Assembly: GCA_944380315.1 (NCBI GenBank)
Contig: CALWHG010000071.1
Coordinates: 1 to 59,611 of the forward strand
DNA from: an uncultured Lachnospiraceae bacterium
Lineage (GTDB): Bacteria; Bacillota; Clostridia; Lachnospirales; Lachnospiraceae
Length of the DNA stretch: 59,611 nucleotides
Direction of reading: 5' to 3'
Shown: in pieces, positions 1 to 59,611 of the stretch
Position numbering within the stretch: the stretch's first letter is position 1
How the letters are laid out: each line of letters starts with the position of its first letter
Translations under genes and position numbers: made by a program
Notes under the pieces: model-generated
Told to the model about the DNA's origin: nothing
Database searches by the model: none
What the model saw: only the letters and a program-made list of their open reading frames with translations

Positions 1-87
1 AAAAGCTATTATGTGACAGAATCGGCTAAGACCGTTCAGGTCCTTGCGGAATATCGCCAGGCACACATACATCCAGTTCATCAGTAA
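1..87 (+). CDS. C-terminal end of an unidentified upstream gene (partial)
   Basis: An open frame enters from the left edge and ends at TAA (85-87), giving the last 28 residues, ending ...AEYRQAHIHPVHQ. It lies 11 bases upstream of the next start and reads in the same direction, so it is probably the preceding gene of the same operon. Too little is present to name a function. Confidence 0.45.
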   Translation, partial: KSYYVTESAKTVQVLAEYRQAHIHPVHQ

Positions 88-98
88 ATGGAGGGCGT

Positions 99-1340
99 AT
101 GATTAATTTTTATGACACCAATGCCCTTCTCGCGTTGGGAGACAAATTGGCGGAGACCGAATTTTACATATCCTCTGTGTCTCTCCACGAGCTTGAAAAC
201 ATTAAGACTTCTAAGGTTAAGACCGAAGAAACAAGATTTAGAGCCAGAGAAGTCGTACGTATCTTAAACAACTGTACCACTCGATATAAAGTCGTCGTGC
301 CCAACGAAGGCATTTATAATTTTCTTTCAATGAAAGGAATTGAGGTGACGCCAGATAATCTCATCTGCGCCTGTGCCTATTATGTAAAAGTTGTGGCTCC
401 TGCTGAGGATGTGCTCTTCTATTCTGCTGATTTGTGTTGCAGGGCAATTGCCAGAAGTGTGTTTAACCTTACTGTGGCGGGAATAACGGATGAATCGTTT
501 TCCGATACGTACTCTGGATATTTGGAAGTAACGCCAACCGAAGATGAACTGGCTGAGGTGTACTCCGGTGGCGATAATAAATACAATCTGTTGACCAATC
601 AGTATCTTATTGTCCGCAATGATAGAGGCGTGGTCGTTGATCAGCTTAAGTGGAATGGTAGCATATATGAGCAGGTCGGGCAGAAGAATTTAAAGACGAA
701 TCAGTTCGGTACCATCAAACCGTACAACGGTGATGTATATCAGATTTGTGCCATAGACAGTCTGTTGACGCATCAGATAACCATGGTAAAAGGACCGGCA
801 GGAACCGGTAAGAGCTATCTGGCGTTAGGTGCTCTGATGTTTTTGCTCGAACATAAGAAGATAGATAAGATCGTTGTTTTCACGAATCCTCAACCCACCA
901 TGAACGCTGCAAAGCTTGGATTCTATCCAGGCACAAGGATCGAGAAGCTGCTTGAGTCGAATATTGGTAATATGCTCGCCGCAAGACTTGGCGATATGGA
1001 AGCAGTGTATAAGCTTATAGAGGATAATCAGTTGGTGCTGCTGCCTATGTGTGACATTCGAGGTTATGATACAAGCGGCATGCAGGCCGGCGTATATCTG
1101 CCAGAAGCGCAGAACTTGGATATTAATCTTATGAAGCTTGCTCTTCAGAGGATCGGTAATGATTCTATCTGCGTGATCGACGGCGATTATAATACGCAGA
1201 CAGATCTTCCACAGTTCCAAGGAGGCAATAATGGTATGCGAAGGATGTCCGAGGTATTCCGTGGACAGGATTTTTATGGGGAAGTAGAACTAAAGAATAT
1301 ATATCGTAGCCGTATTGCAGAGGTTGCGGAAAGGATGTGA
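99..1340 (+). CDS. PIN domain-PhoH family ATPase
   Basis: 413 aa. The N-terminus (about 1-150) reads as a PIN-type nuclease domain, with an early acidic residue in FYDTNALL and further acidic positions. The C-terminal half is a PhoH-type P-loop ATPase: the Walker A GPAGTGKS starts at residue 232 (Lys 238), and SICVIDGDYNTQTDLPQF near the end resembles the PhoH Walker B region. PIN-PhoH fusions occur in bacteria (YlaK/PhoH2 type), and the family has RNA-helicase/RNase activity where tested. PhoH proteins are also common phage auxiliary genes. ATG follows GGAGGG. It ends 4 bases before the cysteine desulfurase start, which implies translational coupling. Its role in the phage is not known. Confidence 0.85.
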   Translation: MINFYDTNALLALGDKLAETEFYISSVSLHELENIKTSKVKTEETRFRAREVVRILNNCTTRYKVVVPNEGIYNFLSMKGIEVTPDNLICACAYYVKVVAPAEDVLFYSADLCCRAIARSVFNLTVAGITDESFSDTYSGYLEVTPTEDELAEVYSGGDNKYNLLTNQYLIVRNDRGVVVDQLKWNGSIYEQVGQKNLKTNQFGTIKPYNGDVYQICAIDSLLTHQITMVKGPAGTGKSYLALGALMFLLEHKKIDKIVVFTNPQPTMNAAKLGFYPGTRIEKLLESNIGNMLAARLGDMEAVYKLIEDNQLVLLPMCDIRGYDTSGMQAGVYLPEAQNLDINLMKLALQRIGNDSICVIDGDYNTQTDLPQFQGGNNGMRRMSEVFRGQDFYGEVELKNIYRSRIAEVAERM

Positions 1341-1344
1341 TGGC

Positions 1345-2490
1345 GTGAGAAGAGAGTTTTATTTGGACAACGCGGCCACTACTCCGCTTCATCCGGAAGC
1401 ATTTGCGGCTATGTCAAGGTATTATACCTGGGACTACGGTAATCCTTCTACTCCCTATTCGCTTGGACTTCGAGCGAGGCAGGCAGTAGAAGAAGCAAGA
1501 GAAGCTGTGGCAGATCTGATTCACGGTGATCCGGATGGTGTTATATTTACATCCGGTGGAACCGAGGCAGACAATATGGCCATTCATTATGCTATGGGCA
1601 AGGTGAATGTCACGACTCTCATTGAACATGAGGCAATTTTAAAGACGTTTGAACATTATGCCCGTCGTGCAAATGCAGTTGTCGAAAAGCTTCTGCCAGA
1701 AATCGACGGAGCTATTTCATCTGACATACAGTTTGCTGATTGTGTCCGGTTTGTGTCTGTAATGGCTGTAAACAACGAAACCGGCGTTATTCAGCCAGTG
1801 GATAAACTTGCTGCGGCAGCGTTTAACGTAGGAGCCGTGTTCCATACAGATGCTGTGCAGGCCGTTGGACATATTCCCGTAGATGTTTCTAAGTACGAAG
1901 ATAAGCTGTTCATGTTATCCGCTTCGGCGCATAAGTTCAATGGCCCCAAGGGAGTAGGATTCTTATATGTTTCGAGGGCATTCAGAGATGAGATGTCTCC
2001 TCTTCTATTTGGCGGTGGCCAGGAAAATGGCTTACGCAGCGGAACGGAAAATGTTGCGGGCATCGTTGGAATGGGCGTAGCTGCGCGAAAGGCGGCAGAA
2101 GCTATTTCGGGTTGGGGCGCGTCTGGGATTCGAGATACCAAAAGTAGGTTTATAGAACTTATTTTTGAATCTATTCCGGGATTAAAAATCAATGGAAACA
2201 TTGAGAAAACGGTGCCGGGAACTGTAAATTTACTGATGCCTTATTGCTCCTCGTCAATTTGGCAGGAGTTGCTTGATGAGTATGGTATTTACGTAGGGAC
2301 TGGGTCTGCATGCAGCAGTTATGAAAACAAGCCCAGTCACGTGCTCAAAGCTATGGGGCTTACAGACGACGAGTGTCGGAGAAGTCTCCGTTTTAGCTTT
2401 GGAGATATATACGAAGAATGTGAAATACAATATTTGGTTAGGCAGATTACGGAAGTCGCTGGAGTAATTCAGAAGTACGTGGAAGCTTAA
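1345..2490 (+). CDS. Cysteine desulfurase (NifS/IscS-like, PLP-dependent)
   Basis: 381 aa from the GTG at 1345, chosen because AAAGGA sits about 9 bases upstream and the protein then starts MRREFYLDNAATTPLHP, as the family does. The fold-type I aminotransferase motifs are intact: the PLP lysine in SAHKFNGPKG (Lys 197), a histidine in the cofactor region (LIEHEAI), and the catalytic cysteine in GTGSACSSY (Cys 323). The enzyme takes sulfur from L-cysteine onto that cysteine and passes it on for Fe-S clusters, tRNA thiolation or DNA phosphorothioation. No IscU, Dnd or thiolase partner is visible, so the acceptor is unknown. The radical-SAM enzyme at 36971 is the only obvious Fe-S client in the window (inference). 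Confidence 0.9.
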   Translation: MRREFYLDNAATTPLHPEAFAAMSRYYTWDYGNPSTPYSLGLRARQAVEEAREAVADLIHGDPDGVIFTSGGTEADNMAIHYAMGKVNVTTLIEHEAILKTFEHYARRANAVVEKLLPEIDGAISSDIQFADCVRFVSVMAVNNETGVIQPVDKLAAAAFNVGAVFHTDAVQAVGHIPVDVSKYEDKLFMLSASAHKFNGPKGVGFLYVSRAFRDEMSPLLFGGGQENGLRSGTENVAGIVGMGVAARKAAEAISGWGASGIRDTKSRFIELIFESIPGLKINGNIEKTVPGTVNLLMPYCSSSIWQELLDEYGIYVGTGSACSSYENKPSHVLKAMGLTDDECRRSLRFSFGDIYEECEIQYLVRQITEVAGVIQKYVEA

Positions 2491-2504
2491 AGAGAGGACA
2501 ACCT

Positions 2505-3149
2505 ATGGGATTAAAAAATAACGGATATGGTGAAGATGGCGGACCCGCTCTTGTTATCCAGAACATAGAGAACAATGGAGAAGACATTCTAAGCGAGTAC
2601 ATTGCGGATCGTCGACTGGTGCTGGATCATACGATAGACGAAGGGATCCTGCAAGACTATATCTTGTACATTCTTAAATGGAATCAAGAGGATAGAGATA
2701 TTCCTGCTGAAAAGCGCAAGAAGATCTATTTATACATAAATTGCCTTGGTGGGGATCTGGTGGACGGGTTCTCATTAGTGGACGTAATACTTGCTTCTAA
2801 AACGCCCGTGGTAGCGATAAGCTTTGGCTCGGTAGCGTCTATGGCGTATTACATATATATTTGCTGCCATCAAAGATATGCTCTTATGAACTCAGTCTTT
2901 CTGCAGCATGATGGGGCTGTTGGCATAGCAGGAACAAATGCCAAGGCTAAAGATACTATGGCCTTTATCGATAACCTCAATGATCGAGTTAAGCAGCTGG
3001 TACTTGGCCATACGACCATGAGCGATGATATGTATGATTCTATCTACGAAAAAGAGTACTACATGTTTCCCGATGAGGCGCAGAAATTGGGCGTGGTTGA
3101 CAAGATAATTGGAGTTGACTGTGACATAGACGAAATATTGGGACGATAA
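2505..3149 (+). CDS. ClpP-like serine protease
   Basis: 214 aa, S14/ClpP fold. The motifs in order are YLYINCLGGDLVDGFSLVD, the nucleophile region FGSVASMAYY (Ser 112), the histidine region VFLQHDGAVG (His 135) and EAQKLGVVDKII with the candidate acidic residue (Asp 199). ClpP-type proteases in phage head operons often act as prohead maturation proteases. Here a second protease-like gene sits at 9242, so this one may instead process another substrate or work with host Clp ATPases (inference). ATG has GAGAGGA upstream. The next gene begins 9 bases later. Confidence 0.8.
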   Translation: MGLKNNGYGEDGGPALVIQNIENNGEDILSEYIADRRLVLDHTIDEGILQDYILYILKWNQEDRDIPAEKRKKIYLYINCLGGDLVDGFSLVDVILASKTPVVAISFGSVASMAYYIYICCHQRYALMNSVFLQHDGAVGIAGTNAKAKDTMAFIDNLNDRVKQLVLGHTTMSDDMYDSIYEKEYYMFPDEAQKLGVVDKIIGVDCDIDEILGR

Positions 3150-3158
3150 GGAGAATTT

Positions 3159-3890
3159 ATGCATAATTTAGATGTTTGGGTACGAGCATTACAAAATATC
3201 GTCAAAGATGATGAGATCGAACCTGGAGAAATATATGATCTGGTTATTCCATATGCTTGGACGGATTGTGACTCCTCTTTGGATTCGGCCATAGTTGATT
3301 TGGATGGCTACGCCGGGAATCTTGTTGAGGACTTTAGGTGCATCACAGATGCCAATGGCGATGGCCGCTTTGCAGTTAAGCTTATCAACTCTTTAGGTTC
3401 TGACTATATGATCAGGATTTTCTTCGGCATAGAGACGTATAAAAGAAACCTTGATTTTATGGGGTCAGAAGAATATTTTGGAGACTTTTTATACATAGAT
3501 AATAAACAATATAATGAAATACGAAGATTGGTCGATCTTTCATTTATTGAGTTTGTGCCCGTGTTGATACCTGTTTCTGGACATTTTCCGTCAGAAAAGG
3601 CAGAACCTGTGCAAAAAAAGGCAGCAGGTGTCCAGGCAAATGATCTTCCTTTCCCTGATGTTGAAAAAAGTCACAAGAATCTCGGAGAAGAACCCGAACG
3701 CAGTCAGTGTTTGGCGCGATGGGATGTTGACGGGGATTCTGACTTCCCTTCTGCGATGGTCAGCATTATAGGACCGGATGGAACAGAGATAAATGTTAAT
3801 CTGATCGGTCATTCCGATGAGTGTACCGAAGATATGGCTGCTGCTGTATGCCAAATCATAGCTGAATATAAAGCTTGTTACGAATGTTGA
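3159..3890 (+). CDS. Hypothetical protein
   Basis: 243 aa, function not recognised. The N-terminal ~140 residues look globular and acidic, the middle (about 145-185) is low-complexity and likely flexible, and the C-terminal ~60 residues contain a beta-rich stretch (MVSIIGPDGTEINVNLIGH) and end in cysteines (ACYEC). ATG follows AAGGAG (spacing 6). It is the last gene of the PhoH-desulfurase-ClpP group, with an intrinsic terminator directly after it. Confidence 0.6.
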   Translation: MHNLDVWVRALQNIVKDDEIEPGEIYDLVIPYAWTDCDSSLDSAIVDLDGYAGNLVEDFRCITDANGDGRFAVKLINSLGSDYMIRIFFGIETYKRNLDFMGSEEYFGDFLYIDNKQYNEIRRLVDLSFIEFVPVLIPVSGHFPSEKAEPVQKKAAGVQANDLPFPDVEKSHKNLGEEPERSQCLARWDVDGDSDFPSAMVSIIGPDGTEINVNLIGHSDECTEDMAAAVCQIIAEYKACYEC

Positions 3891-3897
3891 TCTCATG

Positions 3898-3924
3898 CCC
3901 CGGATTTTCCGGGGTTTTGTTTTT
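3898..3924 (+). terminator. Rho-independent terminator
   Basis: Stem CCCCGG (3898-3903) / CCGGGG (3909-3914), loop ATTTT, followed by TTTTGTTTTT. It separates the auxiliary gene group from the packaging genes. Confidence 0.85.
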
Positions 3925-3941
3925 GAAAGAAGGTGGTGTTT

Positions 3942-5411
3942 ATGGCTACTGCTAAGAAATCAACCACCGCGAAGAAAAGAGGTCGTCCATCAGCTGCGGA
4001 TAAGCTTATGAAGGATATCATGGACGATGCGATAGAAGTTACTCCGCCGAAAAAGCGTGGCAGACCCACCGACGCTCAGAGAATGATGAAGCCGGCGGAG
4101 GAAGATCCAGAGAAACTGACTCCGGCAAAAATGCGCGCAAGGATTCAAGAACTTGAAGGCAAGATTCGCCAGATCAAAGAGGATTCCGGCTATTGCTACA
4201 TGTGTGGTACGATAAAGCCAAAAACTCATTTCTTTGCATCGTCGGATCCACTGATTACAACAGGCATAACACCTATCTGTAAGCAGTGTGCGTATGATTT
4301 GGCGTGTCGAAAGGATGCTCGTGGAGAATACCACGATCCCACCAGAGATTCTATTATTCTCGCTTTACAGTATCTTAATAAGCCATTCCTTGAGGTTGTT
4401 TACAATGCAAGCGTACAAGAGACGTCCAAGGATGCTCTCGGTGCAAGGAAACGCAATCTATGGTCGTGCTATGTCAAGAACATTGCAATGCGCAATTATG
4501 CTGGCATGACTTTTGTAGATTCGGATCATATTGTAGTAAAGACTCCTTACCTTAGCGCTGAGGCAGTGGCGCTTGACGAGGTGGTTAACAATCGAGATAA
4601 CTTTAATACCCAAGCAGACTTTATGCAGAATAAAGGGGATGTAATCAGACTTCTTGGATATGATCCATTCGAGAAAGAGGATGTTAACGATCAACCGTTC
4701 CTCTATTCGCAGCTCGTCGGACTACTGGATTCTGATGAAAATGGCAACGATGACATGATGCGTACTTCGTCGTGTATAACTATCGTTCGAGCGTTCCTGC
4801 AGCAATCCAAGATAGACGACACCATAGCTCGACTAATGAAGGATTATGTCTCCATTAGAGACAATGGTCCACAGATCAAGGCTCTCCAGGACAGCAAGGT
4901 CAATCTGACGAAGCAGATAACCTCTCTCGCTGCCGAATCATGTATCTCGCTAAAGAACAATAAAGGTACGAAGAAAGGTGAGAATACCTGGACCGGCAAG
5001 CTTAAGAAAATCAAAGACCTCAACCTTCGAGCAGGAGAAGTAAATGGTTTCGATATGGCTACTTGTAAAGGTATGCAGCAGGTCATGGACATGAGCAATG
5101 CGTCCATCCTTAAGCAATTAAGATTGGATGAATCTGAGTATGCGGATATGGTGGCCACTCAGCGTGAGATGTTGACAAAAGCTAATGCAGATCTCAGTAA
5201 GTATAAAGAGATCAACCGGATCCTGTTGCGGGAAAACATTGATCTCAAGGATTATCTCGTAGAAAAACGACTTCTTAAGAATGTGGATATTGTCGATCTC
5301 GATCAGCTATATTCTACGTTTAGCTCCGATGAGATGGCGCGAGAAGCATTAGACATAGTTGATGGTCCGCCGGAAGACTTAGGGGAGAGCGAGGTGGCCC
5401 TGGATGAGTGA
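3942..5411 (+). CDS. DNA-binding protein, candidate terminase small subunit
   Basis: 489 aa from ATG 3942 (AAGAAGGTGG upstream; the GTG and GTG-TTT codons just before overlap that ribosome site). The N-terminus has two AT-hook-like motifs (KKRGRPS and KKRGRPT, within about residues 12-45). A four-cysteine zinc ribbon follows (CYMCG ... CKQC, about 85-117), then a mostly helical body and a coiled coil near the C-terminus. Its position directly before, and overlapping, the large terminase by 8 bases suggests the DNA-recognition partner of the packaging motor. It is much larger than a typical TerS, so this is an inference from position and DNA-binding motifs. Confidence 0.55.
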   Translation: MATAKKSTTAKKRGRPSAADKLMKDIMDDAIEVTPPKKRGRPTDAQRMMKPAEEDPEKLTPAKMRARIQELEGKIRQIKEDSGYCYMCGTIKPKTHFFASSDPLITTGITPICKQCAYDLACRKDARGEYHDPTRDSIILALQYLNKPFLEVVYNASVQETSKDALGARKRNLWSCYVKNIAMRNYAGMTFVDSDHIVVKTPYLSAEAVALDEVVNNRDNFNTQADFMQNKGDVIRLLGYDPFEKEDVNDQPFLYSQLVGLLDSDENGNDDMMRTSSCITIVRAFLQQSKIDDTIARLMKDYVSIRDNGPQIKALQDSKVNLTKQITSLAAESCISLKNNKGTKKGENTWTGKLKKIKDLNLRAGEVNGFDMATCKGMQQVMDMSNASILKQLRLDESEYADMVATQREMLTKANADLSKYKEINRILLRENIDLKDYLVEKRLLKNVDIVDLDQLYSTFSSDEMAREALDIVDGPPEDLGESEVALDE

Positions 5412-7455
5412 GATCATTTTGCCAAACGACGAGCAGATGCTGGCTTTCTATGGTGGATGTGTTCAGGGGTCTACGATATATATTCCGCCGGATCGCACCA
5501 ATTTATCTTCGCGTAAGGTTGAAGCTTTAAAGAAAATTGCTTTTATACAAAAGTATTATCAGTGTAATCCAGTCCGCTTTATAGAGGACTTTTTTAATAT
5601 AACTTTGATAGACGCTCAGGCATGGGTCATACAGGCAGCTTGGAACTGCCCTAATGTATTGCTGAACTGTACGAGAGGTTTCGGAAAAAGCACAATTATA
5701 GATTTATTTATCATGTCTAAAGACATGCTGTTCAATAATTATTGGACATATATCGCATCCGGATCTGGCAATCAAGCTGAGCAGACATTTAATACCTTGG
5801 AAAAACTGGCCAATGATAACATTGACAGCATGCTCGGGTCTACCGGATATATTTTTAAGAATGAGTTAGTTGTACCTAATGCCGTTGGCGATGGATTCAA
5901 TCATTCATCTAATGGATTCAGATATGAGCTCTATAATGGCGCTTCGACGATTACGCTCAATAGCAATATTGATCGGCGTAGGGGATCACGTGGAAACGTA
6001 GTGTTCGACGAGTGTGGTTTTTTGAGTGCCGAAATGATGCAGGTATATGGAGCCTTTGCGATTGTAAGCAAAGAGTTTCGTACTGGTAAAGATAGTGCGG
6101 GACGTGCAATTAACCCCATGCGACTTCGATCACTTCCGGCGCCTATTCCAAATCAGCTTTTTTACATTTCATCAGCAAGCTCTACTGATACTCCCTTTTA
6201 TGGCCTATATAGAGATTTCTCTAAGAGAATGTTACTTGGTGATCCCAAGTACTTCGTGGCTCAGTTGGATTGCGAAGTAGCGTTCGCTCCTACTGTGAAA
6301 AATGAAGTTATGGCTCCTCTTCTGGAGAGGTCTATAGTCGAAGCGGCCATGAGAGCCAATCCGGAAAAGGCTCGTAGAGAGTATTACTGTGAGTTTACGA
6401 CTGATGCCGGCGCGAACGCCATTATACGTCGTGGAGCAATAGCAAGGAATGAGATCACTCGCAAGCCCATTCTGTATAACGACACGGGCAAGAGAAAGAT
6501 TATCATTACTTATGACCCGGCAAGGTCAAGAGATAACTCCGTCATCTTGGTCGGAGAGATCTATGAGACCATTATTCAGGGTAAGAGTGAAATCAAAGGA
6601 AGACTGCTCAACTGCATAAACCTCATAGATGTTGAGCGCAAGAATAAAAAACCTATGCAGACGCCAGATCAGGTCAAGTTTTTAAAAGAAGTTATCTTGG
6701 CGTATAACCAAGGCGGCGACGATAATTACAGTAATATTCTTGGAATCTATATAGATGCTGGATCAGGTGGCGCGGGTGTTAATATAGCAGATTACCTGAT
6801 GGATGACTTTATCGGTCTGGATGGTAAGAAGCATAAAGGACTGATCGACCTTGAGTACTCGGCAGAATATGCCAGTCGCTTTCCGAATGCGGTCAACAAG
6901 GTTCATCTTATCAACCCGAGGAAATATAAGCCAATAATGTTCGAGGCGATGATCGAGATGATAAATCAGGATAAGATCGAGTTCACGGCATCATACGATG
7001 GACGTGGATATCTTACTATATTCGACGTCGATGAGTCCAAGATCGATGCAACGAAGCAGAAAATACTCAAAGCATCTAAGAAAGCAGGTCTTTCTGAAGA
7101 TGAAACCACTCTAAAGATCAAAGAGGCGCTCGTAAAGCTCAATAACGTAAATTCGCACATTGAGTCTTTGACGGGCGATGAGGCTGCTGCTCTTATGAGC
7201 ATAGATGCGCTCAAGGAAGAGCTGGTCAACATGGTCCGTATAAAGCGTGAGTCAAGCTCTGATTCTTTCGAGCTAACGCCAGAGAAAAAGAATAAGCTTC
7301 ATGATGACCGCGCATATACGATGTCCATGTTTTCGTATGCATTGCAGCAAGAGCGCCGAAAGAAGATCGTTAACCCGAATCGTCCGGAGCTCAAAGCCGT
7401 CAATGTAGTACGAAAGATTCCGATAAAGAAACCAAAGATTAGAAAACATCATTAA
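5404..7455 (+). CDS. terL: Terminase large subunit
   Basis: 683 aa. The ATPase domain shows Walker A CTRGFGKST (about residues 89-97) and Walker B NVVFDECGF (about 198-206). The C-terminal RNase H-like nuclease has ITYDPARSRDNS (about 367) and YIDAGSGGAG (about 449), supplying acidic metal-binding residues. It packages DNA into proheads at the portal and cuts concatemers. The last ~130 residues are basic (ending KKPKIRKHH). ATG 5404 overlaps the preceding gene by 8 bases; the portal gene follows 14 bases later. Confidence 0.92.
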   Translation: MSEIILPNDEQMLAFYGGCVQGSTIYIPPDRTNLSSRKVEALKKIAFIQKYYQCNPVRFIEDFFNITLIDAQAWVIQAAWNCPNVLLNCTRGFGKSTIIDLFIMSKDMLFNNYWTYIASGSGNQAEQTFNTLEKLANDNIDSMLGSTGYIFKNELVVPNAVGDGFNHSSNGFRYELYNGASTITLNSNIDRRRGSRGNVVFDECGFLSAEMMQVYGAFAIVSKEFRTGKDSAGRAINPMRLRSLPAPIPNQLFYISSASSTDTPFYGLYRDFSKRMLLGDPKYFVAQLDCEVAFAPTVKNEVMAPLLERSIVEAAMRANPEKARREYYCEFTTDAGANAIIRRGAIARNEITRKPILYNDTGKRKIIITYDPARSRDNSVILVGEIYETIIQGKSEIKGRLLNCINLIDVERKNKKPMQTPDQVKFLKEVILAYNQGGDDNYSNILGIYIDAGSGGAGVNIADYLMDDFIGLDGKKHKGLIDLEYSAEYASRFPNAVNKVHLINPRKYKPIMFEAMIEMINQDKIEFTASYDGRGYLTIFDVDESKIDATKQKILKASKKAGLSEDETTLKIKEALVKLNNVNSHIESLTGDEAAALMSIDALKEELVNMVRIKRESSSDSFELTPEKKNKLHDDRAYTMSMFSYALQQERRKKIVNPNRPELKAVNVVRKIPIKKPKIRKHH

Positions 7456-7469
7456 AGGGAGGTGTCCGA

Positions 7470-8999
7470 TTGGCCCAGACAAAAAGAACAACGCCGAAGT
7501 CGGCGCCTACGAAAACGTTAACTGCTGCCGAAAAACGGGAGTGGTACGACAAACATAAAGGAGAGATAGAGAATTACGTCAAGGTTCTTGATCCATTACG
7601 GCTAAAAGATGTCACTAAGACCAGCACCAAGAGAATCGAGACCTTTGATAAGGATAAGCTTCTCTCCTATTTTGAAAACATACCGGGAAACGAGCGTAAC
7701 ATACGTAATCTTTCTCGGTATTTATATTATAGATCACACGTATACCATAGACTTGTGAGCTACAACGCAACAATGTTTTGTCTTAATGCTCGAAGCATCA
7801 TCCCGTCATACAACCCTACTAAGACTAATGATGCAAAGAAGATGCTGAAGAATTATTATCAGACGGCACAGATCTTAGAGAACATGCATTTACCGGGAGA
7901 GATGATTGCTCCATATACGACTTGTTTTGTCGAAGATGTGTTCTATGGTCTGGTCTTTTATGATGATACGGGCATGTTTATATTGCGCATGGATCCGGAC
8001 TACTGTTCAATAAACGGGCGGTTTATGACCGGGGACTACTCTTTTGCGATCAATATGAGTGGATATCGTCAAAAGACATACTTGATTGAAGCTATGGGAG
8101 AACCTCTGACCAGTATGTATCAGGCGTATCAGACTACTGGTGAAAAGTGGCAGGCTGTCCCGGCAGAGTATTGTTTATGTCTCAAGTATAACGTGGATGA
8201 CTGGGAGGTGGTCGTTCCGCCTCTGATGGGTATGTTTAACTCGCTGATCAATGTTACGGATCAAGAAGACATTGAGGCAATGGCGAATGAACTGGATCTA
8301 TACAAAATCATCTGGATGGAACTTGAAACCAGAGGTACCAACATGGATGACTGGAAGGTTACTCCTGCTGCAGCGATAGAATACTTCGATCGTCTGAGCG
8401 AGACATTCCCTGATTCTGTGGGTGGCGGTGTCGTACCGGGCAAGCTCGAATCCATTGATTTTAATAAGGATGCAGCATCTGATACCACTAATCTCGCAAA
8501 AGCTACACAGACGGTGCTTAATACCGCTGGTGGAGCCGAAGTATTGAACGGTGGGACGATTACGGGAACCTCAGCGTTCAACGGTGCGGCAATAGCAAAT
8601 ACTCAAAACGCTATAGCTACTCTCCTGCCTCAGACGCAGGCATGGGTCAATAGATTTCTTGGGTATCATATGACAAGCCCTTGTAAGGTAAAGTTCTTCC
8701 CGGTATCTGTGTACACTAAAGAGAACTTCCAGAAGAATCTTTTGACGGCGGCACAGAATGGATTGCCTACTAAGCTTGCTTACAATGCCATGAATGGATT
8801 CAGTGAGCTGGATACGCTTGCTCTTAACTACTTCGAGGAAGAAGTCGTCGGAATCTCCGATAAGCTTCGACCTATAAGTACCAGCTATACTCAGTCTGGA
8901 GACGGGACCGAAGACATCGGACAGGGTCGGCCAGCTGTAGATGATGGTGATCTGTCTGATGAAGGAGAAGCCTCCAGAGATAAAAGAGACAGACAATAG
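7470..8999 (+). CDS. Portal protein
   Basis: 509 aa, starting at TTG 7470 with AAAGGGAGGTG upstream; no ATG or GTG fits better. It follows terL directly, as portal genes do. The composition is typical: an alpha/beta body with many aromatic residues (YYRSHVYHRLVSYNATMF, MRMDPDYCSINGRF), a central helical region and a charged, disordered C-terminus (DKRDRQ). The long stretch around residues 330-390 (NTAGGAEVLNGGTITGTSAFNG) matches the wing/stem area of portals in Clostridia phages. It forms the dodecameric DNA channel at the capsid vertex. Confidence 0.8.
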   Translation: MAQTKRTTPKSAPTKTLTAAEKREWYDKHKGEIENYVKVLDPLRLKDVTKTSTKRIETFDKDKLLSYFENIPGNERNIRNLSRYLYYRSHVYHRLVSYNATMFCLNARSIIPSYNPTKTNDAKKMLKNYYQTAQILENMHLPGEMIAPYTTCFVEDVFYGLVFYDDTGMFILRMDPDYCSINGRFMTGDYSFAINMSGYRQKTYLIEAMGEPLTSMYQAYQTTGEKWQAVPAEYCLCLKYNVDDWEVVVPPLMGMFNSLINVTDQEDIEAMANELDLYKIIWMELETRGTNMDDWKVTPAAAIEYFDRLSETFPDSVGGGVVPGKLESIDFNKDAASDTTNLAKATQTVLNTAGGAEVLNGGTITGTSAFNGAAIANTQNAIATLLPQTQAWVNRFLGYHMTSPCKVKFFPVSVYTKENFQKNLLTAAQNGLPTKLAYNAMNGFSELDTLALNYFEEEVVGISDKLRPISTSYTQSGDGTEDIGQGRPAVDDGDLSDEGEASRDKRDRQ

Positions 9000-9007
9000 G
9001 AGGACTC

Positions 9008-9184
9008 ATGGGAAAGAAACCGTGTTTTGTAAAAACCTGGGACGACGATGTCAAGAAGGCGTTGATTGAGCAGGGGTTTGAATATATAGGACAAGAGGAT
9101 GGTATGTATGTGTTTCTGAATGACGGGAATGTAGCTCGTTTCGAGTGTGACGAAGTTATTCAGACTGACGTGTTACATATGTAA
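9008..9184 (+). CDS. Small hypothetical protein
   Basis: 58 aa, starting MGKKPCFVKTWDDDVKK and ending at TAA 9182-9184. A strong AGGAGG lies just upstream of ATG 9008, and the frame sits neatly between portal and protease genes on the same strand. It looks like one small alpha/beta domain (helix KKALIEQGFEYIGQ, then strands). Function unknown. Confidence 0.6.
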   Translation: MGKKPCFVKTWDDDVKKALIEQGFEYIGQEDGMYVFLNDGNVARFECDEVIQTDVLHM

Positions 9185-9241
9185 GATCGTCAACGTAGCA
9201 ATGGATAATATTTTAGCTATTCAGATAGGAAATATAGAGAA

Positions 9242-10834
9242 ATGGATAATATATTAACTATTCAGGAGCTGATCTCATTCTTTGAAAGCAAGAACATAGA
9301 GACATTTAGCTCTGCAGAGAGTGGGCGCAGGATCCGAGCAATTGTTCCAGCTACGTTTGAAGTAGTAGATCCTGATCCCAATGATGGGCTTATGAGAGTC
9401 AAAATCAAGGTCTGTCATACAGGTAAAAATAGAAACAATAGTTTTATATCAAGAGAATCTGCCGAGGCTGCTATGCCGTCTTTTAAGAATCGGCCTATTC
9501 TGGCTTATATTCATCAGCTTGATGATGGAGAGTGGGACTTCGAGTCACACAATCAGTCGATCGAGAGAGATGAAGACGGAGACGCAATAGTTGTTTACCA
9601 AGAGCAGCAAATCGGTAATATCACAGAAGCAGAACCTTTCTTTGAGTATGATAAGGAATATGACAAAGAATATGTATGCGCATACGGAGTTATTCCGGAG
9701 GCATACAGTCGTGCCGCGGACATCATACGTCGGAAAGGTGGTACCAAGAATAGTGCTGAGATATGCATAGATGAACTTAAATATGATCGTGCAGAAAAAT
9801 GCTTGCGTATCGAAAAATGGGTCCTTTATGGGACTACTCTTCTTGGGGCACACGAAGACGGAACGTTGGTTCAAGAAGGCATGGAAGGGTCTCGTGCTGA
9901 TATTGTAGATTTTTCTGAAATGGTAAATAATGTTGAACAGAAAGGAGATGAAAGTTCGGTGAATAAGTTTGAAGAACTGCTCCAGAAGTATAACAAGAGC
10001 GTCGAAGACGTGACTTTCGAGCATGAGGGGCTGACAGATGAAGAGCTTGAGGCGAAGTTTGCCGAGACCTTTGACGGAACGGATGATTCTCCCGTTGAAG
10101 CAGATAATATTCCGGAAGATGGATCCGTAGAAGAAGAACATATAGATGATAATAGTGCTCCGGAAACTAATGAAGACACCGGAGACGGCTCACCAGATGA
10201 GGGTACTGACGCCGTAGAAGAACCTGCGACTGCTACATATTCTGGCATTAATGTTGCTTTTGCGCTTACTCTCGGTGAATTAGAAGGCAGAGTAAACCGA
10301 AGTATCAAGGAGACCTACGAGACCGATGAAAACTATATTTGGGCAGATGTATTTGTAGATTCCACTGCAATCATGCATGAGTATGGTCAGGGCAATGTTC
10401 GCCATTATAAACAGGGTTATGCTGTTAATGAAGATGGTGATGTTACTCTTATCGGCGAGCGTACGGAGGTGTTCCCTGAGTGGCTCACACAGCAGGAGAA
10501 AGATGATCTTACTGCTCTTCGGGCAAGTTATCAGAATGTCGTCAAAGAGCTTGACATCTATAAAAAGAATGAGCTCTGGGCTTCTGGCGAGTATTCAAGT
10601 ATAGAGACTACCGAGGAATTCTCGGCACTTAAAGCTCAGAGCGACGGAATGTCATTTGAAGAAGTAAGTTCCAAACTTGAAAGTATGCTGCTCGATAAAA
10701 CGAAACAAGCCAATATGACTTTTGCGGCGCAAAAATCCGGACAGGTCAGAAAAGTCGGGCTCATAAAGAGTCCCACTACTACCCGCAAGAGTAGATACGG
10801 AAATCTGTTTAAACATAGAGATATCGACACATAA
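9242..10834 (+). CDS. Prohead protease-scaffold polyprotein
   Basis: 530 aa. Residues about 30-230 form a head-maturation-protease-like domain (VKIKVCHTGKNRNNSFISRE ... FKNRPILAYIHQ), recognised by resemblance to proteins upstream of capsid genes in Clostridia phages. From about residue 240 the protein becomes acidic and helical (KFEELLQKYNKSVEDV), followed by an Asp/Glu/Pro/Thr-rich linker (about 275-330) and a scaffold-like C-terminus. It probably directs capsid assembly and then cleaves itself and other head proteins. Catalytic residues could not be assigned with confidence. An in-frame internal start is annotated separately. Confidence 0.65.
   Translation: MDNILTIQELISFFESKNIETFSSAESGRRIRAIVPATFEVVDPDPNDGLMRVKIKVCHTGKNRNNSFISRESAEAAMPSFKNRPILAYIHQLDDGEWDFESHNQSIERDEDGDAIVVYQEQQIGNITEAEPFFEYDKEYDKEYVCAYGVIPEAYSRAADIIRRKGGTKNSAEICIDELKYDRAEKCLRIEKWVLYGTTLLGAHEDGTLVQEGMEGSRADIVDFSEMVNNVEQKGDESSVNKFEELLQKYNKSVEDVTFEHEGLTDEELEAKFAETFDGTDDSPVEADNIPEDGSVEEEHIDDNSAPETNEDTGDGSPDEGTDAVEEPATATYSGINVAFALTLGELEGRVNRSIKETYETDENYIWADVFVDSTAIMHEYGQGNVRHYKQGYAVNEDGDVTLIGERTEVFPEWLTQQEKDDLTALRASYQNVVKELDIYKKNELWASGEYSSIETTEEFSALKAQSDGMSFEEVSSKLESMLLDKTKQANMTFAAQKSGQVRKVGLIKSPTTTRKSRYGNLFKHRDIDT
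9959..10834 (+). CDS. Nested in-frame scaffold protein (internal GTG start)
   Basis: The GTG at 9959 is preceded by AAAGGAG (9941-9947, spacing 11) inside the protease gene and in the same frame. It would give a 291-aa protein starting MNKFEELLQKYNKSVEDV, beginning just where the scaffold-like half starts. Nested scaffolds of this kind are established in lambda (C/Nu3) and relatives. That this internal site is used here is inferred from the ribosome site and the domain boundary. Confidence 0.55.
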   Translation: MNKFEELLQKYNKSVEDVTFEHEGLTDEELEAKFAETFDGTDDSPVEADNIPEDGSVEEEHIDDNSAPETNEDTGDGSPDEGTDAVEEPATATYSGINVAFALTLGELEGRVNRSIKETYETDENYIWADVFVDSTAIMHEYGQGNVRHYKQGYAVNEDGDVTLIGERTEVFPEWLTQQEKDDLTALRASYQNVVKELDIYKKNELWASGEYSSIETTEEFSALKAQSDGMSFEEVSSKLESMLLDKTKQANMTFAAQKSGQVRKVGLIKSPTTTRKSRYGNLFKHRDIDT

Positions 10835-10857
10835 GTCGATAAATATATGAAGTAAGC

Positions 10858-10887
10858 AACGGCTCATTGATAGCCGTTATTTTTTTA
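10858..10887 (+). terminator. Rho-independent terminator
   Basis: AACGGCT (10858-10864) / AGCCGTT (10872-10878) stem with loop CATTGAT, followed by ATTTTTTT. It ends the protease-scaffold transcript before the decoration and capsid genes. Confidence 0.8.
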
Positions 10888-10910
10888 TTCAAATTTTGAA
10901 AGGAGAAACT

Positions 10911-11381
10911 ATGGCAATCAAATATACGCCTGAAAAGCATGCCGTTGCGAGAGCCTCTAAGCTTCTTGCCCAGAATGGCGGAAAGCACATATTCAACGTA
11001 GAGCTGACCAATGCATGCGACAACGGCAACCTTGTTGCTCTTGGTGACTGGAAGAGTCTGGATCTTTACGCAGAGGGCACTGTTACTACTTTCGCTGGCG
11101 TTATCCGCGAGCAGGCCGCAAATGGCAACTGGTATGTAGAGGTTACTACTCCCGGTGATGCACTTCTTGTGGCACAGGTTCCCAGTGATCCACTGTATGA
11201 CGGTTACAGAGTAAATGACAGCGCAGTCTATAACGAAGCTGGTGACAGAGTAAGAGCTTACGAACTTGCTGCACATGACATCTTCGAGGTATCGGCTGAG
11301 GCGTTTACCGGAACACCGACTGCTGGTGCGACCGTTAGTTGCGAGAACAAGAAACTTAAGGTCGCCGATGAAGAGGGTTGA
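10911..11381 (+). CDS. Putative capsid decoration protein
   Basis: 156 aa from ATG 10911 (AAAGGAG upstream). It is small, beta-rich and highly expressed by codon look, lying between scaffold and major capsid, the usual place for a decoration (gpD-like) protein. The sequence (VELTNACDNGNLVALGDW, then beta strands ending VSCENKKLKVADEEG) resembles capsid-stabilising proteins of Clostridia siphophages. The assignment is mostly positional. The capsid start follows 19 bases after its stop. Confidence 0.5.
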   Translation: MAIKYTPEKHAVARASKLLAQNGGKHIFNVELTNACDNGNLVALGDWKSLDLYAEGTVTTFAGVIREQAANGNWYVEVTTPGDALLVAQVPSDPLYDGYRVNDSAVYNEAGDRVRAYELAAHDIFEVSAEAFTGTPTAGATVSCENKKLKVADEEG

Positions 11382-11400
11382 ACTCAGAGAGGAGGTAAAA

Positions 11401-12498
11401 ATGGCAAAGAAATTATCTGAGCATCTGATGGAAGTATTCTCTGAGCAGGGCTCTTATGAGGCGTTCAGGAATCTTTCTCGTGACATAGTAAATAATATAG
11501 AACTTTTTGATGAGACGGGATCTCGCATTTCAAAGTCTGACGCAAACGAAGTACTCCGTGCTACATCTTTAAAGATACTTGGTCTCGTACCCGGTTTTAC
11601 TAAGAGAGAACTTAGACGTGGTCTTAAGAATCATGGAGAAGAATTCTTCGAGATGATTGAGGATGAAATTGATCTTCGCGTCGAAGCTGGTCTGTTGGCA
11701 AGCGAGTTTTTCAATGAGTATGTGGATAACAGGAACGTTGCAAGAGGCGACGGCATTCAGTTCAACGTTGAGGATGATACTATCCTTGTTGTAGAGAAGG
11801 TATCTGGTGATCATCATGACCTTATCATGCAGAGACTTGGTCAGGGTGAGTATTACACCATTCAGACTTCTGCTTATGCGATAAAGGTCGGCGACGACAT
11901 TGAGAAGTTCCTTATGGGTTATGCTGATTGGAACCGTCTCATAGATGCATGCGCTGCTGCTTTCCTTCGTGAAGTACAGACTTCTATCTATGGTGCATTT
12001 GTTGGTGCCACTGCCGAGCTTCCTTCCGTATTCAAAGGAACCGGTGCACTGAGCACTACCACTAAGACTCAGTTCGACGAGGTGATTGAGAACGTATCTA
12101 CCGCTAATGGTAATGTTCCCGTAATAATCCTTGGTACTCAGGCCGCTCTTAGAAAAATAAATGCTCTGGCAGACGTGGACTGGATCTCTGCTTCTCAGAA
12201 GGAAGAGGTTGCCGCAATGGGCAGACTTGGTTCTTATGAGGGCGTGGCTCTCATAGAGATCCCTCAGCGTTTCAAGAGCAAGACTGACTTCACTAAGCTT
12301 ATCGACAATAACCAGCTGTTTATCATGCCTAATACTACTGACAGATTCATCAAGTTCGTAGATGAAGGCGAGACCGAAGTTCTCGAATATACCGATAAGG
12401 GCGATTATATGGATGATTCCAGGTCCTATGAGGTTCAGAGGAGAATGGGTGTAGGTATTCAGCTTGGCCGTTATTTCGGTAACTGGCAGTTTACCTGA
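11401..12498 (+). CDS. Major capsid protein
   Basis: 365 aa from ATG 11401, chosen for the strong GAGAGGAGGT upstream. It has the features of an HK97-fold capsid protein: helical N-terminus, a long beta-rich core (YYTIQTSAYAIKVGDDIEKF), an A-domain-like segment (VPVIILGTQAALRKINALAD) and a C-terminus typical of capsids (RSYEVQRRMGVGIQLGRYFG). It follows protease, scaffold and decoration genes and is followed by a strong terminator, as expected for the most abundant virion protein. Confidence 0.82.
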   Translation: MAKKLSEHLMEVFSEQGSYEAFRNLSRDIVNNIELFDETGSRISKSDANEVLRATSLKILGLVPGFTKRELRRGLKNHGEEFFEMIEDEIDLRVEAGLLASEFFNEYVDNRNVARGDGIQFNVEDDTILVVEKVSGDHHDLIMQRLGQGEYYTIQTSAYAIKVGDDIEKFLMGYADWNRLIDACAAAFLREVQTSIYGAFVGATAELPSVFKGTGALSTTTKTQFDEVIENVSTANGNVPVIILGTQAALRKINALADVDWISASQKEEVAAMGRLGSYEGVALIEIPQRFKSKTDFTKLIDNNQLFIMPNTTDRFIKFVDEGETEVLEYTDKGDYMDDSRSYEVQRRMGVGIQLGRYFGNWQFT

Positions 12499-12518
12499 TC
12501 ATTATAGATAATGTTTAC

Positions 12519-12542
12519 GGGGCGGTTTCCCGCCCCTTTTTA
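12519..12542 (+). terminator. Rho-independent terminator
   Basis: GGGGCGG (12519-12525) pairs with CCGCCCC (12530-12536), followed by TTTTTAT. It lies immediately after the major capsid gene. Confidence 0.88.
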
Positions 12543-12562
12543 TAAAGGATGGAAATTGAAAT

Positions 12563-13192
12563 ATGACTACACAGGAACGACGTTCTACTAAGAAACCTTC
12601 AACGGCAAAAACAAGCTCTGCTGCAAAAGCCGCCGAACTTGAAGCAAAAGAAATCGAAGTTATCGCGACCAAAGATGTTGATGACAAATCTTCCGAGCCA
12701 GAAAAGGCCGCTGAGTCTACTAAGGCCGCGAAGAAGAAAGAGGCCACCGATGGGGTTATCTGTAAGTCTATAACCTCTGGCGGACTGTATATGGAGGGCA
12801 TCAAGTCTCATATTGCTTACGAATGGTATGATATTGGAGCTGAAGCAGAGGTCGAGTATCAGGACATTGTCGCTGCCATCAGGAGTCGTTCTCCGTACGT
12901 ATTCAAGCCTCGTTTCGTTATTGAGGACGAGGATGTAATAGCGGAGTTTCCTGCTCTTAAAGAAGTGTACGCAAGTATGTACTCCATGAAGGAGCTCACA
13001 GACATCTTCGATCTTACTCCTAATGGTATGGTTCAGACGATAGAAACGCTGCCGGTAGGTGGTCAAGATGCTGTAAAAGACTTGGCTGCTAAGATGGTGG
13101 CGGACGGACGGCTGGACAGCGTTGCGAAGATAAAGGCTTTGGATAAGTATTTTGGCACTAATATGATGTTTCTGACCGAAGGTTCGATCTAA
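12563..13192 (+). CDS. Putative head-tail connector-region protein
   Basis: 209 aa. The first ~60 residues are Lys/Ala/Ser/Glu-rich and likely disordered (KKPSTAKTSSAAKAAELEAK). A compact domain (ICKSITSGGLYMEGIKSH) and a helical C-terminus with helix-hairpin-like segments (LTDIFDLTPNGMVQTIETL) follow. It is the first gene after the capsid, where adaptor proteins usually lie, but I do not recognise the family. Confidence 0.45.
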   Translation: MTTQERRSTKKPSTAKTSSAAKAAELEAKEIEVIATKDVDDKSSEPEKAAESTKAAKKKEATDGVICKSITSGGLYMEGIKSHIAYEWYDIGAEAEVEYQDIVAAIRSRSPYVFKPRFVIEDEDVIAEFPALKEVYASMYSMKELTDIFDLTPNGMVQTIETLPVGGQDAVKDLAAKMVADGRLDSVAKIKALDKYFGTNMMFLTEGSI

Positions 13193-13208
13193 ACCCAAGG
13201 AGGTATAA

Positions 13209-13667
13209 ATGGCCTCTTTAAGTTACAATGAAATATTTTCAAGTTTTTACCAAAAGGTAGAAGCGTTTGACCTTATCGGTCTTAGTGATCAACAGGCGAC
13301 TGCATTTCTTGTGGGATGGCTACGGGCAGCGGCCAATAAACCGTTTGTAACAGCTTTGTTTACCGATCTCACATTGGATGACGAGATTATGGTTTTAGAT
13401 TTCGTTCTCAAATACCAACAGGGAGATAACATGGATCTTAGTTTTGTCAGAGAGGTTTTGCCTCTTGGTGTTACCATAGAATGGCTTGAGCCCAAGGTCA
13501 ATAGTCTTCTTAACATCTCACAGGTATTTGGATCCAGCGAAGAAAAGTTCTATGCACAGTCGACGCATTTGGCGCAGCTCAAAGAACTTTCTCAGACGCT
13601 TAAGCAGGAGCAGAGACAAATGATTGCGGATCGAGGGTATTTTAATAATACATATTTAAACAGTTAG
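13209..13667 (+). CDS. Hypothetical head-tail region protein
   Basis: 152 aa, ATG with AAGGAGG upstream. Mostly helical (MASLSYNEIFSSFYQKVEAF; QLKELSQTLKQEQRQMIAD). It is part of the tightly packed series of small genes between capsid and tail tube, so it is probably a head-tail joining component; family not recognised. Confidence 0.45.
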   Translation: MASLSYNEIFSSFYQKVEAFDLIGLSDQQATAFLVGWLRAAANKPFVTALFTDLTLDDEIMVLDFVLKYQQGDNMDLSFVREVLPLGVTIEWLEPKVNSLLNISQVFGSSEEKFYAQSTHLAQLKELSQTLKQEQRQMIADRGYFNNTYLNS

Positions 13668-13679
13668 GAATAAAAATAG

Positions 13680-14054
13680 ATGGAAATAAAATACGGAGAA
13701 GTAGACAACGAACAGTTCGAGGCATACAAAAAGAAGATGCACAGTATGGTGCACTGGCTTCTGTTGTATAAAGATCCGGCTCAGGGAGATAGATTTGCCA
13801 ATGCCGATTTCAATACGACTATAGATTCGACGATGAGAAAGATGGTCGGCCTTAATGCACTTATCGGTCCATCATCTGCTATGGCAGATGTATTGGTTTG
13901 CCTCGAAGGAGCAAAGATCACTGCAGAGAAAGAACCATTCGACTGGCGAATATACAAGAAACTCGTGTTGGATGCTCATAATGCTATAGATAAAATAGAG
14001 TTCTCTGCAACCGGAAGACCTTGTGAGGAGGTTTCGGAGGATGTTGAATCTTAA
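13680..14054 (+). CDS. Hypothetical head-tail region protein
   Basis: 124 aa, helical, rich in Lys and Met (MKIKYGEV-like start, HSMVHWLLLYKDPAQGDRF). The ribosome site is weak (GGAATAAAAAT), but the frame is open and codon use fits. It overlaps the next gene by 14 bases, suggesting coupled translation. Function unknown. Confidence 0.45.
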   Translation: MEIKYGEVDNEQFEAYKKKMHSMVHWLLLYKDPAQGDRFANADFNTTIDSTMRKMVGLNALIGPSSAMADVLVCLEGAKITAEKEPFDWRIYKKLVLDAHNAIDKIEFSATGRPCEEVSEDVES

Positions 14055-15252
14055 TGGCTATAAAGAATATCTATCCGCCCATGGTGCGAATCTTGCAGAA
14101 ATAAGGCGGAATCGATCATATGATCATGTTAACGCTACTTTCCGCGGAGATCCTGCTTATAAAAGGGTATATGTGCTCACTAAAGACGGATGGAGATTTG
14201 AAGATGCCAAATATCAAAGACATTCTACCGAAAGTATAAGCAAAGATGCCGTGGACTATTATCTTCAATTTAGGCCCGGCGTCCGATATCCTGCGGGAAC
14301 CTATGTGATAGTTCCGGATGAACGGTCGCCGGAAATAAATCTGAGTAAAACCGAGCTCATAGACCCGTTTCGACAGCCAGTTCAAGAACGGACACAGTGG
14401 TGGATGATAGTCTCTCGTACCGAATCCAATATGTTCATAAGACACAGCATACTTAAATGTGACTGGAACTTTAAGTGGATATACGGCGGTAAGATACAGG
14501 AATGCATGGGTTGCTTGCGCAGTATGAGTAGCTACTCTTCTGGTATTTCTGAAACAGACATAGGAACGTATGTAGATAATCTGGCCGCGGGGTGGCTGCC
14601 TGACACGCATTATCTGTATGGAGAAGAACTGTCTATTCTTGGACTCTCGGACACTCGGACCATCAACTATATGACAAGATTTATTATCTCTCATAATGAA
14701 TTGGATCCTCGGGTATTTCAGGTGACCAAAATAAGAGACGTTAGTCCGGCGGGAGTTATAAAGTTCTCTCTGGACCAGTCAGAGTTTGACTCAAAAAGGG
14801 ATAATGCCGAGCTTATGGTGTGTAACTATTACGCCAATGACGGCGAGACCGTTGTCGGCGGCACCGAGGATAAGTGGTCGGATGATGTTACGAATAGTCG
14901 TATATATCAGATGATCATAAACGAAAACGGGGAACTGGTTCCGTATGAGGGAGACAATATTCTTCCGTTGACTATAGGAGAATCTTCTTATTATATGGTC
15001 AAGTTTTCAGGTCTCGATGTTACACCGATATGGCGGATCGTTCTTTTAGAGACCGATGAATCTCTCACTGATGAGGAGACAAAGTATTATCGCGGCCTTA
15101 TCAAGATAACGACTATGGATGACGGCATTGTCTCGGTAAAACCCGGAAAAGTCAATAGTCTGGCCGGCAAACGATTTGCTCTGGAAGTTACGGATAACAA
15201 AGGCGAATACTACTCTTCTATTGAGACGGAGGTACAGAGACGTGAAGCGTGA
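14041..15252 (+). CDS. Hypothetical virion connector protein
   Basis: 403 aa from ATG 14041 (GAGGAGG 9 bases upstream lies inside the preceding gene). The protein is beta-rich and aromatic (QWWMIVSRTESNMFIRHSIL, DWNFKWIYGGKIQECMGC) and contains an Ig-like C-terminal stretch (GKRFALEVTDNKGEYYSSIE). Its position between capsid and tail-tube genes suggests a neck or head-closure component. I do not recognise the family and give no more specific role. Confidence 0.45.
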   Translation: MLNLNGYKEYLSAHGANLAEIRRNRSYDHVNATFRGDPAYKRVYVLTKDGWRFEDAKYQRHSTESISKDAVDYYLQFRPGVRYPAGTYVIVPDERSPEINLSKTELIDPFRQPVQERTQWWMIVSRTESNMFIRHSILKCDWNFKWIYGGKIQECMGCLRSMSSYSSGISETDIGTYVDNLAAGWLPDTHYLYGEELSILGLSDTRTINYMTRFIISHNELDPRVFQVTKIRDVSPAGVIKFSLDQSEFDSKRDNAELMVCNYYANDGETVVGGTEDKWSDDVTNSRIYQMIINENGELVPYEGDNILPLTIGESSYYMVKFSGLDVTPIWRIVLLETDESLTDEETKYYRGLIKITTMDDGIVSVKPGKVNSLAGKRFALEVTDNKGEYYSSIETEVQRREA

Positions 15253-15859
15253 TCTTGCGGAGTTCAGAGATTTTGAGATAGGCAAGAATAAGGATTCTTT
15301 CGATATTATATACAAGAAAAAAAAGATCGAGGAAGTGCTTAAATCCGATCCGGACGTTCTTGAGATATTGGGGCGTAAAGACCCTCGTCCACTCAATGAA
15401 TATAAAGACGCGGATCATCCGACCGAGGACGAGTTAGCTCTTCGAGAGGAAATACTTGCCTACAATGCCTCGATCGAACATAAACAGATATTACAATATC
15501 TACACCTCGATGGGATACAGGATGAGGTGTTGAACTTTATCATGTTTGACATTGCTGATTCATCGGTATCCACGATGAGCAATGTGGTTAAAAATCAGGT
15601 GGTCACGGTCATGTGTTTAGTTCACCAAGGAGACATGGAGACCGAATACGGCATATTACGGACGGATCTTTTAAGTTATCTGGTAAAGGATTTGTTTTGT
15701 TGGTCTAATGTCCTGGGGATGCAGATGAAGCTTGTGAGTGATGAGCCATCTATAATTGATCGTAAGTATCACTGTCGTACTCTCCGTTTCAAGATAGAGG
15801 CACCGAATAGCGTGCCTAAGGGAGGCGGTAACAAATATGATAAGTTCCTCAAGGTTTGA
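15242..15859 (+). CDS. Hypothetical head-tail region protein
   Basis: 205 aa from GTG 15242, chosen because GGAGG lies about 9 bases upstream and the gene then overlaps its neighbour by only 11 bases. Basic, mostly helical N-terminus (KRDLAEFRDFEIGKNKDSFD), then a mixed alpha/beta region with hydrophobic helices (LRTDLLSYLVKDLFCWSN). Candidate tail-terminator or completion protein by position only. Confidence 0.42.
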   Translation: MKRDLAEFRDFEIGKNKDSFDIIYKKKKIEEVLKSDPDVLEILGRKDPRPLNEYKDADHPTEDELALREEILAYNASIEHKQILQYLHLDGIQDEVLNFIMFDIADSSVSTMSNVVKNQVVTVMCLVHQGDMETEYGILRTDLLSYLVKDLFCWSNVLGMQMKLVSDEPSIIDRKYHCRTLRFKIEAPNSVPKGGGNKYDKFLKV

Positions 15860-16625
15860 TTTCGATCTTCTTCGGCTCTACTTTATGCGGCCGTATACAT
15901 TGCGGTGTAGCATTACCATAAAACAGCCCACTGTTGGCGATATAGTTGACTATGGCGAGACAGCATTTTACTCAATGTTGAGTGTATTCACCAGCAATCC
16001 AACGAGCTACCGATTGCAGCTATGGAATGAAGGGATAGACTGGAATAAAATCAAAGATTTTGAACTCTTTGCAACGCTGAGCAAGGCGCTGTCTCCTCAA
16101 AGTACTGATCTTCTTTTCGGAGACACTGTGGATTTTACTAAATTCGAGATAGTTCCCGTAGAGAGTAATGGCAGTGGCGACGACCCGGAAAGTGTCAATT
16201 TCGTTTTGAGGGATCCGGCGCGCGGGTTGACGATAGACGAGTATGGGTATTTTGAATTAGCGGACTATTTGCGGACCATGTTTAATATCTGGCCGAAGAT
16301 AGAGAAGGCCAGCCGGAAATCCACTAAACAGTCAATTATAGAAGAAGAAAGAATCGACCTTGCTTATAGAAAGAAACAGGGCATCAAACAACAATCCGTT
16401 CTCTTGCCACTTATCTCTGCGTGTCTTAATCATCCAGGATTTAAGTATAATGCAAAGGAACTTGAGGCGGTTGGAATATATCAATTCATGGATTCTGTGC
16501 GACGCATCTCGGCTTACGAGAGTACGGTGGCACTGCTCCATGGCCAATATAGCGGGTTCGCGGACCTGTCAAAGATTGAGCGTTCTAAGTTCGATCTTAT
16601 GCGGGATCTGACCGTTAATAAGTAA
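15837..16625 (+). CDS. Hypothetical head-tail region protein
   Basis: 262 aa, ATG 15837 overlapping the preceding gene by 23 bases (GGGAGGCGG upstream). The N-terminus is beta-rich, the middle carries acidic turns and the C-terminal ~110 residues are helical (ASRKSTKQSIIEEERIDLAY; LLPLISACLNHPGFKYNAKE). It is the last gene before the tail-tube protein and ends at a terminator. Family not recognised; probably a tail-completion or connector component. Confidence 0.42.
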   Translation: MISSSRFDFDLLRLYFMRPYTLRCSITIKQPTVGDIVDYGETAFYSMLSVFTSNPTSYRLQLWNEGIDWNKIKDFELFATLSKALSPQSTDLLFGDTVDFTKFEIVPVESNGSGDDPESVNFVLRDPARGLTIDEYGYFELADYLRTMFNIWPKIEKASRKSTKQSIIEEERIDLAYRKKQGIKQQSVLLPLISACLNHPGFKYNAKELEAVGIYQFMDSVRRISAYESTVALLHGQYSGFADLSKIERSKFDLMRDLTVNK

Positions 16626-16629
16626 CACA

Positions 16630-16653
16630 GGCTCCGTGTTGGGGTCTTTTTTT
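16630..16653 (+). terminator. Rho-independent terminator
   Basis: GGCTCC (16630-16635) pairs with GGGGTC (16641-16646) using two G-U pairs, followed by TTTTTTT. It marks the end of the connector gene group. Confidence 0.6.
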
Positions 16654-16679
16654 ATTGTCAAAAATTGGAGGTAATAAAT

Positions 16680-17462
16680 ATGGCTTTCAAGTTAGGAGAC
16701 ATCGTAATAGATAGAATTCAGTTCGGTGTTCTTGAAAACTCTAAGGGCATATTCAGTGTGCTGACTCAGCTCTCCGAGGCTACTATTACTACTTCTGCCG
16801 AGGCCGTTGATGCGGTTGATGCAAGAGGAAACCTTGTTAAGAGGTTCTATAGAGCCAAGACTTGTGAATTCACTGCTACTAACGCAATGAATAACCTGAG
16901 TCTGATAGCTGCTGCCGGTGGCTCTGATCCTGAAATAGCAACTGAGGAAGCAAAGATAGCTATGCCCAAGATCATCGAGGTAGCTAAGGGTGGTACCGCT
17001 ACTCTTACCGACTTCGTGGATGGTACCGTGTATGTATATGGCATGAGTGGTGCCGGAACGCTTGGTGATCCTTATGAGAAAGGTGATGCCGCTACTGTAG
17101 ATAAGTATGCGCTCACCGAGGGTGGCGAGTTTACTCCGCCTACCGCAGAGGGTGTTGACCGCTATCTTGTAAAGTACGTAAGGAACGTAGCAAATGGCGT
17201 CGTTGTTCGTAACATTGCGGATAAGTTCCCTGGCAACTGTCAGATGACTTTGAAGGTTCTTGCTGTAGACCCTTGCGCTCCCGACGAGCTTCGCGCTGGT
17301 TATATCGAGTTCAAGTCTTTCGAGCCTTCGTCTGATATGGAGTTCAGCCTTTCTACTGAGGGTACTCTGAACTTTAGTGGTTCTGCAGCCGTTGACTACT
17401 GCTCACCTATGAAGGAGCTTTATGCTTTCTACTGGGCAGAAGATGACGATGAGGCAGCCTGA
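16680..17462 (+). CDS. Major tail tube protein
   Basis: 260 aa from ATG 16680 (TTGGAGGT upstream). It is beta-rich, with the composition typical of siphovirus tail-tube proteins (Ala/Gly/Thr/Val-rich, low Lys) and strongly biased codons like the capsid gene. The C-terminal half (GNCQMTLKVLAVDPCAPDEL ... DMEFSLSTEGTLNFSGSA) fits a tube-fold beta sandwich. It is the first gene of the tail module, preceding the chaperone-like small genes and the tape measure, which supports the call. Confidence 0.7.
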   Translation: MAFKLGDIVIDRIQFGVLENSKGIFSVLTQLSEATITTSAEAVDAVDARGNLVKRFYRAKTCEFTATNAMNNLSLIAAAGGSDPEIATEEAKIAMPKIIEVAKGGTATLTDFVDGTVYVYGMSGAGTLGDPYEKGDAATVDKYALTEGGEFTPPTAEGVDRYLVKYVRNVANGVVVRNIADKFPGNCQMTLKVLAVDPCAPDELRAGYIEFKSFEPSSDMEFSLSTEGTLNFSGSAAVDYCSPMKELYAFYWAEDDDEAA

Positions 17463-17537
17463 TCTGTCTTGTGAGGAAATAAACTGGAGAGGTCTTCGGA
17501 TCTCTCCTATTAAGTATCACAGAGAGGATTTGGACTA

Positions 17538-18002
17538 ATGCAGAAAAACAACAAAAAATGTATCACGTGTGGCAAGGAGTATAGATATTGCCCGACGTGC
17601 AAAGGGATAGATTATTCTGAGGCTTGGAAGAATATCTACTGTTCCAGAAATTGTCAGGAGATATTCAACATTGCCACGGGATTTGCGAACCACAAGTTGA
17701 CAGCTGATGAGGCAAAAGCAAGACTTGACAAGTGTGATCTTTCTTACAAAGCAAAGATGAAACCTAATCTGATTGCCCGTATGGATGAGATCATCGCAGA
17801 AGCAAATAAAGGTACTCAGGAGGCACCGGAGACTCCTGTGGTTGAAACTACTGAGGAGACGGCCACAGAGCCTGAACCTGCAGAAACTTCCGAACCGGAT
17901 GCTACATCTAACGCATCCATAGATACCTCGTCTGGCGATTATAAAAACTTCTATAAAATAAATCGTCCAGGCAAAACCTATAAGCGACGTGCTGAGAAGT
18001 AA
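17538..18002 (+). CDS. Zinc-ribbon protein in tail region
   Basis: 154 aa. The N-terminus has cysteine pairs C-x2-C (CITCGKEYRYCPTCKG) and a later C-x3-C (YCSRNCQE) within the first ~45 residues, likely a zinc site. The middle is helical, and residues about 95-140 are a Glu/Thr/Pro-rich linker (VETTEETATEPEPAETSEPD). It lies where tail-assembly chaperones usually lie, but the cysteine motifs are not typical of those. Function unknown. Confidence 0.55.
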   Translation: MQKNNKKCITCGKEYRYCPTCKGIDYSEAWKNIYCSRNCQEIFNIATGFANHKLTADEAKARLDKCDLSYKAKMKPNLIARMDEIIAEANKGTQEAPETPVVETTEETATEPEPAETSEPDATSNASIDTSSGDYKNFYKINRPGKTYKRRAEK

Positions 18003-18007
18003 TTTTT

Positions 18008-18041
18008 GGCATGCGGCTAATAAGGTCGTATGCCATTTTTT
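18008..18041 (+). terminator. Rho-independent terminator
   Basis: GGCATGCG (18008-18015) pairs with CGTATGCC (18027-18034), followed by ATTTTTTG. The hairpin covers an ATG at 18030, which argues that the next gene begins at 18060 instead. Confidence 0.75.
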
Positions 18042-18059
18042 GTGATTAAAAGAGGACTT

Positions 18060-18311
18060 ATGAAAAACGATAATTATAACTATAGCAAGATCACAAGGAA
18101 GACTTATCCATTGTCTGATGCTATGAGGATATTGAATATCAGGCAGGCTCTATTTTATTTAAAGAAAGGCATAGAGCTTTATGATATCTACCCCAGCGAG
18201 GATTTTAACACAGGAGATCCTGTGCTCGTGTTCATTTTTGCCCGAGCACAGAGCAAGGAAGCGTATGAGGAATGGAAGAATGCCAGAGACGCCAATAAAA
18301 AATCAGAATGA
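18060..18311 (+). CDS. Small hypothetical protein (DUF5659-like)
   Basis: 83 aa from ATG 18060 (AGAGGAC upstream). The core YPLSDAMRILNIRQALFYLK and LVFIFARAQSKEAYEEWKNA resemble small phage proteins of the DUF5659 type, recognised from memory only. It overlaps the RusA-like gene by 32 bases. Role unknown. Confidence 0.5.
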   Translation: MKNDNYNYSKITRKTYPLSDAMRILNIRQALFYLKKGIELYDIYPSEDFNTGDPVLVFIFARAQSKEAYEEWKNARDANKKSE

Positions 18312-18885
18312 TGGTGTACTGCGGCTTCGCTCTCCTATCCCTGTGTCTGTAAATCACTATCTTGTACCAAAGGTCATATACCCTGGTGGAACACCGAGAG
18401 CTACTATGTATGAAACAAATGAGGCAAAGAGATATAAAAAACAATTTGCTCTGTATACGACTGCTGAGATAAGAAATCAGAAATGGATGCCGCCAGAAGA
18501 CAAAAGACGGCACTTTTATATGGATTGCGTATTCTATTTTGACCGCATAGATCGTGACCCGAATAACTACTTTAAATTATTGTGTGATGCCATCACTGAC
18601 AGTGGTCAGGTATGGCCAGATGACAATGTGGTTTGTGAAAGGGTCCAAGGAATCTATTATGATTCAAAGGATCCACGGATAGAGATAGAGATACGTCCTG
18701 TAGACTATATTGGGATTTTCGTAAATGAAATAGAAAAAGAGAGATTCACAGAAGTTTGTAAAACCTGTAACCGTTTTGAAAAGAACTGTTCCATCTTACG
18801 TAAATGTATTGAAGGACGGATGACTCCGGAAGTGAATAGTGGAGTTTGTGACAAATATAAATCAAGGAAGGATCATTATGAGTAA
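18280..18885 (+). CDS. RusA-like Holliday-junction resolvase with C-terminal Cys cluster
   Basis: 201 aa from ATG 18280 (GAGGAATGG upstream); earlier starts would lengthen the overlap with the preceding gene. RusA features: IPVSVNHYLVPK at the N-terminus, then FYFDRIDRDPNNYFKLLCDA with the Asp-x-Asp-x-x-N core, and DAITDSGQVWPDDNVVCE with further acidic metal ligands. RusA enzymes cut four-way DNA junctions as dimers. After the domain, the last ~60 residues carry five cysteines (CKTCNRFEKNCSILRKC plus VCDKY), a possible zinc site not usual for RusA. Its place inside a tail operon is odd. Confidence 0.72.
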   Translation: MPETPIKNQNDGVLRLRSPIPVSVNHYLVPKVIYPGGTPRATMYETNEAKRYKKQFALYTTAEIRNQKWMPPEDKRRHFYMDCVFYFDRIDRDPNNYFKLLCDAITDSGQVWPDDNVVCERVQGIYYDSKDPRIEIEIRPVDYIGIFVNEIEKERFTEVCKTCNRFEKNCSILRKCIEGRMTPEVNSGVCDKYKSRKDHYE

Positions 18886-19456
18886 AGAGCCCATTAAAAT
18901 GACAGATCTGTACGACGGATATCAGAAAGCAAGTGTCAAGGATGCATATTTAAGGAAGTATATAGAAATCAGGACCTATGTGCCATTTTCCGTCAAGGCG
19001 ATAAATGCAAATAATATAATAAAAAACTCATGCGTAAACAAAGAAGGTGAGATATGGATAGACTCAGTAAAAAGATTCTATCTGACGGCACAGTCTATAA
19101 TCGCGCTGTATACAAATATAGAGTGTGATCCCAAGAGGTGGCTTAACGATTATGATCTGCTGGTCAGCTCTGGGATCTATAATTCAATACTGTCAAATAT
19201 CCCTGCGGAAGAAAGAGAGGCTTACGAGAATATCATTGGTATGGCGTATGACGATCTCATCACCAATTGTACTCTTAGGACGCAGGGAGCCGAGGGGAAT
19301 GCGTTATTGAAGATGTTCAGTGGACTACTCTCCTCTCTCATGGATGTTGCGGAGAATAGTGGTCGTGTATCAGCAGATGCTGCGTCGGCTGCAGATGTTT
19401 TACAGGGAAAAGTTATTCAGATGCCGGCAAAAATAGACCGAGAGTCTGATCAGTAA
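18878..19456 (+). CDS. Hypothetical tail-region protein
   Basis: 192 aa from ATG 18878 (AAGGAAGG upstream), overlapping the RusA-like gene by 8 bases. Mixed helical protein with VPFSVKAINANNIIKNSC and a Ser/Ala-rich helical end (VSADAASAADVLQGK). Located two genes before the tape measure, so a tail-assembly chaperone is possible. No sign of a programmed frameshift was recognised. Confidence 0.42.
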   Translation: MSKEPIKMTDLYDGYQKASVKDAYLRKYIEIRTYVPFSVKAINANNIIKNSCVNKEGEIWIDSVKRFYLTAQSIIALYTNIECDPKRWLNDYDLLVSSGIYNSILSNIPAEEREAYENIIGMAYDDLITNCTLRTQGAEGNALLKMFSGLLSSLMDVAENSGRVSADAASAADVLQGKVIQMPAKIDRESDQ

Positions 19457-19479
19457 TGTAACAAGAGGGGGGCGATTTT

Positions 19480-20040
19480 ATGTGTGCAACGATAAAGAGT
19501 CAGATTATGAAAAAGATCGCTCCTGTTGTAAGAAAAGAATGTCGGGAGTATTACCGAACTTACGGGGAAGCGTATGCTCGGGCGGCGAGTGAGATGTATA
19601 CGCAGACCGCCCGGGAATCTCTGGAATACTTTTACAATGACTATATGCCATTAAGCTATGATCGAACTTATGATCTACTAAATAATGCATATGAGCAATA
19701 CTTAAACAAGGAGGCCGGAGTTTATTACGGGGGCGTAAAGATATCACCTGAGCATATGCAAGATTATGTGTCGTCTTATGATATAGACCCTGATACCGAG
19801 AAGGTCATTCCGGGCGGACATGTTATAGCCAAAGGTGTTGTATTCCATGATACCTGGGAAGAGGGTTATCACGGTAACCCAGATCAGAATTATTACATTC
19901 CGGCACAAACCAGTCCTTCTCCCCAAGAATGGTTCGAGGCGCAGATAGCGGATCCGGCTTATCAGGATCGCATCAACGCCATAGCTGTGGCAGCGGCACA
20001 GTCTCGTAAATACACTTATATCAACCGATATTTCATTTAA
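19480..20040 (+). CDS. Hypothetical tail-region protein
   Basis: 186 aa, ATG after GGGGGGCG. The first ~95 residues are helical and tyrosine-rich (ECREYYRTYGEAYARAASEM), followed by a His/Gly/Pro-containing segment (DTWEEGYHGNPDQNYYIPAQ) and a C-terminal helix. HK97 gp10-like tail-completion proteins have a similar plan of helical start and GxHG-like loop, but this is only a resemblance. It lies directly before the tape measure. Confidence 0.42.
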   Translation: MCATIKSQIMKKIAPVVRKECREYYRTYGEAYARAASEMYTQTARESLEYFYNDYMPLSYDRTYDLLNNAYEQYLNKEAGVYYGGVKISPEHMQDYVSSYDIDPDTEKVIPGGHVIAKGVVFHDTWEEGYHGNPDQNYYIPAQTSPSPQEWFEAQIADPAYQDRINAIAVAAAQSRKYTYINRYFI

Positions 20041-20058
20041 CTATGGAGGATGGTAATT

Positions 20059-23000
20059 ATGCCAGATAATACACACTTATATAGGACTGGTATAAATGTC
20101 AATAAAGATCAAAGCGAAGTCGCCAAACAGATTGTAAATGACATTCAAGCAGGACTTACAAGATACGGCGGCGACCTGCAGGCCTCCGTAGGTATTCAGA
20201 TAGACACTAAAGATATACAAAAGAAACTTGCAGAGATCCAGAAGATAATTACAGGAAGCCTTAAGAACACCAATATGAATGTTCAGGTTTCCAATGTGCT
20301 TGGTGGTTTTAAGGATGGCTTTGACGACGTCCAGAAAGTAGCTGAGGCAGTCAATAAGCTTTACGATATGGTAAAGGCGTTTGATTCTCTGCCGAAGGTA
20401 GACGTGGCAAAACTATCTGGCTTGAGTTCTAAAGAGCTCGACACAGTTTATAAGAGACTTCAAGCCATACAATCTGAACAAGATAAGATAAATCAAAAGG
20501 CGCTTGAGGCTCAGAAAAAATATCAGGACTCAATTGCCAGGGCGACTGCATCGACTTCTGGCCTTGTAAGGAGCAATAAGTATAAAGATTCAATTGCAAA
20601 CGTCAATACTAATATTCCGGAGTTTTCAGCGCTTGACGCTGCCTTTTCAGGAGACGAATCTTCTGCTGCTATGAACAAAAGGCTTTCAAGATATAAGAAT
20701 CTTGTGGCCATATACAAGCAATTATCAGATGAAGTTACTGGTTTGCTTAATAAAGCGAGTTCAGGGCAGGTCAGTGACAAGGAGCTTTTCAATGTCGGAG
20801 AATCCATCGAACAACTGAAACTTCTCAGAAGCGAGATCTTGAAGGTTGAACAGGTATTTTTAGGCTCAGGAGTTAGTCAAGACAAACTCGCATCGAACTT
20901 TCAGATATTTAAAGGCAGCTCTCTGCCGTTGTCAACTGACGCAGGGCTGGAAGGAGCGGCGAATCGTGCGGCAGATGCATATATTAATGCGTTTAAAGCT
21001 CGGCTTAGTGAAAACGTAGAAAAACTCCAACTAAATCTTAGTACATATATTTCTGACGCTGTTGCCAGAAAACCTGCAACGGGGATTGAAGTTGGCGGTG
21101 GATCCATATCTGACTCCAGCGAGGAACTCGCAAGAAATACCGATCAGGCCGCTGATAGCATTGCCAAATATCTCGTCTCTGCTGACGAGGCTGTTCAAAA
21201 GATCAATGAGCTGGATGAAAGATTAAGTCTTTTGGATCGAGATTCTGATAGTACTAAAGAGCTTAGAGAATATGGAGACTTACTTCAAGAACAACTGAAG
21301 TATTATGTAAGACTCAAAAGCATCGTAGATGATATTGGCGCAGTTGAGGATCTACCAAGATATCCGGAAGAATATGAAGAAGAGTTGGGGTTTGCCGATT
21401 CATTCATAGATGATGTTTCTTATGGCAAGAAGGCTGAGCAGATAAAAGCTCAATTTTTATCAGATATCCAAGAGATACAAAATCGAGCGCGCGAGATCGG
21501 CGATGATGTCGGTTCTGGCTTAGAGCAGGCCGAAATCTCTTCGCAAGAAGTTAAGACAAATCTTGACAAGGTAGAGACCTCAAATGCCGACGAACTCGTA
21601 CAAGATTTAAATAAAGCAGAACAGTCTGCTGAAAATATTAATAAAGAAATCAGCGGTGATAGTGCTCCAAGTGTTGCTGGGGTACAATCTGATGCACCAC
21701 GTGGCGCGTCTGATTCCGAGAGCAAAGAAGGTACCGTTCTTTCTGATGCCGAGCCCGTAAGGGTAAATGTTGAGCCGGAAATTGATCCGGCTTATTTTAT
21801 TGGGCAAGTACAGAACGAACTCGATGCATCGGGTGCTTCGGTTAAGATCCCGGTAGACATCTCCCAGGAGGATTCTGAAATTGCCAAGCAAGTCGAAGGA
21901 ATCGGTGCGTCTATTGGCCAGAAGATATCTGAGGCTACTAACGAAGCCATTCGAAATAGTCTCGATGTGTCTGATGCGGTAAAAACCGCGGTCGATCAGT
22001 CAGTTAACGAGACTGTGGCGGAATCTGTTAAAACGGCTACTGACGCTGTTGCTAAAGAAGCCGCTGAGACCACCAAGGCAAAAACATCCAGTGGGTCAAA
22101 GAAGAAGTCACAAAAGTCTGCTGAAGAAAAGCAGTTTGACGCAGATATTAAACGGTACGAAAAACTTACTGAAAAAGTTCGGCAATACTATGAGCTTCGA
22201 CAAAAGCTTGCGACCGGAGACATTACCGAGAGGCAGCGCACGACTTATGCAGATCTGGATCGTCAGTTTGGAGAGCTGGACAATTTCTTAAGTACTGTTT
22301 CAGTCAGTTCAGATGAGGCGCGTAAAAAAGTAGATGCTCTTCGGGAATCTCTCGAAAAGGCAAAGAATATTGCTGGCAGTACACTAAAGGCTTCTATGAT
22401 GGGATCCTTGGACAGTTTGTACGATGACTTTGCATCGAGAGCACCGCACCGTTCGGAAGGATTCGTGACCGAGCTTTCCAATATCCGAACTCTCATGGAG
22501 CAGCTGCGGTCATATAAACCTGTCAATCTGCTTAATGATGATGAGCTTCAAGATTGGGCACAGCTTAGGCAAGCCATTGACGAGGCCTTCTCTGCTCTTA
22601 AGAAGAATGAGAAGCTTTATGGTGATGTGGATGTCACTGCTCTCAATAAAGCTCGCAGCGGATTTGAGACATTTGTTAGCAGGAATTCTTCGTTATTAAA
22701 TGATAGAATCTATGGTCCTCAGATCCAGGCTATCCGGAGCATGTTTGCTTCGGCTAAAACCACAGATGATTTAAATAAGACTACTGCTGCGGTAGCAAAA
22801 CTTCGTGCCGAGACGGCTGCGCTCAATAAGACAGGGCAGTCTTTCGGCGATATCTGGATGGATAAGATGAGATCCATGGCTGCATGGATGGCATCATTCG
22901 GCAGTGTTTATGATGTGATCAATAAGGTGCAGTCCGGTATTCAGTCTATTATTGAATATGATACTGCGCTAACGAATCTTGGTAAGGTTGCTGATGCTAC

Positions 23001-24011
23001 AACGAATCAGCTTCGTGAATTTGGTCAGGCGGCATATGATGTGGCCGACGGCATAGGTGCTACGAACATAGCGGTCATTGAAGCATCTGCTGAATGGGCA
23101 AGGCTTGGTTATTCTATACAGGAGGCCGGCGAACTGGCTCGTGCTTCTACGATTTATGCCAACGTAGGTGAGTTACCAGCGGATGAGGCTACGAAATCAC
23201 TCGTGTCTACAATGAAAGCATTTGACATGCAAAGTGACCAAGTGATGAATGTAGTAGATATCTTGAATGAAGTGGGTAACCGATATGCAACCTCTTCCTC
23301 GGAACTTGGGGATATCCTTCAGCGTTCCGCTGCTGCTATGTCTGTGGCGGGCGATGATCTCGAAGGCGTTGTAGCCTTAGGTACAGGCATGCAAGAAGTC
23401 CTGCAGAATGCCGAATCTGTGGGCACGACTCTGAAGACTTTAAGCATGCGCATTCGGTCAACTAAGAGTGAGATAGAAGAAGCTGGGCTTGATACGGCTG
23501 GTATGGCTAATTCTGTGTCTGAGCTTAGGGATCAGATTCTTGCATTAACAAACGTCACCGGGGAAGGTGGGTTTGATATCATTGATCCGAATACGGGCGG
23601 ATATAAGTCAATACTTGAAATAGTCAATGGCGTAGCTGATGTATATGACAAAATGTCCAGCCTTGATCAGGCGGCTTTGCTGGAATTAATGGCAGGCAAA
23701 AGAGGCGGCAATGCTTTGGCCGCCGCCATAGCCAATATCGATACAATCAACAAAGTATACGAGACTGCGATGAACGCCGAAGGATCGGCAGAACGGGAAA
23801 ACCAGAAGTATGTAGAGAGCATCCAGGGACAACTCAACATACTTCAGAATCAGTGGGACAAACTATGGACCACTCCTATAAACCAAGACGTCATGCTGTT
23901 TGTGATAGATCTTGGACAAGCAGCCCTTGAGGCGGCGGATAACATCGGAATACTTGGTGTTGCTCTCGCCGGACTCGGCGGAGTTGCATTCTTAAAAGAC
24001 CTTGGTCGGCT
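20059..24011 (+). CDS. Tape measure protein, exon 1
   Basis: About 1,317 codons from ATG 20059, chosen over ATG 20050, which abuts the GGAGG site. Long helical and coiled-coil stretches dominate (AEAVNKLYDMVKAFDSL; NLDKVETSNADELVQDLNKA). The conserved PhageMin tail core lies near the 3' end (TNLGKVADATTNQLREFGQA, ELARASTIYANVGELPADEA, LLELMAGKRGGNALAAAI). That core is normally followed by a membrane segment, which is found only after the intron, in exon 2. If unspliced, translation stops at TAA 24028-24030 after ...LRAA. The 5' splice site is approximate: 24011 and 24003 are the best candidates. Confidence 0.85.
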
Positions 24012-24558
24012 CGATTTAAGAGCTGCTTAAATTGCCTATGTATTTAAGCTGGCCTGATAGAGATAAGGACGCGGTGAGATGGTCCGCGAACAAGTCTTTA
24101 TGAAGCAGAGGTCTATAAACATCTGCATGGGAGTAATTGCTGGGAAGATCTCCGATGAATGGTCTGACCACAGCGTGACCGGCAACGGTGAGCGCGATGG
24201 TGGCGAAAGCAGAAAAAACAGGTCGTTCGGTATATGGTAAGCGATGCGCAAGCAAAGTGTACGCCTAAGTACTAACATAAGGAGCAATCAGCTTCGCACA
24301 CACTCTTCGGAGCGTGGACGTTCAGAGACTACCGATCTCACTCGTACTCTCCTACCTTATTGGATGTGCGGGAAGGTATAGTGCGCGCAAAGATACTGCG
24401 CGTCTCCGTGTAAAAGCGGAGCCAAAATAAGAAATATCGTTGATTGTATCAACAATTTAGATTAATTCTTCTTTTATCTCGAAGAGGATTTTGCGGCCGA
24501 ATTTTCGGCCACCAAATATCAAGTTGCCTTTGTGCCGGTTAGCCGGAGAGAATCGCTG

Positions 24559-24879
24559 TTATTGCTCGGATTGTTCCCAGGGCATTTTGCGGAATATGGT
24601 CTTGATTAACTCATCCGATGTTTCGGGCAAAGCAGGCTTGAAAATGTGAAGCTCATCGCCGGATAAAGCCGCCAATAGCGCGAACTGTATGAACGGATTT
24701 ATAAAGACAAAAGCATTGACGGCGGTATCTTTTTCGGCAGAGGTGGCGCAAGTGATCGTCATTCTCTGTTGATCTTTATTGTTGGCGAACTCTATAATTT
24801 TCTCGGCTATATCAAATAGCTCTTGGGAATAATTCAAATGTAAGTCTGCTATAGAGTCTTTGCTATAAATAATGTCCAT
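24559..24879 (-). CDS. Intron-carried hypothetical protein
   Basis: 106 aa from ATG 24879 on the minus strand (AAAGGAGAG upstream). It is opposite in direction to the tape measure. Helical N-terminus, a beta segment and a hydrophobic stretch (VFINPFIQFALLAAL), then an acidic/Pro end. Not recognised. It diverges from the next plus-strand gene across a 59-base gap that must hold both promoters. Palindromic GGCCGAATTTTCGGCC about 24494-24509 lies downstream and may terminate it. Confidence 0.55.
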   Translation of the reverse strand: MDIIYSKDSIADLHLNYSQELFDIAEKIIEFANNKDQQRMTITCATSAEKDTAVNAFVFINPFIQFALLAALSGDELHIFKPALPETSDELIKTIFRKMPWEQSEQ

Positions 24880-24938
24880 GGTATCTCTCCTTTTATGGGG
24901 ATTATACCGTATATGCAATGAGTCGGCAAGGAGGACGT

Positions 24939-25163
24939 ATGAGTTTAGATAAAGCTATATCTCACGGCAAAGAACATCGAAAGCCTTATACTGGCGCGAA
25001 AAGCTTTGCTCGGTCGTGTCGTAATCATGGCGGATGTTCGTGGTGTTTAGATGACCGCATATGCAAATATAATAGAAAGAAACTGGCGATGGACCAGAGA
25101 CTAAAGGAGTATGAAGATGACTACAGAAATCAAAACAATTGCCCGGGCGAGCCGGTGGAATAA
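24939..25163 (+). CDS. Intron-carried small Cys protein
   Basis: 74 aa from ATG 24939 (AAGGAGG upstream). The motif CRNHGGCSWCLDDRICKYN gives four cysteines and one histidine within 19 residues, a likely zinc or metal knuckle; the C-terminus is a charged helix. Similar small Cys proteins accompany phage early genes. Function unknown. Confidence 0.55.
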   Translation: MSLDKAISHGKEHRKPYTGAKSFARSCRNHGGCSWCLDDRICKYNRKKLAMDQRLKEYEDDYRNQNNCPGEPVE

Positions 25164-25287
25164 CTACGTAGAACTTGGTCGGAGTAAGTCGGCGAGATAC
25201 CCCGGTCTGCACGAGTCCAGGGTCTTAATCATACCGAATGAAATCGTATTCTATGAGGACTCCAAGGAACAAGAGGTGATCGTATGA
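25117..25287 (+). CDS. Intron-carried small hypothetical protein
   Basis: 56 aa starting MTTEIKTIARASRWNNYVEL. ATG 25117 is favoured because AAGGAG (25104-25109) is 7 bases upstream; ATG 25111 in the same frame is too close. It overlaps the preceding gene by 47 bases in another frame and the next by 4 (ATGA), so the group is translationally coupled. Confidence 0.5.
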   Translation: MTTEIKTIARASRWNNYVELGRSKSARYPGLHESRVLIIPNEIVFYEDSKEQEVIV

Positions 25288-25481
25288 CGGTACGAGAATT
25301 ATGCGATGCGCTTTTGGAATACGCAAAGGATCCGGAGACGGCAGATAAGGAGATAGAAATACCGGTTGTGGGCGGAATAGGTTACTCGGATGCGATCGGC
25401 GTCGCTGGAGTGATGCCGGGCTTTGACTGGGACACTGGCCGGATATTTTTGTATAGTAAACGTCCAATAAGAAAAGTATAA
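25284..25481 (+). CDS. Intron-carried small hypothetical protein
   Basis: 65 aa (MTVRELCDALLEYAKDPETA ... FLYSKRPIRKV). Its start overlaps the preceding stop as ATGA. Acidic helix followed by a Gly-rich beta segment. Not recognised. Confidence 0.5.
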   Translation: MTVRELCDALLEYAKDPETADKEIEIPVVGGIGYSDAIGVAGVMPGFDWDTGRIFLYSKRPIRKV

Positions 25482-25483
25482 TA

Positions 25484-25520
25484 TTGTAATATATACAATA
25501 AAGTTTTGTTTTGGTATAAT
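25484..25520 (+). promoter_or_regulatory. Candidate promoter with operator-like inverted repeat
   Basis: ATTGTA-atata-TACAAT (about 25485-25501) forms a perfect 6-bp inverted repeat directly upstream of TTTTGTTTTGGTATAAT, whose TATAAT is a good -10 box. It precedes the AT-rich 266-aa gene. Confidence 0.45.
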
Positions 25521-25596
25521 TATCGTGTATGATTTATATTTCCAAGAATATTCTATTGTATTATTTATGATATAGTTCATATTTAGAGGCTTTGTT

Positions 25597-26397
25597 GTGA
25601 GCATTGACTATAAAAATTTTGATTATATGTTTGATGCATTTAAATCCATTTGGGTGTGCACGGATCATAGTGATATAGAAATTTCTTGTTATCATATTGA
25701 GAGAATTGTAGAATGGGCTCTGATTCAATATGCACACGCTTATTATCGGTATATAAAATTAACTGATTATCCAACCTCTCCGTATATTCAAGTGTATACG
25801 CCGACTCGATTGGAGGCGACGGTTAAACGGTTTTGTATTGGAGACGATGAACAATTGAAATCTTTTTTGGATTATGTCGGAGAATTTGAGACAATCGAGG
25901 CGTTTAAAAAAGAAGCCTTCACGAGAGCTCACAGGATAGTCGATGATAAAAACACAGTATTAAGTAAGGAGATCGCTAAACAACGGAAAACGGAAATTTA
26001 TGGTGGACATAAAAGCTTTTTTACTAAAATAGAATGTTTGAGCTACAAACCGGATATAAAAAGCGATGTTTTGATAGACACTAAGATCAAAGATACATCA
26101 AATGCCGTCTACTATGAGTGTATTATGTACACACTTGCTACTTTCTTTTCTTATAAAGAGTTCAAAGACTTTGTGTATGATCGCACACCGTTGATAATTG
26201 ACGAAGCTGTTCTTGCTATATTAAAAAAACGAAATTATAGGCGCCCATTTAATTCTATTTTCGAGGCCAGAAATAGTGCTCCTCTTGAGACTTTTGATGA
26301 ATTGCGCCCAAGAATACATGTGGATAGAATGGCTTTTAGCTATAAATCAAAAAGAATAGTTTTGATTATATCTGTTACTCCTCCGAAAACAACATAG
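25597..26397 (+). CDS. Intron-carried AT-rich protein of unknown function
   Basis: 266 aa, starting MSIDYKNFDYMFDAFKSIWV. The gene is visibly AT-richer than the tail genes and has its own promoter-like region, which suggests separate acquisition. The protein is mixed alpha/beta, rich in Tyr and Ile, with an IECLSYKPDIKSDVLIDTKI segment and a basic end (KKRNYRRPF; SYKSKRIVL). No nuclease, methylase, toxin or membrane motif is recognisable. The start has only a weak ribosome site (GAGGC). A moron or defence-type gene is possible but not shown. Confidence 0.6.
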   Translation: MSIDYKNFDYMFDAFKSIWVCTDHSDIEISCYHIERIVEWALIQYAHAYYRYIKLTDYPTSPYIQVYTPTRLEATVKRFCIGDDEQLKSFLDYVGEFETIEAFKKEAFTRAHRIVDDKNTVLSKEIAKQRKTEIYGGHKSFFTKIECLSYKPDIKSDVLIDTKIKDTSNAVYYECIMYTLATFFSYKEFKDFVYDRTPLIIDEAVLAILKKRNYRRPFNSIFEARNSAPLETFDELRPRIHVDRMAFSYKSKRIVLIISVTPPKTT

Positions 26398-26409
26398 GCC
26401 TTATATTTA

Positions 26410-26433
26410 AGCACCGGTTTCCCGGTGCTCTGT
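26410..26433. terminator. Bidirectional terminator between converging genes
   Basis: AGCACCGG (26410-26417) / CCGGTGCT (26422-26429) stem, with TTATATTTAA on the left and CTGTT on the right, between the stops of a plus-strand and a minus-strand gene. Confidence 0.7.
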
Positions 26434-26439
26434 TAATGT

Positions 26440-26892
26440 TTAGAACTCACTGCCGCATTTATTGCAATGCCACTGTTTTTTGACCTTCTGAGATAGCAAT
26501 CCGAACATGGCAACGGATGCGACCTTTGACGTAGTGGATATCTTGCGGAGGCTGGTCGATCCGCAGATAGGGCACTTGGGGCCGTTGTAAGGGACCTGTT
26601 TCCAGTGAGTCTTGCCGAAGTCGAGAATTAGCTTTTTTATATCAGGGTGATCCTCAAGGTAATCATATACGGCATCGTAAAATTCTTCGACATTGTCATC
26701 CGAGATTTGGAGGTTTAAGTATTTTTGCCCAAAAATATCTTGCGCATCCACATAACCAGTAGAATCGGATATGAGATCCAGGATCCGGTCGGCTTCAGTA
26801 GGCTGATATCCTTCTAATGGAAATCCGCAACAAGGACATGCTTTTGCTTTGTCGGATATTCGGTTCTTGCATTCAGGACACGTAATCAACAT
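26440..26892 (-). CDS. Intron-carried double zinc-ribbon protein
   Basis: 150 aa on the minus strand, ATG 26892 with AGGAGGAGAG upstream. The N-terminal zinc ribbon is CPECKNRISDKAKACPCCG (C-x2-C ... C-x2-C). A helical middle (VEEFYDAVYDYLEDHPDIKK) follows, then a second ribbon, CPICGSTSLRKIST ... WHCNKCGSEF. Proteins of this plan occur in Clostridia prophages and chromosomes; function is unknown, perhaps DNA, RNA or protein binding. It ends close to the intron's 3' end, on the strand opposite the interrupted gene. Confidence 0.75.
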   Translation of the reverse strand: MLITCPECKNRISDKAKACPCCGFPLEGYQPTEADRILDLISDSTGYVDAQDIFGQKYLNLQISDDNVEEFYDAVYDYLEDHPDIKKLILDFGKTHWKQVPYNGPKCPICGSTSLRKISTTSKVASVAMFGLLSQKVKKQWHCNKCGSEF

Positions 26893-26956
26893 GACTCTCT
26901 CCTCCTTTGAGCATTATTATATATTAATGTCGCCTTTTATACAATACGCAGCTAAG

Positions 26957-29900
26957 AAACATAGGCAACGCTGTAGGAGCATTAGATAATATAATTGGCA
27001 AAAGAGGAAATAAGGCAGACGATGCTCGATTAGAGGCGGCAACGTTATTAGAGGGCCTTGATCCGGCAATATCAAAGCTTATTTTTGATACGTCAGAGTT
27101 ATCAAAAAAGCAAAAGGCCAATTTTCTTGATACGGTGCAGTCCAGCGAAGCACACGAACAACTTACTAAAACTCTTACTACCACTTCCGCTGCCACAGTT
27201 ACTTACGGTGGGGTTCTTGAAGGCCTCAAGATACGTGCACTTCAGTTAGTCCAGACGATCAAGAGTCTTGTTACTGCTCTGATGGGTAATCCTTATGCTA
27301 TGGCAGCCGTAGGCGTTGCTGCCCTCGGCACAGCCATGTATGCTCTCATCAAACATCAGGAGCGTGTTCGCGAAGAAATATCCGCTGCGGCCGATGAGGC
27401 GGTAAGCAGGATAGACGAGATCAAGTCCGCCACTACTGAGATGGCTGACGTTGTTAAGAATGCTTCGTCCAGCTTTGCAGAATTGTCCAAGGGCGTTGAT
27501 ATGCTTACGGGCGAAAACCTGTATCTGGATAATGAGGATTACCAAGAGTTCCTGAGTATCAGTAATCAGATTGCAGACCTCTTCCCTACTCTGCCGCGCG
27601 TATACGATGCGAATGGCAATGCCATAGTAAACCTTGGCACAGATGCAGAGTCAGTGGCGGCAAGCCTGAATGAACTGTATGAGCAGCAAAAACGAATTAA
27701 TGATCTTGAGATAGTCGACGAACTGCCGGCGATATTCAAAGAGGCACAGGCAAGCTCCAGAGAATATGCACTCAGCATACTGGATCTTGAGAAAGAGTAT
27801 GAAGCTCTTAAGAAAGAGCAGGAATACTATACCGGCGGCGGGTTCCAGAAGGATGTGGACGAGATTCTTGGTCGGTTCCACGGATTGCCGGATAATGAGG
27901 CTGAGCTTGGATTCTCGATCAATATCATGGATGAGGCCGAGTATAAGAAAGAACTCGACCGCATAACTAAGACGCTTAAGAGCTTGGATGTTGATTTTGA
28001 CTATGAGGAATTGCCGTCCATAGATGAGTCATTCGTAGCTACGTTTACTATTAGCGACGATGAACTCGACACTGCAATGGAGCATAACGCTGATGCGGTT
28101 CAAGCAGTAATTAATGACGTGACGGCTCAGACCAACAAGGCGTATGAAGCACTTGAGGTCGAGCGTCGTAAGCAAGAAGCGACATGGAACCAGTTCGCAG
28201 CAAACCTTTCCTCTGTACTTAATGTCGAGCTACAGTCGTATGCTATGGAAGATCAGGCGCAGAACGCTGTCCGCTCGATGGTCGGAAATATCAACTGGCA
28301 GGAACTGGTTGATGAGGGAATAATCTCTACCGGTGAAAAGGGCTTTGACCAGGCTATGGATTATATCCGAGATCATGCGATACGCCTTGTCAATGCAATG
28401 CCGCAGGAGATATCAGCTGCTTTGCAGAATAAGCTCGACTTTGAGTCCGGCAAAATAGACTACGATGAGTATAAAGAAACGGCACAGCAATTCCTTGATA
28501 TATTTGCCGAGGGATTTGATGAGGCCGACTATAATGACCTTGAAGATATACTGAGTAGTAAGCTTGCCGAAGCCTACGAAGATATCTTTGAGAAGGCCGC
28601 TGATGAGGCTTCTTATGATAAGCTGCTCGCCTTTATGGAAGAAAACGCCATAGATACTGCCGGCGAGATTGAAAAACTTAGTGTGGCACTTGGCGACGGC
28701 ACTCTCTCGGCCGAGGAAATGCAGGCTGCTCTATCAGCGTATGCAAATGACAATGCCATTGATCTGCTTAGTTCTAAAGTACAGACTCTTACTGATCGCT
28801 TCGCTACTTATAAAGAAGTGCTTGATACGGTCGAGACTGCACAGGATGAACTGAGTAAGTCAGGAGTCCTGACCGAAGAGACTGCGGCCATCCTCCAGGG
28901 TGAGTTTGGAAATTTGGATAAGATCCTAAAACTTACGACTCGTGGCTGGGAGCTTAATACAGAGGCTATAGATCACTACAATGAGCAGCAGCAAGCTGTT
29001 GTTCAAGGAAATATACTTTCTCAATTAAGCGCTCTGAAAGATAGACTCATCGACGTGGACCGTGAAATGGCCAACCTTTCCGGCGACGAGACGATGATGA
29101 CTGCTCTGCGAAATGAGCGTGATGATATAGAGGCCGAGATCCGGTCGTTGCTGAATCTACAGGCAGAAATCAACAATCTCTCTTCTACCTATAATCAATT
29201 CATCAATTCGTTTAGTGAAGAAGACGATTGGGCGAATTATGATACTATAGTCGGAAAGCTCGAAGAAGTTAAGGATCTGGCGAATAACGGAGACTGGGCA
29301 GATAATTCCATAAGAACATTTATAGAGTATATCTCTGGAATCGATGCATCGGATCTCATGGGTGATGACCTGAGAAATGCATATGCCGATGCAATGGCTC
29401 AGGCTGAGAAATATTTTACCACAGGCACAGAGGGAATAAGACACTTTGTGGCCGCAGCAGAAGAAGCTGGTTATGTTATCGACGGCGAATTCAAACTGGA
29501 TAATATTCCAAAGATGGCCGAAGATCTCGGCATGACCACTGATGCACTAACTGATATATTAAACGCAGTTCAGAGGACCGGAGACGTTAAAATTGAATTT
29601 AGCAACTGGTTCCCTGGTGCGAATGATATCAATACGATTCTGGACAACTATAAAACGCTGGCGGCATTAGTCCAGACCATAGAGGCCAGCGGTGGAGTCG
29701 TTGATCAGGAGACTCAAAGTGCACTGGACTTCTATCAGGAACAGCTGTATAGTCTCAAGGAGCTTCAAGATCAGATAAAGAGCTTTGATGCTGCTGGGCC
29801 TACTGGGCAGACTGAAGAATGGGCTCAAAGGATTCAGGAGAGCCTCGATTACTATGGTGTTTCCAAAGAGCAGATGCTCGAAGTAAATGTCAATGTAAAC

Positions 29901-32900
29901 TCCGAAGAACTCCAAAATCAGGTTGCTCAGTTTGCGGAAGAAAATGACACCTATGTACAGGTAGGCATGGATCCTGACTCAACCCTTTCTAAAGACATTG
30001 ATGACGTTGTAAGCGAAATTAGGACCATTCCTATTACGCTTAGTTCAACAAGTGTGGCAAAGGTTCGGAGTGAACTTGACACTCTGTTTAAGCCTCGCAA
30101 TGTTTCCATTGGGAATATCAATTCTTCGCTATCGGCCAATAGAAATACAAGCATATTCAGGATCCCTCAAAGTAGGTGGCGTGGATCTGCGGCATTTAAT
30201 TCTGGAAAGATAACGGCGGGATATCGCGGTCCGGCTCTTGTTGGCGAGCTTGGCAAAGAGCTTCTTGTTCGTAATGGCGTGGCCATCCCGGTCGGTGTTG
30301 GTGGCGCCGAGATGATCAATGTCCAAAAGGATGATATCATCTTCAACCATCGGCAGACTGCGGAGCTTGAGAAGAACGGACGGATCAATTCCAGAGGGAA
30401 GGCTTTCGCCGAAGGTACGGGCGCCTTTGCAAATGGAATTCAAAGCGGCAGGCAGTCGGGTAATGCTGGAAATATCCCCGTATCCAATGTAGATATAGAG
30501 CGCGCCGAAAAAGCCGCTGAAGAAGCAGCGAAGGCCGCCAAGAAAGCATCCGAAGCGTCTAAGAGTGTCAAGGCAGACTCTGAGGAGACCTATGATTATT
30601 TCGAGAGAATGATCGAGGTCCTGGAAAATGGCGTCGACTATATAGATTCTGTACTCGAAAACATCAATGGTTCTATGGCCAAGAATCCACTTATAGACAA
30701 ACAGATGTCTTATGTCAAGGCGGAGATCGCAGGTTATACTGAGGCCATTGGCATGTATCAAGGCCTTGCGGACCAGGCTTTGGCCAAACTACCCGGCGAA
30801 ATACAGGAGAAGATCCGCGCCGGAGCTGTTGAAGTAGCCAAGTATATGTCTGAAGGCGATGAGTCTATACTTACTGCCATAGATGAATATACTCAGTGGG
30901 ACGATAAAGTCCAGGATTGTCGCAAGAGCATCGAGGAGCAAACCACAGCCCTTCGGAAAATGGCAAAGCTCAAGTTCGACAATATTATCGACGACTTCGA
31001 GAAACTGAACGATATATACTCTGGGTCAAACGACTTGCTGGATGGACAGATAGGGCTTCTCGAAGAGGCTGGACTTGAGGTCGGTGAGGAATTTTACCGG
31101 GCGCAGGCCACCAACTCCGAAAGACTTCTGGCAACTCTGGAGCAGCAACGATCTGCCGCAGTCAAGGCCTTTGAACAGGCGCTAACGTCTGGCGATATTC
31201 GTAAAGGTGATGAGCAATATACGGAAATGTTGTCCACTCTTATGGATATCGACTCGGCGATACTGGACGCAAAGACTGACGTAGAAAAGTTCAATAATGC
31301 CGTCCTGCAATTAAAGTGGGATAGGTTTGATAGTCTGCAGGAGCAGTTTCAAAATATAGACGACGAACTCAGTAATTTATACGAATTGTTCTCAGCGGAG
31401 ACTGATATCAAGGTGTCTGATCGCCACGGGACTTGGACCGAGGAAGCCCTTGCGCAGCTTGGCCTGCTTTCACAGCAATATGAGGTGAATAAGCTTCAGG
31501 CTGAACAGTATGCCGAGGCACAACGGGATCTCGAACAGATGTACCGTGCTGGTCAATATACTACTACTGAATATATCGAGAAGCTCGCAGAGCTTAAAAA
31601 TGGTCAGTGGGACGCCATAGATGCTTATCGTGCTGCCGAAGACGCCATCATGCAACTTAACGAGGCGCGCGTCGAGGAAGAATGCGAAGCTATTCAGGAA
31701 GAAATAGATGCGTTCAAAGAACTTACCGATGCCCAGATAGAAGCACTTGAGGCGGCCGAGGATCTACACGATTACCAAGTATCTATCAGTGAAAAGACCA
31801 AAGATATTGCAGACATACAGCGTCAGCTCGCAGCCATGCAAAATGATGATACTGCGGCAACTGTGGCGAAGCGTAAACGCCTTGAAGAGGAACTGGCGGA
31901 AGCGCAAAAGGATCTTGCTGAGTTTGAAAGGGATCACAGAGTCGAAGAACAGACCAATGCTCTTAACGATCAGTATGAGGAATACGAGAAACGCAGAGAA
32001 GAAGAAATGGAAGCCCTGCGTAAGACTCTTGAAGACCGAGAAAACATCATTCTTCAGTCCATGAATCAGGTCAAGGATAACGCTACCGTTATCGGTGATC
32101 AGATAGATCTCATGGCTAAAGAGCACGGTCTCAATATCTCCGACACTATCGTAGATTCCTGGAATTCCGGCAGCAACGCCATAGCGGGGTACAATGATCA
32201 ACTTACGGCAAGCACAAGCAATTTTATCAGTCAGTTGAATGAGGTCGAAGAAGCTGCAAAGAGGCTACAGGATCGTGCGGATCAAGTTTCTATGTCTCTG
32301 TCACATATGTTTACGCACAATGCTCAGTCCATAGTGAATGAGATCCAAGCAGGTTACGATTCTATTAAAGATGTTGATACCTCGGCGGATGTCTGGGTTG
32401 ATAAGAATGTCCCGAGTGGTAGTTCTTCTGGCGGCAGCGGCTCTACTACTATTGTTGGTAATATCAAGGATAGTTTCCAGGACGCTGTGACAGAGGCGGT
32501 GGATCAACTTGGTAAATATACATTCAGTCGGCCCGAGCCAGGGCTGGTAGAAGCATATGATGGATCCGGCAATCTTGTCGGCACATATACGTTGGATGAG
32601 GCCAAGAAGCTGTTCGGTTCCATGTTGAAATTCGCTAAGGGTGGCATCGTTGAGGATACTAAGTCTCCTCTTAACCAGATTGCCAAGTCCCTCGGCGAAG
32701 ATACTCTCGTTGCGGCGAAGGTCGGTGAGGGAATACTTACGCCGGGCCAAACGAAAGCCATGCTCGCGCTCGCACCGATCCTTGAACAATTCAAGTCTTC
32801 ATTTGAGGATCTGCGTCGGAATGACTCGGGCAATGCCCCGTCCTCTTCTTCTCGCCCTTCTATGACTATCAACGTGGAGAAAATGGTCAACGTCGAAGGC

Positions 32901-33005
32901 AATGTAGACGATAACAATGTAGATAAGATAGCTAAAGTAGCCAAATCTGAGATAAATAAATTCATGACTAAATGGAATAGAGATTTAAAGTATAACGGAT
33001 ATTAA
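26957..33005 (+). CDS. Tape measure protein, exon 2
   Basis: The frame is open from 26928 to TAA 33003-33005; by the preferred splice model exon 2 begins at 26957. It starts with the end of the tape-measure core and a membrane segment (NPYAMAAVGVAALGTAMYAL), then over 1,500 residues of helical coiled coil. A Gly/Ser linker (SGGSGSTT, about 32424) and a conserved C-terminal module (FAKGGIVEDTKSPLNQIAKS ... VAAKVGEGILTPGQTKAML) complete it. A beta/Gly region (RWRGSAAFNSGKITAGYRGP, about 30175) interrupts the coils. With exon 1 the protein would be about 3,333 aa. It sets tail length and is ejected with DNA. Confidence 0.85.
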
Positions 33006-33061
33006 TCCGTCAATATGGCCGTGCCCGTCATACGGTGCGGCCGTAATAATATGGTTTACAC

Positions 33062-33098
33062 AAGAGACAATAACAAGATGTGTCTCTTATTTTTTTTA
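33062..33098 (+). terminator. Rho-independent terminator
   Basis: AAGAGAC (33062-33068) pairs with GTCTCTT (33082-33088), followed by ATTTTTTTTA. It lies between tape measure and distal tail genes. A smaller GC-rich hairpin lies around 33014-33044. Confidence 0.75.
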
Positions 33099-33120
33099 CA
33101 TTAATATAGAAAGGTGGTGA

Positions 33121-33945
33121 ATGTGGTTGAATGTATTCGGGAGCGATATGTATTACGGTGGATTCCGGCTGTCCGATTTTGGACTTATGCTCTCTACTTT
33201 CTCATTAGAGGATGAAGAAGAGCTTGGCATGGATTATGAGGTTATTGAAGAGTTTGTCGGACACAATCCGGTTCCAATGTATCTTGGATCAGAATATACC
33301 AATAAACTCGAACTCACCACTACGATTATAAAGAGTCAATGCGGGCGGCGAAACTATGATGCTATGTTCACGGAGCATGAATGTCGCGAAGTTCTTCGGC
33401 AACTTACAGGGTTCCGTGGCTATAGAGATGTTCAGATCATTGCTGGAGATGCCAGCATGGATGAACTATATCATTTCCGGGCAAGAACTCGGAGCGTTTC
33501 GTATCTAAAGTACGGAGACGGTGTTGTTGGCATAATTCTGAATATGGAATGTGACTCGCAGTTCGCCTGGAGTCCGGAGCATGAATATAAGTATGAAATG
33601 AAAGCCGGAACGGTATATACTCTGATCAATATGTCGGATGATCTATATAACTACCTTTTGCCGACGGTCATCATTACAACGCCAACGGCCATAAATTCTT
33701 GGACATTCACTAATCTCACTGACGATAACTGGGAATCTACCATAAAGAATATAAAGGCGAATGAAGTCATTACAATGGATTCTGGTCGTTCAATGCTTAC
33801 TACATCTACACCGGATAGATATATGTTAAATGACTTCAATATGCACTTTATAAGACTGGTGGCGGGCCTGAATCAGTTTAAGACTGACCATGACTGCTCT
33901 CTCACTTTTAGGTATAGTCTACCGAGAAAGGTGGGCGTTGTATGA
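33121..33945 (+). CDS. Distal tail protein (Dit)
   Basis: 274 aa. The N-terminus (MYYGGFRLSDFGLMLSTFSL) and the central belt-like beta region (YLGSEYTNKLELTTTIIKSQ; LTGFRGYRDVQII) match the N-terminal ring domain of siphovirus distal tail proteins. A C-terminal galectin-like half begins near residue 165. It sits between tape measure and Tal genes, the invariant place for Dit, and forms the hub joining tube and tip. ATG 33121 follows AAGGTGGTG. It overlaps the Tal gene by 4 bases. Confidence 0.78.
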   Translation: MWLNVFGSDMYYGGFRLSDFGLMLSTFSLEDEEELGMDYEVIEEFVGHNPVPMYLGSEYTNKLELTTTIIKSQCGRRNYDAMFTEHECREVLRQLTGFRGYRDVQIIAGDASMDELYHFRARTRSVSYLKYGDGVVGIILNMECDSQFAWSPEHEYKYEMKAGTVYTLINMSDDLYNYLLPTVIITTPTAINSWTFTNLTDDNWESTIKNIKANEVITMDSGRSMLTTSTPDRYMLNDFNMHFIRLVAGLNQFKTDHDCSLTFRYSLPRKVGVV

Positions 33946-36900
33946 GAAGTATCATATATGGGCCGAATAAATATGACAATGTGACTCCGCCAGAGTTCGT
34001 GCTGTGTAAGGCCAGCGGCGATCGAATCGGAGTCATAAGATGTGCTGAAAAGTCGGGAACGTTTAAATTCAACGCGTACAATGAGATCTCCTTTTCTACC
34101 TATATGAATATAGATAATGAAAGGAATCCATACTATGACAGCGTCGTTGAAATGCAACACGTCGAATTACCGACCATCGGGCGATATGTAATCAGCGATG
34201 TACAGGTGCGCTCCGAGGCGACTGACTTTGAGTACAAAGAGGTAACGGCTTTATCGGAAGAAGTTTTGCTTGCTCAGAAATATATAGAGCTTTTCTATAT
34301 AAATATGGGTACAGTAGAAAGTATTGATGGAGTGTGTTTGTACGATCAGGCAAATCCAGATAAGAGCCTCATGCATCTCGTACTGGAAAAGTGTCCCGAC
34401 TGGACGGTTGGTCATATAGATCATAGCCTTATAACCATACAGCGAAGCTTTCAGATCGACCGGCAAGACGTATATTCGTTTCTTGTCACAAATGTCGCGG
34501 AAGCATTCGGCTGCGTTTTCATATTCAATTCGATCAATCATACCATAGATATTTACCCCGAGGACATCGTTGGCAGCGAGACAAATATTATCATATCTTA
34601 TGATAACCTTGCTCTGTCTACAGATATTTCTGGGAACATAGACGACATAAAAACCTGTCTTACCATTACCGGGGCAGATGATCTTAATGTCCGTGAGGTA
34701 AATATGGGATATGATAGGATCTATAATATGGATTATTTTCATTCTCTCGACTATATGTCCCAAGGTCTGTATGATGCATACACGGCCTGGATGAAGAAAT
34801 GGAACGACAATGTAGATACTTATGAAGATCTTATAACGGAGTATCAAGGCTATTATGAGGATCTCCACGAAATCACCGAGGAACGTCGACCAGAAGATCC
34901 CGATAGCACAGATTGGAAACTTTACGGTCTCAATCCACTCAAAGAGAAGCTTGCCGCATATGAATCTCAACAGGCTGTTCTGATCAAGGCAGGTTATGGA
35001 AATGTGGACAGCGAGTTTTATGAGAGCATGTATCTGCCGGTCTATAATCAGATTCAGGCAATAAATTCTCAAATCACTGTCGTACAGGCTGAAATAGATG
35101 GAATAACCGCAAAGCAAAATGCGCTTAGCGAGCAGATGGCGGCTATCATCGATGATCTGGCGATGCAGAAGAATTTTACTTCGGCACAGCTCATGGAGCT
35201 TACAAAGTTTATCCGCGAAGAAGAACTTACGTCTGACAATTATATTGTTACTGACACTATGACAGAATCCGAGCGTATGGACATGTTGAAGGATATGCTT
35301 GCATACGGTCAGAAAGAACTTGCCAAGGTGGCACAGCCCTCTCTCACTTTCTCATTAAATATGGCTAATATCTTTGCCAATAAAGCCTTCAACAAAGTGT
35401 CTGACGGGTTTGAACCGGGAAACTATATACATGTTATCATTCGAGATGATTATATAGTAAAAACCAGGTTGTTGACGATGAGTGTTAACTTCCTGGATCC
35501 GAACGACTTTTCGGCGACATTCTCCAATATGTTCAAGGTCAAAGGCCAGCAACTATACGAAGAAATCTCCGAAGCGCTTAAACTCGCCCAAGATGCGGCG
35601 ACATCGGTATCGTTTAATGCGTCGTATTGGGATAAGGCCAATAAAGAAGCTACTAATATTGGTAAGATGCTCGCAGAAGGACTTCTTGGTGCGGGACAGG
35701 TGATCCATACATCCAGCGCAGACGTAACCATGGATGACAGGGGCATGTTTATCAAAGCCACAGAAGATGCGCAATATCCGGATGACGGGGTATTTATTGG
35801 TGGTGGGCAGATATTGTTTTCGGATGACGACTTCAAGACTGTCCGTACAGCTCTCGGCCGGGTTAAATATACAAAGCAAGGAACCACATATAATGACTTC
35901 GGCCTTTTAGCGGACTTTGTGATTGCCGGTTATATTGCCGGTTCATATATAGAAGGTAATACATTTGATAACGGTAATGGTACGTTTCATGTTGATCCGA
36001 ATGGAAATCTGACTGCAACAAATGCTACTGTCAAGGGAAAGATCCAGGCCGATTCAGGATATATCGGCGGAGCGAATGGCTGGACTATAGTCACCGGAGC
36101 CATCTATTCTGGTAATAAATCGTCTGTAGACAGTACTGCTGACGGCACATATCTTGGGGCTGGTACGGGTATCAATATAGGCAATGCCGACAAGTATCTC
36201 AAGTATAAGAATGGACAGCTTACGGTCAAAGGAACTATCGAAGCTGACTCTGGGCATCTTGGTGGAACAAACGGTTGGACTATTGCCAGTGGGAAGATCT
36301 ATTCTGGTACCAAGGATTCTTACGGAAAGAATGTCAATGGAGTATATCTTGGCACGGATGGCATAGATATCGGAAGCTCTACTCGATATATGCGCTATAA
36401 AGACGGCAATCTGAATGTCAGTGCATCCATAAGTGGGTCAACGATCACGGGAAGCCACATCTCTGGCGGTAGCATTCAAGGCGGGCAAGGTATGTTTGAG
36501 GTGAACGATGAGCGTGTGTACATCGGCGGATTTGAGTGTCGATATGCCTGGGGACGTGACATACTTCAAAGTTCTGATGGGCAATGTGGGATTTCTGCTG
36601 ATCCTCCCGGTGGCGGAAAGTTCTGGATATGGGCCGGTTATGCCAGTGCGGATGACTATGATTTTGCTGTAAATGATGGTGGACAGTGTTGGGCCAGGGA
36701 CTTTGGACTCGTGGGTCATGACTGGACTTTGCGAGCCTGGGTGCAACGAGTAGAACAGGCGTTGAAAGATCTTGGCGAATCTATTGGATGTTCATCTGGC
36801 GATAGCTGTGATGACTGGTGTGACGATTCATGCGATTCTTGCGACGGTGGCAGTGGTTGTCTTTGTGATGGTGACTGCGACGGTTCCGGCTGTCTCTGTG

Positions 36901-36953
36901 ACGGTGATACAGGATGTGGATATGATGGCGGCTGCGGCCCCGGTACGGAATAA
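33942..36953 (+). CDS. Tail-associated (Tal) endopeptidase-type tail protein with Cys-rich C-terminus
   Basis: 1,003 aa. The first ~370 residues match the prophage endopeptidase tail hub (gp27-like; YYDSVVEMQHVELPTIGRYV), followed by helical coils (about 300-450) and a second hub-like part (FEPGNYIHVIIRDDYIVKTR). Beta-fibre repeats follow, including two copies of a unit like ADSG-GG-NGWTI-G-IYSG (about 36048 and 36243). The final ~55 residues (codons 36789-36950) hold 12 cysteines among Asp, Gly and Ser, with GSGCLCDGD repeated twice. The gene for a radical-SAM/SPASM enzyme starts 17 bases downstream, suggesting this tail is its substrate (inference). Disulfide or metal binding without modification is the alternative. 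Confidence 0.8.
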   Translation: MRSIIYGPNKYDNVTPPEFVLCKASGDRIGVIRCAEKSGTFKFNAYNEISFSTYMNIDNERNPYYDSVVEMQHVELPTIGRYVISDVQVRSEATDFEYKEVTALSEEVLLAQKYIELFYINMGTVESIDGVCLYDQANPDKSLMHLVLEKCPDWTVGHIDHSLITIQRSFQIDRQDVYSFLVTNVAEAFGCVFIFNSINHTIDIYPEDIVGSETNIIISYDNLALSTDISGNIDDIKTCLTITGADDLNVREVNMGYDRIYNMDYFHSLDYMSQGLYDAYTAWMKKWNDNVDTYEDLITEYQGYYEDLHEITEERRPEDPDSTDWKLYGLNPLKEKLAAYESQQAVLIKAGYGNVDSEFYESMYLPVYNQIQAINSQITVVQAEIDGITAKQNALSEQMAAIIDDLAMQKNFTSAQLMELTKFIREEELTSDNYIVTDTMTESERMDMLKDMLAYGQKELAKVAQPSLTFSLNMANIFANKAFNKVSDGFEPGNYIHVIIRDDYIVKTRLLTMSVNFLDPNDFSATFSNMFKVKGQQLYEEISEALKLAQDAATSVSFNASYWDKANKEATNIGKMLAEGLLGAGQVIHTSSADVTMDDRGMFIKATEDAQYPDDGVFIGGGQILFSDDDFKTVRTALGRVKYTKQGTTYNDFGLLADFVIAGYIAGSYIEGNTFDNGNGTFHVDPNGNLTATNATVKGKIQADSGYIGGANGWTIVTGAIYSGNKSSVDSTADGTYLGAGTGINIGNADKYLKYKNGQLTVKGTIEADSGHLGGTNGWTIASGKIYSGTKDSYGKNVNGVYLGTDGIDIGSSTRYMRYKDGNLNVSASISGSTITGSHISGGSIQGGQGMFEVNDERVYIGGFECRYAWGRDILQSSDGQCGISADPPGGGKFWIWAGYASADDYDFAVNDGGQCWARDFGLVGHDWTLRAWVQRVEQALKDLGESIGCSSGDSCDDWCDDSCDSCDGGSGCLCDGDCDGSGCLCDGDTGCGYDGGCGPGTE
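36789..36950 (+). other. Cys/Asp/Gly-rich C-terminal segment, candidate radical-SAM substrate
   Basis: Twelve cysteine codons in 54, in patterns such as CDDWCDDSCDSC and two GSGCLCDGD repeats, ending CGYDGGCGPGTE. Spacing resembles Cys-rich core peptides modified to thioethers by SPASM maturases, but here the core would be fused to a 950-residue virion protein instead of a short leader. Confidence 0.6.
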
Positions 36954-36970
36954 TAAGAATAAGGAGGACT

Positions 36971-38311
36971 ATGGACAATATATTGGCAGGACACCAAGGC
37001 GTATGGAATATCTTGGGCCGTCAAACATATAATGGTAACTTAAAATATAAATACTCACTATATACTCTCTCTTTGGAAGTTTCAGAGGGATATTTGCTAT
37101 ATAACGATCTGACAAAGCAGCTCATTTTATTGGATAAGGCTCAGTATGAGACGCCGACAGATGGTATGGTTAAGTATCTTGTAGAGCAATGGTTTATGAC
37201 GCCAGAATATACGGATGATTACGGAATATTCTACACGGTATATCAGGCATATAAGACGGTGAATAAGCGTAAGACTTATGGCAAAATAAATCTCTGTACG
37301 ATATTTCCGACCACTGGATGCAATGCTCAATGTCCTTACTGTTATGAAAAAGGCATGGAGTCAAAGAATATGTCCGAACAGGTTGCGGATGATCTGGTGG
37401 CTTGGTTAAAGACTCGCACGGCAAGTACTTTGCATGTTAAATGGTTTGGTGGCGAACCGTTGTGTAATAAGCCTATCATTGACCGGATCTGTCAACGGCT
37501 TCAGGTGGAAAACATAGACTTCTATTCTTCTATCACTACCAATGGATTACTGTTTGAAGAGGATGAAGTAGACAAGTATATAAACCAGTGGCATCTGCGG
37601 CAGGCGCAAGTTACGATTGATGGGACACATGATGTATATATCGCTACGAAGAATTTTAAGTCTTTTACTGGTGATGCATATGAGAAAGTGCTGTCAAATG
37701 TTGAAATGCTGTCCAAGGCGGGGGTCCGTGTAAACATACGCACTCATATCACCGGCGAAAATAAGCAGGATATCTTGGCGCTTGTTGATGAGCTTACGGA
37801 GCGATACAAGAATAATTCGCGCGTAATCGTCTATACTCATCCCCTGTATGAGGGATGCGGAGAGATAGAAACATTCTCAGACGAGGAGCGAGCCTTGGTA
37901 TATCGAAACTACAGAGAAGTATCGGCTGTCATTAATGCGACCGGTGCTGGGCCAAGGTACTCTATTGAAAGATTTCGGACTACTCATTGCATGGCGGATG
38001 ACGGGCGTAGTATGTGCGTCAATCCTGATGGCGGTTTGAGTCTTTGCGAACATCACCCGTGGGACGAATTATATGGAAACATATATGATGACAATTATGA
38101 TAAAGCCATCTTGGATAGTTGGCTTGAGCCTGCAATAGATTCAGTGGAATGTATCAAGTGTTGTCTGCGGCCCTCATGTCTTAGACTTGCGAAATGCCCG
38201 GTGGATGAGATATGTACGGCACAGACTATTGAGTATAAATTGAATAAGACGTACCTGGCTATGACAAATGCATATAGTAGATACAAACAGAATACGGAGA
38301 AAATCGAATAA
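36971..38311 (+). CDS. Radical SAM/SPASM peptide maturase
   Basis: 446 aa, ATG with AAGGAGG upstream. Residues about 25-100 look like a PqqD-type recognition domain (YSLYTLSLEVSEGYLLYNDL). The radical-SAM barrel carries CxxxCxxC in TTGCNAQCPYCYEKG (Cys 117, 121, 124), then the GGEP motif (VKWFGGEPLCN) and ITTNGLLF. The SPASM region (about 340-420) has CMADDGRSMCVNPDGGLSLC and CIKCCLRPSCLRLAKCP, enough cysteines for auxiliary [4Fe-4S] clusters. Such enzymes form thioether or C-C links in ribosomal peptides, or activate sulfatases; no sulfatase is present. It sits between two tail genes in one operon, so its target is probably a virion protein. Confidence 0.88.
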   Translation: MDNILAGHQGVWNILGRQTYNGNLKYKYSLYTLSLEVSEGYLLYNDLTKQLILLDKAQYETPTDGMVKYLVEQWFMTPEYTDDYGIFYTVYQAYKTVNKRKTYGKINLCTIFPTTGCNAQCPYCYEKGMESKNMSEQVADDLVAWLKTRTASTLHVKWFGGEPLCNKPIIDRICQRLQVENIDFYSSITTNGLLFEEDEVDKYINQWHLRQAQVTIDGTHDVYIATKNFKSFTGDAYEKVLSNVEMLSKAGVRVNIRTHITGENKQDILALVDELTERYKNNSRVIVYTHPLYEGCGEIETFSDEERALVYRNYREVSAVINATGAGPRYSIERFRTTHCMADDGRSMCVNPDGGLSLCEHHPWDELYGNIYDDNYDKAILDSWLEPAIDSVECIKCCLRPSCLRLAKCPVDEICTAQTIEYKLNKTYLAMTNAYSRYKQNTEKIE

Positions 38312-38511
38312 TGGTCAAGGATTATTTCATTTTTAGAAATGTAATCAAGGAGAATATACAACAGAGCGGTCTCGATATCGGGGTCGCTCTTTTCATTTTA
38401 AAAGATATTGTAAGTGATTTGGAAAAGACCTGCGGAGATCAGATTCAGCGGGAAATTGCGCAAGAAGAGAGTCGCAAGAAATCTGCAGAAAAGTCTGAGC
38501 AGGATTCTTAA
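38311..38511 (+). CDS. Small helical protein coupled to the radical SAM gene
   Basis: 66 aa (MVKDYFIFRNVIKENIQQSG; helical Lys/Glu end). Its ATG shares one base with the stop of the maturase gene (TAATG), so translation is coupled. Small proteins like this are common between tip and fibre genes of Clostridia phages. A helper role for the maturase is possible but not shown. Confidence 0.55.
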   Translation: MVKDYFIFRNVIKENIQQSGLDIGVALFILKDIVSDLEKTCGDQIQREIAQEESRKKSAEKSEQDS

Positions 38512-38531
38512 TTGTAACGAAAGGGGTAAAT

Positions 38532-39887
38532 ATGGCTGCAACTATTACTCCGCTTATCCAGTCTTATACCGTAGACTTTGCGTCTAATAATAATTTTTTG
38601 TTCCTGAAGACGGTTCAAGGTGACGGACATAGTACAAGGTACGCCGATATATCTCTCATGAACTTCGGGCAACCGTATACGTTTGATCAATCCGCCGTAA
38701 ACATCGTCATCAGAGGAACTAAACCGGACGGTACGCAAATCTTCAATACCTGTGAGGCTCTGGATGATCACACGATAAGGTTTGAGATAACTCAGCAGAT
38801 GTCTGCCGTCGCTGGGAAAGTCGACTGTGAGATATCCATTATGTCAAACAGCGAGAACAAGACGCTTACATCATTTCCGTTCATGATTATCGTAGATCCA
38901 AATGCGGCTGACGTTAGCTACATTGTTTCTTCCGATGAGTTCACTTTGCTTATTGAAAAGATCAATGCCGCTACTTCTTCTACCGAAGACGCGATTAAGG
39001 CTACTGAGGATATGCGAGAACTTGAATCTGATGTCAAAGCCGCTGAGGAGATCCGGCGGGAGAATGAGGATACAAGGCAAAGCCAAGAGGACGCCAGAGT
39101 CAAGGCCGAAGAGGCCAGGACTAAAGCAGAGGACGCCAGAGAAAGTGCGGAGACGATCCGAAATAGCAATGAAGATACTCGCAACTCCAACGAAGACACT
39201 CGGGTTAAGGCAGAATCTGCAAGAGTGACGGCGGAAGATTCCAGGGTGAAAGCGGAAGAAGCTCGGGTAAACGCTGAAAATACCCGTGTTGAACAAGAGG
39301 ATGCTCGCAAATCTGCCGAAAACCAACGTGTATCCGCAGAGAAGGCCAGAGAATCCAATGAGTCCACAAGACAGGAACAAGAATCTACTCGGCAATCACA
39401 GGAGTCTGCGCGCCAGAAGGCAGAGGAGGGTCGTGCTTCGGCAGAGTCTGTTCGTGTTTCTCAGGAAACAGCCCGAAAAAATGCGGAGAATACCCGTCAG
39501 ACGAATGAAGGAACAAGAGAGTCTAATGAGGCGATCCGTCAAAAGAACGAGCAAGACAGGGTAGCCAGTGAGCAGGCACGTGTTGAGGCGATGCAGCAGT
39601 TTGACGAAGATCGAGAAGAGCTTCACGACTATGCGATTATGGCCCAGTCATATGCCACAGGCGGAACTGGAACTCGCCCGGGAGAAGATACTGACAATGC
39701 CGGATATTACTACCAAATGGCAAAAGAAGCTGCCGAAGAGGCAGTTAACGCTATACCTATCATTGCGCCGGAGTTTCGATTGGATATTGAAACCATGGAG
39801 CTTATGCAGGTTGGGGTAGGCAAGAACATTACTTTTACTCTCGATGAGAATCTCAATTTGATTTTCTCATATGAACTAATGAATTAA
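38532..39887 (+). CDS. BppU-like baseplate/fibre protein with long heptad-repeat stalk
   Basis: 451 aa. Residues 1-~130 are a BppU-type N-terminal beta domain (YTVDFASNNNFLFLKTVQGD; NFGQPYTFDQSAVNIVIRG), which anchors receptor-binding proteins to the tail tip. Then about 26 heptads of the form x-x-R-x-x-x-E (DARVKAE EARTKAE ...) build a stalk of about 180 residues. The C-terminus holds EFRLDIETMELMQVG, a motif shared with the small protein at 43608, and a short beta end. AAAGGGG precedes the ATG. It probably forms a trimeric spacer carrying the fibre encoded next. Confidence 0.75.
   Translation: MAATITPLIQSYTVDFASNNNFLFLKTVQGDGHSTRYADISLMNFGQPYTFDQSAVNIVIRGTKPDGTQIFNTCEALDDHTIRFEITQQMSAVAGKVDCEISIMSNSENKTLTSFPFMIIVDPNAADVSYIVSSDEFTLLIEKINAATSSTEDAIKATEDMRELESDVKAAEEIRRENEDTRQSQEDARVKAEEARTKAEDARESAETIRNSNEDTRNSNEDTRVKAESARVTAEDSRVKAEEARVNAENTRVEQEDARKSAENQRVSAEKARESNESTRQEQESTRQSQESARQKAEEGRASAESVRVSQETARKNAENTRQTNEGTRESNEAIRQKNEQDRVASEQARVEAMQQFDEDREELHDYAIMAQSYATGGTGTRPGEDTDNAGYYYQMAKEAAEEAVNAIPIIAPEFRLDIETMELMQVGVGKNITFTLDENLNLIFSYELMN
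39049..39594 (+). repeat. Coding 21-bp heptad repeats
   Basis: About 26 consecutive seven-residue units with Arg at position 3 and Glu at 7. At DNA level the units are diverged (GCC/GAG-rich, many synonymous differences), so the repeat is held by protein selection rather than being a recent tandem expansion. Confidence 0.75.
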
Positions 39888-39904
39888 TAGAAAGGAAATA
39901 TAAT

Positions 39905-40627
39905 ATGGCTACTGAAGTTGAGAAGAGTCTCGGCAAAGTGGGGTTACTGAATCGCGGAGATTATGACCCGGGCGCTACTTATAATGCCGGAGATTATGTT
40001 TTGTCCAACCGTTCAAGTTGGGTGTGTAAGGTTGATGGAACTACAGGGGTAACTCCTGCTGAGGGCGTTAACTGGCAGTATCTTGCCCAGGGTATGACCA
40101 GCGTGGATGGTCTTAGTCTGGACAATGGTCAGGCAACTGATACATATGGCGTTTCCATAGATAATCCATCTACAAAACCCACCACTGTCACTACCAAGAA
40201 ATTGTTTGATGGCATTGGAAATTGGATTGCTAATAAACTTGTAAAAACTGACGCATTTCAGTCCGTCCTGACTCAGTATTTGGTAAATAACGGAGCGACT
40301 ACTAACACAGGTTTTGCGCTGGACGCAAGATTTGGCAAAACTCTGCAAGATCAGGTTACTGAATTAAATTCAAAGGGTCAAGGTTTTTTCGCAATGGACG
40401 GAAGTCTTAAGACCCTCCCGGAATTAATAGCTCTTAACGGTGTTTATATGTACGGCGCAATAATATGGATATCATGGGATTCTGCTATAGCAGCCGATGC
40501 CAATAACATGATTTGCATTGCAAATGCAAACGTGATTTGGGGATTCTCTTTTTCTGGAAAAATCTTTTACTATAACAACATTATGGCTACTGCTGAGTGG
40601 AAAGAATGGAATCCATCAACTGTATAA
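39905..40627 (+). CDS. Tail fibre protein with exchangeable C-terminus (expressed form)
   Basis: 240 aa. The N-terminus contains a carbohydrate-binding-like module (NRGDYDPGATYNAGDYVLSN, WVCKVDGTTGVTPAEG), then a linker and ALDARFGKTLQDQVTELNSK, a phage-fibre motif that usually precedes the variable tip. The variable part begins at NSK (40367-40375) and runs 84 residues to TAA 40625-40627. The next codon (40628) starts another tip cassette in the same frame. Related start-less cassettes lie at 49054-51943. The N-terminus should stay constant while the tip is exchanged, changing receptor specificity (inference). AGAAAGGAAAT precedes the ATG. Confidence 0.78.
   Translation: MATEVEKSLGKVGLLNRGDYDPGATYNAGDYVLSNRSSWVCKVDGTTGVTPAEGVNWQYLAQGMTSVDGLSLDNGQATDTYGVSIDNPSTKPTTVTTKKLFDGIGNWIANKLVKTDAFQSVLTQYLVNNGATTNTGFALDARFGKTLQDQVTELNSKGQGFFAMDGSLKTLPELIALNGVYMYGAIIWISWDSAIAADANNMICIANANVIWGFSFSGKIFYYNNIMATAEWKEWNPSTV
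40366..40375 (+). repeat. Cassette junction motif in the expressed fibre gene
   Basis: AAATTCAAAG, coding N-S-K. The same core opens every cassette: 40629-40636, 51314-51322, 51650-51658 on the plus strand and, on the minus strand, at about 49423-49431, 49842-49850, 50105-50113, 50327-50335, 50407-50415 (divergent) and 50782-50790. A further copy at 51944-51952 follows the last cassette. Confidence 0.7.
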
Positions 40628-41287
40628 ACTTCAAAGCAGGGGCAGTGGCAAAATGAGAATGTCATAACGCTGTTTTCCTCTCCGTCCCAACTTACTTTTA
40701 GAGGTATCTATGCCTTTACTGATGTCTCATCCTCAGTAAATGATAATGTCACAAACAAAGCTACGGAAAGCTTTACCGATTATGGTGATGGTGATATATG
40801 CGGTCTACTATTTGACTTTAACGGCAATGCAGAGTCCGGTTGCAATTATGGCAATCTCATTTGTTTTAGCCCAAGATGGCGCCGGAAATTCTGGATCGGT
40901 AGGATATGGGACGGGAAATTTTCAGCGTGGTATAGGTATACCTTCTCAAATCCCACATATGCTCAAAATCAAATAACAGTACCGCAAGGATGGACAGCAA
41001 ATACAAATAGGATGTGGCGAGATGGAAATATAAGGATCATCGACTATGAGATGACTCTTCCCACCATATCAGCAAATAACTGGTATGTCATAGGAACCTT
41101 ACCTGAAAATGTCCTTGGCAATCATAATCATGGCTTCGACCTATTTGTAGTAGGAAGCAATGCCGCTACTGATGTAAGCCGAAGGGGAGCGTTTTTCACA
41201 GGTAATGAGATCAGAGCCTACTTGTATACCCAGGATTCCGGAAAAAACATCGCCATAAGCCAAACATATCTTATTGATGCTGACTAA
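40628..41287 (+). CDS. Start-less tail-fibre C-terminal cassette directly after the expressed one
   Basis: 219 codons from ACT-TCA-AAG (T-S-K) at 40628 to TAA 41285-41287, in the same frame as the fibre gene and separated from it only by its TAA stop. No start codon with a ribosome site opens it. The protein (beta-rich, e.g. FSNPTYAQNQITVPQGWTAN; NNWYVIGTLPENVLGNHNHG) looks like a fibre tip. It is either a silent exchangeable cassette, a read-through extension, or the original C-terminus cut off by a nonsense change. The junction motif favours a cassette. Confidence 0.65.
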   Translation, partial: TSKQGQWQNENVITLFSSPSQLTFRGIYAFTDVSSSVNDNVTNKATESFTDYGDGDICGLLFDFNGNAESGCNYGNLICFSPRWRRKFWIGRIWDGKFSAWYRYTFSNPTYAQNQITVPQGWTANTNRMWRDGNIRIIDYEMTLPTISANNWYVIGTLPENVLGNHNHGFDLFVVGSNAATDVSRRGAFFTGNEIRAYLYTQDSGKNIAISQTYLIDAD

Positions 41288-41300
41288 ATGCAATGGATGG

Positions 41301-41326
41301 TGGGTCGATTTTGTTAACTAACTGCC
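41301..41326 (+). repeat. Boundary repeat related to the 29-bp inverted repeats
   Basis: TGGGTCGATTTTGTTAACTA (41301-41320) followed by ACTGCC resembles the array boundary TAGTAGGTCGATTTAATGTA...GAACTGC at 51968-52000. It lies right after the last cassette of the expressed locus and about 200 bases upstream of the recombinase gene. Confidence 0.5.
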
Positions 41327-41525
41327 ATTTTCCCTTAAATAATATTTTGCGAATTACTCACATTCTGCTCATTAAACGGTTAATGGGCTTTTTGATGTAA
41401 TTCGGGTTTGTTCTTTAAGAATCTTGTAAACATTTAGTTCTTTCTCGGATGATATTTATTGTTTAACAGCAAAACCTGTTGTAGGCGATAACTGTTCAAA
41501 CTGAATATCAAGGAGGAAGAAAGAC

Positions 41526-42527
41526 GTGAGTGGCACTGTTAATGAAATCAGAGACAAGGTTTTAGCTATATTGTCGGTCAATTTTTCGGCAGATCAGTTA
41601 GCAATGGTCGATTCGGCCGTCGTTGAATCGCTGCAAGATTACAAAATTGAACGCGAAGAGACACTTCCGGCAGTTTCTATCGGGCCGGAACGCGAAGTCG
41701 TCGAATTTCTGGCCCGCAAAAAGAGCAAAGGACTTAAAGAAGGTACTCTTGTGCAGTATACGCATGTATTGCGTGCCTTTTGTCTTTGTGTGAGAAAGCC
41801 GATCCATGAGATTACTGAATGGGATGTAATAAAGTTTTTAGATGACTACGAGAGGTATCGTGGTGTCGGGAAGCGCCGGAAAGACAGCATGCGCGTAATA
41901 CTCAATGGATTCTTTAGATATATGGCAGACTCTGGTCGGGTTTCGGTAAATCCCATGCTGACGATCGAACCAATCAAATACCGGAAGAATGTGCGTAATC
42001 CTTTGAGTGGAATCGAACTTGAAAGGCTTCGTAGAGTTTGCCAGACACCGAAGGAGCGGGCTCTGGTAGACTTCTTCTTTGCGACTGGTTGTCGTGTAAG
42101 CGAAGTTGTGGGAATTCGCAAGGACGATATCGACTATCTAAATCGTCGAGTAAAGGTAACAGGTAAAGGAGATAAGGAACGGTATGTGTTCCTGAACGAT
42201 GCTGCTATCCTATCTCTTGATGAGTATTTTAAATCGAGAGACGACCGACGGGAGGCGGTGTTTGTTTCGGATCGCCGGCCCCATCAGCCGCTCAAAAAGA
42301 ATGCTATTGAGCGTATATTCCGTATCCTTGGTGAACGAGCGGGAATCACTCGAAATGTTTTCCCCCATCTCATCCGTCATACTACTGCTACGTATTTGTA
42401 TCGACACGGTATGCGGCTTGAGGTTTTATCGGTAGTCCTCGGCCATGATTCGCCTGACACTACCAAGATTTACGCCAAAGATGATCCTGCACTGGTGCAG
42501 AATGCATACATGATGTCTGCGGCATAA
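41526..42527 (+). CDS. Tyrosine recombinase (XerC/D-like), candidate cassette recombinase
   Basis: 333 aa from GTG 41526 (AAGGAGGAAG upstream). The N-terminal ~90 residues are unassigned, then a SAM-like core-binding domain (about 60-150: EGTLVQYTHVLRAFCLCVRK). The catalytic domain is complete: Arg 190 (ATGCRVSEVVGIR), the beta-hairpin Lys (TGKGDKERYVFL), HLIRHTTATYL (His 281, Arg 284), LGHDSPDTTKIYA (His 307) and nucleophile Tyr 316. It sits within the late fibre/lysis region beside the exchangeable fibre gene, not near lysogeny genes. That favours DNA inversion or cassette shuffling over, or in addition to, prophage integration. Own terminators follow. Confidence 0.88.
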   Translation: MSGTVNEIRDKVLAILSVNFSADQLAMVDSAVVESLQDYKIEREETLPAVSIGPEREVVEFLARKKSKGLKEGTLVQYTHVLRAFCLCVRKPIHEITEWDVIKFLDDYERYRGVGKRRKDSMRVILNGFFRYMADSGRVSVNPMLTIEPIKYRKNVRNPLSGIELERLRRVCQTPKERALVDFFFATGCRVSEVVGIRKDDIDYLNRRVKVTGKGDKERYVFLNDAAILSLDEYFKSRDDRREAVFVSDRRPHQPLKKNAIERIFRILGERAGITRNVFPHLIRHTTATYLYRHGMRLEVLSVVLGHDSPDTTKIYAKDDPALVQNAYMMSAA

Positions 42528-42546
42528 ACTACAAACTGACACACTG

Positions 42547-42570
42547 AGTTCCCTCTGAGGGAGCTTTGTT
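42547..42570 (+). terminator. Terminator after recombinase
   Basis: GTTCCCTC (42548-42555) pairs with GAGGGAGC (42557-42564) in overlapping fashion, then TTTGTTTG. Moderate strength. Confidence 0.6.
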
Positions 42571-42590
42571 TGCCATATATTATTGGGATC

Positions 42591-42617
42591 AGACTCGGGG
42601 TTACACGGGTCTTTTTC
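42591..42617 (+). terminator. Second terminator after recombinase
   Basis: AGACTCG (42591-42597) pairs with CGGGTCT (42606-42612), then TTTTTCTC. Confidence 0.65.
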
Positions 42618-42676
42618 TCGTAGGAACCTTTTGTTTGCCTGGCTTTGGTCAGGTTATTTTTTAAGGAGATAAAATT

Positions 42677-42979
42677 ATGTTAGATGAAATCAAACTCGAT
42701 GAAAACGGAATGGAAAATATGGATGGTGTTAAAGGCTCAAAGCCTGTTGGACATGGTTATGACCCTCAGATAGGCACCCCCGTACATCCCCCTCTTAAGG
42801 AAGCAGACCTGCATGAATATGCGGATAGACTGGTAAAGGCTAAAGGTTCTCCTGAATATCAGGCGCTTCTTGATATGTTCGAGGGACCTGACACCGGCAT
42901 AGACTTCAACGAGGCAACCGGAACTTTCAGGATAGCTGACGGATGGACCGTAAAGGACGGATATATCGTCAAAGCATAA
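42677..42979 (+). CDS. Hypothetical phage protein
   Basis: 100 aa (MLDEIKLDENGMENMDGVKG ... TVKDGYIVKA), ATG after TAAGGAGA. Acidic N-terminal linker, central helix (DLHEYADRLVKAKGSPEYQA), C-terminal beta hairpin. It starts the lysis/fibre gene group after the recombinase and has its own terminator. Not recognised. Confidence 0.55.
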   Translation: MLDEIKLDENGMENMDGVKGSKPVGHGYDPQIGTPVHPPLKEADLHEYADRLVKAKGSPEYQALLDMFEGPDTGIDFNEATGTFRIADGWTVKDGYIVKA

Positions 42980-42985
42980 GCAACT

Positions 42986-43016
42986 GTGCCGCAGAGATCC
43001 TGCGGCACTATTCTTT
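42986..43016 (+). terminator. Rho-independent terminator
   Basis: GTGCCGCAG (42986-42994) / CTGCGGCAC (43000-43008) stem followed by TATTCTTTC. Confidence 0.7.
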
Positions 43017-43041
43017 CACAAAAAATCATAAGGAGAGTATT

Positions 43042-43404
43042 ATGAACACTATTGTACTTAATGATAACACACAAATAGAAGCGCATGAGATGCTCGGTAT
43101 TGGTGCTATAAAGACTGTTGTAGAAAATGTTGCTGCCATTCAGACGCTTAAAGACAATCTTACCAGTGAAAATCTCTCTAAGGTTGTTATAAAGAACGAT
43201 GCTGCACTTGAAATCGGCGAATACACTGATCTGGTTCTCAATACAACTTGGACTATCAAATGGGCAGATACTGGCATCGAGGTCGGATTTGGACTTCATG
43301 AAAAGACGGACATGGAAAGAATAATGGAGACTATGGCCGATCATGATGCTGCTATCGGTGATATGGGAGAAGCAATCAGTGAACTTGCAGGAGGTGCAGA
43401 ATAA
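43042..43404 (+). CDS. Hypothetical phage protein
   Basis: 120 aa from ATG 43042 (AAGGAGAG upstream). Beta-rich middle with NTTWTIKWADTGIEVGFGL and helical end (ETMADHDAAIGDMGEAISEL). Similar short proteins lie next to XkdX-like genes in Clostridia phages. Its stop overlaps the next start by one base (TAATG). Confidence 0.5.
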   Translation: MNTIVLNDNTQIEAHEMLGIGAIKTVVENVAAIQTLKDNLTSENLSKVVIKNDAALEIGEYTDLVLNTTWTIKWADTGIEVGFGLHEKTDMERIMETMADHDAAIGDMGEAISELAGGAE

Positions 43405-43532
43405 TGGGAGCATATTACGGCAAGAAGATTCAGAAGGGCGAGAAAAATAAAAATACCGGCAAAGCTTGGACAATAGACGATGTTCCTACTTACTGGGTAG
43501 CGAAAACAAAAGCCTATCTTGGCATAGAGTAA
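43404..43532 (+). CDS. XkdX-like small protein
   Basis: 42 aa, MGAYYGKKIQKGEKNKNTGK ... WVAKTKAYLGIE. Short proteins with a basic start and a W-T-I-D-D-V-P-x-Y-W helix lie beside fibre genes in many Firmicutes phages (XkdX type). The similarity is weak; the gene is supported by the one-base coupling with its neighbour. Confidence 0.45.
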   Translation: MGAYYGKKIQKGEKNKNTGKAWTIDDVPTYWVAKTKAYLGIE

Positions 43533-43544
43533 GTTTAGCTTATT

Positions 43545-43590
43545 GGCGGGTGGTAGGCATCTACTCTCCGCCTCTATCCGCCTTTTGTTT
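43545..43590 (+). terminator. Possible terminator
   Basis: GGCGG (43545-43549) can pair with either of two CCGCC blocks (43568-43572 or 43578-43582), the second followed by TTTTGTTT. Confidence 0.5.
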
Positions 43591-43607
43591 ATTGGAGGGT
43601 ATATATA

Positions 43608-43868
43608 ATGGCAGAGACCTTTTCGGATAAATCATTTCTCGATCTGCCGGGACTGACGGGTTACGATGGTAAGGTTAAACAATGGATATTACAGCAAAAT
43701 ACCAATACCTTGAATGCCGCCAAAACATATGCGGAGAGTCTACAATTAGCCATCCCGTCATTGCGGTTAGATCTTGAGACCATGGAACTTATACAAGAGA
43801 CGCAAGGCATCGGTATAGAGTTCTATATAAATGAAGATAAAGAATTGATCTATAAATTCAACGTATAA
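43608..43868 (+). CDS. Small fibre-associated protein
   Basis: 86 aa. The N-terminus AETFSDKSFLDLPGLTGYDG matches the start of the larger fibre gene at 47548 (AQTFTDKNYLDLTGLQSYHQ), a common anchor in Firmicutes prophages. The C-terminus SLRLDLETMELIQ matches the end of the heptad-stalk protein at 38532. It is thus the two ends of fibre proteins without a tip in between: a short form, a connector, or a deletion product. Confidence 0.6.
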   Translation: MAETFSDKSFLDLPGLTGYDGKVKQWILQQNTNTLNAAKTYAESLQLAIPSLRLDLETMELIQETQGIGIEFYINEDKELIYKFNV

Positions 43869-43880
43869 TAGGAGGACAAA

Positions 43881-44204
43881 ATGGAACTTAATATAATGGA
43901 CTATGTTGATCCGAAGTTGGTTGTTGTTGCGGCCGTATGTCTTATGCTTGGCGTGTTTATTAAGCATGCGACACTTATAAAGAACAACTATATCCCATTT
44001 ATTCTGGTGGGTGTCTCAATAGTTCTTTGTGGACTATATATCTTTGCAAACAGTCCCATGACGGATTCTCAGGCAGTGGCAAATGCCATCTTTTCGGCTC
44101 TTACACAGGGCGTACTTATGGCAGGTTTAGCCGTTCTGATCCATCAGTGCTATTCCCAGGGGGCATCGCTAAAGATTAATGCCGATAAAGCCAAAACGGA
44201 ATGA
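43881..44204 (+). CDS. Holin
   Basis: 107 aa with three predicted membrane segments: LVVVAAVCLMLGVFI, FILVGVSIVLCGLYIFA and a weaker one near TQGVLMAGLAVLI. The end is charged (KINADKAKTE). It lies immediately upstream of the endolysin. Holins of this plan form membrane lesions that release the lysin. RBS AGGAGG. Confidence 0.75.
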   Translation: MELNIMDYVDPKLVVVAAVCLMLGVFIKHATLIKNNYIPFILVGVSIVLCGLYIFANSPMTDSQAVANAIFSALTQGVLMAGLAVLIHQCYSQGASLKINADKAKTE

Positions 44205-44224
44205 TGAAATTCTGACTATCTTAT

Positions 44225-44249
44225 GAGCGGACACTCTCCGCTCTTTTTT
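44225..44249 (+). terminator. Rho-independent terminator
   Basis: GAGCGG (44225-44230) / CCGCTC (44238-44243), followed by TTTTTTA, between holin and endolysin genes. Confidence 0.75.
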
Positions 44250-44262
44250 AATGGAGATAAAT

Positions 44263-45267
44263 ATGAAAATACACTCTTGTACAAATATATATGAAGACAT
44301 AGCGCTTCGCGAAGATTGGCTCGACTATCTTGAAAAAGCTACCGGAAAAGATTTGGGCGATATGACTCCTGCCGGCAAGCGTAGAAACGCAGGATATAAC
44401 AACTATACGCTGTATGCAAAATGGTATAAGACGCATACTGGTGAAAACTACCAGGGCCAGCCTTACTGTGCTACTGGCGAGTCCATGGGTTACGTCCAAG
44501 CTTACGGTCTCGAAAAGGCTAAGAAGCTTCTGGGCGGGGATCTTTTCTATAATTGCGAAAATTTTTATCAGTATATTAGAAAGAATTATCCAGGTAGATT
44601 GCATAGTACTGCCAAGGTTGGAGATACCGTGCTCTTTTATAATGGTACAAAACATTACCATACTGGCCACGTAGTCAAAGAGATAGAAAACGGATTTGTT
44701 ACCATAGAGGAGAACACCTCTTCCGGCAATAACGTAGTTGTTCCTAATGGCGGAGCAACGACAAGAAAATCTTACACTTACGATAAAGTAAATGCGGTAT
44801 TCTATAGGCCGCCTTATTCCTCATGTGGAATATCCACTACCAACCCAGACGATGATATAGTCAAATACCCCATTGGCACAGGCGCCGGCGGGCTTCTTGT
44901 TAGGGCATCCAGTCTTAATGTACGTAGCAATCCTACTACAAACAGCTCAGTCGTAGGATGTGTAATGGATGGAGACCGGATATATCCCCAGTATAAAGCC
45001 TTCGATGATCGTGGCGTCAGGTGGTATTACATTCCAGATAAAAAAGGATGGGTCTCTGGAAATTATCTTGAGGGATGGATCCAGGAAGCCGACGGTAGAT
45101 GGTGGTACCTGATTAAGAGTGGACAATGGTATGCGCGAGATGTTTATGTGATAGATGGAGTGCCTTACGGATTTGACGATGCAGGATATATGAGGACGGA
45201 CCCCTTTGAAGTGACACCAGATGCATCAGGAGCACTACATATAGCCGTCCGCAACGCAACAGAGTAA
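44263..45267 (+). CDS. Endolysin (CHAP/NlpC-type peptidase, SH3 and wall-binding repeat)
   Basis: 334 aa from ATG 44263 (ATGGAGAT serves as ribosome site, so ATG 44251 is less likely). Residues about 1-185 form a cysteine-peptidase domain: candidate nucleophile Cys in GQPYCATGESMG (about residue 69) and His in YHTGHVV (about 132), followed by TIEENTSSG. An SH3-like domain (about 205-265, VRASSLNVRSNPTTNSSVVG) and one choline-binding-type repeat (about 267-310, GWIQEADGRWWYLIKSGQWY) follow. It cuts peptidoglycan after holin action. No signal peptide is visible. Confidence 0.8.
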   Translation: MKIHSCTNIYEDIALREDWLDYLEKATGKDLGDMTPAGKRRNAGYNNYTLYAKWYKTHTGENYQGQPYCATGESMGYVQAYGLEKAKKLLGGDLFYNCENFYQYIRKNYPGRLHSTAKVGDTVLFYNGTKHYHTGHVVKEIENGFVTIEENTSSGNNVVVPNGGATTRKSYTYDKVNAVFYRPPYSSCGISTTNPDDDIVKYPIGTGAGGLLVRASSLNVRSNPTTNSSVVGCVMDGDRIYPQYKAFDDRGVRWYYIPDKKGWVSGNYLEGWIQEADGRWWYLIKSGQWYARDVYVIDGVPYGFDDAGYMRTDPFEVTPDASGALHIAVRNATE

Positions 45268-45271
45268 ACTC

Positions 45272-45304
45272 ATAGGTCGCTGAAATATGCGGCCTATCTT
45301 TTAT
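45272..45304 (+). terminator. Rho-independent terminator
   Basis: ATAGGTCGC (45272-45280) pairs with GCGGCCTAT (45289-45297) with one bulge, followed by CTTTTATTT. Confidence 0.7.
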
Positions 45305-45322
45305 TTAAGGAGGCGGTCGCAT

Positions 45323-45874
45323 ATGGACGGCAAAGAGGCGTTCTTCGCCATGATGGAAAATATAAGTCTCACCGATGTAATAGTGTTTCTTTTGGGTGCT
45401 TGCTATATTACGCCTTTGGTTCGCAAAGGAATCAAATGGGCAGGCGATGTTATCAAGAAGACCGAATATAAAGAGGAGGCTATAAATAATGCGGCAAATT
45501 TGGCCGAATACCATCAGCAAAGCATAGATATTCGCGACGGATTGAAGAAGCAGATTGAAGCTCTACAGGAAACCGTAAACGGTATTATCGCTCGCTTAGA
45601 CAAAATGGAAGAAGCCAGCCAAGCCAAAGAACTCAATCGAATGAGGAACTTATTACTTCAATCATATCAATACTACACCAGTCCGGAAAGGAATTCCACT
45701 CTGACGTGGACCAAAATGGAAGCCGATACTTTCTGGGCATTATTTAGAGACTATAAGGATATGGGGGGAGACGGATATATGGATTCAGACGTTGAACCTG
45801 CTATGAATAGATTGGTTATTATACAAATGTCTGACTCTGACGCCATACAAGCGTTGATGCAGAGCAGACGGTAA
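45323..45874 (+). CDS. Membrane-anchored coiled-coil protein (possible second holin/XhlA-like)
   Basis: 183 aa from ATG 45323 (AAGGAGG upstream). One membrane segment near residues 12-32 (TDVIVFLLGACYITPLV), then a coiled coil (KKQIEALQETVNGIIARLDK) and a helical C-terminus. The plan resembles hemolysin/XhlA-type lysis accessory proteins, though those usually have the membrane segment at the C-terminus. Confidence 0.55.
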   Translation: MDGKEAFFAMMENISLTDVIVFLLGACYITPLVRKGIKWAGDVIKKTEYKEEAINNAANLAEYHQQSIDIRDGLKKQIEALQETVNGIIARLDKMEEASQAKELNRMRNLLLQSYQYYTSPERNSTLTWTKMEADTFWALFRDYKDMGGDGYMDSDVEPAMNRLVIIQMSDSDAIQALMQSRR

Positions 45875-45884
45875 GGAGGTGCAA

Positions 45885-46478
45885 ATGTACACGATATTAA
45901 TGCAGGGAGACGGTTCCCTTGTGTGTACCACTCCTGCAGAAAGAATACGGCAGTATGAAAACTACAGCGACAGTCTTCGTATCATAGTGCCGAAACAATA
46001 TAAGACGGTCGATCTGACGGAGTTTACTGGCACTATTAAGTATACTACGCCGGCGAATATAGCCAAGATCGAATATCTTACCGTAAACAATACTGAGTAC
46101 AAAAATGACTATATTGAATATAGGCTACCTATAACAACCAACTTGACACAGTTCTCTGGGGATATCACGCTCTATCTTACCTTTACTAAGTCAGACGAAA
46201 TAGCAAAGAGGACATATGCGGCTTATTCCGGCGAGATCACATTAACCGTTGATCCTGTAAATGACTACTTTACAGATCCATCTTCTCTCCAAAGTATCGA
46301 TCAGAAAATTGCCGAACTGCAGAATATCGCGCAGGCTTATGATAAAGCAAAAGCTGATAATATCGCGCGCGACGGTGAAGAAATATATCTGACGTCCAAT
46401 GGCGAACAGATTGGTGACAGAATAAATGCTCCGGATTCGGCGGACGTTGAAAAGAACTTTGAAGTCGTAGTAATTTGA
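45885..46478 (+). CDS. BppU-like N-terminal domain protein
   Basis: 197 aa from ATG 45885 (TAAGGAGG upstream). Beta-rich with the strand pattern of BppU anchors (LTEFTGTIKYTTPANIAKIE; QFSGDITLYLTFTKSDEIAK), then a short helix (IDQKIAELQNIAQAYDKAKA) and a small end domain. It likely anchors the following fibre proteins to the tail tip, a second fibre set besides the one at 38532-40627. Confidence 0.6.
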   Translation: MYTILMQGDGSLVCTTPAERIRQYENYSDSLRIIVPKQYKTVDLTEFTGTIKYTTPANIAKIEYLTVNNTEYKNDYIEYRLPITTNLTQFSGDITLYLTFTKSDEIAKRTYAAYSGEITLTVDPVNDYFTDPSSLQSIDQKIAELQNIAQAYDKAKADNIARDGEEIYLTSNGEQIGDRINAPDSADVEKNFEVVVI

Positions 46479-46496
46479 TTGGCCAAAGGAGGTTGT

Positions 46497-47522
46497 ATGC
46501 AATATAAAATAGTCTATACACAAAAATCCAAATTGGCCGAATTACTCCAAACCAAGGTAATTGATGAAGGAGATATCGTATTCTTTTCAGACAACCCAGG
46601 ATTTACTTTCATTTCACCAGAGGGTGTACCTTTATATCCTACTAATCATCTCGGAATTGGGTTGCCGAATCAAGAGGCAGTAGACGAGTTCATTAAATCC
46701 CATAATGCTTTTAGTGGAGAACTTGTAACCCTACTAAGTGGAGGAAAATACAAGGCTTATATACTGCAACCTTATGGAGATACGTATATTCTCGACGAGA
46801 TCGGTGGTGACGGCGGCTCTGGATCTGGCAAAGAAATCGAGATCGTTTCGACTCTGCCAACGGAGAATCAGAGAGAAAACGTCGTATATATAAAGGTTGA
46901 CGGCCAAAATCCTATTACTGGTAATATGTGGATAAATGGGAAATGGGAAAGAATATTCGACAACGTCTCCTACGCTCCTATAGCTAATCCAGATTTTATT
47001 GGCACGGTTACGGTCAATGGGAATCTATTAGCCACAGAAGCATACGTAGATAAACTTGTTGCCGGACTTTCTCAATCTCCAGGGGTTGTTGACGGGACTA
47101 CTCATCCGTTCCCGGATAAGGATTATAAAGTTGGGATGTCTTGGCGCGTACTTGTTGCCGGAACATATGCTGGGAGAAAGTGTGAACCCGGAGATCTGAT
47201 ACTGTGTTTAAATGATTATACCGAAGGAAGCGCGTCCAACGATGACTTCATGGTATTGCAGGGAAAAATCGATAACTCCGTAAATTCATCCGGCAACATT
47301 GTCTTAGATGGATCATTGGCTCTTTTTGATGGCACAACAGGTCGTAAGATCAAAGGCTCCGATATAACTATCGACCTGCTTAATGGAGTCATCCAGAAAG
47401 CACATGAACACGCGAATAAAGATATATTAGATACATTTACAAAAACTCAAGAAGAACTGTTATCAATTGCTGCGCAGCCCGAAGTGATCACCGAGGATCA
47501 AATCGAGGCTTTATTTGCATAA
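46497..47522 (+). CDS. Tail fibre protein
   Basis: 341 aa from ATG 46497 (AAAGGAGG upstream). The first ~110 residues are beta-rich (VIDEGDIVFFSDNPGFTFIS), then a Gly/Ser linker (GGDGGSGSGKEIE), fibre modules (WINGKWERIFDNVSYAPIAN) and the end EDQIEALFA, a tail motif shared in kind with the next gene (SEEQISALFS). Confidence 0.62.
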   Translation: MQYKIVYTQKSKLAELLQTKVIDEGDIVFFSDNPGFTFISPEGVPLYPTNHLGIGLPNQEAVDEFIKSHNAFSGELVTLLSGGKYKAYILQPYGDTYILDEIGGDGGSGSGKEIEIVSTLPTENQRENVVYIKVDGQNPITGNMWINGKWERIFDNVSYAPIANPDFIGTVTVNGNLLATEAYVDKLVAGLSQSPGVVDGTTHPFPDKDYKVGMSWRVLVAGTYAGRKCEPGDLILCLNDYTEGSASNDDFMVLQGKIDNSVNSSGNIVLDGSLALFDGTTGRKIKGSDITIDLLNGVIQKAHEHANKDILDTFTKTQEELLSIAAQPEVITEDQIEALFA

Positions 47523-47547
47523 ATGAATCAATAATAGGAGGTATAAT

Positions 47548-48930
47548 ATGCCAGCGCAAACTTTTACTGACAAAAATTATCTTGATCTGACAGGATTGCA
47601 AAGCTATCATCAGAAACTAATGGCAATTCTGGAGGATGTAGGCGGCCTAATGGTCGCTGAAGACGACACCCTTGCGGCTACTGTGGCTTCGGCTGTAAAT
47701 ATCGGGAAACCTGTTCTCTATAAGCGGACCGATGGAGCAAATATCCTGATTCTCGATTCGGGAAGTTCGCCTGTTCGCCACTTCGGTATACTTTGCGGAA
47801 CAACTCCTGCTTTCTGTCAGCTCACATTCAGTGACTATGCTGCAGAAACTACTACCATGGCTGATGGAGTTTATTCTGCTATATCCGACGCCACCACACT
47901 GCAGGCCGCAAAAGACTATGCCGATGGTGTTGTAGAAGCCCTTGAGACTGGCGCGGTTCAGGATAATGCCAATGCAATAGCTGTCCTCAACGGAAACGAG
48001 TCAACTGATGGTTCCGTGAAGAAAGCTGTAAAGGATGCCTCAGATGCGATAAATACTACTATTGGTACTCTTGCATCTCTTGATACTACTACGAAAGACA
48101 GTGTTGTAGCAGCCATCAATGAGATCGTTGGTCAAATAGAAGCCGTTCAGACATCAGAGGCCGTGACTATCGATACTGGCACCACCACTGAAGGAATGGC
48201 TAAGTCTTATCAGATCAAGCAGGGTGGTGTAACTGTCGGCACTATCGATATTCCTAAGGATATGGTAGTTAGTTCCGGTGCCGTAGAAGTGAATCCTTCT
48301 GGACAGGCTCCTGGTACATACATTGTACTTACTCTTGCCAACGCAACTTCTGACAAGATATATGTAAACGTTGCAACCTTGGTAGATATATATGTTGCTG
48401 AGCAGAGCGCAACACAGGTACAGCTCACCATCAATCCTGTATCAAGAGAAATCAGTGCAGCTATAGTGGCCGGTAGTATTTCAGCAGCTGAACTTGCAGC
48501 AAATGCAGTTACCACTGTAAAGATTGCTGACGGCAATGTAACCAAGGCAAAGCTTGAAAGCACTGTGCAGACTTCTCTCGATAAGGCTGATTCCGCGCTG
48601 CAGCCCTCTGATATAACGACTGGCGGTGCCAATGGTACTATCGCTGTAAAGGGCGCAGATGTTGCCGTAAAGGGACTCGGAACTGCGGCATACACGACTG
48701 TCGGAGCTGCCTCTGGCAATGTTCCCGAAGTTGGTACGGCCCTTGGTACGACAGCGAACGTCCCTGTTGTTGTTACGGCAGAGGGAAAACTTGCCCCTCA
48801 TGCGTCAGGCGCTCTTAAGTCTGCCGCATTCCAGGAAACAAGTGCGTTTGACGGAGCCGGATCCGCACAGAATGCTTATGCTGCAATAAAGAGTATTTCA
48901 GAAGAACAAATCTCTGCGCTCTTCTCTTGA
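47548..48930 (+). CDS. Tail fibre protein with DKxxLDLxGL anchor
   Basis: 460 aa, ATG after TAGGAGG. N-terminal anchor FTDKNYLDLTGLQSYHQKLM as in many Firmicutes prophage fibres, then Ala/Thr/Val-rich beta and triple-helical-like regions (ANAVTTVKIADGNVTKAKLE; TGGANGTIAVKGADVAVKG). The C-terminal end is AYAAIKSISEEQISALFS. No NSK junction motif is present in it. It is the last conventional gene before the cassette array and ends at a strong terminator. Confidence 0.65.
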   Translation: MPAQTFTDKNYLDLTGLQSYHQKLMAILEDVGGLMVAEDDTLAATVASAVNIGKPVLYKRTDGANILILDSGSSPVRHFGILCGTTPAFCQLTFSDYAAETTTMADGVYSAISDATTLQAAKDYADGVVEALETGAVQDNANAIAVLNGNESTDGSVKKAVKDASDAINTTIGTLASLDTTTKDSVVAAINEIVGQIEAVQTSEAVTIDTGTTTEGMAKSYQIKQGGVTVGTIDIPKDMVVSSGAVEVNPSGQAPGTYIVLTLANATSDKIYVNVATLVDIYVAEQSATQVQLTINPVSREISAAIVAGSISAAELAANAVTTVKIADGNVTKAKLESTVQTSLDKADSALQPSDITTGGANGTIAVKGADVAVKGLGTAAYTTVGAASGNVPEVGTALGTTANVPVVVTAEGKLAPHASGALKSAAFQETSAFDGAGSAQNAYAAIKSISEEQISALFS

Positions 48931-48941
48931 TGAATTATTTT

Positions 48942-48974
48942 GCCCGTAGGCTTTATGTTTGCGGGCATTTTTTG
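48942..48974 (+). terminator. Rho-independent terminator
   Basis: GCCCG (48942-48946) pairs with CGGGC (48962-48966), followed by ATTTTTTTG. It shields the cassette array from late transcription. Confidence 0.75.
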
Positions 48975-48988
48975 TCGGTGAAATTGTT

Positions 48989-49017
48989 GTTCATTAATAC
49001 ATTAAATCGACCTACTA
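48989..49017 (-). repeat. 29-bp inverted repeat, left copy
   Basis: The reverse complement of this stretch is identical over 29 bases to 51968-51996 (starting TAGTAGGTCGATTTAATGTA). It lies just past the last minus-strand cassette. The two copies face each other across 2,950 bases that contain the whole silent array, the geometry of an invertible segment. Confidence 0.85.
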
Positions 49018-49053
49018 CATTCAACCTTGAGATAGAAACACTGAAATAAGGCC

Positions 49054-49431
49054 CTATAAAGTGTTTACAACCATAGTTGTTATCAAGCTTTTTGTTACGG
49101 CATCGCCCCCATTTAAAAATACGGAAATTTCGGAGCCGTTCACCTGCAAGTCTCTGAAAATAGTTTCTCCCGACACCACGCAGGAGACTCTGTTGTTTGT
49201 AGGAGGATATGCAAAAGCAAGCCCTTCAAAAGACACCATTTGCAGCCACCCACTTGAAAACGATGCTCCGCTTTTAACAGACCAATTCATATAAACCAGC
49301 ATAAGGCCAAGGGTATTATTTACCATTATTGAACCGTTGATATTGAATATATCTCTGTTTATCACTAAATTAGAGAGGACAGAGGCGCCTTCATCTAAGG
49401 AATATCTGACCCAATTACTCATGTTTGAATT
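49054..49431 (-). CDS. Start-less fibre-tip cassette F
   Basis: 125 codons from AAT-TCA-AAC (N-S-N) at 49431 to TAG at 49054. Beta-rich fibre-tip-like protein (NMSNWVRYSLDEGASVLSNL; LNGGDAVTKSLITTMVVN). No ribosome site precedes it. An ATG lies further up but would read through the preceding cassette's end. It follows cassette E by 11 bases and is the last one before the left inverted repeat. Confidence 0.65.
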   Translation of the reverse strand, partial: NSNMSNWVRYSLDEGASVLSNLVINRDIFNINGSIMVNNTLGLMLVYMNWSVKSGASFSSGWLQMVSFEGLAFAYPPTNNRVSCVVSGETIFRDLQVNGSEISVFLNGGDAVTKSLITTMVVNTL

Positions 49432-49442
49432 TTGTAAAGAAA

Positions 49443-49850
49443 TCATGACACATCTCCAGCGATATTTGTGCCAATACAAGTAACGAATACTTGTATATCC
49501 TCAGTCACGGGTTTGTTAGAAAAGAATTCCAATGCTCCATACCACTCTGTTGTCCACTCCTGGGCCAAACGAGGAACTATCATTACGTCGTCTGGATATT
49601 GTAGGGACACAAATACTTGAGGAGGTCCAGCGAATTGTTCAGGGAAAGTACTATTGAGATAATAATAACCTGTTTTATACAATGAGCCATCCTGGGTAGT
49701 GATAGGTATTTGTAATATTTCAAAAGCACAAACAGCAATCATAAGGCTCTCTGCGTGAAAAACACTCCAATAAATATACGAACCAATATTCTCAGGTGGC
49801 AGGGCTGAATTTTGCTGGAAAGTGTAGTTCTTTTTGGAGCTCTTTGAAGT
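49443..49850 (-). CDS. Start-less fibre-tip cassette E
   Basis: 135 codons from ACT-TCA-AAG (T-S-K) at 49850 to TGA at 49443. Protein of mixed beta type (SALPPENIGSYIYWSVFHAE; PPQVFVSLQYPDDVMIVPRL). The first codon overlaps the stop of cassette D by one base. The internal ATG at 49742 has no good ribosome site. Confidence 0.65.
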   Translation of the reverse strand, partial: TSKSSKKNYTFQQNSALPPENIGSYIYWSVFHAESLMIAVCAFEILQIPITTQDGSLYKTGYYYLNSTFPEQFAGPPQVFVSLQYPDDVMIVPRLAQEWTTEWYGALEFFSNKPVTEDIQVFVTCIGTNIAGDVS

Positions 49851-50113
49851 TAGTTCACGATCCAGCAGTACCGATTATTGCCGCTGATACCATTGAATAC
49901 CATCCGAAATCCTTCATAGGTCAGATTTTTGATGAAGCATTCATAAAGCCTATCCTGGGCGTCATTGGCAGAAACGTATGATGCCACTATATTCGGCCAA
50001 TTGGATCTGGTAGAAGAAAATACCACATCCTTATAGTACCATGTGGCATCACCTATCTGCATAGTCCCATCATAGGTGTTGCCGACCACATAACCACTCA
50101 AGACCTTTGAATA
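49850..50113 (-). CDS. Start-less fibre-tip cassette D
   Basis: 87 codons from TAT-TCA-AAG (Y-S-K) at 50113 to TAA at 49850-49852. Starts YSKVLSGYVVGNTYDGTMQI and ends GISGNNRYCWIVN. It begins at the base directly before the preceding cassette's stop codon, in the same reading direction. Confidence 0.65.
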   Translation of the reverse strand, partial: YSKVLSGYVVGNTYDGTMQIGDATWYYKDVVFSSTRSNWPNIVASYVSANDAQDRLYECFIKNLTYEGFRMVFNGISGNNRYCWIVN

Positions 50114-50335
50114 TTATTCAGAAGCCTTAGCTGAAATCTCCCATATGGTTCGCCAGGCTCCAGATACCCTTTCATGAAAGATCAGAGAGTTTTCCGTGGC
50201 TGATAGCTGATAAAGGTCTGAGGTGACTGTGTCAGTACCTTTGTAACCCCGAAAGGTAATAAGCTCTTTACTGCCAGGCATAACCTCAAAAGCTTCATAA
50301 CCGCCCGATAAACGCCAGTTTTGGTTATTTGAATT
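50114..50335 (-). CDS. Start-less fibre-tip cassette C
   Basis: 73 codons from AAT-TCA-AAT (N-S-N) at 50335 to TAA at 50114-50116. Protein NSNNQNWRLSGGYEAFEVMP ... FHERVSGAWRTIWEISAKAS. The tip motif (VSGAWRTIWEIS) resembles C-terminal tips of other phage fibres. An ATG at 50377 in this frame is blocked from the motif by no stop but starts in the mini-cassette and has no ribosome site. Confidence 0.65.
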   Translation of the reverse strand, partial: NSNNQNWRLSGGYEAFEVMPGSKELITFRGYKGTDTVTSDLYQLSATENSLIFHERVSGAWRTIWEISAKASE

Positions 50336-50415
50336 TACCACGAGATGTTTCGATAACAAATCCCACATCTGTGGCATTCCAGGCTAAAACGCTTATTTTG
50401 GATATATATTGAAGA
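50335..50415 (-). CDS. Cysteine-containing mini-cassette B (26 codons)
   Basis: From TCT-TCA-ATA (S-S-I) at 50415 to TAA at 50335-50337, in the correct register relative to the motif. Protein SSIYIQNKRFSLECHRCGIC followed by YRNISW. Its motif copy is diverged (TCTTCAATA). It could be a decayed cassette or a very short tip. Confidence 0.4.
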   Translation of the reverse strand, partial: SSIYIQNKRFSLECHRCGICYRNISW

Positions 50416-50445
50416 TCCAGCTTATTTACTATCGGCATAACTCCG

Positions 50446-50790
50446 TTAGTTAAAAGAAATGTCAGCGCTTCCTAAGCTTCCACCAATTAATACGAGCGAA
50501 TGCGAGTAATCATTTCCTACATCTATAGTGGTAGTTAGACCATTTGTGCTGATGACAACCGAATTATTCTCCGATGAATCTATTGTGACTGGCTCGGAAT
50601 TGTTTCTTATTCCTGCCACAAAGAAACCGCTTGTTGATGCAATCAGTACAGTTCCCCAATTTGAGGTGGTATTTGGCGCAGTTATTTTACAATATCTATC
50701 ACTGAAGCTGAGGATTTTTACATTTTTATGACCAGGGAATATGGCGGCAATGTTATTCATACCGTTAGTTAGCTGACTTGTCTTTGAATT
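50446..50790 (-). CDS. Start-less fibre-tip cassette A
   Basis: 114 codons from AAT-TCA-AAG (N-S-K) at 50790 to TAA at 50446. Protein NSKTSQLTNGMNNIAAIFPG ... LIGGSLGSADISFN, beta-rich. It is the first cassette of the minus-strand series. Upstream of its motif on that strand lies only intergenic DNA and then the opposite-facing YolD gene, so there is no constant fibre part to express it in place. Confidence 0.65.
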   Translation of the reverse strand, partial: NSKTSQLTNGMNNIAAIFPGHKNVKILSFSDRYCKITAPNTTSNWGTVLIASTSGFFVAGIRNNSEPVTIDSSENNSVVISTNGLTTTIDVGNDYSHSLVLIGGSLGSADISFN

Positions 50791-50851
50791 TTATTTACCT
50801 TTTAATTTTCGTTGGTAGTATGTTATGCTTAAATACAAATGGAGGTAACAT

Positions 50852-51259
50852 ATGGGGAAGTATGATGATATACTCAATCACCCGCGATTGGAGCCTAAGA
50901 ATCACCTGCGTATGCCCATCGAGAAACGAGCCGCGCAATTTGCGCCATTCGCGGCCTTAGAAGGGTTTGATGATCAATATGCTGAAAGCGCTCGAATCAC
51001 GTCTGAAAGAATGGAGCTTGACGAAGATAAGGCGTTGGCCATCAGTCAAACTATAAATTGGATATGGGAGAATATCTCGATCAGACCAAAAGTCGAAGTC
51101 ACTTACTTTGAAGCGGATGCCAAGAAATCTGGAGGAAAATATGTATTCAAAAAAGAATCTGTTAGATGGGTGGATTTTTATGATCGGAAACTTGTCTTTA
51201 CAGACGGGACAACTGTTCCCATTGCTGACATAATCGAGATTGATATGAAAATGCAATAA
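50852..51259 (+). CDS. YolD-like protein
   Basis: 135 aa, ATG after TGGAGGT. YolD family pattern: MGKYDDILNHPRLEPKNHLR at the start, RAAQFAPFAALEGFDDQYAE, and a beta-rich end. Family members often sit next to Y-family polymerase genes in Firmicutes and their mobile elements; no polymerase is present here. It is a complete gene placed between the two oppositely directed halves of the cassette array, so it would be flipped whenever the array inverts. Confidence 0.75.
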   Translation: MGKYDDILNHPRLEPKNHLRMPIEKRAAQFAPFAALEGFDDQYAESARITSERMELDEDKALAISQTINWIWENISIRPKVEVTYFEADAKKSGGKYVFKKESVRWVDFYDRKLVFTDGTTVPIADIIEIDMKMQ

Positions 51260-51313
51260 TTGAAAGACCCAAAATTAATATTCATGACTTTGACATTATT
51301 CCTAAGTGTACAA

Positions 51314-51646
51314 TATTCAAAGAGTGAAATTATCTTTCAAAAAGAAGATTTCTCTCAACCAGTAAATATTTTAGATAACAGTTATGCATTAAGGTATGGG
51401 AACATCGTATTTCTCCGACTTACGGTAAATTTCATCAATGCTGTAGCAAACGGAGAAATATGGATTACTTTGCCCTCGATGTACAGGCCTGTCAAAATTG
51501 TAAAAGGGCCTATGACTAAATATAACAGCGAAGGTACTCTATTGCCTGAGTCCGTAACCATTCAGCCTGATGGTGCCGTATTCACCGATGGAGAGATTCA
51601 GCAAAACGCATGGACTTTTATCTATTTTGTTTACCCTACTGTTTGA
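51314..51646 (+). CDS. Start-less fibre-tip cassette H
   Basis: 110 codons from TAT-TCA-AAG (Y-S-K) at 51314 to TGA at 51644-51646. Protein YSKSEIIFQKEDFSQPVNIL, then YALRYGNIVFLRLTVNFINA, the pattern of a phage fibre tip domain. The frame is open back to 51260, but the only start there (TTG) has no ribosome site. It reads opposite to cassettes A-F. Confidence 0.65.
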   Translation, partial: YSKSEIIFQKEDFSQPVNILDNSYALRYGNIVFLRLTVNFINAVANGEIWITLPSMYRPVKIVKGPMTKYNSEGTLLPESVTIQPDGAVFTDGEIQQNAWTFIYFVYPTV

Positions 51647-51649
51647 TAA

Positions 51650-51943
51650 AATTCAAAGAGTCAACCGCCTTTTTATATGGCGACCACACATAACGGACGC
51701 TTAATCGTCTCTTTTGAAGATTTTCTTAGCTCAATAGGCTATGATACAGCTTTTATCCCATTCACATGTGGCGGTTCTGCGTATACTGGTAGTACTCCCG
51801 ATTCAGTACATGACTGGAAGTACGGGGGAGGCTTTATAGTTAAACGAGGGCCCAATAGCATAAGTTCCTTGTGGGTTGGCAATGGCGCACATGCTATAGG
51901 CTACGGAGCTCCTGAAAATATAACGTGGCATGTATATGAATAG
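51650..51943 (+). CDS. Start-less fibre-tip cassette I
   Basis: 97 codons from AAT-TCA-AAG (N-S-K) at 51650 to TAG at 51941-51943, in frame with cassette H after TGA-TAA. Protein NSKSQPPFYMATTHNGRLIV ... GAPENITWHVYE. An internal ATG at 51677 lacks a ribosome site. A further motif copy (AGCTTCAAAAG, 51942-51952) follows, then the right inverted repeat. Confidence 0.65.
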   Translation, partial: NSKSQPPFYMATTHNGRLIVSFEDFLSSIGYDTAFIPFTCGGSAYTGSTPDSVHDWKYGGGFIVKRGPNSISSLWVGNGAHAIGYGAPENITWHVYE

Positions 51944-51967
51944 CTTCAAAAGCCCGGAGCCATAAGA

Positions 51968-51996
51968 TAGTAGGTCGATTTAATGTATTAATGAAC
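51968..51996 (+). repeat. 29-bp inverted repeat, right copy
   Basis: Identical over 29 bases to the reverse complement of 48989-49017. The following AACTGCTTTTT resembles AACTGCCATTTT after the related sequence at 41301. All three copies occur at the 3' end of a cassette series. Confidence 0.85.
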
Positions 51997-52072
51997 TGCT
52001 TTTTGAAGTCGTGAACTTCCGAATACTAAATATTAAAAGCATTAAACGCAACAGATCCAATCTCAATACAAA

Positions 52073-52189
52073 TGGTGTAGTAGTGGTGTAGTAACAGTAT
52101 TTTTTTTAAGTATCGAACCTAAAAATCCTTGATTTTAAGCTATTCTATGGCCTTAGAATATGGCTTTTCAAAAATCATAAGGGATTTTT
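52073..52189. other. Probable prophage right end: tandem repeat and large hairpin
   Basis: An 11-bp tandem repeat, TGGTGTAGTAG TGGTGTAGTAA (52073-52094), precedes a long hairpin, AAAAATCCTTGATTTT (52121-52136) with AAAAATCATAAGGGATTTTT (52170-52189), whose inner part is also paired (AAGCTATTC / GAATATGGCTT). Phage-type sequence ends here and the host comEA-like gene ends at 52235 from the other side. The repeats could be integrase arm sites and the hairpin a host terminator used as attachment site. No second attachment copy is in the window to test this. Confidence 0.4.
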
Positions 52190-52234
52190 ATGCAATCTGC
52201 GAGCAGTTTCCTGCTTTTGAGCGGTCAGGCAGGC

Positions 52235-52813
52235 TCATACGCAGATACGATCCTTTATCTTTGAGAATGCTGCCTCCTTTATGCCGCTGATGTTCATGAT
52301 CTCTTCAATATAGCCGAAGCCGCCATAGGTCTCCCTGTACTCTATGATGGCCAGGGCCCTGGCCTCTCCTATGCCGGTAAGCTCCATGAGCTCCTCCTTG
52401 CCGGCGGTATTGATATTGATCTTCCCGCCCTGCTGAGGGGCGGTCTCCGTCTCCTGAGCTGTCGGTCCTGTCTCCGAAACGGCTGTCGGCTCAGGCACTG
52501 CAGGTCCTGCGGGGTCTGCAGACTCTGTCCCAGCGGGCGCTGCTCCTGCCGAGAGCTCAGATCGAAGCTCATCCATGGCATTTGCTATGAGGGCCTTCAC
52601 CTCCTCCCGCTGGGCTTCCGAAAGCCTGTGAAGCTCTGAAAGCTCCACCTCAGTCTCAGTGATATCGCCAAGGCTCGCCGCCTCAGTCTCCAAGGTCTTC
52701 TCAGGAAGCTCCGACAGCACCTCTCTGCCCTCTCCCTTATGCACATAAAAAGCAGCCGATATGATAAAACCGGCTGCCATGATTATGGTCTTTACTGCTT
52801 TGAGATTTTTCAT
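52235..52813 (-). CDS. ComEA-like helix-hairpin-helix protein
   Basis: 192 aa from ATG 52813. A membrane anchor near the N-terminus (TIIMAAGFIISAAFYV) is followed by a Glu-rich helix, a Pro/Ala/Glu/Thr linker (about 105-135), and a C-terminal double helix-hairpin-helix: GGKININTAGKEELMELTGI, GEARALAIIEYRETYGGFG. ComEA binds incoming DNA outside the membrane in competence. The frame is open further upstream, overlapping the neighbouring gene, but no start with a ribosome site was evident there. It is the last gene of the host operon before the phage. Confidence 0.8.
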   Translation of the reverse strand: MKNLKAVKTIIMAAGFIISAAFYVHKGEGREVLSELPEKTLETEAASLGDITETEVELSELHRLSEAQREEVKALIANAMDELRSELSAGAAPAGTESADPAGPAVPEPTAVSETGPTAQETETAPQQGGKININTAGKEELMELTGIGEARALAIIEYRETYGGFGYIEEIMNISGIKEAAFSKIKDRICV

Positions 52814-52878
52814 ATGATCTTCATACCGGCGAAGATCATGGGCCTGTGGATATATGATACTGTATATGCCCTCCGGCG

Positions 52879-53652
52879 TCAATCCACCTTCTTCATATTC
52901 CTGTATCTCTGCTCTATCCACTCATCGGTATAGTGCTCGTCCACATACTCCTCTGCCCAGTTTGAGGCCACATAGCCCTTGTCTCTCTGATTCATACGAT
53001 AGAGAGCAGCCGAGCTTATGGCCATGTCAAAGAGCATGAACACGACCAGGAGCCAGGTAAGGAGCCTGCCAAAAAGTATGGGGAGCCTCTCTATGAGCTT
53101 GCTCATCCAGGGGTATACCAGCTTTATCCATATGACCGCTGCCAGTCCCCAGAAGAAGCAGTAGGTCAGGTTAACCCTGCCGTCTATGTTGAAGCGCATA
53201 TGGCTGTAATCCCAGAATATGACTCCGAACATCTTCTCTCCCAGCCAGGAGCAGGTATATTCAAACAGGCCTCCAAGTATGGTTCCTGAAATGAATATAT
53301 ATCGGTCGTCCTTGTCTATAAGCCTGTGCAGTGCCCAGGTCATGAGGGTGCCTCCAAAGCCCCATACTATGGAGAACTGTCCCATGACCAGAGAGCTGCG
53401 GCTCATCCACTGTCCGGAGGTAAGTCCCACGAACAGGAACTCTATCATGGCTCCAAGGATGCTGCATATGACGAATACCCAGAAAAGCTTGTAAAAGCCA
53501 AAGCCCTCGGCAAACACTCTCCTGCCCTGGCTCTCATGCTCTGCCTTTTCCTCATGAGGCCTTACCGCATGACGTACCACACGCTCCCTGGCGGTCTTGT
53601 ACCTCTCCCAGTTCCTTTTTACATCCTTGTTCCAAAAGCTGTTCAGATCCAT
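52879..53652 (-). CDS. CmpB-type (ABC transporter type IV-like) membrane protein
   Basis: 257 aa. After a charged ~50-residue start there are five to six membrane segments (LFWVFVICSILGAMIEFLFV; FSIVWGFGGTLMTWALH; YIFISGTILGGLFEYTCSWL; LTYCFFWGLAAVIWIKLVY; LLTWLLVVFMLFDMAI). The motif LFEYTCSWLGEKMFGVIFWD is characteristic of the widespread Clostridia family annotated as putative ABC-transporter type IV. Function untested. It is co-directional with hslO, with its start next to the hslO stop. Confidence 0.78.
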   Translation of the reverse strand: MDLNSFWNKDVKRNWERYKTARERVVRHAVRPHEEKAEHESQGRRVFAEGFGFYKLFWVFVICSILGAMIEFLFVGLTSGQWMSRSSLVMGQFSIVWGFGGTLMTWALHRLIDKDDRYIFISGTILGGLFEYTCSWLGEKMFGVIFWDYSHMRFNIDGRVNLTYCFFWGLAAVIWIKLVYPWMSKLIERLPILFGRLLTWLLVVFMLFDMAISSAALYRMNQRDKGYVASNWAEEYVDEHYTDEWIEQRYRNMKKVD

Positions 53653-54543
53653 CTATCTCTCCTGGGCTCTTAGCCACAGCTGCCTGAGCTCAGGCATGTC
53701 AAATCTGTACCTTGTGCCGCAGAAATGGCATACAGCCTCTATTGGCTCTCCCTCGTCTATCAGGCTCTTCAAGTCCTTCCTGCCTATGCTTATGATAGCA
53801 TTTTCCATCTTTTCACGGGAGCAGCTGCATTTAAATCTTACGGGCAGCCTGTCGTTTATCTCCGGCTCCATGTCTGAAAGCAGGAGCCTCATGATATCCT
53901 CTGGCCCCATGCCCTCATCCAGACAGGCAGTAACGCTCTTCATGGAGGCCAGCCTTTCCTCAAGCCTGGACAGCACGTCCTCATCGGCTCCGGGCATGAG
54001 CTGTATCATGAAGCCGCCGGCCCGCCTTACGGTATTTTCCTTGTTCATGAGGACACCCAGGGCCACTGATGAAGGTATCTGCTCTGATGCCGCAAAATAA
54101 TAGGTCAGGTCCTCTGCTATCTCTCCTGATATGAGAGGCACCTGTCCGGTATAGGGCTCCTTCATGCCCATGTCCTTTATGACTGACAGGGTACCCTTGC
54201 CTACGGCACCGCCCACATCCAGCTTGCCCTTATCATTTGCAGGTATGATGACAAGGGGCTCCATGGGAAAGCCCTTTACATTTCCTCTGCTGTCAGCCAC
54301 CACGGTCATGCCCTTTATGGGACCGTCTCCTTCCACCCTGAGGGTGACCGTGTCCTCCTCTCCCTTCATGTCGGCGCCCATCATCAGGGCTCCAGTCATG
54401 AGCCTGCCAAGGGCAGCGGTGACTACAGGGGAGGTGTTGTGTGCCTTGCGGGCATATTCCACCGTATCCCGATCGGTTATAAAGAAGGCCCTTATCATGC
54501 CGTCAAGGGCGGTGACCCTCAGTATATGATCATTTTCAAACAT
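53653..54543 (-). CDS. hslO: Redox-regulated chaperone Hsp33
   Basis: 296 aa, the full family length. N-terminal domain DHILRVTALDGMIRAFFITD; conserved GPIKGMTVVADSRGNVKGF; C-terminal zinc-cysteine switch FKCSCSREKM ... VCHFCGTRY (C-x-C, C-x2-C). Under oxidative stress the cysteines form disulfides, zinc is lost and the protein becomes an active holdase. It lies between pyrF and the CmpB-type gene in the host operon. Confidence 0.93.
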   Translation of the reverse strand: MFENDHILRVTALDGMIRAFFITDRDTVEYARKAHNTSPVVTAALGRLMTGALMMGADMKGEEDTVTLRVEGDGPIKGMTVVADSRGNVKGFPMEPLVIIPANDKGKLDVGGAVGKGTLSVIKDMGMKEPYTGQVPLISGEIAEDLTYYFAASEQIPSSVALGVLMNKENTVRRAGGFMIQLMPGADEDVLSRLEERLASMKSVTACLDEGMGPEDIMRLLLSDMEPEINDRLPVRFKCSCSREKMENAIISIGRKDLKSLIDEGEPIEAVCHFCGTRYRFDMPELRQLWLRAQER

Positions 54544-54552
54544 CCTGTCTCC

Positions 54553-55266
54553 TCATCCAAGGAAGTCGGCGCATACCTTCCTGTATGCGGCTACCGGATC
54601 CTCAGCCTTCGTTATGGGTCTGCCCACAACTATGTAATCAGTTCCTATGGCCCTTGCATCTGCGGGGGAGGTCACACGTACCTGATCCTGGACCTCTGCT
54701 CCCGGATAGCGTATGCCGGGGGTGACGGTCAGGAAGCTCTTGCCGCAGGCATCCTTTACCATGGCTGCCTCAAGGGGTGAGCATACTACTCCGTCAAGCC
54801 CTGCCTCCTTTGCATTTTCAGCATATTTAACTATGCAGTCGTTTATGGAGGCATTTATAAGGAGCTCCTTCTGCATCCTTTCCTCAGAGGTGGAGGTGAG
54901 CTGGGTCACGCCTATGAGCAGCGCCTTCTCCCTTCCGGCCTCCAGGGCACCCTCCGTAAGTCCGTCCATGGCATACTTCATCATCTCTATGGTGCCTGCG
55001 CAGTGAAGGTTCGTCATATCCACTCCAAGCAGAGCCAGGTTCTTCATGGCCTTCTTGACGGTCATGGGTATGTCGTGGAGCTTGAGGTCAAGGAAAATGC
55101 TGTGTCCCCGATCCTTTATCTCCCTGACTATGTCAGGTCCTTCTCCGTAGAAAAGCTCCATGCCTATCTTTACGAAGGGCTTCTCATCAGTGAATCTCTG
55201 AAGGAAATCCATGGTCTCAGCCCTGTCCTTGAAATCAAGTGCTATGATAACGTCCTTTTTATTCAT
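54553..55266 (-). CDS. pyrF: Orotidine 5'-phosphate decarboxylase
   Basis: 237 aa. Motifs: VIIALDFKDRAETMDFLQRF at the start, catalytic DLKLHDIPMTVKKAM (Asp-x-Lys-x-x-Asp), VTPGIRYPGAE and VVGRPITKAEDP for phosphate binding. It converts OMP to UMP, the last step of UMP synthesis. It follows pyrK and pyrD in the same operon. Confidence 0.95.
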   Translation of the reverse strand: MNKKDVIIALDFKDRAETMDFLQRFTDEKPFVKIGMELFYGEGPDIVREIKDRGHSIFLDLKLHDIPMTVKKAMKNLALLGVDMTNLHCAGTIEMMKYAMDGLTEGALEAGREKALLIGVTQLTSTSEERMQKELLINASINDCIVKYAENAKEAGLDGVVCSPLEAAMVKDACGKSFLTVTPGIRYPGAEVQDQVRVTSPADARAIGTDYIVVGRPITKAEDPVAAYRKVCADFLG

Positions 55267-55303
55267 ATCCGCTCCATTCCGCAGCCAAGCTGCATTTTTA
55301 TGT

Positions 55304-56242
55304 TTATGCTCTGTGAGCCCTGCCTATGATGTCGGAAAGCCTTGCTATGCCATATGCCTCCATCCTGCGGGGAAGCTCCTCTATGATATTTTTGCAGGCA
55401 TAGGGGTCTATGAGGTTTGCTGCTCCCACCTCCACGGCGGCAGCTCCCGCATACATCATCTCCAGCACATCGTCTGCTGTCTCTATACCGCCTACTCCTA
55501 TGACGGGCACCTTCACCGCATCATAGACCTGATATACCATACGTACGGCCACTGGCTTTACCGCAGGGCCAGAGAAGCCCGCCGCTCCAGTGCTCACTAT
55601 CTTCCTTCCTGTCCTGGGATCTATGCGCATGCCAAGCAGGGTGTTGATCAGGACTATGCCGTCAGCTCCTGCATCCTCGCAGGCCCTTGCTATGGAAACT
55701 ATGTCAGTCACATTAGGTGACAGCTTCATGTATACAGGCTTATGGCAGGCTGCCTTTACCGCCGCGCAGACTGATGCAGCCGCCTCCGGCTCCTGGCCGA
55801 AGGCCATGCCTCCTCCGTGTACGTTTGGACAGCTTATATTTATCTCAAGTATGCCTATATCCTCAAGCTCGTCAAAGCGCTTTGCGGTATATACGTAGTC
55901 ATCTATGGAAAAGCCTGAGACATTTGCCACGGACTTTTTCCTGTACACCTGTCTAAGCCTCGGAAGCTCCTCTTCTATGACCTTCTCCACTCCCGGGTTC
56001 TGAAGTCCTATGGCATTTATGATGCCCTCCCGGCACTCAGCTATGCGAGGCAGGGGGTTTCCATACCTTGCCTCCCTGGTAGTGCCCTTGAGAGCTATGC
56101 TCCCCAGTATGTTGATATCATAAAAATCAGCAAACTCATATCCGAAGCCAAAGGTCCCTGATGCCGGTATGACAGGGTTGTCAAGCTCCCATCCGCTCAG
56201 CTCTACCCTGAGATCAGGGCATGATATCTTCGTATCAGGCAT
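55304..56242 (-). CDS. pyrD: Dihydroorotate dehydrogenase, class 1B catalytic subunit
   Basis: 312 aa. FMN-binding TIM barrel: PVIPASGTFGFGYEFADFYD, NAIGLQNPGVEKVIEEELPR, EINISCPNVHGGGMAFGQ (substrate loop with the class 1 pattern), MYMKLSPNVTDIV-type lysine strand and GVGGIETADDVLEMMYAGA at the phosphate site. It oxidises dihydroorotate to orotate, passing electrons to PyrK and NAD. It overlaps pyrK by 8 bases, fitting the obligate heterotetramer. Confidence 0.95.
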   Translation of the reverse strand: MPDTKISCPDLRVELSGWELDNPVIPASGTFGFGYEFADFYDINILGSIALKGTTREARYGNPLPRIAECREGIINAIGLQNPGVEKVIEEELPRLRQVYRKKSVANVSGFSIDDYVYTAKRFDELEDIGILEINISCPNVHGGGMAFGQEPEAAASVCAAVKAACHKPVYMKLSPNVTDIVSIARACEDAGADGIVLINTLLGMRIDPRTGRKIVSTGAAGFSGPAVKPVAVRMVYQVYDAVKVPVIGVGGIETADDVLEMMYAGAAAVEVGAANLIDPYACKNIIEELPRRMEAYGIARLSDIIGRAHRA

Positions 56243-56990
56243 CGAAGCTCACCTCCTCACTTCTGAACACAGGGCCGTCCTTGCATATGCGTCTGGTCCC
56301 GTTTCTGGTCTCCATGGAGCAGCCCATGCAGGCTCCGAAGCCGCAGCCCATGCGGGCCTCAAAGCTGAGCTCTCCTTCTATGCCAAGATCCGTGCACAGT
56401 CCATGGACTGCCTTCAGCATGGGCATGGGTCCGCAGCAATAATAATGGTCAAAGCTCATGTCCTTAAGTGCATCGGTGACAAAGCCCTTTATGCCTCTTG
56501 ACCCGTCCACCGTAGTGACTATGGTCTCTGCCCCAAGCTCGGAAAATTCCCTGTCATAAAAGATCTGTGACTCCTCATTGAAGCCAAGCACTGCCTTTAC
56601 GCTGACTCCCCTATCAAGGAGCTTCCTTGTAAGAGCATAAAGAGGCGGCACTCCCACTCCCCCGCCTATGACGGCGGCAGTCTGACCTGACTTCAGAGCT
56701 CCGACATCAAAGCCGTTTCCAAGTCCGGTAAGCACATCCAGCTTCGTGCTCTTCTCAAGGCCTGACATGAGCTCGGTACCGTCACCCACCACCTTATATA
56801 TGATGGTGACGCCCTTTTCGTCCCAGTCGCATACGGATATGGGCCTTCTGAGATAGAAGCCCGGAAGCTGTATGTTGATGAACTGCCCGGGTGCCGTGAT
56901 ATCTCCCGTGAAGCCATCCAGCCTCATCCTGTAGACCTTGTCCGCTATACAGACATTTTCAGATATCTCATAAATACCTTTTTTATACAT
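56235..56990 (-). CDS. pyrK: Dihydroorotate dehydrogenase electron transfer subunit
   Basis: 251 aa from ATG 56990 (GAGGGC upstream); a longer frame starts with atypical sequence. FAD-binding beta barrel (PGQFINIQLPGFYLRRPISV), NAD-binding part (AAVIGGGVGVPPLYALTRKL) and a C-terminal [2Fe-2S] site MGCGFGACMGC ... CKDGPVF. It passes electrons from PyrD to NAD+. Confidence 0.93.
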   Translation of the reverse strand: MYKKGIYEISENVCIADKVYRMRLDGFTGDITAPGQFINIQLPGFYLRRPISVCDWDEKGVTIIYKVVGDGTELMSGLEKSTKLDVLTGLGNGFDVGALKSGQTAAVIGGGVGVPPLYALTRKLLDRGVSVKAVLGFNEESQIFYDREFSELGAETIVTTVDGSRGIKGFVTDALKDMSFDHYYCCGPMPMLKAVHGLCTDLGIEGELSFEARMGCGFGACMGCSMETRNGTRRICKDGPVFRSEEVSFDA

Positions 56991-57096
56991 ATCGCCCTCG
57001 CAGATATATTTTCTCTCCGTTAAATATACAGCATCCGGGAGCCTAAGTCGATAATAATTTGATAAAAACCTTCCCAGAGGCAAGATCGATCCAGGC

Positions 57097-57147
57097 AAAA
57101 AAAGGACTGCCGCTTCACAGATAAACATTTGTCTATGAAGCAGCAGC
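57097..57147 (-). terminator. Terminator for the flavodoxin transcript (minus strand)
   Basis: GCTGCTTCAT (plus 57134-57143, read on the minus strand) pairs with GTGAAGCGGC (57109-57118), followed on the minus strand by AGTCCTTTTTTT. Confidence 0.7.
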
Positions 57148-57194
57148 CAGATAAGCTAAGCTATGATGGCTAGTAAAATGATATCTTTTTAAGC

Positions 57195-57617
57195 TCAGGA
57201 AGCAAGAGCCTTCCCCATATCGTTGAGTTTTGAAAGCATGTCAGCATCCGGGCCTTCATAGCATATGATGGGCTCATAGGCCAGGGCTATGCCTGCGGCA
57301 GATGCATCATTTTTCCAGTTCTCCATCCACTCTCCCTCAGCCCAGGAATAAGAGCCGAACAGGCTTATCCTCTTTCCGGGAAGCTTGCCCTTTACAGTCT
57401 CCCACATAGGCTCAAACTCCGTCTCCTCAAGCTGCTCAGAGCCCATGGCGGGGCATCCGAAGGCTATAGCTTCAAATCCATCTACCATGGAAGCATCAAA
57501 CTGAGAAGCAGTAAGCATCTCTACGTCTGCACCTGCGGCCTTCATCCCTTCAAAAACGGCCGCCGCCATAGCCTCTGTATTGCCAGTGCCACTCCAATAT
57601 ACAACTGCAGTTTTCAT
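57195..57617 (-). CDS. Flavodoxin
   Basis: 140 aa, short-chain flavodoxin. FMN phosphate loop YWSGTGNTEAMA, the 50s loop AFGCPAMGSEQLEETEFEP and the 90s loop LFGSYSWAEGEWMENW. It is an electron carrier that replaces ferredoxin when iron is scarce. It is the second gene of a two-gene unit behind the 44-bp palindrome, which fits iron-dependent regulation (inference). Confidence 0.92.
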   Translation of the reverse strand: MKTAVVYWSGTGNTEAMAAAVFEGMKAAGADVEMLTASQFDASMVDGFEAIAFGCPAMGSEQLEETEFEPMWETVKGKLPGKRISLFGSYSWAEGEWMENWKNDASAAGIALAYEPIICYEGPDADMLSKLNDMGKALAS

Positions 57618-57640
57618 AGATCCATCCCTCCTGATGATAT

Positions 57641-58183
57641 TTATGTAATAAGGTCTATCATATGTACGCCTCTATGGAGCTTTTCACATAAAGACTCTGT
57701 ACACTGCTTATATATCCTGAACATGTCCTGACAGCGTTCAACATCGCCATATACCTTCCAGAGTCCGACATATTTATATCGAGCTCCCCTGTGTTCGATA
57801 AATCCTCTGACATCCTCTAAGGGGTAGCTGAGGAAAAGACCGATCTCATGTGGACAGGGAAATATCCTGAAGCGTCTGATAAGAGAGCCTACGGCCTTAT
57901 AGGGATCAGTCGTCTCGTATCCAAGATCAGTGAGAAATGCAGCATTATCCGCCTCATTGAGATCCCTGCGAAGATGATCAGGCCGAAACATATACATAAG
58001 AGCACGATCGCTATAAACCCTGATGGGGAAAAACTCGATATCCTTTGCCTTGAACATTTTTCTATAGGACCTAAGCTCATTTGCAAAGGAGGATCTGCTT
58101 TCAAAAAAGACTGAAAACAGACTTCCTGTTTTTACTCCAGCCAGGGTAGGAGCACAATTTCTTACGATACTCTCCTCTGACAT
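57641..58183 (-). CDS. DUF3793 family protein
   Basis: 180 aa. DUF3793 pattern: CAPTLAGVKTGSLFSVFFES, then FPIRVYSDRALMYMFRPDHL, GYETTDPYKAVGSLIRRFR and FPCPHEIGLFLSYPLEDVRG, ending KVYGDVERCQDMFRIYKQCT. The family is typically next to flavodoxin and iron-uptake genes in Clostridia. Function unknown. AAGGAGAG-type site precedes ATG 58183. Confidence 0.85.
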   Translation of the reverse strand: MSEESIVRNCAPTLAGVKTGSLFSVFFESRSSFANELRSYRKMFKAKDIEFFPIRVYSDRALMYMFRPDHLRRDLNEADNAAFLTDLGYETTDPYKAVGSLIRRFRIFPCPHEIGLFLSYPLEDVRGFIEHRGARYKYVGLWKVYGDVERCQDMFRIYKQCTESLCEKLHRGVHMIDLIT

Positions 58184-58210
58184 AAGGCTCTCCTTAAAAA
58201 CAAGATCATG

Positions 58211-58254
58211 ATATATAAATATTAGTTAGTCTAAACTAACTAATATTTATATAT
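58211..58254. promoter_or_regulatory. Perfect 20+20-bp palindrome, likely metalloregulator operator
   Basis: ATATATAAATATTAGTTAGT (58211-58230), spacer CTAA, then its exact reverse complement (58235-58254). The core TTAGTTAGtctaaACTAACTAA resembles DtxR/IdeR-type or Fur-type operators. It ends 28 bases upstream of the DUF3793 start, with AT-rich arms that could overlap the promoter. Confidence 0.7.
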
Positions 58255-58304
58255 CTTATCTGCATCATCTTGTCAAGTACCTGTTTAGATACATTTTGCT
58301 AGAC

Positions 58305-58354
58305 AAAAAGGACTGCCGCCCTGGATGTCCAATCATCCTTCAGGCTGCAGTCCT
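58305..58354 (-). terminator. Terminator for the PepSY gene (minus strand)
   Basis: AGGACTGC (58346-58353 read on the minus strand) pairs with GCAGTCCT (58309-58316), followed on the minus strand by TTTTTGTC. Confidence 0.75.
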
Positions 58355-58410
58355 GCTGTGTGTCATTCGATATATAGATCTATCTTAAGATCTTTTTGTT
58401 CACGTTTGAT

Positions 58411-58983
58411 TCAACGTCTGTAGTTTCTGGCTCCGTACCTGAGGCTGTCCTCTGCGTCATAGTCGTAGCTTATGATCTCTCCAGTATATGCACTGATTTC
58501 ATAATCGTACTCAATCCCATCGTGTGCATAAAACTCCACCTCATATACCGCAAGTCCGTCATCCATATCGAACTCTGTCTTTATGAAGAGCACATCCTCC
58601 TGATCCTTGTCTGCATGTCTGAGGGCTATGTCCTCTGCCTCCTCTGAGCTTATGTCTATGGTAAGCTGATCTCTGGGTATGTAGCTGTAGAAGCTGTCTT
58701 CAGCATCATAGTCATAGCTTATAATGGTCCCGTCCTCTGCGTTTATCTCGTAATCGTACTCCTTGTAGTCGTCCGTAAGGAACTCTACCTCGTATACCAT
58801 CTTGCCATGCTCACGGTCTGTCTTTGCAAATATATAAGCCACATCCTCCTCGTCTACTCCCGCGTGAGTAAGTGCTATGTCCTTTGCTCTGCTGTCAGTG
58901 ATCTGTGCTCCCAGGGCTGTAGCTCCCATAGCAAGGCTTCCTGCCAGTACAAGTCCTCCAAATATCATCGCTCTTTTTTTCAT
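58411..58983 (-). CDS. Secreted PepSY-domain protein
   Basis: 190 aa. Signal peptide MKKRAMIFGGLVLAGSLAMG with an Ala-x-Ala-like site (ATALGA). Two PepSY domains follow (about 28-100 and 105-185), each with the pattern A-K/E-D-I-A-L-x-H-A-x-x-x-x-E-D-V ... VYEVEF and ending in GEIISYDYDAEDS-like strands. Such proteins are thought to inhibit or bind extracytoplasmic proteases, or to bind metal. ATG follows AAGGAGAT. Confidence 0.85.
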   Translation of the reverse strand: MKKRAMIFGGLVLAGSLAMGATALGAQITDSRAKDIALTHAGVDEEDVAYIFAKTDREHGKMVYEVEFLTDDYKEYDYEINAEDGTIISYDYDAEDSFYSYIPRDQLTIDISSEEAEDIALRHADKDQEDVLFIKTEFDMDDGLAVYEVEFYAHDGIEYDYEISAYTGEIISYDYDAEDSLRYGARNYRR

Positions 58984-59086
58984 GATCCTTATCTCCTTTG
59001 CATTTATCCTTAAGTGGTTTGTTTTTATCTTATGGCTACATCATAAGGACAAATTATTAAAGAATCATTAGAGCCTGGACATATTT

Positions 59087-59611
59087 CTATCTTTCTTTAT
59101 ATGCCTTTTGATCTTCTTCACCAAGACACCACCTGGCACTATTGCTCTGGAGCTCCACCATGCGGCGGTAGAGGCCGCCCTGCTCCATCAGCTCCGCAGG
59201 AGTGCCCTGCTGAGCCACATGGCCGTCCTCCAGCACCACGATATGGTCGGCTCCCGCCACGGTACGCATCCGGTGGGCAATGACCAGCACCGTCTTGCCC
59301 TGGAGCAGACGGGAAAGAGCAGACTGTACCTTTGTCTCATTTTCCACGTCCAGAGAAGCAGTTGCCTCGTCCAGCAGGACGATGGGGGCATCTTTTAGAA
59401 GTGCCCGGGCGATGGAGATCCGCTGCCGCTCCCCGCCGGAGAGTTTGGCGCCGTTCTCCCCGATCGGTGTATCATAGCCCTTGGGAAGTCTCTGCACAAA
59501 CTCATCACAATTTGCGGCCTTAGCGGCAGCTCGCACCTCATCATCTGTCGCGCCACGCTTGCCCAGGCGGATGTTCTCCATCACCGTGTCATCAAAGAGA
59601 ACCACATCCTG
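59087..59611 (-). CDS. ABC transporter ATP-binding protein (partial, C-terminal part)
   Basis: About 174 C-terminal residues; the gene runs off the right end of the window. Visible: Q-loop region QDVVLFDDTVMENIRLG, signature LSGGERQRISIARALLKD, Walker B IVLLDEATASLD, and the H-loop VLVIAHRMRTV. This is the nucleotide-binding half of a fused exporter (MsbA/multidrug type). Its base composition is more GC-rich than its neighbours, suggesting separate acquisition. Confidence 0.9.
   Translation of the reverse strand, partial: QDVVLFDDTVMENIRLGKRGATDDEVRAAAKAANCDEFVQRLPKGYDTPIGENGAKLSGGERQRISIARALLKDAPIVLLDEATASLDVENETKVQSALSRLLQGKTVLVIAHRMRTVAGADHIVVLEDGHVAQQGTPAELMEQGGLYRRMVELQSNSARWCLGEEDQKAYKER

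Follow-up and report, generated by a model that had tools for sequence, protein, structure and literature searches.

A cysteine-rich tail-tip protein encoded beside a radical-SAM/SPASM enzyme suggests that phage tails may carry chemically modified tips

The tail module and the enzyme gene

The window, a stretch of 59,611 nucleotides from an uncultured Lachnospiraceae bacterium that was analysed as a whole, was found to carry a phage tail module, all of whose features described here lie on the forward strand. An open reading frame (ORF) of 1,956 aa (27135..33005), upstream of the Dit and Tal genes, was assigned to the tape-measure position by position and length only, and gave no match in a Pfam scan. 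It is followed by a Dit-type distal tail protein of 274 aa (33121..33945), which matched DUF6558 (E = 2e-31) and DUF6558_C (E = 7e-24), and whose Pfam match to SPP1_Dit (E = 0.007) fell below the cut-off. Directly behind it lies the gene for the Tal-type tail-tip protein, P0001 (33942..36953; 1,003 aa), identified as a minor tail protein by its match to phrog_6211 (165 bits); the order tape measure (by position only), Dit, Tal is that of siphophage tail tips. The next structural gene (38532..39887) encodes a BppU-type baseplate upper protein of 451 aa (BppU_N, Pfam E = 3e-9), and it is preceded by the enzyme gene, P0002, and by P0004 (38311..38511), an ORF of 66 aa that overlaps the end of the enzyme gene and may encode an accessory protein. 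A repeat search around the recombinase gave just two weak inverted pairs.

The proposed substrate is the C-terminal tail of P0001 (residues 950-1003; 36789..36950), which contains 12 cysteines and ends in CGPGTE. The last 57 residues hold 12 of the 21 cysteines of the protein, together with 13 aspartates and 15 glycines, leaving nine cysteines for the remaining 946 residues; a chance origin of this clustering was rejected (binomial probability of about 3e-13). Among 53 non-overlapping ORFs of at least 100 aa in the window, chosen as a greedy set, the next-highest cysteine count in the last 57 residues was six, in P0002 itself. Two GSGCLCDGD units, at 36849-36875 and 36882-36908, were the sole matches of a degenerate pattern in the host assembly, and a DNA pattern for the GCxCDGDCDG run found nothing in IMG/VR.

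P0002 (36971..38311; 446 aa) begins 17 bases past P0001 and is an intact radical-SAM/SPASM enzyme (Pfam Radical_SAM, E = 3e-19). The CX3CX2C cluster motif is present as CNAQCPYC (residues 117-124; 37319..37342), with cysteines that are invariant in the alignments, and GGEP occurs at residue 160. The SPASM part (residues 340-415; 37988..38215) has seven conserved cysteines, at positions 340, 359, 394, 397, 403, 409, and 415, which are invariant in an alignment of 28 rows; the Pfam SPASM model matches six of these rows, P0002 not among them. In the predicted structure (pLDDT 91), an RRE-like N-terminal part, recognised from the model only (residues 26-97; 37046..37261), contains strands at residues 32-37, 40-45, and 50-54, followed by helices at 56-60, 64-72, and 83-97, and the strand-then-helix order of residues 32-97 is that of an RRE. 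The initial annotation had described a Cys-rich end of a Tal-type protein with two GSGCLCDGD units and a radical-SAM/SPASM gene 17 bases downstream, both of which were confirmed; the PqqD-like N-terminus that it had assigned to the enzyme agrees with the predicted order of strands and helices, but not with Pfam, in which P0002 has no PqqD or RRE match. The best PDB fold match of the model was CteB (E = 1e-18), followed by SuiB, anSME, and TigE, and the best sequence match was also CteB (E = 6e-25).

Distribution of the enzyme and the cysteine-rich tail

Relatives of the enzyme were recovered with alignment queries only. Exact-seed scans were fruitless: with P0002 alone, neither IMG/VR nor the genome collection yielded a confirmed relative, and P0001 gave none in IMG/VR. 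No relative of P0002 above 37% identity was found in the collections searched, and the exact pair of the window is therefore a singleton in them. A comparison of P0002 with 145 host relatives returned, besides the window, just generic radical-SAM enzymes, the best of which by E-value was 32% identical over a partial length; in 11 radical-SAM neighbourhoods from these host relatives, no phage tail module was seen by eye. Matches in INPHARED were 20-35% identical, and of the six examined there, none had the pair, and several resemble bacterial chromosome (for example, L056).

The enzyme set comprised 101 rows, namely the window, L079, 19 IMG/VR loci (L147-L165), and 80 genome loci, and a Cys-rich phage-type protein was found just upstream in 20 of them. 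On a quick tree this partner label required two changes, compared with a mean of 18.4 when labels were shuffled (0 of 500 shuffles as low). A careful tree of 50 rows united 19 of the 20 Cys-partner enzymes, that of the window included, with L079 in one group, whose support of 94/99 fell just short of the star limit with a bootstrap that had not settled. The enzyme outside this main group, L148, has a stand-alone Cys-rich protein as its partner. Within the group, relatives that have the enzyme but no Cys-rich protein beside it, which the initial annotation had named as evidence against modification of the tail, amount to one member in 20: in L079 the enzyme is present, cut by the contig end, but serine replaces nearly all cysteines of the tail. 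L149 was scored as a weak positive (five Cys in 70 residues), and the partner of L161 is in two pieces. Three further loci were moved to the group without a partner before the tree count: L208 and L226 because the upstream ORF is a second radical-SAM enzyme, and L213 because its upstream ORF has only four cysteines.

At least five cysteines in the last 70 residues occurred in 5 of 506 other ORFs (of at least 250 aa, with CX3CX2C-containing ORFs left out); the unfiltered background, which includes radical-SAM genes with SPASM ends, had at least six in 55 of 629. In the phage group, the Cys-rich partner is for the most part the C-terminal end of a longer protein (276-1,382 aa), and not an adjacent short precursor peptide. 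Among the 80 genome loci, a short Cys-containing ORF lies upstream in 42 by a loose rule, with L195, L219, and L245 as the convincing cases.

A survey from the side of the tail protein yielded 93 homologues among the matches listed, of which 20 were not scorable and 73 were scored. Both homologues with a Cys tail had the enzyme (2/2), and it was beside none of the 71 without one, in each case among the matches listed; the two positives are contigs that the enzyme search had already found. The window's own C-terminal domain had four relatives, one of them (L050) in the same genome, with neither tail (0/4) nor enzyme (0/4). In related phages, in which the initial annotation had proposed a search for co-occurrence, the Cys tail and the enzyme are present together (19/20 of the enzyme group) and, among the matches listed, missing together (0/71; 0/4). 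By PHROG, 18 carriers fell into phrog_6211 (2), phrog_18190 (4), a phrog_1067/5555 group (8), and other or no family (4); at least three different families of tail protein carry a Cys tail.

The pooled tails contain 19.5% Cys and 16% Asp, with an excess of Asp at positions +1 and +3 from Cys that is modest and was one of many cells tested; in two rows the tail was poorly delimited by the automatic procedure, too long in the window and too short in L149. Composition aside, no alignable motif common to the tails was found, and 10 of 21 tails have a C-terminal GP[GDM].

Proposed modification of the tail-tip protein

The pairing of enzyme and Cys tail across phages is well supported. Because nearly all relatives in the enzyme group have a Cys-rich neighbour and the tail-less relatives listed lack the enzyme, co-occurrence also gives good support to a virion protein as the substrate, in keeping with the earlier proposal that the adjoining enzyme modifies it. 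A phage RiPP-type maturase probably acts on the Cys/Asp/Gly-rich C-terminus of the tail-tip protein, and most likely cross-links this tail in place. No separate leader would be needed, as the tail protein would itself fill that role; the enzyme that the following gene encodes would bind it, probably via the RRE-like N-terminus; the radical cluster would open SAM; and Cys sulphurs would be linked to residues nearby, with thioethers to Asp or a similar side chain, as in ranthipeptides, being the likeliest bonds. The product would be a compact, redox-proof, and protease-resistant knob on the end of the tail protein. The sequences show both genes, their intact motifs, and their joint presence and absence; from these we infer the role of the tail as substrate, the type of bond, the presence of the knob in virions, and its use, whether in stability or in surface binding.

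Modification of the Cys tail by a different chemistry, such as sactionine formation (Cys-to-alpha-carbon), carbon-carbon linkage, epimerisation, or another radical change, is possible, if doubtful. In the radical-SAM superfamily, to which P0002 belongs, the bond formed cannot be read from the fold, and SkfB, in addition to SuiB, anSME, and TigE, is also close in fold to P0002; however, the match that ranks best in both fold and sequence is a thioether enzyme, and cysteine is kept in nearly all of the otherwise divergent tails. It is unlikely that the tail is an unmodified disulphide or metal-binding knob and that the enzyme targets another protein, such as P0004 or a virion protein. Cys-rich tails could fold unaided, and small ORFs lie behind the enzyme gene, in the window and, with 50-61 aa at the position of P0004, in L147, L182, L183, and L194, but these ORFs have 0-1 Cys and are missing in eight other loci compared. 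The Cys tail, by contrast, is present in almost every member of the enzyme group, and its absence goes with that of the enzyme among the matches listed.

Some related bacterial enzymes adjoin short peptides, which would fit a tail that is first modified and then cleaved to yield a free peptide (a bacteriocin or signal). The family matches of most carriers, however, are to tail or other virion proteins, and Pfam detected no peptidase or exporter in the 11 proteins scanned from P0002 to 48.9 kb, which make up part of the ORFs of that interval; this agrees with the initial annotation, which had seen no transporter or protease nearby, and makes release very improbable. A chance neighbourhood, in which a cargo enzyme was inserted beside a coincidentally Cys-rich protein, is strongly disfavoured. 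Taken by itself, the pair in the window could be such a coincidence, but 19 of 20 enzymes in a diverged group have a Cys-rich partner, these partners belong to different families of tail protein, and in the background only 5 of 506 ORFs have a Cys-rich end.

Small peptides and a handful of enzymes are the known settings of RiPP chemistry, which here seems to serve in the construction of a virion. Were in-place cross-linking of the tail true, it would add a class of post-translational modification for phage tails, explain what a set of phage radical-SAM genes, so far known by that annotation only, is for, provide natural examples in which the substrate of peptide cross-linking is part of a large protein, and bear on tail-tip stability in phages of anaerobic bacteria.

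Comparison with known systems

The CteB/SCIFF maturases of ranthipeptides (PDB 5WGG, 5WHY) share with P0002 the radical-SAM and SPASM parts and have, where the model of P0002 predicts an RRE-like order, an N-terminal RRE, described for CteB in PMC8326336, and their Cys-rich substrate is likewise encoded next door. That substrate is a short free precursor, in contrast to the C-terminal tail on a virion protein found here. PapB, the freyrasin enzyme, forms Cys-Xn-Asp thioethers with n of 0-6 on a core that is rich in Cys and Asp like the phage tails, according to PMC9413430; it tolerates many spacings, and a diverged tail could therefore still be processed. No regular CX3D repeat was seen in the phage tails, which distinguishes them from the PapB system.

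The closest NCBIfam model is TIGR04463, the rSAM_vs_C_rich family of RiPP maturases, yet P0002 is not a member (122.7 bits, cut-off 525); all 28 aligned relatives match this model, as they do four others. P0002 also missed every other NCBIfam cut-off listed, scoring 105.9 bits for Clo7bot (cut-off 600), 87 for CefB (600), 84.2 for PapB (340), 46.2 for SCIFF (425), and 49.9 for quino_hemo_SAM (453).

Among phage families, P0002 matches PHROG 1802 (E = 4e-26), a phage radical-SAM protein known by domain name only. A larger class of phage radical-SAM genes lies beside extremely Cys-rich proteins, those of PHROG 6085. This family has no assigned role, and the members seen are built of repeats, with as many as 92 Cys, in contrast to the Tal tail here. 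No description of a phage radical-SAM enzyme paired with a Cys-rich virion protein was found in the open-access literature, a weak absence in that bioRxiv was not covered. We lean, with some reserve, towards a broader reading, in which a widespread group of phages treats its own tail proteins as RiPP precursors, with thioethers made by dedicated radical-SAM/SPASM enzymes in Cys-rich C-terminal modules that pass from one tail protein to another, and in which the repeat proteins of the larger class are treated likewise; if so, virions would carry radical-made, redox-proof covalent tips.

A precedent for modification within a protein is QhpD, a radical-SAM enzyme that, like the proposed phage enzyme, makes Cys-Asp/Glu thioethers in a protein and not in a RiPP, as set out in PMC8326336. 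Its substrate belongs to a bacterial enzyme, quinohemoprotein amine dehydrogenase, whereas that of P0002 would be a virion protein.

Tail module and its radical-SAM enzyme

The tail module of the window follows the usual order, with an ORF in the tape-measure position (1,956 aa, upstream of the Dit-type gene and assigned by position), a Dit-type gene (33121-33945), a Tal-type gene (33942-36953; product P0001), a radical-SAM/SPASM (rSAM) enzyme gene (36971-38311; product P0002), a small ORF (38311-38511; P0004, 66 aa), and a BppU-type gene. The C-terminus of P0001 is SIGCSSGDSCDDWCDDSCDSCDGGSGCLCDGDCDGSGCLCDGDTGCGYDGGCGPGTE, and its last 57 residues contain 12 Cys, compared with 9 in the remaining 946. 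P0002 carries the complete set of cysteines expected of a working rSAM/SPASM enzyme.

Small ORFs of 50-66 aa overlap the enzyme end in five of the 13 phage loci printed (window, L147, L182, L183, and L194), and a known-family search with P0004 gave no match. An integrase-type recombinase is found among fibre-like ORFs, 3′ of the tail module, in the window (41526-42527, identified by Pfam) and, by eye, in L050 (5851-6837) and L069 (12904-13947). Together these ORFs perhaps form a fibre-switching cassette; the inverted repeats near the window recombinase amount to two weak pairs.

Co-occurrence of the Cys tail and the enzyme

An alignment of generic homologues (A2) retrieved at least 78 IMG/VR loci, and a narrower alignment (A3) retrieved 38 IMG/VR loci and 526 genome loci, of which the best 80 were taken. 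The 101 enzymes placed on a tree comprised the window, L079, 19 IMG/VR loci (L147-L165), and the 80 genome loci; 18 of the 38 A3 IMG/VR loci (L076, L083, L086, and L166-L180) were omitted. A phage-type protein ending in a Cys-rich stretch is encoded directly upstream of 20 of the 101 enzymes (window, L147-L161, L181, L182, L183, and L194), at spacings from a 4-base overlap to 81 bases. The 20 include two near-duplicate pairs (L158/L159 and L151/L153), which leaves 18 distinct members. Example ends are CSSYSSCSSKTSCSSKTSCPDDTASGCSIKGCIALTCGPDDVK (L147), CCNGGGGCDDCDSYGCDDEDCPGYGGEGCIPESAPC...CGPGDGL (L150), and CTCDDYGSSCNCDSQACGPGDGL (L181). In L148, the partner is a free-standing Cys-rich protein, and the weakest member is L149 (5 Cys in 70 residues). 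L079 (2525-3820) has the same architecture and a CGPGDGL end, with Ser replacing nearly all Cys and the enzyme cut by the contig end. As background, 5 of 506 other ORFs (at least 250 aa, lacking CX3CX2C, L147-L260) carry 5 or more Cys among their final 70 residues; without the CX3CX2C filter, 132 of 629 ORFs carry 4 or more and 55 carry 6 or more, a set that includes rSAM genes with their Cys-rich SPASM ends. Those enzymes of the Cys-tail set that are included in alignment A4 are 27-36% identical to P0002. All four Cys-tailed genome loci are from MAGs titled Lachnospiraceae; hosts of this type live anaerobically, in keeping with an oxygen-sensitive enzyme.

L152 and L161 require TAG to be read as glutamine, and the L161 partner is split by a further stop. 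In-frame TAG codons are present in the enzyme genes of both loci and in the tail-protein gene of L152, which suggests that these are TAG-recoded phages.

In a quick tree, the 20 Cys-tail enzymes and L079 formed one group (SH-aLRT 91), and the tail label required 2 changes, versus a shuffled mean of 18.4, and no shuffle out of 500 gave so low a count. In a careful tree, built from 50 rows (all 21 tail rows plus 29 of the other 80, picked to span the tree), 20 tail rows grouped together (94/99; bootstrap not settled) and L148 fell beside the bacterial enzyme L207, whose upstream ORF encodes a short, very Cys-rich peptide; a branch separating all 21 tail rows from the rest appeared in 1% of its bootstrap trees. 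P0002 neighbours L152 and L161 in the careful tree (98/95), and L181/L182 in the quick tree, and L182, at 36% identity, is the row most similar to it. Its exact neighbours are thus uncertain, but both trees agree in placing it inside the tail-associated group.

The carriers vary. A PHROG scan of 18 carrier proteins (L152 and L161 left out) assigned eight to the phrog_1067/5555/1330 group, four to phrog_18190 (three of which also match the tail family phrog_6616), two to phrog_6211 (window and L181), and one to phrog_13589 (L157), with no match for L148; two more are fibre-like pieces (L151 and L153). The Cys tail thus resembles a movable terminal module carried by different tail proteins, as told apart by PHROG, and a member of the same enzyme family always follows it; this pattern is hard to explain other than by tail and enzyme acting together.

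The domain preceding the P0001 tail (IGGF...ARDF) has four relatives outside the P0001 gene: P0006 of L050, from another prophage within the window's assembly; L061 and L063, from genome G839; and L067, from IMG/VR (L066 and L068, also IMG/VR, match the G839 contigs in length and were taken as identical to them). All four stop shortly past the domain, with a short stretch of coiled-coil-like appearance and a GGG end. None has the Cys tail, none is followed by an rSAM gene (the next ORF encodes 106-200 aa), and an enzyme-family profile found no match in their stretches, which for L063 covered about 300 bases downstream. In a reverse control, the N-terminal parts of two carrier families, with tails removed (A6 and A7), were searched against IMG/VR. 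The 93 homologues taken (13 loci plus the best 80 of 469) included 20 that were unscorable, with protein or downstream DNA cut. Two of the 73 scorable homologues (L266 and L284) have a Cys tail and the enzyme within 1.5 kb, whereas none of the 71 without the tail has the enzyme within that distance. L266 and L284 are contigs of L147 and L154, and hence not new positives, which leaves 0 of 71 as the informative result; the A7 scan is a sample rather than a census, and missed known enzyme-bearing contigs. Several of the 71 have Asp/Gly-rich, Cys-free ends (e.g., L275, L279, and L281).

The initial annotation had paired the Cys tail of P0001 with the rSAM gene and proposed its modification in place. 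The pairing is borne out and conserved, tail and enzyme recur together in related phages, and modification of the virion-protein tail by P0002 is judged the best reading.

Enzyme structure and predicted product

An AlphaFold2 model of P0002, from a 28-row alignment, has a pLDDT of 91.0 and a pTM of 0.87, and its nearest solved structures are CteB (5WHY and 5WGG), SuiB, anSME, and TigE. Residues 32-97 are predicted to form three strands followed by helices; an N-terminal RRE is described for CteB and SkfB in PMC8326336. The last SPASM motif is C-X2-C-X5-C-X5-C-X5-C, at which GGC is found in 8 of 11 generic homologues (A2) versus none of six A3 rows.

Nineteen tails, including L148 and both L161 pieces and excluding the near-copy L159, together contain 19.5% Cys, 16.3% Asp, 14.5% Gly, and 11.1% Ser. 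When Cys positions were fixed and other residues shuffled (60 cells examined; automatic tail limits poor for the window and L149), Asp was in excess at +1 (58 versus 39.5) and +3 (51 versus 36.0) relative to Cys, and in deficit at +2 (22 versus 34.6). PapB forms thioethers from Cys to the Asp β-carbon and accepts Cys-Xn-Asp with n of 0-6, as stated in PMC9413430, and QhpD forms Cys-Asp/Glu thioethers within a protein, as covered in PMC8326336. These tail statistics, taken together with PapB and QhpD, point to Cys-Asp thioethers as the likeliest product, with sactionines or other links less likely. GP[GDM] occurs within the last 12 residues of 10 of 21 Cys- or Ser-rich partners (window, L079, L147, L149, L150, L152, L158, L161, L181, and L183), often as CGPGDGL or CGPG, and is perhaps a recognition or closing element.

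Wider relatives and comparison with known systems

The 80 genome loci divide into 42 with a short upstream ORF (at least 3 Cys, no more than 300 bases away), 34 lacking one, and four with the long tail; the rule for short ORFs is loose and lets chance ORFs through. The convincing short ORFs (L195, L219, and L245) have a Lys/Glu-rich, leader-like start with an EP or KP motif; those of L204 and L254, outside the loose rule, are similarly leader-like. Short Cys-containing ORFs, many leader-like, precede enzyme relatives in L195, L200, L204, L207, L219, L234, L240, L245, L252, and L254. These ten loci, in genomes titled Lachnospiraceae, Oscillospiraceae, Clostridia, Atopobiaceae, Prevotella, or Bacteroidales, are possibly an uncharted RiPP family.

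Among the A2 matches listed, 28 of 69 distinct IMG/VR rSAM loci lie within 2 kb of an ORF that packs 10 or more Cys into 60 residues; such ORFs number 31 of 292 near the enzyme versus 6 of 301 at more than 4 kb. Only L070 of the 28 belongs to the alignment around P0002. Extremely Cys-rich proteins, with repeats such as CTGTCTG, CQSxC, and CTCTCT, adjoin the phage rSAM/SPASM genes in 24 of the 28 (L092, L093, L094, L096-L098, L100, L106, L107, L111, L114, L116, L120, L123, L125-L127, L129, L132, L136-L138, L140, and L143). Repeat proteins include those of L100 (92 Cys in 480 aa) and L127 (82 Cys in 424 aa), and L116 has a 1,370-aa ORF ending in CQSxC repeats; 8 of 10 Cys-rich proteins scanned matched phrog_6085 (function unknown). 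Some 'Bacteriophage sp.' faecal records matched by the enzyme, L056 (MT835702.1) and similar MT83xxxx entries, resemble bacterial chromosome, as read from their ORFs.

The modified tail would form a cross-linked, acidic, Gly-rich knob at the C-terminus of a tail-tip or fibre protein that could be exposed near the particle end, and stability or surface binding is its likeliest predicted use. No description of a phage rSAM enzyme paired with a Cys-rich virion protein was found in the open-access literature searched. There is a real chance that this is a new class of phage biology. P0002 misses the cut-offs of the named NCBIfam families, and known RiPP systems differ in their substrate, which here would be a virion protein.
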